Source: a virus. Taken from it: 43,387 nt of DNA. The DNA lies in the IMG/VR virus record IMGVR_UViG_3300009481_000024, positions 1-43,387 of that record, one strand, 5' to 3'. Positions 1-43,387 of this stretch are shown here, in pieces (position 1 is the stretch's first letter; the number at the start of each line of letters is the position of its first letter). The notes under the pieces are model-generated. The model saw only the letters and a list, made by a program, of their open reading frames with translations, made no database searches and was not told the DNA's origin. The translations under genes were made by a program, and so were the position numbers.

Positions 1-92
1 TGTTTAGAATTCGAAAGACCCCCCCCCCTAAATTTCCAGAATCAAATTTTTCCATATTTCGTCAGAAAGTAAATTTCCTCAAACGCTTCTGG

Positions 93-108
93 CTATTGGG
101 CTCAATAT
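93..108. repeat. Dispersed palindrome, CTATTGGGCTCAATAT
   Basis: Copy of the CTATTGRNNYCAATAG element with one arm mismatch. It lies in the intergenic region upstream of the first gene. Confidence 0.75.
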
Positions 109-143
109 GTCTCTCTCTAATTGCAGGTAATTCGCGGCGGTGG

Positions 144-173
144 AAAATCCCTTGCGGCGGTCCGGCAAGTTTT
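144..173 (+). repeat. 30-nt hairpin element, left copy flanking the GT2 gene
   Basis: AAAATCCCTTGCGG-N8-CAAGTTTT. CTTG pairs with CAAG and AAAA with TTTT around a TCC bulge. The same 14-nt block, spacing and arm recur at 1314-1343, so the glycosyltransferase gene sits between two direct copies. Confidence 0.65.
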
Positions 174-208
174 CGATTCTGTCTTTCGAATGTTGAGTTC
201 GGGCAGAA

Positions 209-240
209 CATTGATAGACGATGGACGGTGAGACTGCCTC
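209..240 (+). promoter_or_regulatory. TATA-like promoter of the GT2 gene
   Basis: The element ACATTGATAG starts at 209, about 30 nt before the GTG start at 241. This is the spacing seen at nearly all unit-opening genes here and fits a leaderless archaeal transcript. Confidence 0.55.
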
Positions 241-1356
241 GTGAAGACGGCTCTCGTAATGATTGTGAAGAATGAGCAAGAGAACATCGTGCGTGCTTTG
301 GAGTCGGTGAAAGACCAATTCGAGGTATTCGTCATCAACTACTCCGGAACAGACGACGAGACTGTTGAAGTCGGGACCGAATGGATGGAAGCAAACGGAA
401 AAGACGGAATGTGGATTTCCCCCGAATGGAAGGGAGCCGCTGACGGATTGAATGCCTGTATCGAATTTTGTGAAAATTTGGAAGTCGATTGGATTCTTCG
501 CATGGACGCAGATACCGTCTATGAGGGACCAACTCCGGATTTCGAAAACTTGAACGAACTGTGTGACGCAGTTGAAGTGGACATTATCCGAGCAGATGGT
601 TCATTCATCGCTTCTCGCCCTTGGTGGTTCAAACCAAATTGCAAATATCGTGGCGTCCGACATGAAGGACTCTATGCCAATTTCAGAACCAAGAACGAGG
701 ACATTTTCATTCGCCATCACGACGACAGCGGAGCCCGTCCTCGGAGCCCAGAAACTTACGCAGATGATTTTCACGCGATGGGCAACGAACTGCCTGTCGA
801 GTATGATGCAGATATGGCAAAGCGATACTGCTTCTATATGGCAAACTCAGCGAGAGATGGAGGCGACCTTTTCCAAGCCGCACTTTGGTTCCGCATACGA
901 ATGCTGATGGGTGGCTACGAAAGCGAAGTGCAGGTGGCGACAAGAGAACACGCGCTCATCATAATGCAGGCTCCATTCTGGCTTGATGCGATTCATCAAC
1001 ACCCGACTCGCCCGGATATGGTATTCTGGGCTCTCGCTACAGGCGACCAATTCGGAACGCCATTCAAAGCGCAGGTGTTAGAGATAGCAGAACCGGACTC
1101 GTGGATTACGGGTCAGATGTTTTGCCAAGATGAGTATATGTGGAAGGCGTTGGATTCAATCGCCCTTGTTCATGGCGAACTTGGTCACATGGAGAAGCAT
1201 CAAGAATTGACCGAAGAGATTCTGTCGAAAAGAGAAGAATACGATATTCCAGACGGGGATTTGGTCCGCCTATTGAGCCGCATAGGTCTTGATGATGAGG
1301 CCGCCGCGATACAAAAATCCCTTGCGGAACAACAACAAGTTTTGGAGGAAGAATAA
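241..1356 (+). CDS. GT2-type glycosyltransferase with C-terminal helical region
   Basis: 371 aa starting at GTG. The N-terminus (TALVMIVKNEQENI) is the usual opening of family 2 glycosyltransferases, followed by the metal-binding DxD at D89-A-D91. The C-terminal half is probably helical and TPR-like, as in GT2-TPR proteins. It should transfer a sugar from a nucleotide donor in the cytoplasm; the acceptor (virion protein, DNA or host surface) cannot be told from sequence. The GTG start is favoured because the TATA-like element lies 30 nt upstream. Matching 30-nt hairpin elements lie just upstream and at its 3' end, which hints at acquisition as a cassette. Confidence 0.85.
   Translation: MKTALVMIVKNEQENIVRALESVKDQFEVFVINYSGTDDETVEVGTEWMEANGKDGMWISPEWKGAADGLNACIEFCENLEVDWILRMDADTVYEGPTPDFENLNELCDAVEVDIIRADGSFIASRPWWFKPNCKYRGVRHEGLYANFRTKNEDIFIRHHDDSGARPRSPETYADDFHAMGNELPVEYDADMAKRYCFYMANSARDGGDLFQAALWFRIRMLMGGYESEVQVATREHALIIMQAPFWLDAIHQHPTRPDMVFWALATGDQFGTPFKAQVLEIAEPDSWITGQMFCQDEYMWKALDSIALVHGELGHMEKHQELTEEILSKREEYDIPDGDLVRLLSRIGLDDEAAAIQKSLAEQQQVLEEE
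1314..1343 (+). repeat. 30-nt hairpin element, right copy
   Basis: AAAATCCCTTGCGG-N8-CAAGTTTT, identical in its fixed bases and spacing to 144-173. It lies inside the last codons of the glycosyltransferase gene, just before the GGAGG of the next gene. Confidence 0.65.
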
Positions 1357-1527
1357 ATGCCAGCGAAAAAGAAGAAAACTACAGAAGAAGAATACAAAAT
1401 GGACCCCGTTGAGAAATACCGATTAGAGTCAATGATGACCGATTACGGTATGGCTCTCTTGGCTAAGATGACGCCAGACGAGCAGAAGTCTATTTTGGCT
1501 ATGTTCGATAATCACCATTTCAATTGA
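1357..1527 (+). CDS. Small charged protein, unknown
   Basis: 56 aa (begins MPAKKKKTTEEEY, ends DNHHFN). The start is supported by GGAGG at 1344-1348, 8 nt upstream, and the ATG directly follows the stop of the glycosyltransferase gene. The N-terminus is Lys/Glu rich and the rest probably one or two helices. No family is recognised. It is translated from the same transcript as its neighbour. Confidence 0.7.
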   Translation: MPAKKKKTTEEEYKMDPVEKYRLESMMTDYGMALLAKMTPDEQKSILAMFDNHHFN

Positions 1528-1536
1528 GGCGGTTGA

Positions 1537-1668
1537 ATGAATGGTGACGATGTTGAACATTGGAGTCAAGAGCATTTTGCGCGATTGGCACTATACCGAA
1601 CAATCGGCATGGGGGTGAACATATTTCTCTCTTTGATATTGATAGTGAAGTTATTCGGGTGGGTATGA
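1537..1668 (+). CDS. Tiny single-span membrane protein
   Basis: 43 aa with a charged N-terminus (MNGDDVEHWSQEHFAR) and a hydrophobic C-terminal helix from about residue 24 (GMGVNIFLSLILIVKLFGWV). Its stop overlaps the ATG of the next gene (ATGATGG), which supports translational coupling. Function unknown. A competing 25-aa frame from 1541 is less convincing. Confidence 0.55.
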   Translation: MNGDDVEHWSQEHFARLALYRTIGMGVNIFLSLILIVKLFGWV

Positions 1669-2243
1669 TGGCCGAGGAAGAACAGTTGGTTCAATATCCT
1701 CAATGGCTTATTCTTGATGAAGCATTCTCGGCTGAGGAATGTGAGATAATCAAGGAACAGGCGAAGAAGCACGCGAGTCAAGTTCCAGCCGCGACCTTTG
1801 GAACGCATGGCGATGAATTCCGGAAGACGAACATTCGATGGCTGGATGATAACGAAAAGTTCGGATGGGTGCATCAGCGGTTCCGTGAGATAGCCTATGA
1901 AGTGAACAAATTCTTCAAGATGAAGATAACAGAACTGCCTGCTATCCAATTCACCGAGTATGATGGCGTGGGTTCGCATTACGATTTCCACGGCGATACG
2001 AATTGGAACGACCAAAAAGACACGCATAGGAAAATCAGTATTTGCATTCAACTCTCCGACCCAGCGGATTACGAGGGAGGGAATTTCGAATTCGGTCAGT
2101 TGGAGCAACCGGATGCAGTTCAGTTGAAGAGACAAGGGACGGCATTGACCTTCATCTCATATCACACTCATGCCGTCAAACCGATTTCGTCCGGCCAGCG
2201 ATACTCACTCGTTGGGTGGTTCGAAGGTCCCCGATTCTCCTAA
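1665..2243 (+). CDS. 2OG-Fe(II) oxygenase, prolyl 4-hydroxylase/PKHD type
   Basis: 192 aa from ATG 1665. The iron ligands are visible as H105-x-D107 (SHYDFHGD) and the distal H169, with R179 for 2-oxoglutarate in HAVKPISSGQRYSLVGWF, the standard PKHD-type ending. The family hydroxylates a side chain, often proline, using Fe(II), O2 and 2-oxoglutarate; such enzymes are common in marine tailed viruses. The substrate is unknown. A longer frame from TTG 1560 exists, but 1665 overlaps the upstream stop as expected for coupling and leaves a complete domain. Confidence 0.88.
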   Translation: MMAEEEQLVQYPQWLILDEAFSAEECEIIKEQAKKHASQVPAATFGTHGDEFRKTNIRWLDDNEKFGWVHQRFREIAYEVNKFFKMKITELPAIQFTEYDGVGSHYDFHGDTNWNDQKDTHRKISICIQLSDPADYEGGNFEFGQLEQPDAVQLKRQGTALTFISYHTHAVKPISSGQRYSLVGWFEGPRFS

Positions 2244-2497
2244 CCTTCACTCATCCATTTCTTGAATGTTGCTTCATTCTCTAACCGGTATATTCCCAAA
2301 TTGTAGGTCAGCCGGTCTGTGGAACGCCGACGGGCGTAGCCCGGGGTATTCGACAACAAGTTCCCGATTTGTTGAATAGAAGTGTATGACCAATTCTTCG
2401 ATGCCATCAGTTCGCCGACTTCTTTGGCAGTTCTCCATTGTCCGTCGCTCATTATCTTAGTAATTCTCATTCGCACCAGATGATTGCGCCGCCCCAT
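2240..2497 (-). CDS. Winged-helix-like DNA-binding protein
   Basis: 85 aa on the minus strand, ending just inside the oxygenase stop. The segment RITKIMSDGQWRTAKEVGEL, then QQIGNLLSNTPG and a basic wing (ARRRSTDR), has the shape of a winged helix. The part QIGNLLSNTPG resembles QLGNLLSKAPYF in the protein at 4808-5281, so the two are likely paralogues. A TATA-like TTAATG starts about 30 nt upstream (near 2527). Being alone and antisense it could be a regulator; that is inference. Confidence 0.7.
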   Translation of the reverse strand: MGRRNHLVRMRITKIMSDGQWRTAKEVGELMASKNWSYTSIQQIGNLLSNTPGYARRRSTDRLTYNLGIYRLENEATFKKWMSEG

Positions 2498-2547
2498 GTG
2501 GCCACCCCTCCATAAACGGGCTCATTAAGGTTCTGATTCAGACAAAC

Positions 2548-2577
2548 TTAAATAGTATTGATTGTTGGCTTTTATTG
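2548..2577 (+). promoter_or_regulatory. TATA-like promoter of the 47-aa gene
   Basis: TTAAATAG starts 30 nt before ATG 2578, matching the window-wide spacing. Confidence 0.5.
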
Positions 2578-2721
2578 ATGCAGTTAGTATATTGCTACAC
2601 GGATGACGATGGGACGACCTTTGCTCGGTTTTACGACGGCGCAAAGGGTGAGAATGTGATGGTTGAGTATAACGATGGGGCCGGAACATGGCTTGAATCG
2701 AGAGAAACTGCTGTTTATTGA
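2578..2721 (+). CDS. Small acidic protein, unknown
   Basis: 47 aa (MQLVYCYTDDDGTTFARFYD...). Probably an all-beta mini-domain. Its ATG sits 30 nt after a TATA-like TTAAATAG, which argues for a real leaderless gene. No homologue recognised. Confidence 0.5.
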   Translation: MQLVYCYTDDDGTTFARFYDGAKGENVMVEYNDGAGTWLESRETAVY

Positions 2722-2747
2722 TGTTTAGGACATTGATATACCCAAGC

Positions 2748-2792
2748 ATTCATAAGGGGAAACCCACTCGGTCAGTATAGGAGAGAGCGAGA
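2748..2792 (+). promoter_or_regulatory. Strong-class promoter with start-site motif
   Basis: CATTGATA (2731) precedes TATA-like ATTCATAAGG (2748-2757), then CACTCGGTCAGTATAG (2765-2780). Initiation near 2778 would give a leader of about 15 nt containing GGAGAG before ATG 2793. The same upstream and start-site motifs recur at the noncoding-RNA promoters. Confidence 0.65.
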
Positions 2793-3149
2793 ATGACGAT
2801 TTACACAGGTGCATTAGGACGAAGAATCGCACGACAGGGCTACGAAGGTCGCAGACTAACTGAGGTCAGCGCGGAGTGGGACTTGACTATCTGGGAGATA
2901 GGATTCGTGGACTCAATCTCAGCCACCCTTGGCCGAGGCTACTACCCATCTCAGAAGCAAAACGCAATCTTGAACAGAATCGTCGAGGCGAACGGAAGCA
3001 CATGGGACCAAATCGTGAACGAGGCCCGAGCAGTTCAGTCCATCGACGAGGCAAACTATCAAATTCACAGAATCAACGCTCGCGGCTACGGAACTACCGC
3101 ACGCCATGAGGAAGCAATCGCACAGGCAAACGAGGTCTTGGGACGATGA
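2793..3149 (+). CDS. Small helical protein, unknown
   Basis: 118 aa (MTIYTGALGRRIARQGYEGR...). Mostly helical, with a segment (TEVSAEWDLTIWEIGFVDSI) that could be a helix-turn-helix, though this is weak. It heads the chain of small genes and has one of the stronger promoters in the window, so it may be well expressed. No family recognised. Confidence 0.75.
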   Translation: MTIYTGALGRRIARQGYEGRRLTEVSAEWDLTIWEIGFVDSISATLGRGYYPSQKQNAILNRIVEANGSTWDQIVNEARAVQSIDEANYQIHRINARGYGTTARHEEAIAQANEVLGR

Positions 3150-3247
3150 GTTTCAACCCGGAAGGAGAAGCCCCGGTTTGCTGGGAGTGCGATTTACCGC
3201 ATCCACATCATCATCCATTGTGTTGCATGAGGCCGGAGGAAGCATGA
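3146..3247 (+). CDS. 33-aa Cys/His-rich micro-protein
   Basis: Starts in ATGA overlap with the preceding stop. The centre (VCWECDLPHPHHHPLCC) holds CxxC plus a His cluster and CC, a likely metal-binding knuckle. Its stop overlaps the next ATG. The unbroken start-stop coupling supports translation; function unknown. Confidence 0.5.
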   Translation: MSFNPEGEAPVCWECDLPHPHHHPLCCMRPEEA

Positions 3248-3327
3248 GAGTCAATACTCACCATTCTAATTCGCGCTTGCGACAGGCTCGGTCAGACCGG
3301 GCATACGGGAGGGTTTTCGGTGAGTGA
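3244..3327 (+). CDS. 27-aa basic micro-protein
   Basis: MRVNTHHSNSRLRQARSDRA... Coupled by ATGA overlap to the gene before, and overlapped by the GTG start of the one after. Basic; it could be a translational link rather than a functional protein. Confidence 0.35.
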   Translation: MRVNTHHSNSRLRQARSDRAYGRVFGE

Positions 3328-3424
3328 TGCGTCCTGTGATGAATGCAATACACAATTCGCCAATCTCCCATCAACTGAAATCAATTGCAGACTATGTGGT
3401 TCTGAACTGAGGTTGGGCCGATGA
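3320..3424 (+). CDS. 34-aa zinc-ribbon micro-protein
   Basis: GTG start at 3320. Two CxxC knuckles (SCDECN and NCRLCG) about 17 residues apart form a minimal zinc ribbon. Overlaps both neighbours by a few bases. Probably binds zinc and maybe a nucleic acid or protein partner. Confidence 0.55.
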   Translation: MSDASCDECNTQFANLPSTEINCRLCGSELRLGR

Positions 3425-3594
3425 GTTTCGACGGGATATTCCCGATTGAGATGTATCAGTTCCTTGCTATTCTGGAATACGCGCACGCGAGGAAGGCAGA
3501 ACTCAACGGTGACTTTTCTGATGAAGTTCCATCATGGGTCGAAGGTGCGCTTGAAGCCTGTCCAGAAATGAAGGGCGATGATTGGCTATGTTGA
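3421..3594 (+). CDS. Small acidic helical protein, unknown
   Basis: 57 aa (MSFDGIFPIEMYQFLAILEY...). ATGA overlap with the preceding stop. Likely two or three helices, acidic overall. No family recognised. Confidence 0.6.
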   Translation: MSFDGIFPIEMYQFLAILEYAHARKAELNGDFSDEVPSWVEGALEACPEMKGDDWLC

Positions 3595-3677
3595 GTTGGC
3601 GCTGGTTCGTGCCGTGGCCAATCTCAATTATCATGTGGCTATGGAATCGCTCAAATACCGGTAGCAACTACGAATGA
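3588..3677 (+). CDS. 29-aa Trp-rich membrane micro-protein
   Basis: MLSWRWFVPWPISIIMWLWN... One short hydrophobic Trp-rich helix. It begins inside the end of the gene before and ends next to the next start. Coupling supports translation; role unknown. Confidence 0.45.
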   Translation: MLSWRWFVPWPISIIMWLWNRSNTGSNYE

Positions 3678-3680
3678 AGT

Positions 3681-3824
3681 ATGCCGAGCATCAGACCCCG
3701 TTGGCCAGACTACAAATGCCAACAATGCGGGGAGAACATGGTTCGTCGATACCATGATGGCAAATGTGGGAAGTGCTATCTCAAATGGAAAAGAGAACAG
3801 CGCCGGAAGGCTGGGAAGGTATGA
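3681..3824 (+). CDS. Zinc-ribbon protein with basic tail
   Basis: 47 aa with YKCQQCGENM and KCGKCY knuckles followed by a Lys/Arg-rich tail (KWKREQRRKAGK). The layout is that of a small zinc ribbon able to touch nucleic acid. ATGA overlap with the next gene. Confidence 0.65.
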   Translation: MPSIRPRWPDYKCQQCGENMVRRYHDGKCGKCYLKWKREQRRKAGKV

Positions 3825-3916
3825 GAGATTCGACTAAGGTGTTCATTCAGATTCTCTTTCTCTATCTTATTCTCGGAATCGTGGTTGCGCTTGGCGGCCT
3901 GTTGAGTGGGTATTAG
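3821..3916 (+). CDS. 31-aa single-span membrane protein
   Basis: After MRDSTK nearly the whole protein is one hydrophobic helix (FIQILFLYLILGIVVALGG). It is the last of the coupled micro-gene chain. It could insert in the host membrane; function unknown. Confidence 0.5.
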   Translation: MRDSTKVFIQILFLYLILGIVVALGGLLSGY

Positions 3917-3918
3917 CC

Positions 3919-3948
3919 CTTCATATAGGTGCGCGAGAGGGGGAAAGC
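3919..3948 (+). promoter_or_regulatory. TATA-like promoter of the 60-aa gene
   Basis: CTTCATATAGG starts 30 nt before ATG 3949. Confidence 0.65.
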
Positions 3949-4131
3949 ATGGACAAATGCCCCGACTGTGGTCAAGAGTATGAGGTCAAGATGACCCCTA
4001 AGATGACCGAATGGTATCATCGTCAAACTTGTTCAGCGATTGACGAGAAGGAAAGAAAGAAGAGGGCCGAGGCTGACGCGAAAGCATTGGAGGAATGGCT
4101 CAATGGGAATGCGCCGGTGGCTCGGTCATAA
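3949..4131 (+). CDS. Small zinc-finger protein with charged helix
   Basis: 60 aa. CPDCGQEY followed by YHRQTC gives a C2HC-type finger, then a long charged helix (EKERKKRAEADAKALEEW). Leaderless, with TATA 30 nt upstream. The next gene overlaps its end by 29 nt. Confidence 0.7.
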   Translation: MDKCPDCGQEYEVKMTPKMTEWYHRQTCSAIDEKERKKRAEADAKALEEWLNGNAPVARS

Positions 4132-4573
4132 ACTCAGTAATCGTCGGCTCAATCGGCGACTCAGAAGTTTAGGTCATGTTGATGAATGTCCCGGGTGCAA
4201 CCAACGCGGGCCTTGGCTGGCCGTGTTCATCCATCCTCTTTGCCCACCACACATGAGAGGCGCGGACGGCGATGACTGCGAATTCTGCGAGCAGATGCCA
4301 GCGTCAGTGAAGGTTGCTCGCTTGATGATGTTAGGGACGATGGGAATACCACTCCATCCAGACATAATCGAGTATGTGAATCAATGCGTCTTCGACGGCG
4401 CGGACCCGGAGGCTATGGCGATAATCAACCACCTTCACGAGCAAATGGTGAACGACATGGGAGAGGGATATGTGGATGAGATTCGGAAGCGTAAAGAACC
4501 GAACCCATCACATGATGAAGTCCCGCTCGGGAGGATTGAAGATGGCTGGCGTGAATGGGATATGGATAACTGA
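4103..4573 (+). CDS. Cys/His-rich protein, unknown
   Basis: 156 aa from ATG 4103 (4109 also possible). The basic N-terminus (RRWLGHKLSNRRLNRRLR) is followed by CPGC, an H..CPPH segment and CEFC, together a probable two-zinc module, then a helical C-terminal half. The start is chosen for a short overlap with the gene upstream; a longer frame from 4040 is possible. Function unknown. Confidence 0.7.
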   Translation: MGMRRWLGHKLSNRRLNRRLRSLGHVDECPGCNQRGPWLAVFIHPLCPPHMRGADGDDCEFCEQMPASVKVARLMMLGTMGIPLHPDIIEYVNQCVFDGADPEAMAIINHLHEQMVNDMGEGYVDEIRKRKEPNPSHDEVPLGRIEDGWREWDMDN

Positions 4574-4769
4574 CCAACAAAACCTCGTCCTTGACTCGCT
4601 CGTGCGTTCACACAATGCGGAGCGCTTGCGTGGAGCAGGTGCAGTTCCTCAAGAATGCCCTTGGTGTTATGAGTTTCTTTTCGGTTCGAAGTTGAGGCAT
4701 CATCTCATGTATGAATGCCAGACGATAGAGCCCGAGGCGAGAGCCGTTCTATTTCGACAAGAAGTATAG
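4542..4769 (+). CDS. C2HC zinc-finger protein
   Basis: 75 aa from ATG 4542, overlapping the preceding gene by 32 nt. CPWCYEFLFGSKLRHHLMYEC is a compact CxxC...HH...C finger preceded by a helix. Possibly DNA-, RNA- or protein-binding. It is the third zinc-binding small gene in this operon. Confidence 0.7.
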   Translation: MAGVNGIWITDQQNLVLDSLVRSHNAERLRGAGAVPQECPWCYEFLFGSKLRHHLMYECQTIEPEARAVLFRQEV

Positions 4770-4775
4770 CCGGTC

Positions 4776-4807
4776 CTATCATAAGGGTGGGCCGTGACTC
4801 GTGATTA
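4776..4807 (+). promoter_or_regulatory. TATA-like promoter of the winged-helix operon
   Basis: TATCATAAGG starts 32 nt before ATG 4808; GACTCGTGATTA just before the ATG matches the start-site motif. Confidence 0.65.
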
Positions 4808-5281
4808 ATGCCGGGCGGAAGAAGAAGACAGGTCACGGGTAGCAAATGGTCTGACCGTCTTTGCGTTCAACTCGTCAAGGTCATGGTCGAGGCAGACAAC
4901 CGGGGAATGACCGGGCATGAACTGAGAGGTCAGTTGGTAGGACGAACGAAACAAATCCCAACTCCGAATCAACTCGGGAACCTTCTATCTAAGGCTCCAT
5001 ACTTCATCAACATGGGAGAGGTAAAGCAACGAACAATCTCGACAACGAACTCATTGGTGGCCTTGTGGAGATACGACTACGAGAGTTGCATGGCGCGTGG
5101 ATGGCTGAACCATCCGTTAGAGAATCGACACATAGATGACCCGTTCATTCCGGGCGTGACGACCAACAGATACAGACCGAATGGCGTCCTCATTGGGGGT
5201 CCAAAGGATTGGATAACCCAAAAGAAAAATGACCGAAATCGTGAATTACCGGAGAAGGATGAGAAGGAATCTAATGAGTGA
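4808..5281 (+). CDS. Winged-helix-like DNA-binding protein
   Basis: 157 aa. Residues about 10-90 form a winged-helix-like domain (KWSDRLCVQLVKVMVEAD, then QLGNLLSKAPYF) related to the minus-strand protein at 2240-2497; the C-terminal part is basic and low in recognisable structure. It is followed, with an 8-nt ATGAGTGA overlap, by the terminase small subunit-like gene, so it may help recognise packaging DNA or regulate the late genes. That role is inference. Confidence 0.65.
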   Translation: MPGGRRRQVTGSKWSDRLCVQLVKVMVEADNRGMTGHELRGQLVGRTKQIPTPNQLGNLLSKAPYFINMGEVKQRTISTTNSLVALWRYDYESCMARGWLNHPLENRHIDDPFIPGVTTNRYRPNGVLIGGPKDWITQKKNDRNRELPEKDEKESNE

Positions 5282-5810
5282 CGAGTTCTCAATGGTTCCT
5301 GTGCATGAAGATGAGCAGATAGTAAGATGGGTTGCATTGGGTTTGATTGATGGTCGCAAGGAAAGAGAAATCAAATCAGAAGTCCAGAATATGCGAATCG
5401 ACTCTCAACTCGACCGCAACGAGTGGAACGCTCTTATTCGACGAGGGCGAGAACAGGCCGCGGAGATGACGAACTTCATCATGTCCAAGGCTGAACTTAG
5501 TTCGACAGACTACCTGCGCCTTGATTCATACCAGCGACGCAAGAGAATGATGGCGAGGTTGGAAGGACTCATCAACTCAGCAGTTGAGCAGTCGGACTCA
5601 GTATCGAAGATGAACTCAGCATCGTTTATGATTGGTGGTTTATTGAAGGCTCAGAACGATATGGATGCGTTCACAGGAGCAAAAGAAGCGGCTCCACAGG
5701 TTCAAATCAATATCGGCTATGACCCAATGGACCAATTCCGAGAAGTCATTCAATCCGAGAGTGAGAAAATTCTCGATGTTGAATATAGCGTCGGTAGTGA
5801 AGAAGAATAG
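5274..5810 (+). CDS. Terminase small subunit-like protein
   Basis: 178 aa from ATG 5274, overlapping the upstream stop (a start at 5229 is possible). An N-terminal helix-turn-helix-like stretch (QIVRWVALGLIDGRKEREIK) is followed by a central helical part (LINSAVEQSDSVSKMNSASF) and NDMDAFTGA, then an acidic tail. This arrangement is that of many small terminases, which bind packaging sites and pass DNA to TerL. The large subunit is far away at 14071, so the call rests on layout rather than position. It could instead be another DNA-binding protein. Confidence 0.45.
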   Translation: MSDEFSMVPVHEDEQIVRWVALGLIDGRKEREIKSEVQNMRIDSQLDRNEWNALIRRGREQAAEMTNFIMSKAELSSTDYLRLDSYQRRKRMMARLEGLINSAVEQSDSVSKMNSASFMIGGLLKAQNDMDAFTGAKEAAPQVQINIGYDPMDQFREVIQSESEKILDVEYSVGSEEE

Positions 5811-5849
5811 AATTCACCGGTGAGTCAGTTGTTGAGTGTGGACTTACTC

Positions 5850-5865
5850 ATATTGAACTCAATAG
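5850..5865. repeat. Dispersed palindrome, ATATTGAACTCAATAG
   Basis: One arm mismatch; 40 nt after the stop of the TerS-like gene. Confidence 0.8.
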
Positions 5866-5893
5866 GTAGTTGTCCATGTGCTACCCGACGCAA

Positions 5894-5923
5894 GAAAAAC
5901 TTGAGCAGGCTCGGCAAGTTTTC
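5894..5923 (+). repeat. Hairpin GAAAAACTTG / CAAGTTTTC
   Basis: Nine paired bases with one bulged A and an 11-nt loop. Same architecture as the elements at 144 and 1314. Confidence 0.55.
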
Positions 5924-5934
5924 GGAATCAAAGT

Positions 5935-5963
5935 GAAACCCTTGTCGGAGTCAGACAAGTTTC
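5935..5963 (+). repeat. Hairpin GAAACCCTTGTC / GACAAGTTTC
   Basis: CTTGTC pairs with GACAAG and GAAA with TTTC around a CC bulge. It is followed directly by the seven-C run. Confidence 0.55.
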
Positions 5964-6001
5964 ATCCCCCCCTACCAGAATCAGATATGGTTTAGGTTAG
6001 G

Positions 6002-6017
6002 TTATTGGGCTCAATAG
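6002..6017. repeat. Dispersed palindrome, TTATTGGGCTCAATAG
   Basis: One arm mismatch; 152 nt from the copy at 5850. Confidence 0.8.
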
Positions 6018-6139
6018 AAATATCACAACATCAAGAAATCTTGCGAGGTTCATATACTCTCGAACCCATAGAGTCGGACAGGCCAAGGGGCGCGTCAAGT
6101 CATGTTGGTGTAATAAGTAAAGTTAGTGAGATAAAGAAA

Positions 6140-6172
6140 CATTGATGTATAGTCCCCAAGAAAACTCGGATT
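6140..6172 (+). promoter_or_regulatory. Possible promoter with start-site motif
   Basis: GAAACATTGATGTATAG followed about 22 nt later by ACTCGGATTAATT, resembling the minus-strand promoter at the window end. It would start a transcript near 6173 with hairpins such as GTTCGAAGCCGAAC (6264-6277). Confidence 0.4.
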
Positions 6173-6296
6173 AATTATGGGGACACACGACAACAAAGGT
6201 GGCGGCCTGCTGGGGAGAAACCCAAATTGTCCGGATAATTAATTCGGGGTTTGAACCGGAACAGTTCGAAGCCGAACGACAGAAAACAAAGCATCA

Positions 6297-6425
6297 ATGG
6301 TTTTCCTTTCTTGGCCCTTGGGCTGGGGAATTGTTTTCGTCTTAATCGCTTTACTGATAGGCAAGGGACAGACCCCACTCCAAATGTTTCAGCACCATTC
6401 CAAAATCTATTTTACTTCTGAATAG
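6297..6425 (+). CDS. Possible 42-aa membrane protein
   Basis: MVFLSWPLGWGIVFVLIALL... is one clear hydrophobic helix followed by a polar tail. No RBS or promoter directly upstream; it might be read from the putative transcript starting near 6173. Could be a chance frame. Confidence 0.25.
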   Translation: MVFLSWPLGWGIVFVLIALLIGKGQTPLQMFQHHSKIYFTSE

Positions 6426-6502
6426 GGACTCAACCGACACTTGTCTAATATCAATATATCATCATTTTAGAAATAATTAATTCAATTGAAGAGGGTAATG
6501 GG

Positions 6503-6539
6503 ACACACACACCTTAGAGGTCGTGAAGTGTGTGTGTGC
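6503..6539. repeat. CA/GT hairpin
   Basis: An ACACACACACC tract faces AAGTGTGTGTGTGC across a 10-nt loop, giving a long stem with one bulged C. It may be a transcript end or a simple-sequence accident. Confidence 0.4.
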
Positions 6540-6572
6540 TATGCACCCCCCGGGCAAGATTAATTCCAAACT

Positions 6573-6588
6573 GAATTGAACCCAATAG
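6573..6588. repeat. Weak copy of the dispersed palindrome
   Basis: GAATTGAACCCAATAG, two arm mismatches; listed because it lies in the same intergenic region as two better copies. Confidence 0.4.
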
Positions 6589-6642
6589 GTTCGATTTTTT
6601 TCAGACTTGTCGGGCAAATTCTGGTTTATGTTCTTCCGGAAC

Positions 6643-6672
6643 CTCAATAAACTACGACTCTCACCCATTAAT
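6643..6672 (+). promoter_or_regulatory. TATA-like promoter of the coiled-coil gene
   Basis: CCTCAATAAAC starts 30 nt before GTG 6673, with GACTCTCACCCATTAAT just before the start. Confidence 0.5.
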
Positions 6673-7134
6673 GTGCAGAAGACGCCAGACATGGAGTTCC
6701 AACCACTAACGCCCGCTGAAATATCAGCAATCGACCCATTCGTGGGATTGGGGGATAGAGTCAATTATCAGACCCGTCATGTTGTCTCCGCCTTCATCAA
6801 GAAGAAAGAATTCTTGGGATTACGCAAGACTCTCTTAGACAAAGCAGGGAATATCGAAACTCTTCACGAAGAACTCAGTGTGGTTCCCGAACCCAACCGT
6901 CCACCAGAATGGATAGAGAACATGGGCCATACAACGAGAGAACTGAACAGGGTGCGAATCGAGATTGACGAAGTGATTGAATCAACCAAGGCTGAGGATT
7001 CGAAGATAGCCGCAGTTCGACATGAACTCATTCTGATTAACGAGATGCACCCTTCTGCTTGGCACACCACACAGGTTCTTTTGGACACTATTGAGATGGG
7101 ACTCAACCGACCTTACCATCCATTATGGAAATAA
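6673..7134 (+). CDS. Coiled-coil protein, unknown
   Basis: About 153 aa. The GTG at 6673 is chosen because it lies 30 nt after a TATA-like element; ATG 6691 is the next option. The middle (about residues 60-130) is charged and heptad-like, typical of a coiled coil. No recognised family. It is the first gene after the long intergenic region and is followed by the HNH gene. Confidence 0.65.
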   Translation: MQKTPDMEFQPLTPAEISAIDPFVGLGDRVNYQTRHVVSAFIKKKEFLGLRKTLLDKAGNIETLHEELSVVPEPNRPPEWIENMGHTTRELNRVRIEIDEVIESTKAEDSKIAAVRHELILINEMHPSAWHTTQVLLDTIEMGLNRPYHPLWK

Positions 7135-7159
7135 ACCCTTCATTGGACTGTCCGGTTCA
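7131..7159 (+). promoter_or_regulatory. TATA-like promoter of the HNH gene
   Basis: AAATAAACCC starts 29 nt before ATG 7160 and CGGTTCAATG spans the start. The same pair (AATAACCC or AAATAAACCC, then CGGTTCAA at the ATG) occurs before 10238 and 15596. Confidence 0.55.
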
Positions 7160-7708
7160 ATGCCCTACAAGGACGCTGATAAACGCCGCGACTACAACCG
7201 TCGTTATCAGAAGCGCTACTACAAGGAGAACAAGCAGAAGCGCAAGGCTGAGGTTCGTGAGCGAAGGAAGTCTCTCCGGCGCTGGTATGCTGACCATCGG
7301 CGTGGGCTATCTTGCCAGCGATGTGGGTTGGCTGGGGACAATTGCCCTTGGCTGTTAGAGTTCCACCATCGACCCGAGGAAGAAAAACTTGCCTCGGTCA
7401 GTTTTCTGGTGAACAACGGATATTCGATTTCTCGTGTTGAAGAAGAGATGGAGAAGTGCGATGTGCTTTGCGCGAATTGCCATCGGCGAGAACACTACGA
7501 AGAATCAATCGAGCAAGGGTCAAGATTCGCCGCTGTCGGTGGAAGGCAGACTATTGACCTCAATAGTTCAGATGTGTCGATGGCTCACAATATCCGCCGT
7601 CGCCGAAAGAAGCACGAGAAAGAAAGACGCAAAGTTCGAGAGAGGGCGCTTCGGGATTTGCCAGAAGGACAATCGTTGCCCGGTCCGAACATTGATGAAG
7701 AGGAATAA
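7160..7708 (+). CDS. HNH endonuclease-like protein
   Basis: 182 aa from ATG 7160. A basic N-terminal helix region is followed by CxxC (C52, C55), LLEFHH (H69, H70) and CDVLCANCHRREHY (C104, C107, H108, H112), the standard phage HNH layout with zinc knuckles around the nuclease core; the tail is basic. Phage HNH proteins nick or cut DNA, and some act in packaging with the terminase, but the terminase is 7 kb away here. It contains a perfect copy of the dispersed palindrome. Confidence 0.85.
   Translation: MPYKDADKRRDYNRRYQKRYYKENKQKRKAEVRERRKSLRRWYADHRRGLSCQRCGLAGDNCPWLLEFHHRPEEEKLASVSFLVNNGYSISRVEEEMEKCDVLCANCHRREHYEESIEQGSRFAAVGGRQTIDLNSSDVSMAHNIRRRRKKHEKERRKVRERALRDLPEGQSLPGPNIDEEE
7551..7566. 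repeat. Dispersed palindrome, CTATTGACCTCAATAG
   Basis: Perfect 14-bp arms (CTATTGA/TCAATAG) inside the HNH gene, encoding TIDLNSS. Confidence 0.9.
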
Positions 7709-7738
7709 TTAATACCAGACCGCGAGGTCAGCCCCTAC
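7706..7738 (+). promoter_or_regulatory. TATA-like promoter of the GT4 gene
   Basis: TAATTAATACC ends the upstream gene; TTAATACC begins 30 nt before ATG 7739. Confidence 0.5.
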
Positions 7739-9037
7739 ATGGTCAAGATACTGTGGGGCTCAGAACAACCAATCAGACCGACGGGATATGGCGTCGTCAC
7801 GAGGAATCTCGTCAAGCGACTCGTCGAGCGAGGCCACGAGGTTTTCGTCATGGGCTGGGACTACAATGGCGAACCGATGAAGCACGAAGAGGGTTGGACG
7901 ATGGTTCACGCAGGCGTGTCGGGGTTCGGTGGCGAGACAATCGCTGGGCCTAACTCTCCGACCATCCTCGACAAACACATTCACGAACTAAAGCCAGATG
8001 TGTATATGACTCTCAACGACCCGTGGTATCTTGGGAACGCAGTTATCTCGACTAATCGCGCTGGCATTCCCTACATCGGCTACATTCCTGTTGATGGCTA
8101 CCCGTTGGCGAGCGAATGGCGTGATATTCTCAAGATGATGCACACTCCACTGTGGATGAGCAAGTTTGGACAGGCGACATGGGAAGACTTCGTGCGCACG
8201 CATGGAAGCAAAGGCGACTGTGCCAAGGAACTCAAAGACGACCTACTCGATAGGTTCGATGCGCAGAAGACAGACATACTCTATCATGGCGTGGACCTCG
8301 ATGTGTTCAAACCGGTCGATGCCGAGAGGAAGAAGGAACTCAAGGCAGAATTGGGGCTCAAGTGCGATTTCGCATTCCTAAGCGTGGCCCGGAATACAAA
8401 TCGGAAGCAAATACCCCGGCTTCTTGAGGCATTTCGGAACTTCCTTGACCGTAAGCCCGAGGCAAGCGTGAAATTGGTTCTGCACTGTGGGGACCCGACG
8501 AATGAGTTCGGGATGGGCGGCTGGAATCTGCCGAACCTTCTCTCACGCTACCAACTGACCGACCATGTTGTGTTCAGCGACAACTCATCGAATCCTTTGC
8601 TCGGAATTTCGACCGAGGACATGGCGAGGTTGTATCAAGCGTGCGACGCTCATGTGATGGCGACCGGCGGTGAAGGCTTCGGAATACCAAGCGCGGAGGC
8701 GATGGCGTGTGGACTTCCAATCATTCTCCCGATGAACTCGACCGGTCCAGAACTCGTCGGCGTGAACCAGCGCGGTTGGTTGGTGGAATGTTCGACGACC
8801 ATCATGGGTCCTCAGTGGGCTGTGAATATGGGGCTGGTCGATGTTGGCCGTCTTCGTGCGGCGATGGAGGAATGCTATGACGACGATTCGCTACGCTCCG
8901 CCCGAGGCTCCGCAGGGAGGAAGTTCGCCGAAGAGAACTTCGATTGGGATAAATTGACGGACCAATTGGAAAAGATATTCACGAAAGCGATTATGACCCC
9001 ACACCCGCTCGGTGGTAAAGCGAAGGGGGGAAGATAA
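7739..9037 (+). CDS. GT4-family glycosyltransferase
   Basis: 432 aa, GT-B fold. The N-terminus (LWGSEQPIRPTGYGVVTRNL) is the usual acceptor-domain glycine loop, and the donor site shows GGEGFGIPSAEAMACGLPII near residues 309-328, the EX7E motif of retaining GT4 enzymes. It is expected to transfer sugar from a nucleotide sugar to a surface or virion acceptor. Its stop overlaps the ATG of the next gene (TAATG), so they are co-translated. With the GT2 at 241 this gives the virus two glycosyltransferases. Confidence 0.9.
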   Translation: MVKILWGSEQPIRPTGYGVVTRNLVKRLVERGHEVFVMGWDYNGEPMKHEEGWTMVHAGVSGFGGETIAGPNSPTILDKHIHELKPDVYMTLNDPWYLGNAVISTNRAGIPYIGYIPVDGYPLASEWRDILKMMHTPLWMSKFGQATWEDFVRTHGSKGDCAKELKDDLLDRFDAQKTDILYHGVDLDVFKPVDAERKKELKAELGLKCDFAFLSVARNTNRKQIPRLLEAFRNFLDRKPEASVKLVLHCGDPTNEFGMGGWNLPNLLSRYQLTDHVVFSDNSSNPLLGISTEDMARLYQACDAHVMATGGEGFGIPSAEAMACGLPIILPMNSTGPELVGVNQRGWLVECSTTIMGPQWAVNMGLVDVGRLRAAMEECYDDDSLRSARGSAGRKFAEENFDWDKLTDQLEKIFTKAIMTPHPLGGKAKGGR

Positions 9038-9393
9038 TGGGCGTGAAGAAAACCTGCGGCGACCACGGACACACCTGCAAGATTCACGGACGCCGTTGCA
9101 TCATCGCCACTGAATACGATGACGGGCGACAGATTTCCCTTGAAGCGGCCAATCAAGTTCCAGAAGTTTCCAAGTATCTCACACACGACGAGAACTCCGT
9201 CCACTTCTGCGACATTTGCTCAAGGGAGCGGAGAGAGGCGAAGCATCCCGGCTATTATCGCCAAGACCCGCTCACTCAGCAGATTCTCCCCGCCGATGTA
9301 ATCACCAAGCGGCTCAAGCAAGAGGCCGCATCGAAAGCCAAGCGGGAAAAGAAGAAGAAGAAAGCGTTCGGCCGTCGGGGCCGGAAGAAATAA
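9037..9393 (+). CDS. Cys/His-rich small protein with basic tail
   Basis: 118 aa. N-terminal CGDHGHTCKIHGRRC and a later CDIC knuckle suggest zinc binding; the last 30 residues are Lys/Arg rich (KREKKKKKAFGRRGRKK), suggesting nucleic-acid contact. Coupled by TAATG to the GT4 gene. No family recognised. Confidence 0.7.
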   Translation: MGVKKTCGDHGHTCKIHGRRCIIATEYDDGRQISLEAANQVPEVSKYLTHDENSVHFCDICSRERREAKHPGYYRQDPLTQQILPADVITKRLKQEAASKAKREKKKKKAFGRRGRKK

Positions 9394-9792
9394 CATTCGG
9401 GAAGAAAGTCGTGGCACGGTATCAAGTGATGCGCCGCAATTTTCTGTTCACACCCCGACAAACGCCGTTGCTCTCGATAAGAGCCGGGACAGTTAGCCTT
9501 ATGCCGTCCTACAGCGTTAGCGAGTTTTCCCAACGGACTGTTTGTTGTTCGTAGCCTACCCAACTATCATATTCATTACTGAATCAAGAAGGCATCCCTC
9601 ATTACGGGGATTGACTGCCACCCTTCGATGTAGCCTCGCATTCTTCCCGGGGACTATCCCTGTCCGGGCGATGCTCCTATTCTTACCAGCCTTCGAGATG
9701 TATGCCCAGCAAGCCAGACTGCTCCTATTCGGTAATCCTTCGAGATTTATTCGCCCGGGGATTCGTCCCCATGAGAAGTCTCCTTCCCACAT
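9394..9792 (-). ncRNA. Candidate structured noncoding RNA A
   Basis: No credible plus-strand gene for 496 nt. On the minus strand a TATA-like CTTTATTAAT starts 30 nt before 9792. The transcript would form GGGG/CCCC near its 5' end, an 8-bp long-range stem CCGGGCGA/TCGCCCGG (9751-9758 with 9664-9671), and hairpins such as GCTCT/AGAGC and GGAC/GTCC. Inside the long stem lie two degenerate repeats. A 78-aa frame (9792 to 9556) opens at the predicted start, but its sequence looks unlike a folded protein and follows the RNA repeats. The 3' end is uncertain. Confidence 0.45.
9673..9746 (-). repeat. Two degenerate tandem repeats in RNA A
   Basis: Plus-strand copies at 9673-9699 and 9721-9746 share GCTCCTATTC and CTTCGAGAT around a variable 7-8 nt core, 48 bp apart. 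They lie between the arms of the 8-bp stem. Confidence 0.6.
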
Positions 9793-9822
9793 TTAATGGG
9801 AGAGGTATTCTATTAATAAAGG
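9793..9822 (-). promoter_or_regulatory. Minus-strand promoter of RNA A
   Basis: Reads TATCAATAGAAACCTTTATT on the minus strand, back to back with the plus promoter at 9860; AAGGTTTC and GAAACCTT form an inverted repeat between them. Confidence 0.6.
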
Positions 9823-9840
9823 TTTCTATTGATACATCAA

Positions 9841-9889
9841 GACATTGATATAACGAAACCTTCATATAGGGACACCCCCTCGTCTGTTC
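9841..9889 (+). promoter_or_regulatory. Strong-class promoter of the DUF2958 gene
   Basis: ACATTGATATAACGAAACCTTCATATAG: a TTGATA box, then GAAACC (possible BRE) and TATA starting at 9860, 30 nt before ATG 9890. The same upstream block is at 20361. Confidence 0.7.
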
Positions 9890-10201
9890 ATGGCAAGACA
9901 GATGATGATTACACAAGCAAACAGAAACGCACTACCCGCGCTATACGCACAGGACGGGTCCGGAATGAACGCTACCGCGTATGTCCACTACTTCTCAGCA
10001 AACATGGACTTCTATGCAACCGAGTTCGACGGAGAGAACACTTTCTTCGGCTACATCGTGAACCACACTCACGGAAGCGATGGTGAGTTCGGCTACTTCC
10101 ACCTATCCACTCTTGAGGAATGCGCTTCTCACAGGGTTTTCGGAGGAATCGAGCGCGATATGCACTTCACACCTCAGACAATCGGAAATGTTAGGAACTG
10201 A
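9890..10201 (+). CDS. DUF2958 protein
   Basis: 103 aa. The pattern ALPALYAQDGSG ... FYATEFDGENTFFGYI ... GYFHLSTLEE ... IERDMHF is the DUF2958 signature, of near full domain length. The family is found in phages and plasmids; its role is not established. It has one of the best promoters in the window and is leaderless, so it is probably abundant. Confidence 0.88.
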   Translation: MARQMMITQANRNALPALYAQDGSGMNATAYVHYFSANMDFYATEFDGENTFFGYIVNHTHGSDGEFGYFHLSTLEECASHRVFGGIERDMHFTPQTIGNVRN

Positions 10202-10207
10202 AACAGT

Positions 10208-10237
10208 CAATAACCCGGAAGGGCGCTTGACGGTTCA
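10208..10237 (+). promoter_or_regulatory. TATA-like promoter of the 93-aa gene
   Basis: CAATAACCC starts 30 nt before ATG 10238; CGGTTCAATG covers the start. Confidence 0.5.
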
Positions 10238-10519
10238 ATGACCGCAGGTAAGAGTCTCGCCGCTGGCAATAATTACATCAGCGTCGGCCCCGTTGTGATG
10301 TATGGCTTGACCGGAAATACGAGCAACAACGCCGCAACAGTAGCGCTCCACGATTGCGCCGCTGTCGCAGACATAGCCGCAGGGAACAAACTTCACACCT
10401 ACACTCTCAGAACCGGTTCAGTCGATTACAACTTCAACGGATTGATGTTCCTCAAGGGACTTTGTGTCGTGGTCACACTCAACTCCGCAACCGCCGACCT
10501 TCTCCTTGAGTTCAACTGA
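10238..10519 (+). CDS. Small beta-rich protein, possible virion decoration protein
   Basis: 93 aa, no charged clusters, alternating hydrophobic strands (YISVGPVVMYGL, HTYTLRTGSVDYNF, CVVVTLNSATADLLLEF). Short all-beta proteins of this look are common among marine phage structural genes, so a decoration or fibre role is possible. The function is a guess from composition only. Confidence 0.65.
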   Translation: MTAGKSLAAGNNYISVGPVVMYGLTGNTSNNAATVALHDCAAVADIAAGNKLHTYTLRTGSVDYNFNGLMFLKGLCVVVTLNSATADLLLEFN

Positions 10520-10552
10520 ACATTGATAGGGGGGTTGCGCTTGGGAATCTCC

Positions 10553-10807
10553 ATGTGGAGTCTCACAGTAGTCGAAACCGACATGGGCTGGACAATTGCA
10601 ACTGACGAACTTGCGGAGAAGCCGTGGTCAATCAAAGTGATTTCACAACCTCAACATTTGATAGATATGTTTCAGCACCTTGGCTTCCAGACAGAATGCC
10701 ATCCTATCGAAGTTATGAACCTCAATAGGCAGGTCAGCCCCCAGATGTGGGAAATTGATTACGATTCTGAGTCTCCAAACGCAATTCGAATGATTCTTGA
10801 GAGATAG
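10553..10807 (+). CDS. Small protein, unknown
   Basis: 84 aa from ATG 10553, about 30 nt after CATTGATAG (10521). Begins MWSLTVVETDMGWTIATDEL. Likely an alpha/beta mini-domain. A TTG start at 10541 is possible. No family recognised. Confidence 0.55.
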   Translation: MWSLTVVETDMGWTIATDELAEKPWSIKVISQPQHLIDMFQHLGFQTECHPIEVMNLNRQVSPQMWEIDYDSESPNAIRMILER

Positions 10808-10828
10808 AATCATTGAGAGGGCCGCGTC

Positions 10829-10858
10829 GTTCATATAGGTGGGCGTTGAGCCGTTGAT
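10829..10858 (+). promoter_or_regulatory. TATA-like promoter of the AT-hook operon
   Basis: GTTCATATAGG starts 30 nt before ATG 10859. Confidence 0.7.
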
Positions 10859-11455
10859 ATGACGAATGAAACAACCATCCGGCCGATGAAATGGATGCGG
10901 TTCAAGACACACGCATTCCAGCACTTCATCATACAGGCAGGCAAAGAAGGAATGCCTCGCGCAAAGGTCGAGTCTGATTGGGTTCCACTATTCCCACCCT
11001 CTCAGCGAGACAGGCTGACGAACTCAGAATGGGCTCTCGTCAAGAAATGGCTTGCGTCGTTGGGCTATACATACAACCGACGCTTCTTTTGGATTCATCC
11101 TCACTTTCACAACAAGGAAATTCCACTAATCCCACTACAGTTGCTCGATAATCCGAATGATTACGCACATAACATGAGAGCCGTGATAGACAATGCACCT
11201 TCAATCGAAGAAGTCATGGCCGAGATTAAGGCAGACGAGATTCAGATACCAGAACACACGAGAGCCGATGGTTCAGTCACAGTGAAGGCTCACACGCGCA
11301 CCGCCGAACCGAAGAGAAAGAAGAAGCGTGGTCGGCCCAAGGGTTCCAAGACAAAGAAGAAGACTTTCACCAATCCCGATGACGGGAGTGGACGAGTCAA
11401 GACGGTTCGAATTAGGGTTCCTCGTGGCGTAAAGGTGATGGTGGAATATGAGTAA
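10859..11455 (+). CDS. DNA-binding protein with AT-hook
   Basis: 198 aa. An N-terminal helical domain (about residues 10-80) could be winged-helix-like, and residues 152-168 carry KRKKKRGRPKGSKTKKK with the GRP core of an AT-hook, which binds the minor groove of AT-rich DNA. The C-terminus (VKTVRIRVPRGVKVMVEYE) is a beta-rich tail. It heads a five-gene operon joined by short overlaps (ATGAGTAA). Probably a DNA-architectural or regulatory protein. Confidence 0.7.
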   Translation: MTNETTIRPMKWMRFKTHAFQHFIIQAGKEGMPRAKVESDWVPLFPPSQRDRLTNSEWALVKKWLASLGYTYNRRFFWIHPHFHNKEIPLIPLQLLDNPNDYAHNMRAVIDNAPSIEEVMAEIKADEIQIPEHTRADGSVTVKAHTRTAEPKRKKKRGRPKGSKTKKKTFTNPDDGSGRVKTVRIRVPRGVKVMVEYE

Positions 11456-11657
11456 GAAATTCACAATCGTTTTTCAATACGATGTGGGCGGCGAAAAATG
11501 CGACCCTCCACCCCATATTGTTGAGCGGATATTAGCGGCGTCGAAATCGCTTCACGAAATAGGATTCGGAATGAATGTCGTCTATGGCTACACCAAAGAT
11601 GCCACTTTCAAATTGATGGACAAGGAGATGCGTGAGAATGAGCGAAACAACCGATGA
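11448..11657 (+). CDS. Small alpha/beta protein, unknown
   Basis: 69 aa (MSKKFTIVFQYDVGGEKCDP...). Starts in an 8-nt ATGAGTAA overlap with the upstream stop. A beta-helix-beta pattern is likely. No family recognised. Confidence 0.65.
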   Translation: MSKKFTIVFQYDVGGEKCDPPPHIVERILAASKSLHEIGFGMNVVYGYTKDATFKLMDKEMRENERNNR

Positions 11658-11898
11658 GGACTATGAGAAGTTCCTTGAGAATACCAGCAGACCTCAGACG
11701 ACTGCCGTGGACCTCGGTTCGCGTTATCTCAGACAAGGGAGAATGCACTTAGTTCCGTTAGAGTCGATTAAGGCTTGGCGATATGTCGAATCTCTTTTCA
11801 CCATGAATCCGGGTATGGAGATAGCGATTAAAAGGGTGGGGAACTTCCTTGAGATAAGGAGGATTGAGGATGGAATTCCGGAACCCGCTTCGGACTGA
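11638..11898 (+). CDS. Small acidic protein, unknown
   Basis: 86 aa from ATG 11638, overlapping the gene before. Begins MSETTDEDYEKFLENTSRPQ; the second half alternates basic and hydrophobic residues (IAIKRVGNFLEIRRIEDG). It overlaps the SprT-like gene at its end. Function unknown. Confidence 0.65.
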   Translation: MSETTDEDYEKFLENTSRPQTTAVDLGSRYLRQGRMHLVPLESIKAWRYVESLFTMNPGMEIAIKRVGNFLEIRRIEDGIPEPASD

Positions 11899-12478
11899 AC
11901 ACCTAATTCGCGTTCGCAACATCTATCGAAAACTTCGTCACGACGAACCAAATCGGTTCGGTGGACTTCCGATGGGGACTTCGTGGATGCGTATGCGTTA
12001 TCTTCGTGCAGATACGATTCGAACCCTTGCTACGGCAACGATGGGCGACATTCCGACTCTCTCAATTCATCCGAGAGCGTTCGAGTGGAACCAGCCGATT
12101 TTGCTCAAGGGTTTGATTCGTCACGAATTAATTCACTTCGTCCTCGGACCAGAAGCAGGTCACGGCGACCTATTCCGCTCAATAGAACAAGGGTGGGAAG
12201 ACTTCGAAGATTATGTTCACCAACGAAAGAAATTCGTCCGCGCTTTGGAAGTTGGAGCCAGAATAGATGGCAGACTACATCGCTACGAATGTCCGAACTG
12301 CGACAAAGTGATTCTCAAAGGGAAGCCGCTCAAGCCAGAATCGGCGTGCGATGACTGTTGCGGAAAGTTTAATAATGGAGTTTGGTCAGAATCATTTGTA
12401 TTGAGAAAGGTTAAGAAGGTGGGGAACTACGATGAAGATACAGGCACAGGTAATACAGATGGCACAGAAGATGAGTAA
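11870..12478 (+). CDS. SprT-like zinc metalloprotease
   Basis: 202 aa from ATG 11870. The active site is HELIH at H85-H89 with a third ligand at H98 (GPEAGHG), and a zinc ribbon follows (C141, C144, C160, C163/C164), the full SprT-like layout. Cellular SprT/Spartan proteins cleave proteins stuck on DNA; a viral copy may clear DNA of bound protein during replication or packaging. Overlaps both neighbours. It holds a palindrome copy at 12170. Confidence 0.88.
   Translation: MEFRNPLRTEHLIRVRNIYRKLRHDEPNRFGGLPMGTSWMRMRYLRADTIRTLATATMGDIPTLSIHPRAFEWNQPILLKGLIRHELIHFVLGPEAGHGDLFRSIEQGWEDFEDYVHQRKKFVRALEVGARIDGRLHRYECPNCDKVILKGKPLKPESACDDCCGKFNNGVWSESFVLRKVKKVGNYDEDTGTGNTDGTEDE
12170..12185. repeat. 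Dispersed palindrome, CTATTCCGCTCAATAG
   Basis: One arm mismatch, within the SprT-like gene. Confidence 0.7.
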
Positions 12479-12953
12479 AAATGAGATAAAGCAGGCAACC
12501 CGTCAGAAGATTAGAGATTTCTTCAACTCGAACGGTTGCACGATAGACGAAAAGAAAGCAGGTTCGGTGGATTACGAGGCAATCGGAATCTCCGGCTCTA
12601 ACCAAAGAATCGGGGCGATTTACGGTTCCCGTGGTGGCGCTTGCGCTATTTGGGTCAAAGAAGAAGTGTGGGAGTCGCTACAGGCGGACTCGCGCTACAT
12701 TCACCTATTCTCCAAGGAATCCGGCCGAAAGGTGACTGATGTGAAGATGTTCGCTCGTGGGTTCCAATGGGCAATCCACTTTTCTGGACTTGACGACGAC
12801 GCTATCATCCCCGTATGCGAGGCCGCATTGAATGTCGGTTCCGGACGCTGGGAGAGAACTCAGAAGAGAAGGGCAACAGAACTTCGCAGGGCAACCGAGA
12901 GAGTTGAGCGCGAAGCCAAGATGGCTGAGAAGCGCCGTGACCCGTGGTCTTGA
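12471..12953 (+). CDS. Basic protein, unknown
   Basis: 160 aa from ATG 12471, chosen for its ATGAGTAA overlap with the preceding stop; 12432 is an alternative start. An alpha/beta N-terminal half (FFNSNGCTIDEKKAG, IGAIYGSRGGACAIWVKEEV) is followed by a charged helix rich in Arg and Glu (KRRATELRRATERVEREAKM). No family recognised. Last gene of the operon. Confidence 0.7.
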   Translation: MSKNEIKQATRQKIRDFFNSNGCTIDEKKAGSVDYEAIGISGSNQRIGAIYGSRGGACAIWVKEEVWESLQADSRYIHLFSKESGRKVTDVKMFARGFQWAIHFSGLDDDAIIPVCEAALNVGSGRWERTQKRRATELRRATERVEREAKMAEKRRDPWS

Positions 12954-12992
12954 GTTTCAAACTCTCAATGTTTCGGAACTCTCAACCAAAAG

Positions 12993-13024
12993 GTCTATAA
13001 GGGTGGGCTGACTCCCTTAGATTA
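12993..13024 (+). promoter_or_regulatory. TATA-like promoter of the terminase operon
   Basis: GTCTATAAGG starts 32 nt before ATG 13025; GACTCCCTTAGATTA before the start matches the start-site motif. Confidence 0.7.
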
Positions 13025-14071
13025 ATGAGCGAAAACATTGAGAGTCATGTGAACAACCTACGGGGAATCATTGGAAACTTGCCGGTCAAGAGCCAATCAT
13101 TCGCAACTTCCCTATGCACCAACTTCGACAGGAAGGGAACCTTGAGCCCGAAGCAGTTGTATTGGGTCGAGAAACTATACAACGAGAATAAGGGCGGTTC
13201 ACCTAAGCAGGTTCGCATGAAGAACGAGCCAGCAGAACTCAAGATTCTGAGAGAACACAAAGACCTTCTTCCAAAGAAGAATCAGAAGTTCGCTCAAGAC
13301 TTGATTAACCAATGGGACGCGCGAGGATTCGTTTCACGAAAGCAACAGTTCTGGCTTGAGACATTGGCTGAGAAGGCCGCAGAACGCGCCGCTTCACAAC
13401 CGGTCGAGGTCGGTCTGGAAGGCTACGGTGCAGTCACCGAACTTATCGCACGCTCCGGAGACTCCGGAGAGAAGGAGTTGAAGGAACCATCCGTCACTCT
13501 TTGGGTCGATGCACCCGATGGCCACACTCACGAACTGAGAATCCGCCAGCCCGGCAACCGCAAGAAGGACCAACTATTCCGCGCCAAGGAGGAACTTGTC
13601 GTTGAAGAAGTCCAAAGGACAGTTCGCGCAATCAGAAGCCAGACCTTCCACGGGCTCATCAACAAGATAGACAACTCATACTACCACGCGAAGAACACTC
13701 CGCATTGGATAGTGGAGGCTCTTGAGAATTTCAAAATCGACCCAATAACCTCACTCACTGAGATGGGGAAGTTGGCTGGACGATGCTCCTTTTGCCAGCG
13801 TGCGCTTGACGATGAGCGCTCGACCGCTATGGGATATGGTCCGGTATGCGCAAAAAGGTTCTCGCTTCCTTGGTCACTCAAGACCGCACGCCCAATCATT
13901 CAGAAGGTTCACGCCGTAGTCAATCTAAAGGCTCTTGAAATTAGACCCGGACTTTGGGCAGTCATCGACCTCGACACCAACACGATAGTCCAAACATTCG
14001 ACACAATGAGCGACGCCAGCGCCGCCTGCGACGAATGGTCTAAAGTGGAACATCAGCCCGAGACTAACTGA
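13025..14071 (+). CDS. DUF6011-type protein with duplicated helical repeat
   Basis: 348 aa. Residues about 20-50 and 80-115 are two copies of one helical motif (QSFATSLCTNF..KGTLSPKQLYWVEKL and QKFAQDLINQW..RGFVSRKQQFWLETL). A zinc site near residues 254-277 reads CSFCQRALDDERSTAMGYGPVC, the DUF6011-like signature found in many phage proteins. The C-terminus is alpha/beta. Its stop overlaps the terminase ATG. Probably a DNA-interacting accessory protein; the true role is unknown. Confidence 0.75.
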   Translation: MSENIESHVNNLRGIIGNLPVKSQSFATSLCTNFDRKGTLSPKQLYWVEKLYNENKGGSPKQVRMKNEPAELKILREHKDLLPKKNQKFAQDLINQWDARGFVSRKQQFWLETLAEKAAERAASQPVEVGLEGYGAVTELIARSGDSGEKELKEPSVTLWVDAPDGHTHELRIRQPGNRKKDQLFRAKEELVVEEVQRTVRAIRSQTFHGLINKIDNSYYHAKNTPHWIVEALENFKIDPITSLTEMGKLAGRCSFCQRALDDERSTAMGYGPVCAKRFSLPWSLKTARPIIQKVHAVVNLKALEIRPGLWAVIDLDTNTIVQTFDTMSDASAACDEWSKVEHQPETN

Positions 14072-15564
14072 TGGCAGACCCGCTGACGATAGAGCAGGCC
14101 CGAGAAATCGCCCTTTATCCCGACCGGTGGTCGCAGTATTTCCGCACCATTAACGGTCAGCCGTTCTCGCTTGCGCTTCGTCCATATTTGATTGAGATAT
14201 ACCGTCACTTCAAACCAACCGAGAAGAATTCGAAAGCGAAAATTATCGTTCTGAAATGCAGTCGTAAAGTCGAGAAGACTGAGACAATTTGCAACCTTCT
14301 GATGTATGGGTTGCTCAACATTCCCTACTTCAATGCCGTCTATACGGCCCCGCGACAACCACAGGTCACTCGCTTCGTTGAAGAGAGATTCAATGGCGCT
14401 CTCATGTCCAGCGTGAACAATGGTTGTCTGATGAACGCGAAGGTGAAGAGTTCAGTCAGCCATCAGACATTCAATGTCGGGGCTCGCTCACTGAACCACT
14501 TCTATGCCTACTCAAATTGGGGCGACGCTCACGCCTTGCTGGGAGTCGAAGCCGACTTGTGTTGCATTGACGAATACCAAGATAGCGGGGGAGACATTCT
14601 TCCGATGTTGCTTGAGATGTTGGCCTTGAGCGAATACAAATGGGTCGTTGTCTCCGGAACTGCTCGTGAGCAGGGCTCGGAATTCTGGAAGTTATGGGAG
14701 AAGACCACGAAGGGAGAATGGGATGGCGAGAAGTGGGTCCACGGTGATTCGGACTTAATCGGTTATCACATTGAACAGAAGATGCACCCGGAGATTACAG
14801 ACGAGGACATTGAACAGAAGCGCGAAACATACACTCCGCGCAGATTTTCAAACGAAGTTCTTGGAGAATTTTTCGCAGGTTCGACAAAACCTCTCACATT
14901 TGCAGAAGCGCTGGCGACTATTGACGCCAATAGGTCAGCAACTTTGTCTCTCACAGCGCCGAAAACTTGTGTGATGGGAATTGATTGGGGGCGAGAAACT
15001 ACGGTCGTCATCATGGACCCGAAAACCGGGGACATTCTGAACGCCATGAAATTAGACTCCCGGGCAGAAGATGAAGTCGAGGAAGTCAAGAAGTTGATAC
15101 TGAAATACAACGCCGTTCAGATAGTGTGCGACATTGGCTACGGAGCGCGACAAGTTCGAGAACTACAAGAGGAATTCGGGGAGCGCGTGAAATCGTGCTA
15201 CTATTCATCTCGGCCACTCACTCCATACGAATACAAACGACGAGACAACAATCGCAATCTCATTTACATGGTCGTCGTGGACCGAACCTCGTATGTCGAG
15301 GAAGCGATTGAGGCAATCAAGAATCAAGAGCATTCGCTCCCTTGGGCTGACCAATCCCTTGAGTGGGTCTTGAATGAATGGACCTCACTCAACTCATCAG
15401 CCGAGATGGATGAGTCGTCGAATAAACCCATTCGGGGTCAGCGTTTGACGAAGTATGGGCGAGATGATGACGACCACGCATTTCACGCTCTCGTGTATGC
15501 GCGTATAGCGGCGGATTTTGCCGACGAAGGTGAAGGCTTCGAAATCAGAACTTTCGGCGGTTAG
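14071..15564 (+). CDS. terL: Terminase large subunit
   Basis: 497 aa. Motor domain: Walker A-like CSRKVEKT (63-70) and Walker B LCCIDE (D167-E168). Nuclease domain: GIDWG (D305), CDIGYG (D354) and DDDDHA (465-468) supply the three acidic metal ligands. It cuts concatemeric DNA and pumps it into the prohead through the portal. The Walker A is unusual, with Glu at the position before Lys that is usually Gly (R-K-V-E-K-T). Holds an exact palindrome copy at 14918. Confidence 0.95.
   Translation: MADPLTIEQAREIALYPDRWSQYFRTINGQPFSLALRPYLIEIYRHFKPTEKNSKAKIIVLKCSRKVEKTETICNLLMYGLLNIPYFNAVYTAPRQPQVTRFVEERFNGALMSSVNNGCLMNAKVKSSVSHQTFNVGARSLNHFYAYSNWGDAHALLGVEADLCCIDEYQDSGGDILPMLLEMLALSEYKWVVVSGTAREQGSEFWKLWEKTTKGEWDGEKWVHGDSDLIGYHIEQKMHPEITDEDIEQKRETYTPRRFSNEVLGEFFAGSTKPLTFAEALATIDANRSATLSLTAPKTCVMGIDWGRETTVVIMDPKTGDILNAMKLDSRAEDEVEEVKKLILKYNAVQIVCDIGYGARQVRELQEEFGERVKSCYYSSRPLTPYEYKRRDNNRNLIYMVVVDRTSYVEEAIEAIKNQEHSLPWADQSLEWVLNEWTSLNSSAEMDESSNKPIRGQRLTKYGRDDDDHAFHALVYARIAADFADEGEGFEIRTFGG
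14918..14933. repeat. Dispersed palindrome, CTATTGACGCCAATAG
   Basis: Exact 6-bp arms within the terminase gene. Confidence 0.9.
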
Positions 15565-15565
15565 C

Positions 15566-15595
15566 AAATAAACCCCCGTTCACAGCGGTTCAAAC
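15566..15595 (+). promoter_or_regulatory. TATA-like promoter of the membrane-protein cassette
   Basis: AAATAAACCC starts 30 nt before ATG 15596, and CGGTTCAA lies at the start. Confidence 0.5.
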
Positions 15596-15991
15596 ATGGC
15601 GAAGTCGTCGTTCACGGACTATCTAATGTCCTTTGTTGCTGTCCCTCTTACTATTGCATGGCTCACTTTCGCGTGCTATGTGATATACAAAGGACTCAAC
15701 GACACGACGGGCTTGATTCAAGAAAACCTCGATTTCTATGTGGCGCTAATCGCCATCATCGGGGGACCCGCGCTACTATTCATCAACTCCATTTTAGAAA
15801 TGTGGAAGTCAGAACAGACTACACAACAACAGGTATTGCCAATGCGCCTTGAGTTAGAGATAGAACAAGCACGGGCAGAAAACGCTTCACGCATATTGAA
15901 GGCTGAGTCGGACCAAAGACACCGCCAGATGATTGAAGAAAGAGAGCAGGCTCACAAACATGGGTCAAAGGTGAAGACACCCAAAGCGTGA
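15596..15991 (+). CDS. Two-span membrane protein with coiled coil
   Basis: 131 aa. Two hydrophobic helices (about residues 10-32 and 47-65) are followed by a long charged coiled coil (LELEIEQARAENASRILKAE) and a basic tail. First of three small membrane proteins between terminase and portal, a place where lysis or holin genes often lie. Holin activity is only a guess. Confidence 0.7.
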   Translation: MAKSSFTDYLMSFVAVPLTIAWLTFACYVIYKGLNDTTGLIQENLDFYVALIAIIGGPALLFINSILEMWKSEQTTQQQVLPMRLELEIEQARAENASRILKAESDQRHRQMIEEREQAHKHGSKVKTPKA

Positions 15992-16016
15992 TAAACAGAA
16001 ACAATGAGGAATAGAC

Positions 16017-16337
16017 ATGGAAATATACGGAGTTCAATTGGAACTATGGGTCGCTTTACTCGGTGCTGTCTTGGCACTGACGGTTTGGGGATTGAAACAA
16101 TACAAGAAAGTTATGGCAGATGGTAAGGTCAGTATCGACGAAGTAATCGACACTCTAACGGGTGCGGAATCGCTTGTTGATGATGTGGCCGAGAAGGCGG
16201 AAACAGTTCACGCGGCTATGAAGAAAGCCGAACTCGTTGCTCTATGCAAGGAGGCTGGACTTCCTACATCGGGAACAAAGGCAGAACTTGTCGCACGACT
16301 CGCTGAGGCTGAGGCTGAGGCGGGTGACTCCGAGTGA
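16017..16337 (+). CDS. Membrane-anchored SAP-domain protein
   Basis: 106 aa. A single N-terminal span (about 8-26) is followed by a helical linker and, at residues 68-98, a SAP motif (KKAELVALCKEAGLPTSGTK). SAP domains bind DNA or RNA, so a membrane-tethered one might hold viral DNA at the membrane. A GAGGAAT lies upstream of the ATG. A second SAP motif is in the protein at 24919. Confidence 0.75.
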   Translation: MEIYGVQLELWVALLGAVLALTVWGLKQYKKVMADGKVSIDEVIDTLTGAESLVDDVAEKAETVHAAMKKAELVALCKEAGLPTSGTKAELVARLAEAEAEAGDSE

Positions 16338-16588
16338 CCTCGGATTTAGAAGCCGAAGTTGCGGCACTCAAGATTGAGATTAACACGCTGGCGACTAATC
16401 ATATCGCCCATGTCCAAGAAGACATTAACGAAATCAAACTTGATATTGCCATAATGAACGAACGAGTAAAGGCGCTGGAAGTATTCAATTCCGACATTAA
16501 GGATTTTCTCAAGATGCACACATCGAAGTTCACCGGGTATATGCTGGCTATTGTAATGGCTGGACTCGGTATCTCAACGCAGATGTGA
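16334..16588 (+). CDS. Coiled-coil tail-anchored protein, XhlA-like
   Basis: 84 aa from GTG 16334, overlapping the upstream stop. A charged coiled coil (DINEIKLDIAIMNERVKALE) leads to one C-terminal membrane helix (TGYMLAIVMAGLGI). This is the architecture of hemolysin XhlA-like phage proteins that accompany holins. No sequence identity is claimed. Confidence 0.65.
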   Translation: MTSDLEAEVAALKIEINTLATNHIAHVQEDINEIKLDIAIMNERVKALEVFNSDIKDFLKMHTSKFTGYMLAIVMAGLGISTQM

Positions 16589-16628
16589 TTAGGAAGGGTG
16601 AAGAACCAACCCGTATCTCAATGAATCA

Positions 16629-19325
16629 ATGGCGGAGCGTTCGCGTGGATTCTGGGACCGGTTCAGTCGAAGAAGGGCTGACCCAGCAGATGTTCAGAAA
16701 CTCAATCAAGTTTTGAATGCGAACTCATTAGATTGGGACGGAAAGGACCTCGCTTCTCTTTCTAAAATTCAAGCATCGACAAATCGAGTTTCGTCACGAG
16801 GCGGCGCAATCACGCCTGTTGATTACAGCCTATTGAGAACAATAGCCAACAAATCTGAGGTCGTAAATGCGATTCTTCGCAGGGCTGTCGATGATACACT
16901 TTCGAACGGTTATCGGTTCAAACTTGCAGAAGGCAAGGAAACCGGGGACCCATCTCAGTTAGAAAAGGCTCGACAATTTTTCAAGAGGCCAAACCCGGAC
17001 GACATGGGCGACGAATGGTTGGAGACTATGCTCTTCGACCTCATCTTATTCGGCGACGCTTACTTGGAACTTGATGGAAGCGAGGACAGTGCCGGAGGAA
17101 TCAGCGATGAAGATTGGAACTTCGGAGGCAAACTTGTCGGGATTTGGCCCATCGAAGCAGACACGATGAAGATACTTCCGAACCGCCAACTACCCGAAGC
17201 GCCAGAAATGGCGTATATCCAATCCATCAACAAGAAGACTCGGCGGTTCTCCCGCGACAAAGTTCTCCATATTGCGAAGTTCAAACAGGGAAGAGGCTAC
17301 GGCTCATCTCCGCTCATTCCTCTCCTTGAGGTAATCACAGGGCAACTGAACCTATCCAACTATCTCAACGCGCTTTACACAGGCACGCTTCCGAAGACCA
17401 TTCTGAATGTTGGAGATATTTCCAATGCTGAGATGAAGGCTATGCTTGGACTCATCGAGCAACAACTCGCTGGCGGTCAATCGCCATTCGGCTTGATTGC
17501 GATTAACGGTGGTTCCGGATTCAATATGCACAGGCTCATTGACTCAACGAGAGAAGGGGCGCAATTGGATTTGCTCTATTACTACCGTGAAGAAATATGC
17601 GCGGTGTTCGGTATTCCCCCGATGAAACTTGGATGGGTCCAGACAGGAAAACTTGCCAACCCGGAACAACAGTTAGACTCGTGGTATGATGTGGTCGAAT
17701 CCTATCATCACAGGGTATCGACAGTAATCAACAACAACATTCTTCCTTTGCTGGATATATCAGATTGGGAATTCGAATTCATCAGCATACGACCCAAGCA
17801 AGATGCCGCCCGCGCTGAAACTTTCAACAATAACTCCAATGCGATTTCGACTCTTCGCCAAGAGGCGACAATTAGCATCAACGAGGCTCGTTCGATTCTC
17901 GGACTTGAGCGAATAGAATCTGACGAAGCAGATGACCCATTCTTCATCTCACCCGCACTCCAAATCAACCAACCCGACGCTTTCGATGACGAACCATCAG
18001 TCGATGATGAACCCGAGGAAGATGCCGACGAAAACTTGGAACCAGAAGAACCAGAATTGGGATTGCTCAACCTATTCCCGTCAATAGGCATACCACAAGA
18101 CGCAGGGCAAGGCGCGGGAGAATCGCCGTGGTTCGAAGAAGTGGAAGTGGAACTTTCAGATGAGGACCGACTCATCGTGATGAATAAGCGCACGACTGAC
18201 GCTGACGAATTTCTGGAAATAGAAGACACTCGTTCAGACCAAATGATAGAGATGTTCGCCGAATCCCAACAAGCGTTTTCTGACGAATTGATGAAAGCGC
18301 TCGATGGACGGTTCCGCAACAACGAGGTCATCGCGTCAAAAGACCTCAACGCAGGCGATTTGTCGTGGGCTGTGGATATGCTGGATTCAAACTTGGAGAC
18401 TCTAATGGATGCGAACTTGGCTATCGCTGGGGTCGAGACTATGGGTGCATATCAGCAAACCCTTGGTGTGATGAACGCTGGCACAGCAACAACGATAGCA
18501 TTCGGAGCCACTGACGCCGCTGTCCTATCGTTCTGGCAACGCCGATGGGTCCTACCCGCACTACGCAACACACTCAATGGGTTCCGTGAAAGAATCATTG
18601 GCGTCTTCTCCACTATGGCTACAACCGGTCGCTCATGGAAGTGGGCATCAGCAGAAATGCGCAGGCTCATTGACCCGTCGGGCGACAAATATCCAAAGGG
18701 CTACTACGACCGAATCGCACGAACTGAGATTCGACGGTGCGTCGAGACAGCACACATCTCCGGGTTATCGAAGACCGGGATAAAATACACTCAGCGCCTT
18801 GTCGAAGTTGATACTCAGACAGACAAGGACCTTTGCCTCCCATTCGGAGATGCGAAGTATCGAATCAAAGATGCGGCGGGAGTTCTCCCGGCTCACCCCA
18901 ATTGCCGTTGCACGATGGTCGGCTTCATACCCGAAGCGGACTTCGATGTAATTCAGAATCCAATCAAGCCAGACATTCCTCAACCAACGAAGATGGTCAC
19001 GAAGAAAACACCGACACGAGCCCAACTTACACCGGGTAAAGGTGTGAGGGACGCCTGCCGAACAGGACTCAAACTTCACGAAGAAGGATTGAGCGGGTCC
19101 GGTTTGGAAGGTGCGACTGTGCGAGAAGCAAATGCAATTGTTCGCGGAACTCCAATCACAATCGCCAAGGCAAAGAAGATGATTCGATGGTGGGGAAGGA
19201 ACGCGAGGTTCCTCGATGAAGAGAAAGATAGCCCAGCATGGGTCGCCGCACTTCTATGGGGAGGACGACCCGGACTATCGTGGTCTAAGGCCCTACGCAG
19301 AACATTCGAAGCCGAGGAAGACTGA
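16629..19325 (+). CDS. Portal protein fused to MuF-type head morphogenesis domain
   Basis: 898 aa. Residues about 60-440 are an HK97-type portal (SEVVNAILRRAVDDTLSNGY, KVLHIAKFKQGRGYGSSPL, AVFGIPPMKLG). An acidic linker follows, then a MuF-like domain near 680-780 with ARTEIRRCVETA and AGVLPAHPNCRCTM. The last 100 residues are a Trp-rich helical domain (WVAALLWGGRPGLSWSKALR) of a type often appended to phage head proteins. The portal is the DNA gate and the MuF part helps assembly or internal protein placement; the single-chain fusion saves a gene. Two palindrome copies lie inside. Confidence 0.93.
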   Translation: MAERSRGFWDRFSRRRADPADVQKLNQVLNANSLDWDGKDLASLSKIQASTNRVSSRGGAITPVDYSLLRTIANKSEVVNAILRRAVDDTLSNGYRFKLAEGKETGDPSQLEKARQFFKRPNPDDMGDEWLETMLFDLILFGDAYLELDGSEDSAGGISDEDWNFGGKLVGIWPIEADTMKILPNRQLPEAPEMAYIQSINKKTRRFSRDKVLHIAKFKQGRGYGSSPLIPLLEVITGQLNLSNYLNALYTGTLPKTILNVGDISNAEMKAMLGLIEQQLAGGQSPFGLIAINGGSGFNMHRLIDSTREGAQLDLLYYYREEICAVFGIPPMKLGWVQTGKLANPEQQLDSWYDVVESYHHRVSTVINNNILPLLDISDWEFEFISIRPKQDAARAETFNNNSNAISTLRQEATISINEARSILGLERIESDEADDPFFISPALQINQPDAFDDEPSVDDEPEEDADENLEPEEPELGLLNLFPSIGIPQDAGQGAGESPWFEEVEVELSDEDRLIVMNKRTTDADEFLEIEDTRSDQMIEMFAESQQAFSDELMKALDGRFRNNEVIASKDLNAGDLSWAVDMLDSNLETLMDANLAIAGVETMGAYQQTLGVMNAGTATTIAFGATDAAVLSFWQRRWVLPALRNTLNGFRERIIGVFSTMATTGRSWKWASAEMRRLIDPSGDKYPKGYYDRIARTEIRRCVETAHISGLSKTGIKYTQRLVEVDTQTDKDLCLPFGDAKYRIKDAAGVLPAHPNCRCTMVGFIPEADFDVIQNPIKPDIPQPTKMVTKKTPTRAQLTPGKGVRDACRTGLKLHEEGLSGSGLEGATVREANAIVRGTPITIAKAKKMIRWWGRNARFLDEEKDSPAWVAALLWGGRPGLSWSKALRRTFEAEED
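16830..16845. repeat. Dispersed palindrome, CTATTGAGAACAATAG
   Basis: Exact 6-bp arms, in the portal gene. Confidence 0.85.
18072..18087. repeat. Dispersed palindrome, CTATTCCCGTCAATAG
   Basis: One arm mismatch, in the linker of the portal gene. Confidence 0.7.
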
Positions 19326-19738
19326 TGGCCGCACCTGTCGCTGGTTTGCTGAAACTGTTCGTCAGAAGTGGCGGGAAGAACCCCGGGACAATGGCCAAGG
19401 CTCTCAATAAGAAGGGAGTGAAGATTAAGAAAAAAATGAGAAAGCCGCTTCTCATCATCGCTGTTCAGATTCTCCAAAAGGCATCAGCCAACTGCCCGGT
19501 TCAGACGGGCGCACTACGCGCAAGCGGCAGAATTCAAGTCGCTGGTAGCATCACTATGGATAGGGGAGTCAATTCCTATGCCATTGTGTTCGGAGGCGGC
19601 GGGACCGGAGTCGATTATGCGAGAGCAGTCGAATACACATCGAAGGCATATCTCCGTCCAGCCGTTGCGTCGGTCAAGAACTCCCCGGGAACAAAGGGTG
19701 CGTTCATTAAGGTGATGAACGACACATGGAAAGGATGA
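19325..19738 (+). CDS. HK97 gp10-like neck/tail completion protein
   Basis: 137 aa. The signature CPVQTGALRASGRI, then VDYARAVEYT and YLRPAV, is that of HK97 gp10-like proteins, which act at the head-tail joint. Starts inside the portal stop (ACTGATGG). In most phages this gene follows the capsid and connector genes; here it precedes the protease. Confidence 0.85.
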   Translation: MAAPVAGLLKLFVRSGGKNPGTMAKALNKKGVKIKKKMRKPLLIIAVQILQKASANCPVQTGALRASGRIQVAGSITMDRGVNSYAIVFGGGGTGVDYARAVEYTSKAYLRPAVASVKNSPGTKGAFIKVMNDTWKG

Positions 19739-19884
19739 GGCGCAAGAAGATAGCGTGCAAACTTTGTTCTCGCAAGTTTCTTCCACCGAAGGGATTTGCG
19801 TTAGTGACCTGTAATGATTGCAGGGAGAAGATGTTGGACGAGGCGCGAAAAGCGAATAAACTGCGGCGCAGAAGAAAGAAGTAA
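19735..19884 (+). CDS. Basic zinc-ribbon micro-protein
   Basis: 49 aa. CKLC and CNDC knuckles, with KANKLRRRRKK at the end. ATGA overlap with the gp10-like gene and TAATG overlap with the next. Probably binds nucleic acid or a head component. Confidence 0.65.
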   Translation: MRRKKIACKLCSRKFLPPKGFALVTCNDCREKMLDEARKANKLRRRRKK

Positions 19885-20312
19885 TGCCAAGGAACTTTCG
19901 TCGTTGTAATGTGAATCGTTTCTCGATGACGGTTCCGAACATAGCCGCTATCAACACAGGCGTCACTGTCTCCCCAATTGACTACATGAACAACTATCAT
20001 GCCTATCTCAAAGGAGACACGCTGAACTCTCGGACAGCGATTGGTTCTGGTAAGGAAATGAATGCAGTCGCCGCTGGCTTGATGGGTCCTATGCCCGGGT
20101 GGGGAATGAACACGACCGGATATACTGACTCGCGTATAGGCGTAGCATTCGAGCGACCCGAACGAAGCCCAACTCTCACGGTGGCCGGAACCGAACTCGC
20201 ACTCCCTTCAAACTTGAACTTCTCAGTTGTTGGAGGAAGCGGAACTTTGCAGTTTGTTGTGAATGCAAAAGCGACTCGCCTATTGAGGCCAATATACACG
20301 AAACTTGTCTGA
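19884..20312 (+). CDS. Beta-rich structural protein, unknown
   Basis: 142 aa. A basic N-terminus (MPRNFRRCNVNRFSM) precedes Gly-rich and strand-forming segments (LTVAGTELALPSNLNFSVVG). Lies among head genes, so a virion protein is likely, perhaps a decoration or head-closure protein. A palindrome copy overlaps its last codons. Confidence 0.6.
   Translation: MPRNFRRCNVNRFSMTVPNIAAINTGVTVSPIDYMNNYHAYLKGDTLNSRTAIGSGKEMNAVAAGLMGPMPGWGMNTTGYTDSRIGVAFERPERSPTLTVAGTELALPSNLNFSVVGGSGTLQFVVNAKATRLLRPIYTKLV
20280..20295. repeat. Dispersed palindrome, CTATTGAGGCCAATAT
   Basis: One arm mismatch, just before the stop of the 142-aa gene. Confidence 0.8.
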
Positions 20313-20360
20313 GCCAGCAAGGGATTTCTAAAATCAGTATCGTTCATTGATAGGAAAGGA

Positions 20361-20407
20361 CATTGATAGACCGAAACCTTTATATGTGGAATCTGACTCG
20401 CTTAGAA
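20361..20407 (+). promoter_or_regulatory. Strong-class promoter with start-site motif
   Basis: CATTGATAGACCGAAACC then CTTTATATG from 20378 and GACTCGCTTAGAATAG at 20395-20410. The predicted start is near 20408. This is the fullest form of the promoter class shared with RNA B and RNA D. Confidence 0.7.
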
Positions 20408-20732
20408 TAGAGAGAACTGAGTTCCCTCCGCCCGAAAAACGGCTCGCCTCAAGAAGACCAGCAGTCCCCATAAGAACCACGCCACCCGGCGACCTTGAGA
20501 GCGAATTGCGGGCTCGTGAAAAAGAACCGGGTATGGAGTTGTTCAGTCAATCCATCAGACCCCTACGAGGGAGTCGCCACGGGACATTGATTGGAGAGTC
20601 CACCCGGAACTTTTGCACCCTTGGAAGAAGGATGCCTCGTGTGAAGAGTCGAAAACCGCTTTGCGGGAGAAGGATGCACAGATGAGGAAGAGTGGAAAGC
20701 CAAGGAATACTCAGTTCCGATTAACTCAATAA
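20408..20732 (+). ncRNA. Candidate noncoding RNA or long leader E
   Basis: The strong promoter at 20361 opens a stretch without an ATG-started gene in its first part; the protease at 20757 has its own TATA-like element (20725). Small hairpins such as CCGAAAAACGG occur near the 5' end. One frame is open from 20520 to a stop at 20730-20732 and its last 50 codons look protein-like (DIDWRVHPELLHPWKKDASC...), but it has no ATG until 20682. So this may be an RNA, a leader, or a gene broken by a frameshift. The 3' end is unknown. Confidence 0.35.
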
Positions 20733-20756
20733 CCAGCGCCAGCAAGGTTCCCACTC
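20725..20756 (+). promoter_or_regulatory. TATA-like promoter of the protease gene
   Basis: TCAATAACC starts about 30 nt before ATG 20757. Confidence 0.45.
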
Positions 20757-22499
20757 ATGGAGATAGTGAACGCTATTGCGATTAAGGACCAAGACAAGTT
20801 CGACAGTCTTGATTTGCCAAACCAAGAAGTTCAGATTGAATACAGAATCACAACACCATTCATCGTGAAGAATGACGAGAAGGGACCGGACGACGATGTA
20901 ATCATTCGCGGTCCTGTCTATGTGGGCGACGAGGATATGCTCGACCGCCACGGAGAACTTGTCGATTACGAAGCCATGATGGCGGCTTGGGAAAAATACT
21001 CAAAGAATCCGGTCATCCTATACAACCATTCGAAAACATACGGCGTCATCGGGAAGATGACCGGCGTAGCGATGGACGACTTCGGTGACTTCGGAACAGT
21101 TCCGGTCGGGACTGCTGAGATAGACGCAGGCGAGAAAGACATTACCAGAAAGATTCGAAAGGGTATGCTCAAGGCTTTTTCTATCGGCTTCATCGCCAAG
21201 GCCGCAGTCAAGGTTTGTGAAGACAAGGATGAGGAATGCTACATTCGATTCACCGAGATAGATTGGGTCGAGACTTCGGTCGTCGATGTTCCAGCATCTC
21301 CGGGTGCGCTCTTCAATGTCGAGAAAACCGTCACACTCGCGGGCGCGATACAACAGGAAACCAAAACCGCTTGTTGCGACAGTTGTTCTGATGAGAAGGA
21401 AAAATCGGTTTGCGATTGCCCAGACGGAGAATGCCAAGACCCAGACAATTGCACTATTGAACTCAATAGTTCAGACTTGACCGTCGGAGGAATTCCAGAA
21501 AAACTTGTGGAGAAGGAAGAAGTTGGTGTGGACATTTTCACAACGGCCGAAGAAGCCGAAGCCCGAGCAGTCGAGTTGGGTTGCGAAGGTTATCACAGTA
21601 TAGAGAATGCAGATGGAGAAACGCTGTTCATGCCATGCACGAGCATGGAAGACTACGAATCAAGCACGGGCGACGACCCGACGCAAGAAGAGTCAGAAAC
21701 CAATTCGGTTAAGAACCCCCTAATTGAGTTGGATGGATTGTCGGAGGCAAAGAACATGGCAGACGAAACACTTACTGAAACAATCGAAGAGACTGTTGAG
21801 GAACCAATCGCTACAGAAATGGCAGTTGAGGTTCCGGAGACAAAGAGCCCCAGCGCAGGCACTACACAAGACATGGAGAAGTTGGCTGAGTTGGAGTCCG
21901 CAGGCGAAGTAGCCGAGGAAGCCCCAGCAGAAGTTGTTGAGGAAGAGGTAAAGCCAGCAAAGGGCAAGAAGGGCAAGAAGTCCGTCGAGCCAGAAGACGA
22001 TGCAGAAGAAGCAGTCGAAGAGACTGAGGAAAAAGCAGTCGAAGAAGAGGCAGTCGAAGAGAAGTCCACACCATCCGGAGTGGACATACTCATGGAAGTA
22101 GTCTCAGTCCTAAAGGACCTCGACAGCAGGGTTGCGAACTTTGAGTCCGCAATCGCAGAAAACGATTCACTACGAAGCGAGATAGAGGAACTATCCGCTA
22201 CTATCACTGAGAGGGACGAGGAAATCGCATCTCTTACTGAGAAGGCAGTTGAGGCTGAGGCCGAGGCTGAGATGGAAGCAGAAGTCAGCAAGAGAGTTGC
22301 TGAGAGACTTGCTTCCGTAGGCGTGGAGGCAGAAGACCTACCCGCACCTTCCAGAAAGTCCGAGACTTCGGACGCTAACCCCCTGCCAACCGAGAGGAAA
22401 GGCACTACACGATTCGACCCGCAACCACACATCAGCCCCGGAATGAACGGGCTGGCAAAGTGGTTAGAGGCTAATATCGCTTCGAAGGGTGGAAACTGA
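20757..22499 (+). CDS. Prohead protease fused to scaffold
   Basis: 580 aa. Residues 1-190 are an S78-type prohead protease: H91 (LYNHS), S142 (FSIGF) and an acidic partner in WVETSVVDVPASP. A Cys-rich insert (residues about 203-225) and a small domain with ELGCEGYHS and MPCTS follow. From residue 334 on there is an acidic, coiled-coil scaffold ending in a basic-aromatic tail. The protease matures capsids by digesting the scaffold. An internal start at 21756 probably makes free scaffold. The major capsid gene follows directly. Confidence 0.9.
   Translation: MEIVNAIAIKDQDKFDSLDLPNQEVQIEYRITTPFIVKNDEKGPDDDVIIRGPVYVGDEDMLDRHGELVDYEAMMAAWEKYSKNPVILYNHSKTYGVIGKMTGVAMDDFGDFGTVPVGTAEIDAGEKDITRKIRKGMLKAFSIGFIAKAAVKVCEDKDEECYIRFTEIDWVETSVVDVPASPGALFNVEKTVTLAGAIQQETKTACCDSCSDEKEKSVCDCPDGECQDPDNCTIELNSSDLTVGGIPEKLVEKEEVGVDIFTTAEEAEARAVELGCEGYHSIENADGETLFMPCTSMEDYESSTGDDPTQEESETNSVKNPLIELDGLSEAKNMADETLTETIEETVEEPIATEMAVEVPETKSPSAGTTQDMEKLAELESAGEVAEEAPAEVVEEEVKPAKGKKGKKSVEPEDDAEEAVEETEEKAVEEEAVEEKSTPSGVDILMEVVSVLKDLDSRVANFESAIAENDSLRSEIEELSATITERDEEIASLTEKAVEAEAEAEMEAEVSKRVAERLASVGVEAEDLPAPSRKSETSDANPLPTERKGTTRFDPQPHISPGMNGLAKWLEANIASKGGN
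21454..21469. repeat. Dispersed palindrome, CTATTGAACTCAATAG
   Basis: Perfect 14-bp arms inside the protease gene, encoding TIELNSS. Confidence 0.9.
21743..21755 (+). promoter_or_regulatory. Internal ribosome binding site for nested scaffold
   Basis: GGAGG at 21743-21747, exactly 8 nt before in-frame ATG 21756. The same GGAGG-8 nt-ATG spacing starts genes at 1357 and 36335. Confidence 0.65.
21756..22499 (+). CDS. Nested scaffold protein (internal start)
   Basis: 247 aa in the same frame as the protease, beginning MADETLTETIEETVEEPIAT. It covers exactly the acidic coiled-coil part and the C-terminal tail, without protease. Lambda C/Nu3 works the same way: many free scaffold copies and few protease fusions. 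The strong internal RBS and the change of composition at this point support it; expression is inferred. Confidence 0.6.
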   Translation: MADETLTETIEETVEEPIATEMAVEVPETKSPSAGTTQDMEKLAELESAGEVAEEAPAEVVEEEVKPAKGKKGKKSVEPEDDAEEAVEETEEKAVEEEAVEEKSTPSGVDILMEVVSVLKDLDSRVANFESAIAENDSLRSEIEELSATITERDEEIASLTEKAVEAEAEAEMEAEVSKRVAERLASVGVEAEDLPAPSRKSETSDANPLPTERKGTTRFDPQPHISPGMNGLAKWLEANIASKGGN

Positions 22500-22516
22500 A
22501 AAAAAGGTGAAATAAA

Positions 22517-23578
22517 ATGACTGATGAAACAATTGAGTTTAATGATGTAGTCGAGAGAGTGAAAGCGGCACTCGCAGGTGCGGCTTCTTCCACCGGCGCA
22601 ACAATGCTCCCAACCGAAACCGCTGACGAAATAATTGAAATTGTGTATGAGAGGAACTTCATGCGCTCGCTATTCCCTGCCATGCCAATGAGCAGAAGGA
22701 TAGTGAAGGTCCCAAAACTAACAGGGTCCATTTCTTTCCACCAGCAGACCCTTGCTATGACCGAGGCTGGAACCGCATCTGACGAGTCCAGACAGGCTAC
22801 CAGCGAGATGACGCTTGAGTTGAAGACAATGATTGCGAATGTCCCAATCGGAAACTACCTAATCGCTTATGGCGTTGAGGGACTTCTGACTGTGCTTCGT
22901 GACGATATTGCTTCCAGACTCGCCTACAACGAGGAATCGCTTTTCCTTAATGGCGACACTGAAACAGGTGGCACATACGCTAACAACATCAACGGTGCAT
23001 ACCACGCATCAACGAATGTGACCGGCGTGGACGCGAACGACAACGACTACCTACTACTGTTCGACGGACTAAGGAAGTCCGCTTCAACAGCAGTCTCGGT
23101 GTCTGGTGCTTTCGCTCTATCCCACCTAAGAGAAGCAATCAACAAACTCGGTGTCCACGCGGACAACCGTGCTGACCTTGCTCTTATCGTTCCAAGAAAC
23201 CTTGAGGTTCAACTACTCGGTATGACTGAGTTGCAAACTGTGGACAAGTATGGTGCTGGCGCAACAATCCTTAACGGAGAGTTGGGACGCATTTACGGAA
23301 TCCGTGTCTTCGCAACCGGCGCTATCGCTACCAACCTAAATTGGACAGGCGACTACGAAACAGGCACAGGAACCGTCCAGAACAAGACGGTCGCTATGCT
23401 CTTGAATGTCCGCTCTCCGCTAATCGGAAACCCAACTGTTGCTGACCGAAGATTCAGCATAGGGTTCCACGATGAGCCTCAGAAGGACAGGTTCCTATTA
23501 GTTCCAAAGCAAGATGTTGCCTTCGGAGTTCGCTACGCTGACGCGGTATGCAAACTACACGGCATCAACACGATTTGA
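22517..23578 (+). CDS. Major capsid protein, HK97 fold
   Basis: 353 aa. The layout is that of HK97-type capsid proteins: helical N-arm (EFNDVVERVKAAL), E-loop region (VKVPKLTGSISFHQQTLAMTEAG), spine and P-domain with RDDIASRLAYNEESLFLNGD, then LIVPRNLEVQLLG and a C-terminal strand set (RRFSIGFHDEPQKDRFLLVPKQDVAF split over the last 60 residues). There is no long delta domain, consistent with a separate scaffold. It follows the protease-scaffold gene by 17 nt with AAGGTG upstream. Expected to be the most abundant virion protein. Confidence 0.92.
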   Translation: MTDETIEFNDVVERVKAALAGAASSTGATMLPTETADEIIEIVYERNFMRSLFPAMPMSRRIVKVPKLTGSISFHQQTLAMTEAGTASDESRQATSEMTLELKTMIANVPIGNYLIAYGVEGLLTVLRDDIASRLAYNEESLFLNGDTETGGTYANNINGAYHASTNVTGVDANDNDYLLLFDGLRKSASTAVSVSGAFALSHLREAINKLGVHADNRADLALIVPRNLEVQLLGMTELQTVDKYGAGATILNGELGRIYGIRVFATGAIATNLNWTGDYETGTGTVQNKTVAMLLNVRSPLIGNPTVADRRFSIGFHDEPQKDRFLLVPKQDVAFGVRYADAVCKLHGINTI

Positions 23579-23633
23579 GACTGTTGAAACGCCTTGACGG
23601 GTAATCCCGACTGCTCTTAGCGGAGCGGTTCGG

Positions 23634-23663
23634 TGATAAACCGGTAAGGAGTGAGTGAACACT
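23634..23663 (+). promoter_or_regulatory. TATA-like element before the connector gene
   Basis: TGATAAACC starts 30 nt before ATG 23664; an AAGGAG lies in the leader. Confidence 0.4.
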
Positions 23664-24344
23664 ATGCCTTCCAGCGGCTACTCAATGGGACCCCTAATCA
23701 TAGGGGATGAAGCAGGCACGGCGATAGATTATTGCACGCTTGCTGATGTTGAATTGTATGCTGGGGTGAACTTCTCCGACGGTATAGGACCCACTGATTC
23801 TCAGATAGCCACGATGATTTCGAACTACAGTCGAATGATTGACGCCTATCTCGGAGTTCAGCAGGCTTCGACTGTATCAGTCGAGGAATGGTTCGATACG
23901 AAATACTTCGGAGAACACATAGTTCTCGGCCTTCGACCGGTTCAATCCATAACCAGCATTCTTGAGGTCAAGGGAGATGGGACTACAATCACACTCGTTC
24001 AAGGGAGAAACCGGAATGACGAAGATTATTGGCTCCAAAACTCCGACGCTGGCATCGTTCGATTCGGTGCTGAGTGGGGAGAGACACTGAACAACCGACT
24101 CAAAGTCACTTATGTCGCTGGCAACACTACAGTTCCGGCGATGGTAAAGCAGGCAGTCATTCTGATGTGCGTCCGTGCGGCAAGCCGGTCAGCGCTCAAC
24201 GACGAAAATTGTCTCGACCGAATCGCCGCCATGTGGGAGCGTCTGGAAATCGGTGCGCAAAAAGAACTTGATTGGGTAATGTCTGAATTGAAGCCGCAGA
24301 AACTTGTCGGCGTCGCAACATTTGGATTGAAGGGCGCGTATTGA
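23664..24344 (+). CDS. Head-tail connector protein (gp6-like)
   Basis: 226 aa from ATG 23664 (GTG 23655 is possible). DYCTLADVELYAGVNFSDG and IATMISNYSRMIDAYLGV form the helical start typical of phage connector adaptors, and LKVTYVAGNTTVPAMVKQAV is their usual C-terminal helix opening. It should form a ring under the portal. The stop codon lies inside a palindrome copy. Confidence 0.82.
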   Translation: MPSSGYSMGPLIIGDEAGTAIDYCTLADVELYAGVNFSDGIGPTDSQIATMISNYSRMIDAYLGVQQASTVSVEEWFDTKYFGEHIVLGLRPVQSITSILEVKGDGTTITLVQGRNRNDEDYWLQNSDAGIVRFGAEWGETLNNRLKVTYVAGNTTVPAMVKQAVILMCVRAASRSALNDENCLDRIAAMWERLEIGAQKELDWVMSELKPQKLVGVATFGLKGAY

Positions 24345-24353
24345 GGTCAATAG
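24338..24353. repeat. Dispersed palindrome, GTATTGAGGTCAATAG
   Basis: One arm mismatch; spans the connector stop codon, just before the next ATG. Confidence 0.8.
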
Positions 24354-24354
24354 G

Positions 24355-24876
24355 ATGGCCATAACTGATTCTGGGGTTCCAACAAATTCTCCACATCATG
24401 TAATCAAGCAATTGATTCAGAATAATTTGGTCGCGCCACCCGCTTCGGGATGGACGCCTGTCGTGAACAACGATTGGTTCGAATACAAAAAAGCGAAGAC
24501 ATACCAAATCGCAATCGCTCCACTTTATTCTGAGACAGAAGCGATAGTCCTCACCGGTGGACTGAGTTCCGCTCGTCCATCTATCTCAACAGCCTACTAT
24601 CACATCGCCTTGATGCACGAAGACCGTGAATCGGCTCATGCTCTATTTCGGAATCTTATGGCTTTGCTTAATAAAGAAAACCTCACATCTCCGCAGAATA
24701 ATGGTCAATATACCGGGGTAGGAGGGTCAGATTACCATTTCTTGAGAGTAGTCAAGTCGAATGAAGGCCAAATGATTGTTTTAGAGGCTCCCGACTGTGG
24801 ACCCGGTGGCGATAGCGGCGATAAATGCGTAGGGTATCAGTATTCAGTGTCGGTTATGATTCGCTGGAATGAATGA
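24355..24876 (+). CDS. Tail terminator-like protein
   Basis: 173 aa. Alternating strands and a helix with EDRESAHALFRNLMALLNKE, then a loop and a final strand GYQYSVSVMIRWNE, recall tail terminator folds, and the gene sits between the connector and tail tube genes where terminators occur. Sequence identity to a known family is not visible, so the call rests on pattern and position. Confidence 0.5.
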   Translation: MAITDSGVPTNSPHHVIKQLIQNNLVAPPASGWTPVVNNDWFEYKKAKTYQIAIAPLYSETEAIVLTGGLSSARPSISTAYYHIALMHEDRESAHALFRNLMALLNKENLTSPQNNGQYTGVGGSDYHFLRVVKSNEGQMIVLEAPDCGPGGDSGDKCVGYQYSVSVMIRWNE

Positions 24877-24887
24877 TGACCAAGACG

Positions 24888-24918
24888 GTTAAAAGCCGCA
24901 AGCGCAACCGAATACTCA
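24888..24918 (+). promoter_or_regulatory. TATA-like promoter of the SAP-DUF4214 gene
   Basis: GTTAAAAG starts about 30 nt before ATG 24919. Confidence 0.45.
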
Positions 24919-25305
24919 ATGGCTCTCGCAGATTTGAAGAAGCATGAACTCGTTGCCGTGTGCATGGAGTGGGGTTTAGACGCCACCGGGACTAAGGCTG
25001 AGATGGTTGCACTCATCGAAGCAGATGACCGAGAAATCGCCAGCGATTACAAACCAGCCGAGGTTCATGTGGATTTGGAACTTACCAAGGAAGTTATTCC
25101 CGACCCAGACATGAGCGGATTCGACATGGAGATGGAGGGAGATGATGCGTTCATCAATGCACTTTACCTTCATGTTCTCAAGAGGGAACCAGCGATGGGT
25201 GAACTGACTCATTACAGACTCATGCTTTCTGGCATCCTAACTCGTGACCGAGTTCTCCGAGATTTGGTTCGCTCAGAAGAATACAGACTCGCCAACTGCG
25301 CTTGA
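24919..25305 (+). CDS. SAP domain fused to DUF4214-like domain
   Basis: 128 aa. Residues 3-35 are a SAP motif (KKHELVAVCMEWGLDATGTK) like the one at 16017. Residues about 72-126 (DAFINALYLHVLKREPAMGE, RDRVLRDLVRSEEYR) match the DUF4214 pattern found in surface and S-layer-associated proteins. The pair is unusual. It lies between head and tail genes; it may be a virion component that touches DNA or glycans. Confidence 0.75.
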   Translation: MALADLKKHELVAVCMEWGLDATGTKAEMVALIEADDREIASDYKPAEVHVDLELTKEVIPDPDMSGFDMEMEGDDAFINALYLHVLKREPAMGELTHYRLMLSGILTRDRVLRDLVRSEEYRLANCA

Positions 25306-25312
25306 ATAGGTT

Positions 25313-25395
25313 CGAGAGAAGAGGCCCGCGGTCCGCATCCCCGGGCGAAATCATCTATCCCTTTCAACGGAGTTATGCCTCTTCCCTCTTTGTGT
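25313..25395 (-). ncRNA. Candidate structured noncoding RNA B
   Basis: About 85 nt on the minus strand starting near 25395. Its ends pair in a 12-bp stem, GAGGGAAGAGGC (25388-25377) with GCCTCTTCTCTC (25325-25314); the one non-Watson-Crick pair is G-U on the minus strand but would be C-A on the plus strand, which favours minus-strand RNA. Inside, GCGGACCGC and GCCCG/CGGGC can pair. The promoter is of the strong class with ACTCGCTTAGAAC at the start. No ORF starts there. Confidence 0.55.
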
Positions 25396-25425
25396 TCTAA
25401 GCGAGTGACCCTTTCTTTATTAATG
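25396..25425 (-). promoter_or_regulatory. Strong-class promoter of RNA B
   Basis: Minus strand reads TCTCAATGAAACGAAACATTAATAAAG, then ACTCGCTTAGAAC. Nearly the same upstream sequence (TCTCAATGAATCGAAACATT) is on the plus strand at the window end. Confidence 0.65.
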
Positions 25426-25450
25426 TTTCGTTTCATTGAGAGAACCGATA

Positions 25451-25480
25451 TATTAATAAGGGGGAGGTCCCTCGATTAAA
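25451..25480 (+). promoter_or_regulatory. Plus-strand promoter, start-stop transcript
   Basis: TATTAATAAGG starts 30 nt before ATG 25481, which is followed directly by TAG. CCCTCGATTAAA resembles the start-site motif. A leaderless transcript here would be noncoding. Confidence 0.45.
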
Positions 25481-25544
25481 ATGTAGGGCGACCCCCCGCT
25501 GAAAGACACGCCCCGCCACTTACTCCCAACTCCAACCAATTCAC

Positions 25545-25574
25545 TCATAAACCTCAAACGACGACGGTTGGGTA
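25545..25574 (+). promoter_or_regulatory. TATA-like promoter of the tail tube gene
   Basis: TCATAAACC starts 30 nt before ATG 25575. Confidence 0.55.
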
Positions 25575-25967
25575 ATGGCAGTCCACGCATTCACAGGCGT
25601 CACCGGTAAGGTCACAGTCAGCGGCTCTCTCGTGGGCTTCGTATCTGGCGATTTCACAGTGGCAAGAGCAACAGGAAAATACACGGTCCTTGGGTCCAAT
25701 GTCCCAACGGCAAACACTCGTGGACTACAATCAGTCAGCGGTTCCTTGACGAAGGCTTGGGGAATTGACGATGACGAACTTTGGGATTGGTTCTATGGCA
25801 ACACCGAACTCGCAATCGTGTTTGACGCAGATGCGGCAGGCACACACTCATACTCAGTAGCCGGTGCGGTAATAACCGACTTGGCAATCGAAGGTTTAGA
25901 AGCCGGAGCAGAAGGAGCGCTTCTTGTGAACGCTTCTTTCGAAGGGCTTTCAATAACCCGGGACTGA
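25575..25967 (+). CDS. Major tail tube protein
   Basis: 130 aa, beta-sandwich pattern (GKVTVSGSLVGFVSGDFTVA, VAGAVITDLAIEGLEAGAEG, LLVNASFEGLSITRD) typical of siphovirus tube proteins, which stack as hexamers around the tape measure. Followed by the tail chaperone pair and the tape measure gene, the usual order. Leaderless with its own promoter, as expected for an abundant protein. Confidence 0.8.
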   Translation: MAVHAFTGVTGKVTVSGSLVGFVSGDFTVARATGKYTVLGSNVPTANTRGLQSVSGSLTKAWGIDDDELWDWFYGNTELAIVFDADAAGTHSYSVAGAVITDLAIEGLEAGAEGALLVNASFEGLSITRD

Positions 25968-25981
25968 TTGAGGGATGAAAA

Positions 25982-26320
25982 ATGAGTGAATGGTTAGATT
26001 CTGCTATTGAGAAGGCTTCGAACCCCATAACAGTGAATGTGTCCGGATGCAAAATTGGCGTCGATGAACTCGATGTTATTCCACTCTCCGCCGCTGAGTT
26101 CCAAGTAATCAAGCAACTTCCAGAAATCAAGAAGTTGCCTATTGGTGAGAGACAAGAAATGCTGGGACTGCGAATCATTTTCGAAATGATGAGTAAGTGT
26201 GACTCAACTCTCACATGGGGCAAATTTCAGAAATTACCACTCAATACCTTAGCACTGTTAGCAAGCACAGTCACCGACGCCGTTGGTTCAGCGACCGGCG
26301 GTGGTGCTATGGGAAACTGA
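25982..26320 (+). CDS. Tail assembly chaperone, short form (gpG-like)
   Basis: 112 aa, helical, acidic N-terminal half. It lies between tube and tape measure genes. Near its end the codons ATG GGA AAC TGA hold the slippery heptamer G GGA AAC, so part of the ribosomes should shift to the -1 frame and make the long form. The chaperone coats the tape measure protein during tail assembly and is not in the virion. Confidence 0.8.
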   Translation: MSEWLDSAIEKASNPITVNVSGCKIGVDELDVIPLSAAEFQVIKQLPEIKKLPIGERQEMLGLRIIFEMMSKCDSTLTWGKFQKLPLNTLALLASTVTDAVGSATGGGAMGN

Positions 26321-26535
26321 TTGAAGACGCCAAGTCCGATAATAGTCAATTCCTATTGCAGATTTTTCAAGACCACGGGATTACTCCCGATGAGTGGCGG
26401 AATATGGACCCACGCGACACGCTTTGGCTCATAACCGCCAATAGTGAGAAAAACCGTCGTGCGAATGAACTTAATCGTAAGCAACGGCAGTTAGGCAAAG
26501 CGAAGCAGAATTTGAAGCGAGGAAAACGGAGATAG
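25982..26535 (+). CDS. Tail assembly chaperone, frameshifted long form (gpGT-like)
   Basis: About 184 aa made by a -1 shift at 26311-26317. After the shift the reading continues LIEDAKSDNSQFLLQIFQDH, then DEWRNMDPRDTLWLI and a basic tail KQRQLGKAKQNLKRGKRR. The downstream frame has no good start of its own. The G and GT forms in a set ratio are standard in siphoviruses (lambda uses G GGA AAG); this conserved trick supports the gene calls on both sides. Confidence 0.8.
26311..26317 (+). promoter_or_regulatory. -1 ribosomal frameshift site GGGAAAC
   Basis: The heptamer is in phase as G GGA AAC, one codon before the zero-frame TGA at 26318. Confidence 0.82.
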
Positions 26536-26543
26536 TGAGTTAA

Positions 26544-28877
26544 ATGGCTGATACAGAAATGATTGCCAAGGTCGGCGCTGATGCTTCCGGCTTCACCAGC
26601 GGGATGAAGGCCGCGGCCGGTTCCACCGCCATTCTCGGCACAGCCGTCACAGCGCTGGCTGGTGTTTTCGCCGGGCTTGCAGTCGTTCTGACCGGTGTGT
26701 TCATTGGCGGATTCTTCAAGATGATAGGGTTCGTCAAAGCGGCGACATTCACCTATGTTGATTTCGAGAACCAACTATACCGAACTTCGGCTACGATGGG
26801 GAACTTCATCGGCGATACCGAAGAATCTGCCGCCGCATTCCAAGAAGTGACCGGCACTATCGGAAAAGAGATTCGAGATGTAGCCGCCGCATCGAGGTTC
26901 ACAGCGACAGAAGTCGGTGAGATGGCTGAGGTTCTGGCGCTTGCTGGTCTTTCGTTCGACCAAATGTCGAGGGATGGAGAAGGAGCGCTGGAAGCGATGG
27001 TGGACTTCGCTGTCGTAGCCGGTGTGGGAGTCGAGCAGGCCGCTGGTATCGGTGTGGCTTCTGTATCTCAGTTCGGTCGAGAGATGGCGGACTTGAAAGA
27101 AATCACATCGGTTCTCACCAACACCTTCACGAGTTCGTTCGTGAATGTCCAACAACTCGGCGACGCTATGAGATTCTTCGGACCAACTGCCGCGGCGGCT
27201 GGCGTTAGTATCGAAGAAGCGGCGGCGGCGATCGGTGCTATGGGTAATGCAGGTATTCAAGGAAGCATGGCTGGAACCGGATTGCGACAGGCAATCAACA
27301 AGATGATAGCGCCAACAGACGATGCTCGGAGAAGCATGAATCGTCTTGGTCTGGAATTAGCAGTTCTAAGTCCAGCAGGGCAGGCCGCTAAAACCGGACT
27401 TGATAACACGATAATTACAATCGAAGGTCTGGAAGCCCAACTTTCCGGAGCCAATATGGAATTGAAATCACTCAACGCCGAACTTAATCAGTTGGGTATG
27501 GAGCAAGAGAAGAACAACATCTCGATAATGAAAATCAAAGCCCGCGCTGAAAGGCAGGGTCGGGACCTCACCAAGTCTGAACTCGCTCAGATTGATAGAT
27601 TGCAAATGGCGAACAAAGACCTCAACCTCCAACAACGCGAAGGTGCGTTTGAGGCCAAAGTCCAAGAGCAGGCGCAGGCAAAACTTGTCGAACAGTTGGA
27701 GACTGAGGAAGCCGCCTATAGCAATTTGAAATCAACCGTCGAGAATCAGACGACCGGAGTAATTTCGCTTGTGGACATTATCACTCAACTGAACGAAAAG
27801 GGAGCGACGACTGCCGAGATATTAGAGATGTTCGGGGTTCGTGGTGGTGGTGCGATTCTGGCTTTGAAGGGACAGTCTGAGGCATTTAGGGAACTCGCAC
27901 AGGCAAACGACGATGTTGCCGAGGCGGCTCAAGGTGGAGTCTTTATGACCGAACAATTCGTTGGGACTCTTGAGGGAACGGCTCAGTATGCGATAGACGA
28001 AACGAAATCGAAAATGGAAGAGTTGAACCTTGTCGCGGGTGAGCCATTCGCTCAACTAATCAAGCAAGAAGATGGAATAATGCAAACATTCCAGACAGCC
28101 ATCACGAAGGCGACTGAGAATGCTGATGTGTTTCAAGACATGGCAGATTCGGTCGAAGAAGAATGGCTTCCAGCGCTACGAGAATTCCTCAAGCCCGAGA
28201 ATGTGGAGACATTCATGTCCGCACTACAGGCATTGATTCCGGTCATCGAAGCAATCGGGGTAATCCTAAAATTCATCGCCGACACAATCACATGGATTCT
28301 CGAAAAGGGACAAGCATTGGCAGATTTCTTGGGCCTCTCCGAAGGTGGAGAAGGCTTCATGGATGGGACAGGCGACAGGGATGGTCGATTGATAGGAGGC
28401 GAAGGTCAGTCACGAGCCGATTCAGCGAAAGACATTGGGAAGTTTGGGATGGCCGGAGCGGCAATCGGCTCCGTTATTCCCGGCGTCGGGACCATGATTG
28501 GTGGAGGCGTCGGACTTGGAGTCGGACTTGGAGTCGAAATCGGAGAAGCATTTGTAGGTCACATGGAAGATTCAGACTTTTTCAATCAAACAACCATCAC
28601 TCCGGCGATGGGAACTGCGATGGCAGAAGGCGGCATAGTCACATCTCCGACCTTGGCTCTCATTGGAGAGGCTGGCGCAGAAGCAGTAATTCCGCTTGAC
28701 CGGGCTTTCGGACCCGGTGGAGGTATGGGTTCAACCGTCATTAACCTCACATTGGACAACATTAGCATAGGTAGTGGGAACGCTGTGACGGCTATGGAAG
28801 TGAGAAATATAGTTGAGAGTCAATTACCGAACATTATCCGAGAGAGCCTAACTCGTGGAGCGAGGGGAGTAATATGA
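26544..28877 (+). CDS. Tail tape measure protein
   Basis: 777 aa. N-terminal hydrophobic segment (about 28-65), a TMP core with FENQLYRTSATMGN, AAASRFTATEVGEMAEVLAL and AGTGLRQAINKM, a coiled coil near 290-400, a Gly-rich hydrophobic stretch near 630-665 and EGGIVTSPTLALIGEAGAEA with PLDRAFGPGG, the usual end of TIGR01760-type tape measures. Length sets tail length; at roughly 0.15 nm per residue it predicts about 115 nm, a long siphovirus tail. Overlaps the next ATG. Confidence 0.93.
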   Translation: MADTEMIAKVGADASGFTSGMKAAAGSTAILGTAVTALAGVFAGLAVVLTGVFIGGFFKMIGFVKAATFTYVDFENQLYRTSATMGNFIGDTEESAAAFQEVTGTIGKEIRDVAAASRFTATEVGEMAEVLALAGLSFDQMSRDGEGALEAMVDFAVVAGVGVEQAAGIGVASVSQFGREMADLKEITSVLTNTFTSSFVNVQQLGDAMRFFGPTAAAAGVSIEEAAAAIGAMGNAGIQGSMAGTGLRQAINKMIAPTDDARRSMNRLGLELAVLSPAGQAAKTGLDNTIITIEGLEAQLSGANMELKSLNAELNQLGMEQEKNNISIMKIKARAERQGRDLTKSELAQIDRLQMANKDLNLQQREGAFEAKVQEQAQAKLVEQLETEEAAYSNLKSTVENQTTGVISLVDIITQLNEKGATTAEILEMFGVRGGGAILALKGQSEAFRELAQANDDVAEAAQGGVFMTEQFVGTLEGTAQYAIDETKSKMEELNLVAGEPFAQLIKQEDGIMQTFQTAITKATENADVFQDMADSVEEEWLPALREFLKPENVETFMSALQALIPVIEAIGVILKFIADTITWILEKGQALADFLGLSEGGEGFMDGTGDRDGRLIGGEGQSRADSAKDIGKFGMAGAAIGSVIPGVGTMIGGGVGLGVGLGVEIGEAFVGHMEDSDFFNQTTITPAMGTAMAEGGIVTSPTLALIGEAGAEAVIPLDRAFGPGGGMGSTVINLTLDNISIGSGNAVTAMEVRNIVESQLPNIIRESLTRGARGVI

Positions 28878-29800
28878 CTGACGACGAAGAGAGCATCTTA
28901 GTTCAGATGAACAAGGGCTTCCAAGAACTCAGAACTCTCATTCTCACAGTCGGCTCCATCTTGGCCATGCTGATGGCTGGCTTGAATGAAGTCGGATTTA
29001 TCGAATGGGCAGTCGATTCTCTTCTTGACCGAGTGGAAGACGACCCGGATTGGAACCCATATCTCGACGACTGCGGAGAACTTTGGGAAGTTGAAACCGA
29101 TTATTTCATCGTCGAATCAGATGTTGTGTTCAATGTGCAGGCTATTGACCTCAATAGTTGCAACAATGTCCACACAATCCTATGGAATATCACCCTTGGA
29201 GATGAAGTCCGTCAAGGCCAAAGTCACGAATTCCGGAACCAATTGTTGTTCACCGAACGATTCTATGATTTGGAAGAAGGAACTTATCACGCGCTCATCG
29301 AGATAATGAACGGAACCATCGAACTATACGACTACAGAATCATTGACTTCGAACTTGATGAGTCAGAATATGAGTCAGCAGTCTATGGTTGCACTGACTA
29401 CGACGCTACCAATTATGACGAGGAAGCAACTCACGACGATGGAACTTGCGAATACCCAGATGTTATCGCTGACGACTGTGACCCAGCCGTCATGGTGTTC
29501 TATGACGCATACGCTTTCTGGTCCAATAACACCACTCTAAGCACGGCATTCGACGCAGATGTGGACATGGAGTGCCGACTAAACGCAACGGCCTACATCA
29601 CCGTCTATGATAACGAAACAGGCGAAGTTATCACTGATTACGACTATTGGTTTGAGACATACCACATGGATTGGGATTACCGAGATGTTAATTTCACCGG
29701 CAACCAAGAGGATTTCGCAGAACGCGAATTGATGGTTGAATGGATTCTTGAAAGCGAGACAGGGGAAGTCTATGCAGAATGGGTGAGTGAGGTTGGTTAA
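28874..29800 (+). CDS. Acidic membrane-anchored protein with Ca-binding-type motif
   Basis: 308 aa. One N-terminal span (LILTVGSILAMLMAGLNEVG, about 18-40), then an acidic, Asp/Tyr-rich beta domain with several N-x-T/S sites. Residues about 169-190 carry GCTDYDATNYD...THDDGTC, a Cys-closed acidic repeat common in secreted proteins of marine bacteria and archaea. It follows the tape measure gene, so it may be a tail-tip or membrane-penetrating protein, or the protein may come from a host surface gene. SD GAGGGGAG precedes the start. Confidence 0.7.
   Translation: MTDDEESILVQMNKGFQELRTLILTVGSILAMLMAGLNEVGFIEWAVDSLLDRVEDDPDWNPYLDDCGELWEVETDYFIVESDVVFNVQAIDLNSCNNVHTILWNITLGDEVRQGQSHEFRNQLLFTERFYDLEEGTYHALIEIMNGTIELYDYRIIDFELDESEYESAVYGCTDYDATNYDEEATHDDGTCEYPDVIADDCDPAVMVFYDAYAFWSNNTTLSTAFDADVDMECRLNATAYITVYDNETGEVITDYDYWFETYHMDWDYRDVNFTGNQEDFAERELMVEWILESETGEVYAEWVSEVG
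29142..29157. repeat. Dispersed palindrome, CTATTGACCTCAATAG
   Basis: Identical to the copy at 7551; encodes AIDLNSC. Confidence 0.9.
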
Positions 29801-32800
29801 ATGGCGTCAGTGGACCAAGAAATTACAAAACCATTCTCAAGAATGATGAATGGTCTGGTTGAACTTCAACCGATGTGGCCTGCGTTCATCAAGAACGACG
29901 GGGTTGGTGGACTCACAGTGGACCCCACACTCTATGCCTCTTCTTTTGGACCCGATACAAGAGCCGAGGAAGGTGGTTTGAACAGCGAGAATAATACTCC
30001 GGGGGTTCGGGTGGAGGCAATCAAAGACGACGGCACAGTGGCCGCCTCAGACGACGGAAGCAATACCACATTCAAGGTCACACTAACCGGAGCGGGGACA
30101 TTCAATCCCCGATGCAAAGTTCATCAAGCCGGAATTGAAACTGAGTTTCTTTTGGTTGCTCCTTCCAAGGACACGAAGGCGAACGCGCAGACTACCTACG
30201 CCCACACCATCAGCACTAACGACAGGGGATGGGCGGGTGCTATGGACACGACAGACAGCGCTGGTCCATATCCGGTTTTTATGACCGTTCAAGAGTTCGC
30301 AGAAATGCTGGACACCTATCGTCACATCGGAACCAACGATGATGAGAAGGTGGCGTTCTTACCACATGGAAATCAAGGTGGCGGTCTTCACTCCACGGCA
30401 TCAGCCGCAATCAATCCAGCAGTCGCTTCCGACCCTCGAATATCATCGAACACGAATTGGCCTGCCGACGATTCGTCAGCCGCTATTGCTCAGACCCTTG
30501 TTCGAGCAACGGTCTTCATGCCTATGATGCTCGATAACAACCAACTCGACCAGCGGTCCACTAACGCTGACCAAAATTTCGCGGCGGCTTGGCCTCCGAA
30601 TTATAGTTCGGCCGATGCAGATTTGAAGGGATTCTTGACTGCCGATGGAACCGGTCTGTCTCGTTATGACCAACAACCGGACGGTGCAGACAAGACAGTC
30701 ATCCGATACAAAAACTTGGGGCAATCTGGCGACCATAAAATAGGCAAGGTTGGTGGATGGTCACATTATTCCAGCACAGGTTATACTCATGGCCGCGGGA
30801 GTCGAAGAGCCATCGGGTATTCTAATGCAGATATTTCACTCGACTCAACTCCGTCCCTTGGTCCAAAATACAGAATGAGAATGGCGCTGGCTTGCTTCCT
30901 TAGAAATGGTGAATACGACATTACCAGCGGCGGGAATTTGATTCCCTATGTCTATGATGCCGACCGAACTATAGGCGGGAAGAATACTATGACTCTCTAT
31001 CAAGTATGGAACGGGTTGGATGGCTACGGAGCGGCAGGCGGTCATGCGTCTTCTGGATTTATGAAAGACTGCGACGCTCAGATATACCCGATGTTTGATT
31101 TCGTTCAAGGCCCGATTTGCCCAGCGGCACAGGGCGAGAATGCAGGGATGGACGCCATTCAAGGAACCCATCGTGCGTGGCCAAATGTGATGGTTGGAAA
31201 ATACAACCCTTCCGGTAAAAACGGATATTCGATGACTTCCGCTCCGAGCCCCCGAATGTTGTCGGTTCGACCCAACCCAAGACGACTTCCTGTCTTCGGC
31301 GTGGAGATTACCAATGAGGGTCGAATCAAATTTTATGTCGAACTCACCGGGACTTCCGACACCGTTGGAATGCGATGGGGCAACGGTATGCCCGTCTATG
31401 TGAACGGAATGACCGGAAAACTTGGCTCGGGAACTCAGAATATCAATTTTTATCCAGACACATGGATGAACACTCTCGCTGATGGTCCGACTGCTAATCA
31501 AGCCGCATTTACATCGGTCAAGGGAATGGACCTCAACGGTTGGTGGGTTTGCTTCAACAACTCAGATAACACCGCCGGAACCAGCACGACATACGATGCT
31601 CTATTCAGTGACGGAGATAGCACAGCCGTCCGATATGTGACGGTCGAAGCCCAGACGATGAACAAATTCTTCCCATCAACTGCGATTACAAAATACAGAA
31701 TCGGTTCGGCATCATCTCCAACAACGGCGTTCATTCGACAAGGAAGATTGGGAGGCTACATGGCCGGTTCAACTGCCTACTACTATTACGCTCAAAACCC
31801 CCTATCCTCCAACTACGCTCAGTATTACAATTCCGCAACTCAGAATATCCGCATTCCCGGCGTGCCATCTTGGCAGGTCGGAGCCGGAACTTCTGATTCG
31901 AATGTGCCTGTGGGGAATAACGACACTTACCCCGGACGACCTACAATCTTCAAAGCGACAACCCCCAATCAAGCCGGAGTTTATGCTTCCGACCTTCGCC
32001 TCACGCCAAGGGACATAGGACCGAGGAAAAATGGAGATTCGACTTTCGCCGTTAGCCCGACCGCATCGACAGTGGGTGGTGGGTCACTTAGAGTTCCGCC
32101 GCCGGTTGGTTGGGATATGGCGTGGTGCTATATGTGCCGAACAAACCAAACGAACCTTCCGGGTATATCGGCCGGACTACAAACCAATGACTACGGCGAG
32201 AATGTGTATTCTGGGACCAATCCTCAATCGAACCGATTCTGGTTGAGAGATGCGAGCGCTCTCTCCGCGAGATTCAAGAAGGACTCCGATTATTCTTCGA
32301 CAGATTACACCGGCAACTCCTACTCTCGCTGGATTCATCGTGGTCTTTCACTTCCGTTCTGGTCCTACATGGATAACAAAACCGGCAAACACGCTTTCGA
32401 CCACATAAAACCTGTCTCCGCATCTGGAACTTGGCTCTTCGGAAGAAACCGACCGTGGCCAATTCACGAAAGGCTTGGAACTCGACACGGATATACGCCG
32501 AGTCTGTTGTCGTCAGCAAAGTCAGTAGCAAATGACGGAGACTCCTACGATGGGTGGGATGACTACACCCCCGGAACTCAACAGGTTGAGGCCGGTGAAG
32601 AGACAACGAAAACCGGCTTGAGCGAAATGGGTTGCTCTCCGGTCTGGGTCGATTGTGAGATTCGTGGTTGGTTCCCTGTGCAAGAGAACCGAATGACGAT
32701 TATCGAATTCGACAACAACCAAACTTACCCCTTGACCGGACGCCACTCTATGATTACGGGATGGCATTCAAACAACGGGATGGCTGGATTTGGATTCCAT

Positions 32801-34765
32801 CCACTAAATCAGAACGGTCTATTGCAATACCCGAATGCAACGACTTCTGGAAATCAGTTGTTCGGAACCAATAACAATAGTGATGTATGGCAGTCATTCT
32901 CATGGACTGAAAACCGAAGACCAGCCTACTCGGTCAATCGACCAGCGGTCTATGTTTGGGGGAACTCACCCTACTTTGAAAAGGGCTACCCCGGGAACAG
33001 CGACGGCAAATGGACTAACTCAGCGGAATGGCCTTTTGGAAATGGACAAGTTGGATTCGGTTCCTTGGGGAACGGTGTGGGAACAGGAAGTTCATACAAT
33101 GCCACCGAAGGAACAAACACAATTCGAACCTACTTCACCGAAGCAGGTCAGACAATGATACTGAATGGTTCCAACAAAGGAACGGACCCCAATGGTGCAA
33201 CTCCGGTTTGGGGAATGACCATCAAAGCCTGCGACACGGCAGTATCTTCCGCCGCTAACAACTACGATACTCTCATCAAATCCTCATCCGATGAACAGTT
33301 CCACGGCGACGACCCGAACAACGCGATTTCGTCAAAGGATTTCCAACTTGACTACCTCCATCTGAGACAGATACCATCTCCGGCCATGCTCCCATTCAAT
33401 GTCGATACCCTCACTCAGAAGATTACGGACATAGCGAAATACACTCAACTCACCATCGAGGCTGAGAATGTGAAAGCATCGAGTGGGATGGAGATTAAGG
33501 TCAGTATAATGGCCGCTCCTACTCCTGTCTCCGGCAGACCACAGTCCGCGGCAACAACTGTCGTCACCGGATTCGAAGAGATAGACCCGCAGTTCGTTGC
33601 GGGCATTGGTGTAGTGGACTTAACTGAACTCCCAGCCGCGCAGGTCACGAATGGATTCGTCATTCGATACCACTTCTATATCCCCGATTCAACACAAAGC
33701 GAATATCATCCGATTGATTGGAACCAAATTCCAATCATCAGAAAATGGACTCTCAATTACGACCTCAAACCTACGGCAAGTTTGGCGGTAATTGGAAACT
33801 CGTTTAGTGGCGACCTATCGAGCCCAATAGGCACGGAAGTTGGTCACATAATTTCCTTCCGTGGGACAGGAACTACAACTGACCCGGACCGATTGATTTC
33901 CAGCATCAAGTTTGACTTCGGTGATGGGTCGAATACCGGTTGGTTAAATTTTAGCGACCAAACTTTACAATCCACCACATACGACACCGCCCATGTCTAT
34001 TCCAAGGCTGGAACTTTCAGCGCTACTATTCTGACGAAAGACGACAATGAAAATGTGAGCGTAGCAAGTTCCGTGATTTCGGTAGTCGTAGCAGAAGTCA
34101 AACCCGTCGCCCTATTGAGGGCAATACCCCAAATGGTTCGTGCTGGACAGGCGATTACTTTCGACGCCAGCGAATCTTACACACTTTCTTCGGACACCGC
34201 CCGGACTATCGCATCCTACACATTCGACTTTGGAGATGGAAGTTCGACAACTTCCGGTGCTTCACCAAGCGCAACCCACACCTACGCCGCCGCTGGTGAA
34301 TATATGGCGACGGTCACAGCGACCGACAACGCATCTTCGGCAAACACCAGCCAAGCCGCGAAAGTCGTGGTGAAGATTTTGCCAGCAACTCTCGTAGTTC
34401 CATTGGCTCTCAACACAATGCCGTCTGGATTCAAGAGAAACCGACGGGCGTCGTATTCTTCAACAGAAGTTCTCGATGCAGTATATCCCGAGATGGCTGA
34501 TACAGGTCAGCGAAGTGATGAGTTCAAACTCAACGGCTCGTTCCTCAAAGCGACTGCGAATGCAGATATTGACTTCATGGAGGAACTGTTAGTCAGTGGG
34601 GCTCTTGTCGAATTCGAATACGAGGCCGTGAATTATTCCGGAAGCGCAACAGGCAAAACATTCGTGGGGCGCTTGACGAATTTCGACTACGAAAGAGAAG
34701 GTGGGAAGCATGGTGAAACACCTTGGTCGGCCTCGTTAGTGCGAGAAGCAGGGCTCGGGAATTAA
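29801..34765 (+). CDS. Giant tail/adhesin protein with two PKD domains
   Basis: 1654 aa starting directly after the previous stop. Most of it (residues 1-1320) is Gly, Ser, Asn and aromatic rich with no recognised fold, like phage fibres. Two PKD domains follow (about 1323-1430 and 1434-1526), each with the FDFGDGS core and an HVYSKAGTFSATI or HTYAAAGEYMATVTATD end. The last 125 residues (FKRNRRASYSSTEVLDAVYP ...) look like a separate tail-attachment domain. PKD domains mediate adhesion in archaeal surface proteins. Placed after the tape measure gene, it is probably a tail-tip or receptor-binding protein. Confidence 0.8.
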   Translation: MASVDQEITKPFSRMMNGLVELQPMWPAFIKNDGVGGLTVDPTLYASSFGPDTRAEEGGLNSENNTPGVRVEAIKDDGTVAASDDGSNTTFKVTLTGAGTFNPRCKVHQAGIETEFLLVAPSKDTKANAQTTYAHTISTNDRGWAGAMDTTDSAGPYPVFMTVQEFAEMLDTYRHIGTNDDEKVAFLPHGNQGGGLHSTASAAINPAVASDPRISSNTNWPADDSSAAIAQTLVRATVFMPMMLDNNQLDQRSTNADQNFAAAWPPNYSSADADLKGFLTADGTGLSRYDQQPDGADKTVIRYKNLGQSGDHKIGKVGGWSHYSSTGYTHGRGSRRAIGYSNADISLDSTPSLGPKYRMRMALACFLRNGEYDITSGGNLIPYVYDADRTIGGKNTMTLYQVWNGLDGYGAAGGHASSGFMKDCDAQIYPMFDFVQGPICPAAQGENAGMDAIQGTHRAWPNVMVGKYNPSGKNGYSMTSAPSPRMLSVRPNPRRLPVFGVEITNEGRIKFYVELTGTSDTVGMRWGNGMPVYVNGMTGKLGSGTQNINFYPDTWMNTLADGPTANQAAFTSVKGMDLNGWWVCFNNSDNTAGTSTTYDALFSDGDSTAVRYVTVEAQTMNKFFPSTAITKYRIGSASSPTTAFIRQGRLGGYMAGSTAYYYYAQNPLSSNYAQYYNSATQNIRIPGVPSWQVGAGTSDSNVPVGNNDTYPGRPTIFKATTPNQAGVYASDLRLTPRDIGPRKNGDSTFAVSPTASTVGGGSLRVPPPVGWDMAWCYMCRTNQTNLPGISAGLQTNDYGENVYSGTNPQSNRFWLRDASALSARFKKDSDYSSTDYTGNSYSRWIHRGLSLPFWSYMDNKTGKHAFDHIKPVSASGTWLFGRNRPWPIHERLGTRHGYTPSLLSSAKSVANDGDSYDGWDDYTPGTQQVEAGEETTKTGLSEMGCSPVWVDCEIRGWFPVQENRMTIIEFDNNQTYPLTGRHSMITGWHSNNGMAGFGFHPLNQNGLLQYPNATTSGNQLFGTNNNSDVWQSFSWTENRRPAYSVNRPAVYVWGNSPYFEKGYPGNSDGKWTNSAEWPFGNGQVGFGSLGNGVGTGSSYNATEGTNTIRTYFTEAGQTMILNGSNKGTDPNGATPVWGMTIKACDTAVSSAANNYDTLIKSSSDEQFHGDDPNNAISSKDFQLDYLHLRQIPSPAMLPFNVDTLTQKITDIAKYTQLTIEAENVKASSGMEIKVSIMAAPTPVSGRPQSAATTVVTGFEEIDPQFVAGIGVVDLTELPAAQVTNGFVIRYHFYIPDSTQSEYHPIDWNQIPIIRKWTLNYDLKPTASLAVIGNSFSGDLSSPIGTEVGHIISFRGTGTTTDPDRLISSIKFDFGDGSNTGWLNFSDQTLQSTTYDTAHVYSKAGTFSATILTKDDNENVSVASSVISVVVAEVKPVALLRAIPQMVRAGQAITFDASESYTLSSDTARTIASYTFDFGDGSSTTSGASPSATHTYAAAGEYMATVTATDNASSANTSQAAKVVVKILPATLVVPLALNTMPSGFKRNRRASYSSTEVLDAVYPEMADTGQRSDEFKLNGSFLKATANADIDFMEELLVSGALVEFEYEAVNYSGSATGKTFVGRLTNFDYEREGGKHGETPWSASLVREAGLGN
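33815..33830. repeat. Dispersed palindrome, CTATCGAGCCCAATAG
   Basis: One arm mismatch, in the first PKD coding region. Confidence 0.7.
34112..34127. repeat. Dispersed palindrome, CTATTGAGGGCAATAC
   Basis: One arm mismatch, at the start of the second PKD coding region. Confidence 0.75.
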
Positions 34766-34783
34766 GTAGGTGGGCGTTGTCGA

Positions 34784-34951
34784 ATGATTATGATAGACCT
34801 CAGAATCATTGACGCGATAAACGAAGGCGACCTAATTCAATGGTCAGATATTATTCCAGAACAACTCGTTTTGCTCAGTATCTTCGGTGTGACCCTCGGG
34901 AGTGGCGTGCTTTTCCGCCTGTGGCTCTCTTGGCGACCCCAACCCACTTAA
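34784..34951 (+). CDS. Small single-span membrane protein
   Basis: 55 aa with a polar N-terminus and one hydrophobic helix (LVLLSIFGVTLGSGVLFRLW). A weak TATA-like ATTAAGTAGG lies just upstream, with GTGGGCG as at other promoters. Its 3' end overlaps the minus-strand gene that runs toward it. Function unknown. Confidence 0.5.
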   Translation: MIMIDLRIIDAINEGDLIQWSDIIPEQLVLLSIFGVTLGSGVLFRLWLSWRPQPT

Positions 34952-35252
34952 CCGCAAGGGTTCGAAGTGTGGTCTTGGAGACTTCTTGTGTGTCCCTGCG
35001 TAGCATGACTGTCTCGCAGACTCCGTTGCGGACGATTGCGATTACAAGGTTTCCGTTGCTGGACACGCCTGCTCCATCAGTCATTCGGCGGGTCTTGAGG
35101 TCCATAGCGACGACACCAAGGGTCGCCTGCTGGCATCGGCTCCATGCGAGTTCAGTGCGTGCTTCGATGGTTTTCTTCTCGGCGTCTGATAGCCTAACTG
35201 CCATGCGTGCGTAGGCGTGAGGGTCGATTGCGAGTTTCGCGCCGTTCTCCAT
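34875..35252 (-). CDS. Small basic protein, unknown, antisense
   Basis: 125 aa on the minus strand from ATG at 35252, with TATA-like CTTTATAG starting 30 nt upstream (35282). A helical N-terminal part (ARMAVRLSDAEKKTIEARTE) is followed by strands (LVIAIVRNGVCETVMLRR) and a basic tail. It is one of only two minus-strand genes called here, and its promoter is back to back with that of RNA C. A regulator is possible; no family recognised. Confidence 0.65.
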   Translation of the reverse strand: MENGAKLAIDPHAYARMAVRLSDAEKKTIEARTELAWSRCQQATLGVVAMDLKTRRMTDGAGVSSNGNLVIAIVRNGVCETVMLRRDTQEVSKTTLRTLAVKWVGVAKRATGGKARHSRGSHRRY

Positions 35253-35283
35253 GTATAGTCGTAGGAGTTTCCCCCTATAAAGG
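35253..35283 (-). promoter_or_regulatory. Minus-strand promoter of the 125-aa gene
   Basis: Minus strand reads ATATTGATGTTGCGAAACC then TTTATAG: TTGAT, GAAACC and TATA in the strong-class order. Confidence 0.65.
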
Positions 35284-35305
35284 TTTCGCAACATCAATAT
35301 ACTAT

Positions 35306-35350
35306 GACTATCAATGAAAACCTTTATTAATGAAGGGCTACTCCCATAGA
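35306..35350 (+). promoter_or_regulatory. Strong-class promoter of RNA C
   Basis: ATCAATGAAAACCTTTATTAATG, TATA from 35322, then CTACTCCCATAGAATG at the start near 35351. Confidence 0.65.
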
Positions 35351-35698
35351 ATGCCGGAGCGTGGTTCCGGTGCGCGGAATTGACCCCCCATCGGTAGGTG
35401 GGGCGCAACACCGGCGCGGGAAAATAGAAACGGATTAAGCGCGTGGGAACATTGACGACAGGCACTCGGAAGAGAAGGAAGCCACCACTCTAAGGGGACA
35501 CCTATGGGTAGGTAAGAGTCGATTAGTCACGCCACATCTGACGGAGAGAGCCAGCAGATATGCTGGTGGTCTATCAAGAGCCACGGGGAAACCATAAACA
35601 GGGGTGAAGAGAAAAGTCTCCAACGGGAAGAAACGATACGCGCTTTGAGGCTGACCAACCGAAATCCGAGTTCGCCTACACGCGCTGGCGACTATTTT
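35351..35698 (+). ncRNA. Candidate large structured noncoding RNA C
   Basis: About 350 nt with no ORF beyond ten codons from the start. Stems visible by eye: CCGGTG/CACCGG (35367-35372 with 35409-35414) enclosing CCCCA/TGGGG; a long-range AGCGCGTG/CACGCGCT (35438-35445 with 35679-35686); ACTCT/AGAGT enclosing ACCTA-TGGG-TAGGT (35500-35513); and CCAGCA-GATA-TGCTGG (35551-35566). It ends near a short T run (35695-35698). It lacks the SRP, RNase P and tRNA signatures I know. Best candidate in the window for a new RNA family. Confidence 0.6.
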
Positions 35699-35721
35699 CC
35701 CTTAATGGTAGCAACTAAACT

Positions 35722-35746
35722 ATTCATAAAGGTGGGATATTGAGGA
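35722..35746 (+). promoter_or_regulatory. TATA-like promoter of the HD gene
   Basis: ATTCATAAAGG starts 25 nt before ATG 35747. Confidence 0.6.
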
Positions 35747-36334
35747 ATGAGCATGAACGCGGTTGCTAATATCAAAGGAATTTGGGTTGAAGCCCCGCGC
35801 TCGCTTGCTGGCTTTCGTAGCATCCTCGCTTGGATTCCCGAATACGACAATTCTTCCAATCTATTCCACAGTCCGGAGTATCATCCGGAAGGCGACCACA
35901 GTCTGACGGCTCATCTTTCGTTTGCCTTTTCGAAGTGGCATCAAGAAATTCCATGCCTTTGCAACGCTCCCCATTCTCACGAACTCGCTTTCTGGGCTGT
36001 CCTCTTCCATGATATTGGGAAGGACGCTACGGCCAAACAAAAGGTAGGCGGCACATTCAGTTTCATTAAGCACGAGAGCGAAGGCGTGAAAATCTTCAAC
36101 GAGAACTACGCTCATTGGTTTAGCGACGAGGATGCTGAGGCCATCGCCTATTGCATCAAGGAGCATACGAACTTTTGGAACATCGCCAAGCACGGGAAGG
36201 TTGAGGCTATGAAGAACCATCCTCACTTCTGGCTTCTTGCTGAGGTCTGTCTTTGCGACAAGATGGGCTACAAAGATGACGAATGGAGTGAGAGGCTTAC
36301 CTTCTTCGGCTTTGATAAGAAGGAGGTTGAATGA
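35747..36334 (+). CDS. HD-domain phosphohydrolase
   Basis: 195 aa. Metal ligands fit the HD pattern: H56 (SLTAHL), H88-D89 (LFHDIGKDA), H109 (IKHES), H140 (IKEHTNFW) and a late Asp near D171. HD proteins cleave phosphoester bonds in nucleotides or nucleic acids; small viral members may act on dNTPs, cyclic nucleotides or tRNA ends. The substrate is unknown. An SD near its end starts the next gene. Confidence 0.82.
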   Translation: MSMNAVANIKGIWVEAPRSLAGFRSILAWIPEYDNSSNLFHSPEYHPEGDHSLTAHLSFAFSKWHQEIPCLCNAPHSHELAFWAVLFHDIGKDATAKQKVGGTFSFIKHESEGVKIFNENYAHWFSDEDAEAIAYCIKEHTNFWNIAKHGKVEAMKNHPHFWLLAEVCLCDKMGYKDDEWSERLTFFGFDKKEVE

Positions 36335-36643
36335 ATGACTGAGATAACACACCCGGACCTAATACTGACTGTGGACGACCATCTCCGATTTCGTGGAGTT
36401 GTGTATGGACCCGACGGAGCATTGACGCTTTGGACGCTTGAATTTGAAAACACAGGCAGGGAAGAACTTGCTGAAATGATATTGGAACCCGAAAACTCAA
36501 TGTTCGGACCGAACTTGAATGCGGCCGTTGAAGTCATAGTTCCCGAAAGAGTTCGTAAGGCTAAAGGAGATTATCGGCTGATAAAATACATTCCTTGGGA
36601 AAATGTAAGGACATGGGCGACAAAGACCTTAGCGAAGGCGTGA
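36335..36643 (+). CDS. Small alpha/beta protein, unknown
   Basis: 102 aa. GGAGG at 36322-36326 lies exactly 8 nt before the ATG. Strands (LILTVDDHLRFRGVVYGPDG, LTLWTLEFENTG) then a helix and a final helix. No family recognised. It precedes the 2123-aa gene and may be a chaperone or regulator of it; this is only positional. Confidence 0.65.
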   Translation: MTEITHPDLILTVDDHLRFRGVVYGPDGALTLWTLEFENTGREELAEMILEPENSMFGPNLNAAVEVIVPERVRKAKGDYRLIKYIPWENVRTWATKTLAKA

Positions 36644-36670
36644 AGAACCCGCTATGGGTCTTGAACATCT

Positions 36671-39600
36671 ATGGTGAAGGCTCCGCTGGCAAGGGTCGGA
36701 CTAATTCCCCCAATGGGAAGCGGGTTGGGACTTCCGTTCACGAGTTGGATGGCTGACCACTCAGCAGATGCGACAGGCTCAACGGCGAACCTCAACAAAT
36801 ACACCCGAGATTGGAAATTATGGGGAGAACTATTCCCACGAACTACAGCGTCCGCTGTCTCGATTAATCCCTTGCCCGGGACGCCAGCCATCAGAACCGA
36901 ACAAGAGTCGTCGGGAGATGCTACACCAAGAAGCACGAATTACAATCAGATGGATGCGGCGTTCTATGGAATTTCATTGAACATGAGCGCCCCAAGGCTG
37001 AACTTCGGCCGGGCTCAAATGGAACTTGGGCAGGTCACTCACCACGGCTCTCGGGCTATGTGGGACATATCGAAGACGAGAAGTGCGTTCCTCACACCCC
37101 GTCGTTCTTATGCTGAGATAGGCAGGCTCACCAATCATCCTCTTCCCCAATGGGCATCAGCGAGAGCAGGGAATTTGAGCGTCCCCGGCAATTCGATATG
37201 CAACCCAGACAGGGACGACCTCCACCAACCATGCGACCAGCAGGGTGGAGCAATCGCTGGCTACGACGACAAAGGAACTTGCACTCATGCGGGATGGAGT
37301 GGTGGTCATCGGGTTGCCACTTTCACCCATTATGTCTCGACTGATTTGCCGTCGAACGGATTCGGCTTGACTTACGGCGATGCTCACAATACGATATTCA
37401 CAACTTCTCTCGCCAGCCATCCAATCCAGAAGGGTAAGACGGCGGCCAACTACGGGATAGCCGACGACCAACGAGGCGATTCTGATTGGGGAGAGGACCA
37501 TTTCCATGTGACTTGGGATTCGATGTGGTCGGTGAACCAAATCACCATCCCTCAGACTCATGTGAGTGGAACCACACTATCTTCTCCGGACCGCAATCCT
37601 CACAACGCAGGGAACTCAAACGCCGTCAGCGATTGTGACTATCTCTTCCACACGAACACAGTGCAGGTTCTCGGCGTAAGAGACAAACCCACTGATTCCG
37701 CGAGCGAACAAACTTGCTCGATTGGTCCTACTTATCTCGGCAATCATGTCGTCCAAGATACCTGCGGGCTTGTCGGCTTTGAAGGGACCATTAGCGTCAC
37801 CGGCTTCTTCTCAATATCACAGGGAATGGCGACCGGGACTGAAGACCTATGGGCAGACGGCAACGGATATGGCGGACTCAATGTGCAGGTTCATTCCGGT
37901 CTGACGACACGAAGGAACAGACTCTTTGCCCAGCGAAACACCAGCAACTCCAACAAGAACTACAACAAAGTCTTCGGATATGGAAGCGACAACGCCGCCG
38001 CTGAACCGATGACTGACGGAATGAAAACTCGCGCCAAGCGTTTTTCTGGTTCGACGGCGAATGCGAACGAAACTTCGTTCTTCGCAACAAGGACGGATTA
38101 CGACACCAAGGGTTCGACAGGTGGCGGTGGACTTTCTGACTTGATTGGCGCGGCGGCTGTCTCAGATGCACCAGCGATTCTTGGAGACACTATTGGGCTC
38201 AATACTCAGTGGACAGGAACAACAGGAATTTCCTCGGCGTTTTTGAAAGACAAAATCCCAACAAGGGTGAGAATCGTTCCCCAAATTGTTGGCTACGAAG
38301 ATGTAGTCGTCGAACCCGGCTCGTCGAAGAAGACAGAATACACTGACTCAGCCAACATGACCTTCCGAAAGCCAATCGTGGACTATCACATTCTCGTCAG
38401 CGTCATTAAGCCGACGAAGAATATCAAGAGGAATACTTCTGGCTCTCACAACCTCGACCAATCAGATGTAGGCGACCCGACGACAAGGAACGGCCCAGAC
38501 CCGGCTGTCCCTTGGATTGACGGAGATTACTCCGGCGACCCTTGCAACATATTCCACGCAATCTTCCGAATCAATCCTACGACCCTTGAGCAAATATACA
38601 CACCAGCCGCAAACTCCACAGACCACGATTACCTCGGCGGAAGCGCGGAAAAGAAATGTCCAACCTCAATCATTCCACGACACACCTACGGCACAAAGCC
38701 GACTCAAGGGTGGGGACTTCATCAGATTACACCATTCAGACCGCTGGCTAATTCCGCTTGGACGAAGATACCGAAGTTGTCTGGTGCAGTTGAAGCAGGT
38801 GGCTTCTATCAGCGTGGTGGCATCAGCCATCTTTGGGATGCGGCGGCATGGGGGAAGGAACTCATCGTCGGAGCAGACATGACGGACGCCAGCGATTTCA
38901 ATTCCGAAGTTTGGGGCAAAGGACAAGTTTGGCCCGACGGAGCCAACACGGCGGCAAATCCTCCCGGTGTGGAACTGATGCTATTCCGATACGAGGGAAG
39001 GTCCGACCCGTTTTACACAAGAAAGCAGACGACAATGGCCGATAATCCCTTGAGAGATGCGATGGCGGCAGTCACTACGACCGACCACATTACAGGAACA
39101 TACGCCGCTTCGATGGACACAGGATTCACAATAACAGACACCCGCCTCACGACCAAGGGAGGCTGGCATATTCACGATTGGGTATTCCCTCAGAAGGAAC
39201 TCATGCGCTATCTCGGTAGGGAGGATAAGGGACGAGCCGCATTCGGAACAAACTTGGAACACCCGACTCTTCACTGTTCGTCCCTTAGCATAATGGAAGA
39301 TGGTCGCATGATGATGGCGGCTATTCAACGAGACACGATTAAAGCGGCAGGCGAATATCCGACTTTCGATATTGGTTATCCACTCAACCAGAATCTCGAA
39401 ATCATCCAAGTTCCACGCGGCTACTACTACGACTCGTCAGCGAAACTTGCCAAATCAATACTTGGAACAAATGATGACGAAGACAACTATTCGTTGGACC
39501 CAACAACGGGTGAGTTGTTGTCGATTCCAGAACCAAGGGCAATTGCAGGTGATAGAACTCAGACTCCACCGGGAACGAATTTTTCCAGATGGCCTACATG

Positions 39601-42600
39601 GTCACATATTGAGCCCAATAGTGCGGCCCGTTCTCTCATCTTACTTTTCTCGAACTCAAAAGCGACGGGTGGAAAACTTGCACAGGGCCAACACAAGTTC
39701 GAAATCACGGAACGGAAGATTGGAACTCAAACTGTTAGTGAAGAAAATTGGACATTCGACGATACTTGGTGGAATGGTTCTCGTATCTCTTATTGGTTCC
39801 CCGAGTCTGGCCAGCGTGCTATTCCAATCACCTACGGCTCATACCCAGAAGTGCGATGCAGTCATGCGGTTTTGCCGAAGTGCCTTCCGCACATTATGTC
39901 GGACTTGAGCCATGATGGTGGCTATCCTTTGGCGATGCCTCTTGACCGACTCGCTTCCAGCCCGGGCGGAGATAACGGTCGCAGTCGTGCCTCGCTCGAC
40001 CCGTGGGAAACTGAACACATCAAATTCATGCGCTTGACTGCGTATATTCCGACGACTATTGGGTTCGCTGACTTTGGACCCGGGGCAAACCCACATCAAG
40101 AGATGGGATGGTCTTCGCACGGATTCCCAACGGGACTCTATGACCCAATCTCCTACACGAATGCGAAGTTCTTCTCGGACACTCAGACGGGTAGTGGAGT
40201 GAACAAACAATATGCGCCTTGGACGAATCTGTTCACTTACAACAACACCAACAACACCGGTGCGAGTTCCATATCAATGCAGGGACCTATGGGTGGGTTC
40301 TCTCACTTCGGACCTTTGCATTATGGACTCTCCATGATGAATCACCCATACCAGACCGACCAAAGATGGACGCAGGTTCACGGTGGAGTTGGATATGACC
40401 TTCCTCTCCATCTTCTGATTCCTCCCGCGATTCATGTTCGGGCTCGGGGCGGAGGAAGTAATTCTCTCAATCTGGAACTTGAATTGCCATTTCACAGAAC
40501 CGATACAATCGAAATGGACGGGGCTATTGAGTTCAATAGCGGGTTCGATTTGGGTCCAGAAAAACTTCCAGATGCGACAAGACCTCAACTCGGAAATTGG
40601 TCCCTTGATACTCGACTTTGGGATAAGCCAACTACGAATTATGCGAACGCGAAAATGGGAGGCTACAACACCGCATACCAACGAGTTCACGGTCCGGTCG
40701 TCAGTGGGACAGGACTGACTGCGTTTTGGGCTGACCATCCAACAGACAGATTCCATGCGGCGGCAGTTCCAATCTATCCCGACAATACATACGACTTCGG
40801 ATATGTCGAATCGAACAACTACCCACCTATGCTTCTATCTCGGTCCTCGGATTATTCCAAACTTGATACGCTCGCACTTAGCGAGCAACTGACCTCTTCG
40901 ACCGAGGTTCACATTCCACATGGCGCAAGACCATTCTGGGATTCCGGCTCAATCGTCACCGCTCAAGGCGTCGGATTACACAACAACGGTGCAGACAAAA
41001 CCAAGAGAGCGAGATTCATGGCGGAGATGGCTGGTTATCCGGTTCAGACTGCGGCTGAATCCGTCATCAACATGACCGGAACAGGAACGACTTCTCCCGA
41101 TGTGGGATTAGGCAAGGGTCAGCGAATCATACGAACACCCGAAGGAACTCTCCATAATTTCGTGATGTGTCGTGCGGCAAACTCAGCGGCAAACCCTTGG
41201 CCCCAATACACGCACTACAAGAAGTTGGTCGATGGTGATATGTTCTGGAACAGGAAGGCACTACAAGATGCGTCCCATCCAACATACGCCCTCAAGGACG
41301 CCTGCGGTCCGACAATAGACAGCATCACCGGGTCTGCCGACAAGGGACGACTTCTTGGTGCGGCATTCTGTTCAGATTCGAAAGGAACAATTCATGCAGT
41401 CATCGAATACATGGGTTGCATTCACGCAGGGAACTCAGATGAAAGGGCTCACCGACTTTACTATCACAAGGCAGACCGGACTACAGCGGCGTCATCACCA
41501 AGCGCAACCTACGATTGGGATTGGACGAAGCACACTCCTGTCCTCATCAACTCCGGAGCGAACACAGGGACGCACGGAGAGGCCGCTGGAAGTGGTAATG
41601 ACCTCAGACTACCCACCCTTGTTTGCGACAGCACAGACAGGCTCCATTTAGCCTTCCAGCAGGTATTCAAATCGAGTGTGGGAGGCGGGAGTCTTCCCGA
41701 CCATTCTGCGATTTGGTATATGAACAAACTTCCCACGGATGCCGCGTTCCCAGAATGGACTCTCGACACATCGACAGCCGCGCCAGCAACGACCGACCAG
41801 CGAATCCAACTTGTCTCACCCATCATGTCCACAGCCAATCTTTCAGCGGCGGCATCGAACCAAGCATCGACATTGGGACAGAAAGTTCAGTTTGCTGACC
41901 ATCCCAAGATTCTGCTCCGCGGAGACAATGTTCCGATTGTGACTTATCGTGGCTCAAGTCCGAATTTTACCACAGCCAGCAGAAGAGAGTCGGCTATTTA
42001 CCTCAATAGGGGGAAGGAAGGAAGCGGCCCGACGCTACCAACTTCGGCAGGTGAAGGAGCGCTGGGCAGAATCAAATTCGACTTGACGCAATCTGTTCAC
42101 ATCATGGGACTCGTTCCTTCGACCGACAAGAACTCGACACCGGACGAACCCGTCCTATTTTATGACGCAATCATAGATGAGAAGAATCAGATGTTCACGA
42201 CCGCGATTTGGGATAACTCAGTCGCATGGCATCGAGCGACGATGGTGAATATGTGGAATACGAACAACGACTTACAAGACCAATACTCCACGGCCACAGG
42301 ACTCGGTGTGACGAGAACACTATTCGTATCAAGACAGAACACAAACAAACTCACGAACCTATCAGATGTGACTATGACGACCAATGGTGCAGGTCAAATC
42401 CACATGGTATTCGGTTTTGTATTGACGGGTTCTGGCATACCTAAAGGGAACGCATATAGAGTTAGCGGACTCTCCACCGAGAGCCTTATTCCGACTCTTC
42501 AAGCGCCCGTCACGCCTTCCTCGGCATTAGACACAGACCCGACTTCCGGGGCTCCCTATGTCGGAGGATATGGGACACCTTCTGACGGTGCATGGAATAC

Positions 42601-43042
42601 CGGAGGCTCTTACGGAAGCCAACTCGGGAATTGGGATTCGAAGAACAAACATTTCCTCGAAGTCTTCATGCCGTCTTTCGAGTGGAGTCAAGCCGCGGCT
42701 GACGACCATTGGGTCATTCGCTCAATCAACATGAGATGGTTGTCGGTTCCAGACATAGGCTACGACGCATCGACGGGATGGTTCCCCATCGGTGAATCAC
42801 ATGGCATCTCCGGGTCCGAGAACTTCCCACATCAGAATCCGCAATTGAGATACCAACGATTTAGCGGGTTCAATGCAAACGCCCTTGACCTCTCATGGAT
42901 GACCAACGAACTATCGTGGATGAGAACTCCACTTCCTCAATCAAGGGTGCTGATGCCGGGTGGTGGTGTGATGCTATCTTACCCCGGTATTGACGATGCC
43001 TCGTCAGACCCGGGTGTGGACGACGACATACCGGGGTATTGA
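36671..43042 (+). CDS. Giant tail/adhesin protein with C-terminal beta-propeller-like repeats
   Basis: 2123 aa. The start is the only one after the in-frame stop at 36662. The body is rich in Gly, Ser, Thr, Asn, His and Trp with no recognised fold. From about residue 1480 short repeats of the form D-x-x-G-x-(I/L)-H-x-(V/A) recur (TPEGTLHNFVM, DSKGTIHAVIEYMG, DSTDRLHLAFQQVF, NGAGQIHMVFGF), as in BNR/sialidase-like propellers; MEDGRMMMAAIQRD near 875 is similar. Such propellers bind glycans or proteins. Likely a receptor-binding fibre or spike; its size and the 1654-aa partner suggest a large tail tip. Four palindrome copies lie inside. Confidence 0.75.
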   Translation: MVKAPLARVGLIPPMGSGLGLPFTSWMADHSADATGSTANLNKYTRDWKLWGELFPRTTASAVSINPLPGTPAIRTEQESSGDATPRSTNYNQMDAAFYGISLNMSAPRLNFGRAQMELGQVTHHGSRAMWDISKTRSAFLTPRRSYAEIGRLTNHPLPQWASARAGNLSVPGNSICNPDRDDLHQPCDQQGGAIAGYDDKGTCTHAGWSGGHRVATFTHYVSTDLPSNGFGLTYGDAHNTIFTTSLASHPIQKGKTAANYGIADDQRGDSDWGEDHFHVTWDSMWSVNQITIPQTHVSGTTLSSPDRNPHNAGNSNAVSDCDYLFHTNTVQVLGVRDKPTDSASEQTCSIGPTYLGNHVVQDTCGLVGFEGTISVTGFFSISQGMATGTEDLWADGNGYGGLNVQVHSGLTTRRNRLFAQRNTSNSNKNYNKVFGYGSDNAAAEPMTDGMKTRAKRFSGSTANANETSFFATRTDYDTKGSTGGGGLSDLIGAAAVSDAPAILGDTIGLNTQWTGTTGISSAFLKDKIPTRVRIVPQIVGYEDVVVEPGSSKKTEYTDSANMTFRKPIVDYHILVSVIKPTKNIKRNTSGSHNLDQSDVGDPTTRNGPDPAVPWIDGDYSGDPCNIFHAIFRINPTTLEQIYTPAANSTDHDYLGGSAEKKCPTSIIPRHTYGTKPTQGWGLHQITPFRPLANSAWTKIPKLSGAVEAGGFYQRGGISHLWDAAAWGKELIVGADMTDASDFNSEVWGKGQVWPDGANTAANPPGVELMLFRYEGRSDPFYTRKQTTMADNPLRDAMAAVTTTDHITGTYAASMDTGFTITDTRLTTKGGWHIHDWVFPQKELMRYLGREDKGRAAFGTNLEHPTLHCSSLSIMEDGRMMMAAIQRDTIKAAGEYPTFDIGYPLNQNLEIIQVPRGYYYDSSAKLAKSILGTNDDEDNYSLDPTTGELLSIPEPRAIAGDRTQTPPGTNFSRWPTWSHIEPNSAARSLILLFSNSKATGGKLAQGQHKFEITERKIGTQTVSEENWTFDDTWWNGSRISYWFPESGQRAIPITYGSYPEVRCSHAVLPKCLPHIMSDLSHDGGYPLAMPLDRLASSPGGDNGRSRASLDPWETEHIKFMRLTAYIPTTIGFADFGPGANPHQEMGWSSHGFPTGLYDPISYTNAKFFSDTQTGSGVNKQYAPWTNLFTYNNTNNTGASSISMQGPMGGFSHFGPLHYGLSMMNHPYQTDQRWTQVHGGVGYDLPLHLLIPPAIHVRARGGGSNSLNLELELPFHRTDTIEMDGAIEFNSGFDLGPEKLPDATRPQLGNWSLDTRLWDKPTTNYANAKMGGYNTAYQRVHGPVVSGTGLTAFWADHPTDRFHAAAVPIYPDNTYDFGYVESNNYPPMLLSRSSDYSKLDTLALSEQLTSSTEVHIPHGARPFWDSGSIVTAQGVGLHNNGADKTKRARFMAEMAGYPVQTAAESVINMTGTGTTSPDVGLGKGQRIIRTPEGTLHNFVMCRAANSAANPWPQYTHYKKLVDGDMFWNRKALQDASHPTYALKDACGPTIDSITGSADKGRLLGAAFCSDSKGTIHAVIEYMGCIHAGNSDERAHRLYYHKADRTTAASSPSATYDWDWTKHTPVLINSGANTGTHGEAAGSGNDLRLPTLVCDSTDRLHLAFQQVFKSSVGGGSLPDHSAIWYMNKLPTDAAFPEWTLDTSTAAPATTDQRIQLVSPIMSTANLSAAASNQASTLGQKVQFADHPKILLRGDNVPIVTYRGSSPNFTTASRRESAIYLNRGKEGSGPTLPTSAGEGALGRIKFDLTQSVHIMGLVPSTDKNSTPDEPVLFYDAIIDEKNQMFTTAIWDNSVAWHRATMVNMWNTNNDLQDQYSTATGLGVTRTLFVSRQNTNKLTNLSDVTMTTNGAGQIHMVFGFVLTGSGIPKGNAYRVSGLSTESLIPTLQAPVTPSSALDTDPTSGAPYVGGYGTPSDGAWNTGGSYGSQLGNWDSKNKHFLEVFMPSFEWSQAAADDHWVIRSINMRWLSVPDIGYDASTGWFPIGESHGISGSENFPHQNPQLRYQRFSGFNANALDLSWMTNELSWMRTPLPQSRVLMPGGGVMLSYPGIDDASSDPGVDDDIPGY
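38190..38205. repeat. Dispersed palindrome, CTATTGGGCTCAATAC
   Basis: One arm mismatch; encodes TIGLNTQ. Confidence 0.8.
39606..39621. repeat. Dispersed palindrome, ATATTGAGCCCAATAG
   Basis: One arm mismatch, in the 2123-aa gene. Confidence 0.8.
40524..40539. repeat. Dispersed palindrome, CTATTGAGTTCAATAG
   Basis: Perfect arms including the central A/T pair; encodes AIEFNSG. Confidence 0.9.
41994..42009. repeat. Dispersed palindrome, CTATTTACCTCAATAG
   Basis: One arm mismatch, in the 2123-aa gene. Confidence 0.75.
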
Positions 43043-43094
43043 TGACGACTATGGACACGGATGAATGGCCACGAATTGTAGTCTGGCTTTGCCG

Positions 43095-43322
43095 AAAAAT
43101 TGGCTTCTTGATTTAGTGTGGAGCCCACCGATTCCAAGACCCCTGCGGTGACGGTTCTGTCTCGTGCGTGAAAGGCGGTTTCTCGGTGGGCTCAATTTTT
43201 TTGGTTGGGGTAGTTATTGGGATTAGAGTAGTCGGCAACCTTTGAACTCAGCCGATTTGTTCACTTCATAGGTTCAGTTCCCGCGTCCGTTTGGGGTCTG
43301 TATTCCTCTCCGTTCCTCCTAT
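43095..43322 (-). ncRNA. Candidate structured noncoding RNA D
   Basis: No gene follows the 2123-aa stop. On the minus strand a strong-class promoter predicts a start near 43322. The RNA could form AACCT/AGGTT enclosing TGAAC/GTTCA, then a perfect 11-bp stem GAGCCCACCGA/TCGGTGGGCTC (43183-43193 with 43121-43131) and ends by a T5 run (plus 43094-43099). Read on the plus strand, the same 11-bp stem followed by T7 (43196-43202) could equally be the terminator of the giant gene; both uses are possible. Confidence 0.45.
43121..43202 (+). terminator. Possible terminator of the 2123-aa gene
   Basis: 11-bp inverted repeat (43121-43131 and 43183-43193) with a 51-nt loop, directly followed by AATTTTTTT. 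The loop is long for a classical terminator; U-runs alone often end archaeal transcripts. Confidence 0.4.
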
Positions 43323-43352
43323 TCTAACCGAGTGGGTTCCTCCTTATCAATG
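43323..43352 (-). promoter_or_regulatory. Strong-class promoter of RNA D
   Basis: Minus strand reads GAAACATTGATAAGG then CCCACTCGGTTAGAATAGG at the start. Confidence 0.65.
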
Positions 43353-43359
43353 TTTCTAT

Positions 43360-43387
43360 TTTCTCAATGAATCGAAACATTAATAAA
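43360..43387 (+). promoter_or_regulatory. Plus-strand promoter cut by the window end
   Basis: TTCTCAATGAATCGAAACATTAATAAA, almost the same as the RNA B promoter upstream half. It points off the window, so another transcript should start about 20 nt beyond the edge. Confidence 0.6.

Follow-up and report, generated by a model that had tools for sequence, protein, structure and literature searches.

The window, that is the whole stretch of DNA analysed here, is a record of 43,387 bases from an uncultured virus, with genes for terminase, portal, prohead protease, major capsid and tape-measure proteins. In one of its gaps (35253-35752), with an antisense gene on one side and a gene for an HD-domain protein on the other, the plus strand has no credible ORF. 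An earlier note, made from the sequence alone, had proposed for this gap a structured RNA of some 350 nt with a promoter of its own, belonging to no recognised class. This raises the question whether the gap holds a gene for a non-coding RNA, here called RNA A, and of what kind. We have little doubt that the gap does hold such a gene and that its RNA is structured; the earlier proposal was borne out, with corrections to the promoter type, the limits and the long-range pairing. To our knowledge, hardly any genes for structured non-coding RNAs have been described so far in tailed viruses of archaea.

Promoter, limits and homologue of RNA A

The gene context that had been described was found: the antisense gene (34875-35252) lies on the opposite strand and has its own promoter, and the gene 3' of RNA A encodes an HD protein according to its Pfam match. 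On a larger scale, the region lies between two ORFs of great length (1654 and 2123 aa). RNA A is preceded on the plus strand by a promoter of archaeal type (35317-35352), with the BRE/TATA element AAAACCTTTATTAAT at 35317-35331 and the initiator ACTCCCATAGAAT at 35340-35352. An archaeal transcription unit was defined by a BRE/TATA element that precedes the start by about 26-30 nt. Here the predicted start falls at 35349/35353, and the spacing is that seen at the leaderless ATGs of the family viruses. Their TATA spacing agrees with the mapped promoters of halovirus HF2, where TATA begins at -26 and BRE lies at -33 to -37 (PMC8707807). A promoter belonging to this RNA, as claimed before, is present, but it is of the archaeal type; no sigma-70-like -35/-10 site was detected on the plus strand between 34500 and 36500. 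By indirect evidence, which is limited to these promoters and the leaderless genes, with TATA spacing as in HF2, the tailed virus very likely infects archaea. Genes for MCM and PCNA were absent from the 12 records tested, and for terminase, capsid and portal proteins the closest catalogue entries are distant relatives, mostly from bacterial phages.

Near-copies of AAAACCTTTATTAAT occur at other sites of the window, within larger inverted or direct repeats. With stringent settings 36 copies of the motif were collected from this virus and its relatives, falling into two main groups. An ATG lies 27-29 nt from the TATA T in 16 of the 36, which are leaderless genes. Thirteen have no ATG, and several carry an initiator of the CTCGCTTAG or CTCGCTTAGAAT type and open RNAs. 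A scan of IMG/VR with the promoter pattern returned 12 stretches, several of them by chance. When antisense targets of RNA A were sought within the window genome, the promoter repeats were the sole matches. Two further kinds of repeated sequence were observed near promoters or elsewhere in the window. The palindrome-like repeat TATTGACCTCAATA is present at 7546, 14913, 21449, 29137 and 41989, and (A)TTGAT/ATCAA(T) boxes are frequent just 5' of the TATA boxes of most promoters; both are possible sites of a viral regulator. Hairpin-like repeats of the form AAAATCCCTTGC...GCAAGTTTTCGA were seen at 144, 1314, 5893, 5935 and 20300 and are perhaps terminators.

One homologue of RNA A was identified. 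Contig 3300010153_000014 (L004; 43,439 bases) has it at the same place with 83% identity, and the promoter there is identical except for one initiator base. A relative of the 1654-aa protein is encoded at 37 loci, and RNA A accompanies it in L004 alone (protein 90% identical; 63% in L005). No further homologue was found by blastn of phage records, by nhmmer over all loci or in 31 whole viral records. New matches from an exact-pattern search of IMG/VR with three conserved blocks of RNA A were due to chance, and coding where they were read. Searches of viral and genome contigs with the HD protein and an HD alignment yielded no RNA A besides that of L004. The tail protein had no match in genome contigs, so no host genome was reached.

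RNA A (35353-35705, plus strand) is about 350 nt long when measured from its promoter to the next promoter. Its 5' end is predicted at 35349-35353 and its 3' end probably lies at about 35701-35705, which improves on the limits of 35351-35698 given first. The absence of an ORF was confirmed: on the plus strand of RNA A the longest candidates, neither of them credible, begin with GTG (25 aa) and with TTG (32 aa, extending past the 3' end), and L004 has ATA in place of the only ATG near the start (35351). No recognisable terminator was found 3' of RNA A before the HD gene, and read-through into that gene is possible. The folding energy of RNA A has a z of -3.0 (0 of 100 shuffles as low), and that of the L004 copy a z of -2.2. 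About 4.5% of equal-length windows of the same genome reach the z of RNA A, and its antisense strand folds better (z -4.8). On its own, the folding energy is weak evidence. Because it is moderate, the case for RNA A rests on the promoter, on covariation and on the comparison with other RNAs.

Helices of RNA A

Covariation was assessed on two sequences, the window and L004. RNA A starts at +1 with H1 (35353-35371; GCCGGAGC-GUG-GUUCCGGU), a 5' hairpin of 8 bp, which is followed by the second hairpin H2 (35372-35417), abutting both H1 and P1. Both hairpins belong to the MFE structure of either homologue. The closing G-U of H1 is A-U in L004, a one-sided change, and H2 shows one change from C-G to U-G. 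The closing helix P1 joins 35418-35427 (GGGAAAAUAG) to 35692-35701 (CUAUUUUCCC). In L004 nine of its ten pairs are kept, with two double changes (A-U to G-C and U-A to C-G) and one change from G-C to G-U; the broken pair is at the inner end of the helix. Compensatory changes in a homologue, named by the earlier note as a check, are therefore present in P1 in this comparison of two sequences. When as many substitutions as observed were placed at random, 0.6% of trials (mixed) or 3% (transitions only) showed two double changes and no broken pair; these figures (0.006-0.03, two null models) are slightly favourable, since one pair of the real helix is broken.

Within the core, P2 would join 35437-35444 (AAGCGCGU) to 35638-35645 (ACGCGCUU) by 8 bp. 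Its sequence is identical in both homologues, which is compatible with the helix and not a proof of it; P2 is absent from the unconstrained MFE structure, which prefers other pairings. P3 pairs AUUGAC (35451-35456) with GUCGAU (35518-35523). In L004 these strands read AUCGAC/GUUGAU, and after two one-sided changes all six pairs are kept. The hairpin P6 (35551-35566; CCAGCA-GAUA-UGCUGG) had been pointed out before and is retained in L004 with one change from C-G to U-G. Several stems of this RNA are real (H1, H2, P1 and P6), but the 8-bp long-range pairing of 35438-35445 with 35679-35686, named in the earlier note, is not conserved. It can form in the window, where it competes with P2, and was rejected because L004 lacks its 3' strand.

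The H1-H2-P1 layout in other viral RNAs

In related viruses, long non-coding stretches 3' of promoters of this type were read as candidate RNAs. RNA A, RNA F (L007/L013/L121/L122), RNA X (L101) and RNA Y (L008) are unrelated in sequence, and each folds unaided into the same layout: an archaeal promoter, an 8-bp 5' hairpin at +1 with a loop of 3-4 nt, an abutting H2 and an abutting helix that closes the RNA. By prediction from their sequences, the layout is common to A (both copies), D2, E, F, H, X, Y and Z, and the H1 register of RNA A recurs. RNA G of L004, with a short P1, is a probable further member. This set of viral RNAs with a common start signal and a three-helix scaffold is previously undescribed, and RNA A very probably belongs to it.

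The layout was first noticed in these RNAs and tested afterwards. By chance it arose in two of 750 dinucleotide shuffles and one of 300 genome windows. The 3' ends in the shuffle test had been picked at P1 (those of X and Y were chosen), and a repeat with a free 3' end removes this choice. Nine of 28 promoter starts then fit: two for A, three for F and one each for X, Y, E and Z. Four of 80 random starts fit loosely, none of them in the same register. Under fixed rules, promoter and H1 were found together at 18 positions in 1.06 Mb, overlapping ones counted, where 2.2 would be expected. Of the distinct sites, about ten seem genuine and three seem due to chance.

The fixed-rule scan uncovered RNA H in the window and D2 in L004. 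RNA H (9666-9790, minus strand) has H1, H2 and a P1 of GGGCGA/UCGCCC. Its homologue in L025 (14087-13863, minus strand) lies at another genomic place, and its P1 differs in sequence yet pairs. Two copies of AUCUCGAAGG...GAAUAGGAGC form part of the core and are conserved in this homologue. RNA H overlaps a listed ORF of 78 aa (9556-9792, minus strand), which perhaps is not a real gene. RNA D (25312-25389, minus strand) is a core closed by P1 and has neither H1 nor H2; its equivalent D2 has both hairpins as well as a P1 of 12 bp that differs in sequence. The cores of D and D2 are similar and their P1 helices quite different (GAGGGAAGAGGC/GCCUCUUCUCUC versus GGGCGAGAGAGG/CCUCUCUCGCCC), both being paired. 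Compensation in a scaffold helix was thus found in P1 of A, D/D2 and H, and in H1 of A the change is one-sided only. For RNA F, three double changes separate L121 from L122.

Scaffold and promoter do not correspond one to one. The same promoters also drive RNAs of other folds, such as B, C, D and others without the layout. RNA B (20407-20720, plus strand; z -4.9) has another layout and is 97% conserved in G001. Its 42-nt module AAGACCAGCAGUCCCCAUMAGAACCACGCCACCCGGCGACC is 98% identical in G017, where it lies inside a stand-alone hairpin. Besides RNA B itself, the module was observed in L049, L096 and L050 (1542-1470, minus strand). It is nearly invariant across viruses whose tail proteins are 56% identical, and the enclosing stem is wholly different yet complementary. 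RNA C (43057-43321, minus strand) is driven by such a promoter, is 88% identical in G001 and has an ordinary overall fold (z -0.3). A 51-nt module of it is 90% identical in a short stand-alone RNA of G010 (53217-53167; minus strand of L101). In the RNA C block ACCGCCYUUCAMGCACGAGRCAGAACCGYCACCGCAGGGGUCUUGG, GRC and GYC change together. Hairpins resembling a T-arm (e.g. GCGGGGCUCGAAUCCCCGC and AGGUCGCUCGAAUCGACCU) were seen in promoter-driven RNAs at L025 4291 (minus), L004 4399 (plus), L066 1696 (plus), L100 439 (minus) and L101 3754 (minus); ARAGORN called no tRNA in those of these loci that were scanned. B, C and the RNAs with T-arm-like hairpins do not have the H1-H2-P1 layout, E excepted. 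No relative of B, F or H was detected in 50,697 phage records.

Possible role and comparison with known RNAs

Because unrelated cores use the same promoter type and scaffold, the scaffold is best read as the common part and the core as the variable, acting part. We lean towards RNA A being a trans-acting non-coding RNA with an archaeal-promoter start, ends locked by H1, H2 and P1, and the core as its acting part. The host RNA polymerase would start RNA A at 35349-35353 from the BRE/TATA promoter with its virus-specific initiator. The first 20 or so nucleotides would fold at once into H1, and H2 would follow without a linker. P1 would then join the next 10 nt to the 3' end and enclose a multibranched core of about 265 nt. 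With both ends locked in three abutting helices, the RNA would be compact and resistant to exonucleases. The core putatively binds a factor of the host or the virus and might serve, for instance, as decoy or scaffold in the conflict between the two. Action in trans is probable; action on a host factor is a tentative proposal.

RNA A could also act in cis, as a 5' leader that controls the HD gene like a riboswitch or by attenuation; this gene lies about 50 nt downstream on the same strand with no strong terminator between. RNA A and the HD gene occur together in the window and in L004, and both are missing from L005, where the antisense gene and the next gene use a common divergent promoter. 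This joint absence suggests accessory behaviour of the stretch of RNA A and HD. Against a leader stands the separate leaderless promoter of the HD gene 3' of the end of RNA A (TATTCATAA; promoter and start 35717-35753, plus strand). Its spacing is identical in L004, and the ORF of L004 begins at the ATG equivalent to 35753. Furthermore, a related HD protein of another virus (L044 5983-6522; 51% identical) has no RNA A-like stretch upstream. Convergent genes lie at the 3' ends of RNA F (L007) and RNA X (L101), and the gene that follows Y, a different one, has a leaderless promoter of its own. A cis-regulatory role common to these RNAs is therefore unlikely, and we consider a leader function of RNA A improbable. 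At the site 3' of the large tail gene, differing promoter-rich and ORF-poor stretches were seen in relatives (L006 7920-7680, minus; L007 14108-14230, plus; L008 8523-8890). From these sequences the site looks like a hot spot for RNA or cargo genes.

GOLLD and ROOL RNAs form homo-oligomeric RNA-only complexes and are often located near tRNA islands. Like them, RNA A is virus-encoded, structured and non-coding, with a promoter of its own and a biological function that is not established (PMC12286853), and by analogy it might assemble with itself into a multimer or cage. Unlike them, it has no tRNA neighbours (no tRNA was found in the window), starts from an archaeal promoter and shares its scaffold with RNAs whose cores are unrelated in sequence. 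It is also smaller: scaffold RNAs measure 240-350 nt, and many GOLLD members exceed 800 nt (PMC12286853). At the gathering threshold Rfam gave no match for the window or for 17 related loci, and none to GOLLD, ROOL or another class up to E 10 in 34700-36000. The earlier statement that no known RNA class is represented was upheld by these scans. The analogy to GOLLD and ROOL drawn with it was not supported: Rfam match and tRNA are missing, the layout differs and the RNA is only about half as large; membership in either class was ruled out by covariance models. A self-assembling RNA of this kind is quite improbable.

A GC-rich intergenic remnant with a chance fold beside a promoter, and no function as an RNA, would fit an energy within the top 4.5% of windows only, the better fold of the antisense strand and the single homologue. 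It would not account for the compensatory changes in P1, nor for the fixed register of promoter, the two hairpins and closing helix, which recurs in unrelated RNAs, and is very improbable. A pRNA-like packaging or replication RNA required by every virion would suit the location in the structural half of the genome, but it is scarcely credible, as by sequence only L004 has RNA A among the 31 whole records, the syntenic site of L005 lacks it and several different scaffolded RNAs occur per genome.

The trans-acting RNA with a variable core thus remains our preferred reading. It is possible, though less likely than not, that this clade of archaeal tailed viruses holds a repertoire of RNA effectors with one promoter, a nuclease-proof three-helix scaffold and interchangeable, fast-evolving cores. 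Some of these would mimic the tRNA elbow, and the RNAs would be used like accessory genes against host defences. If a common scaffold with unrelated cores is true, viruses would diversify RNA effectors like small accessory proteins. None of the 4227 Rfam families covers RNA A and its sister RNAs. Promoter plus 5' hairpin is a simple rule for finding such RNAs in other archaeal viruses, and the scaffold RNAs are obvious transcripts to seek in ocean metatranscriptomes.

In size (250-400 nt), multibranched core and long closing helix, RNA A resembles group I and group II introns and other large RNAs of Rfam. In contrast to the introns, it gives no match and interrupts no gene, being bounded by promoters and convergent genes. 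A self-splicing intron was rejected, since Rfam gave no match and RNA A is intergenic with its own promoter. Viral or bacterial RNAs that mimic tRNA exist, bacterial Y RNAs being an example. Compared with these, RNA A shows no visible T-arm-like hairpin, and ARAGORN calls no tRNA in it, whereas sister RNAs (E in L025/L004, L066 1699 plus, and those in L100 and L101) hold such hairpins. The promoters resemble the intergenic-repeat promoters of HF2 (PMC8707807), which likewise are dispersed, near-identical repeats of an archaeal tailed virus with BRE/TATA and a conserved start-site motif. Non-coding RNA is not mentioned in the text of that study (PMC8707807); here, one initiator type precedes structured non-coding RNAs instead of genes.
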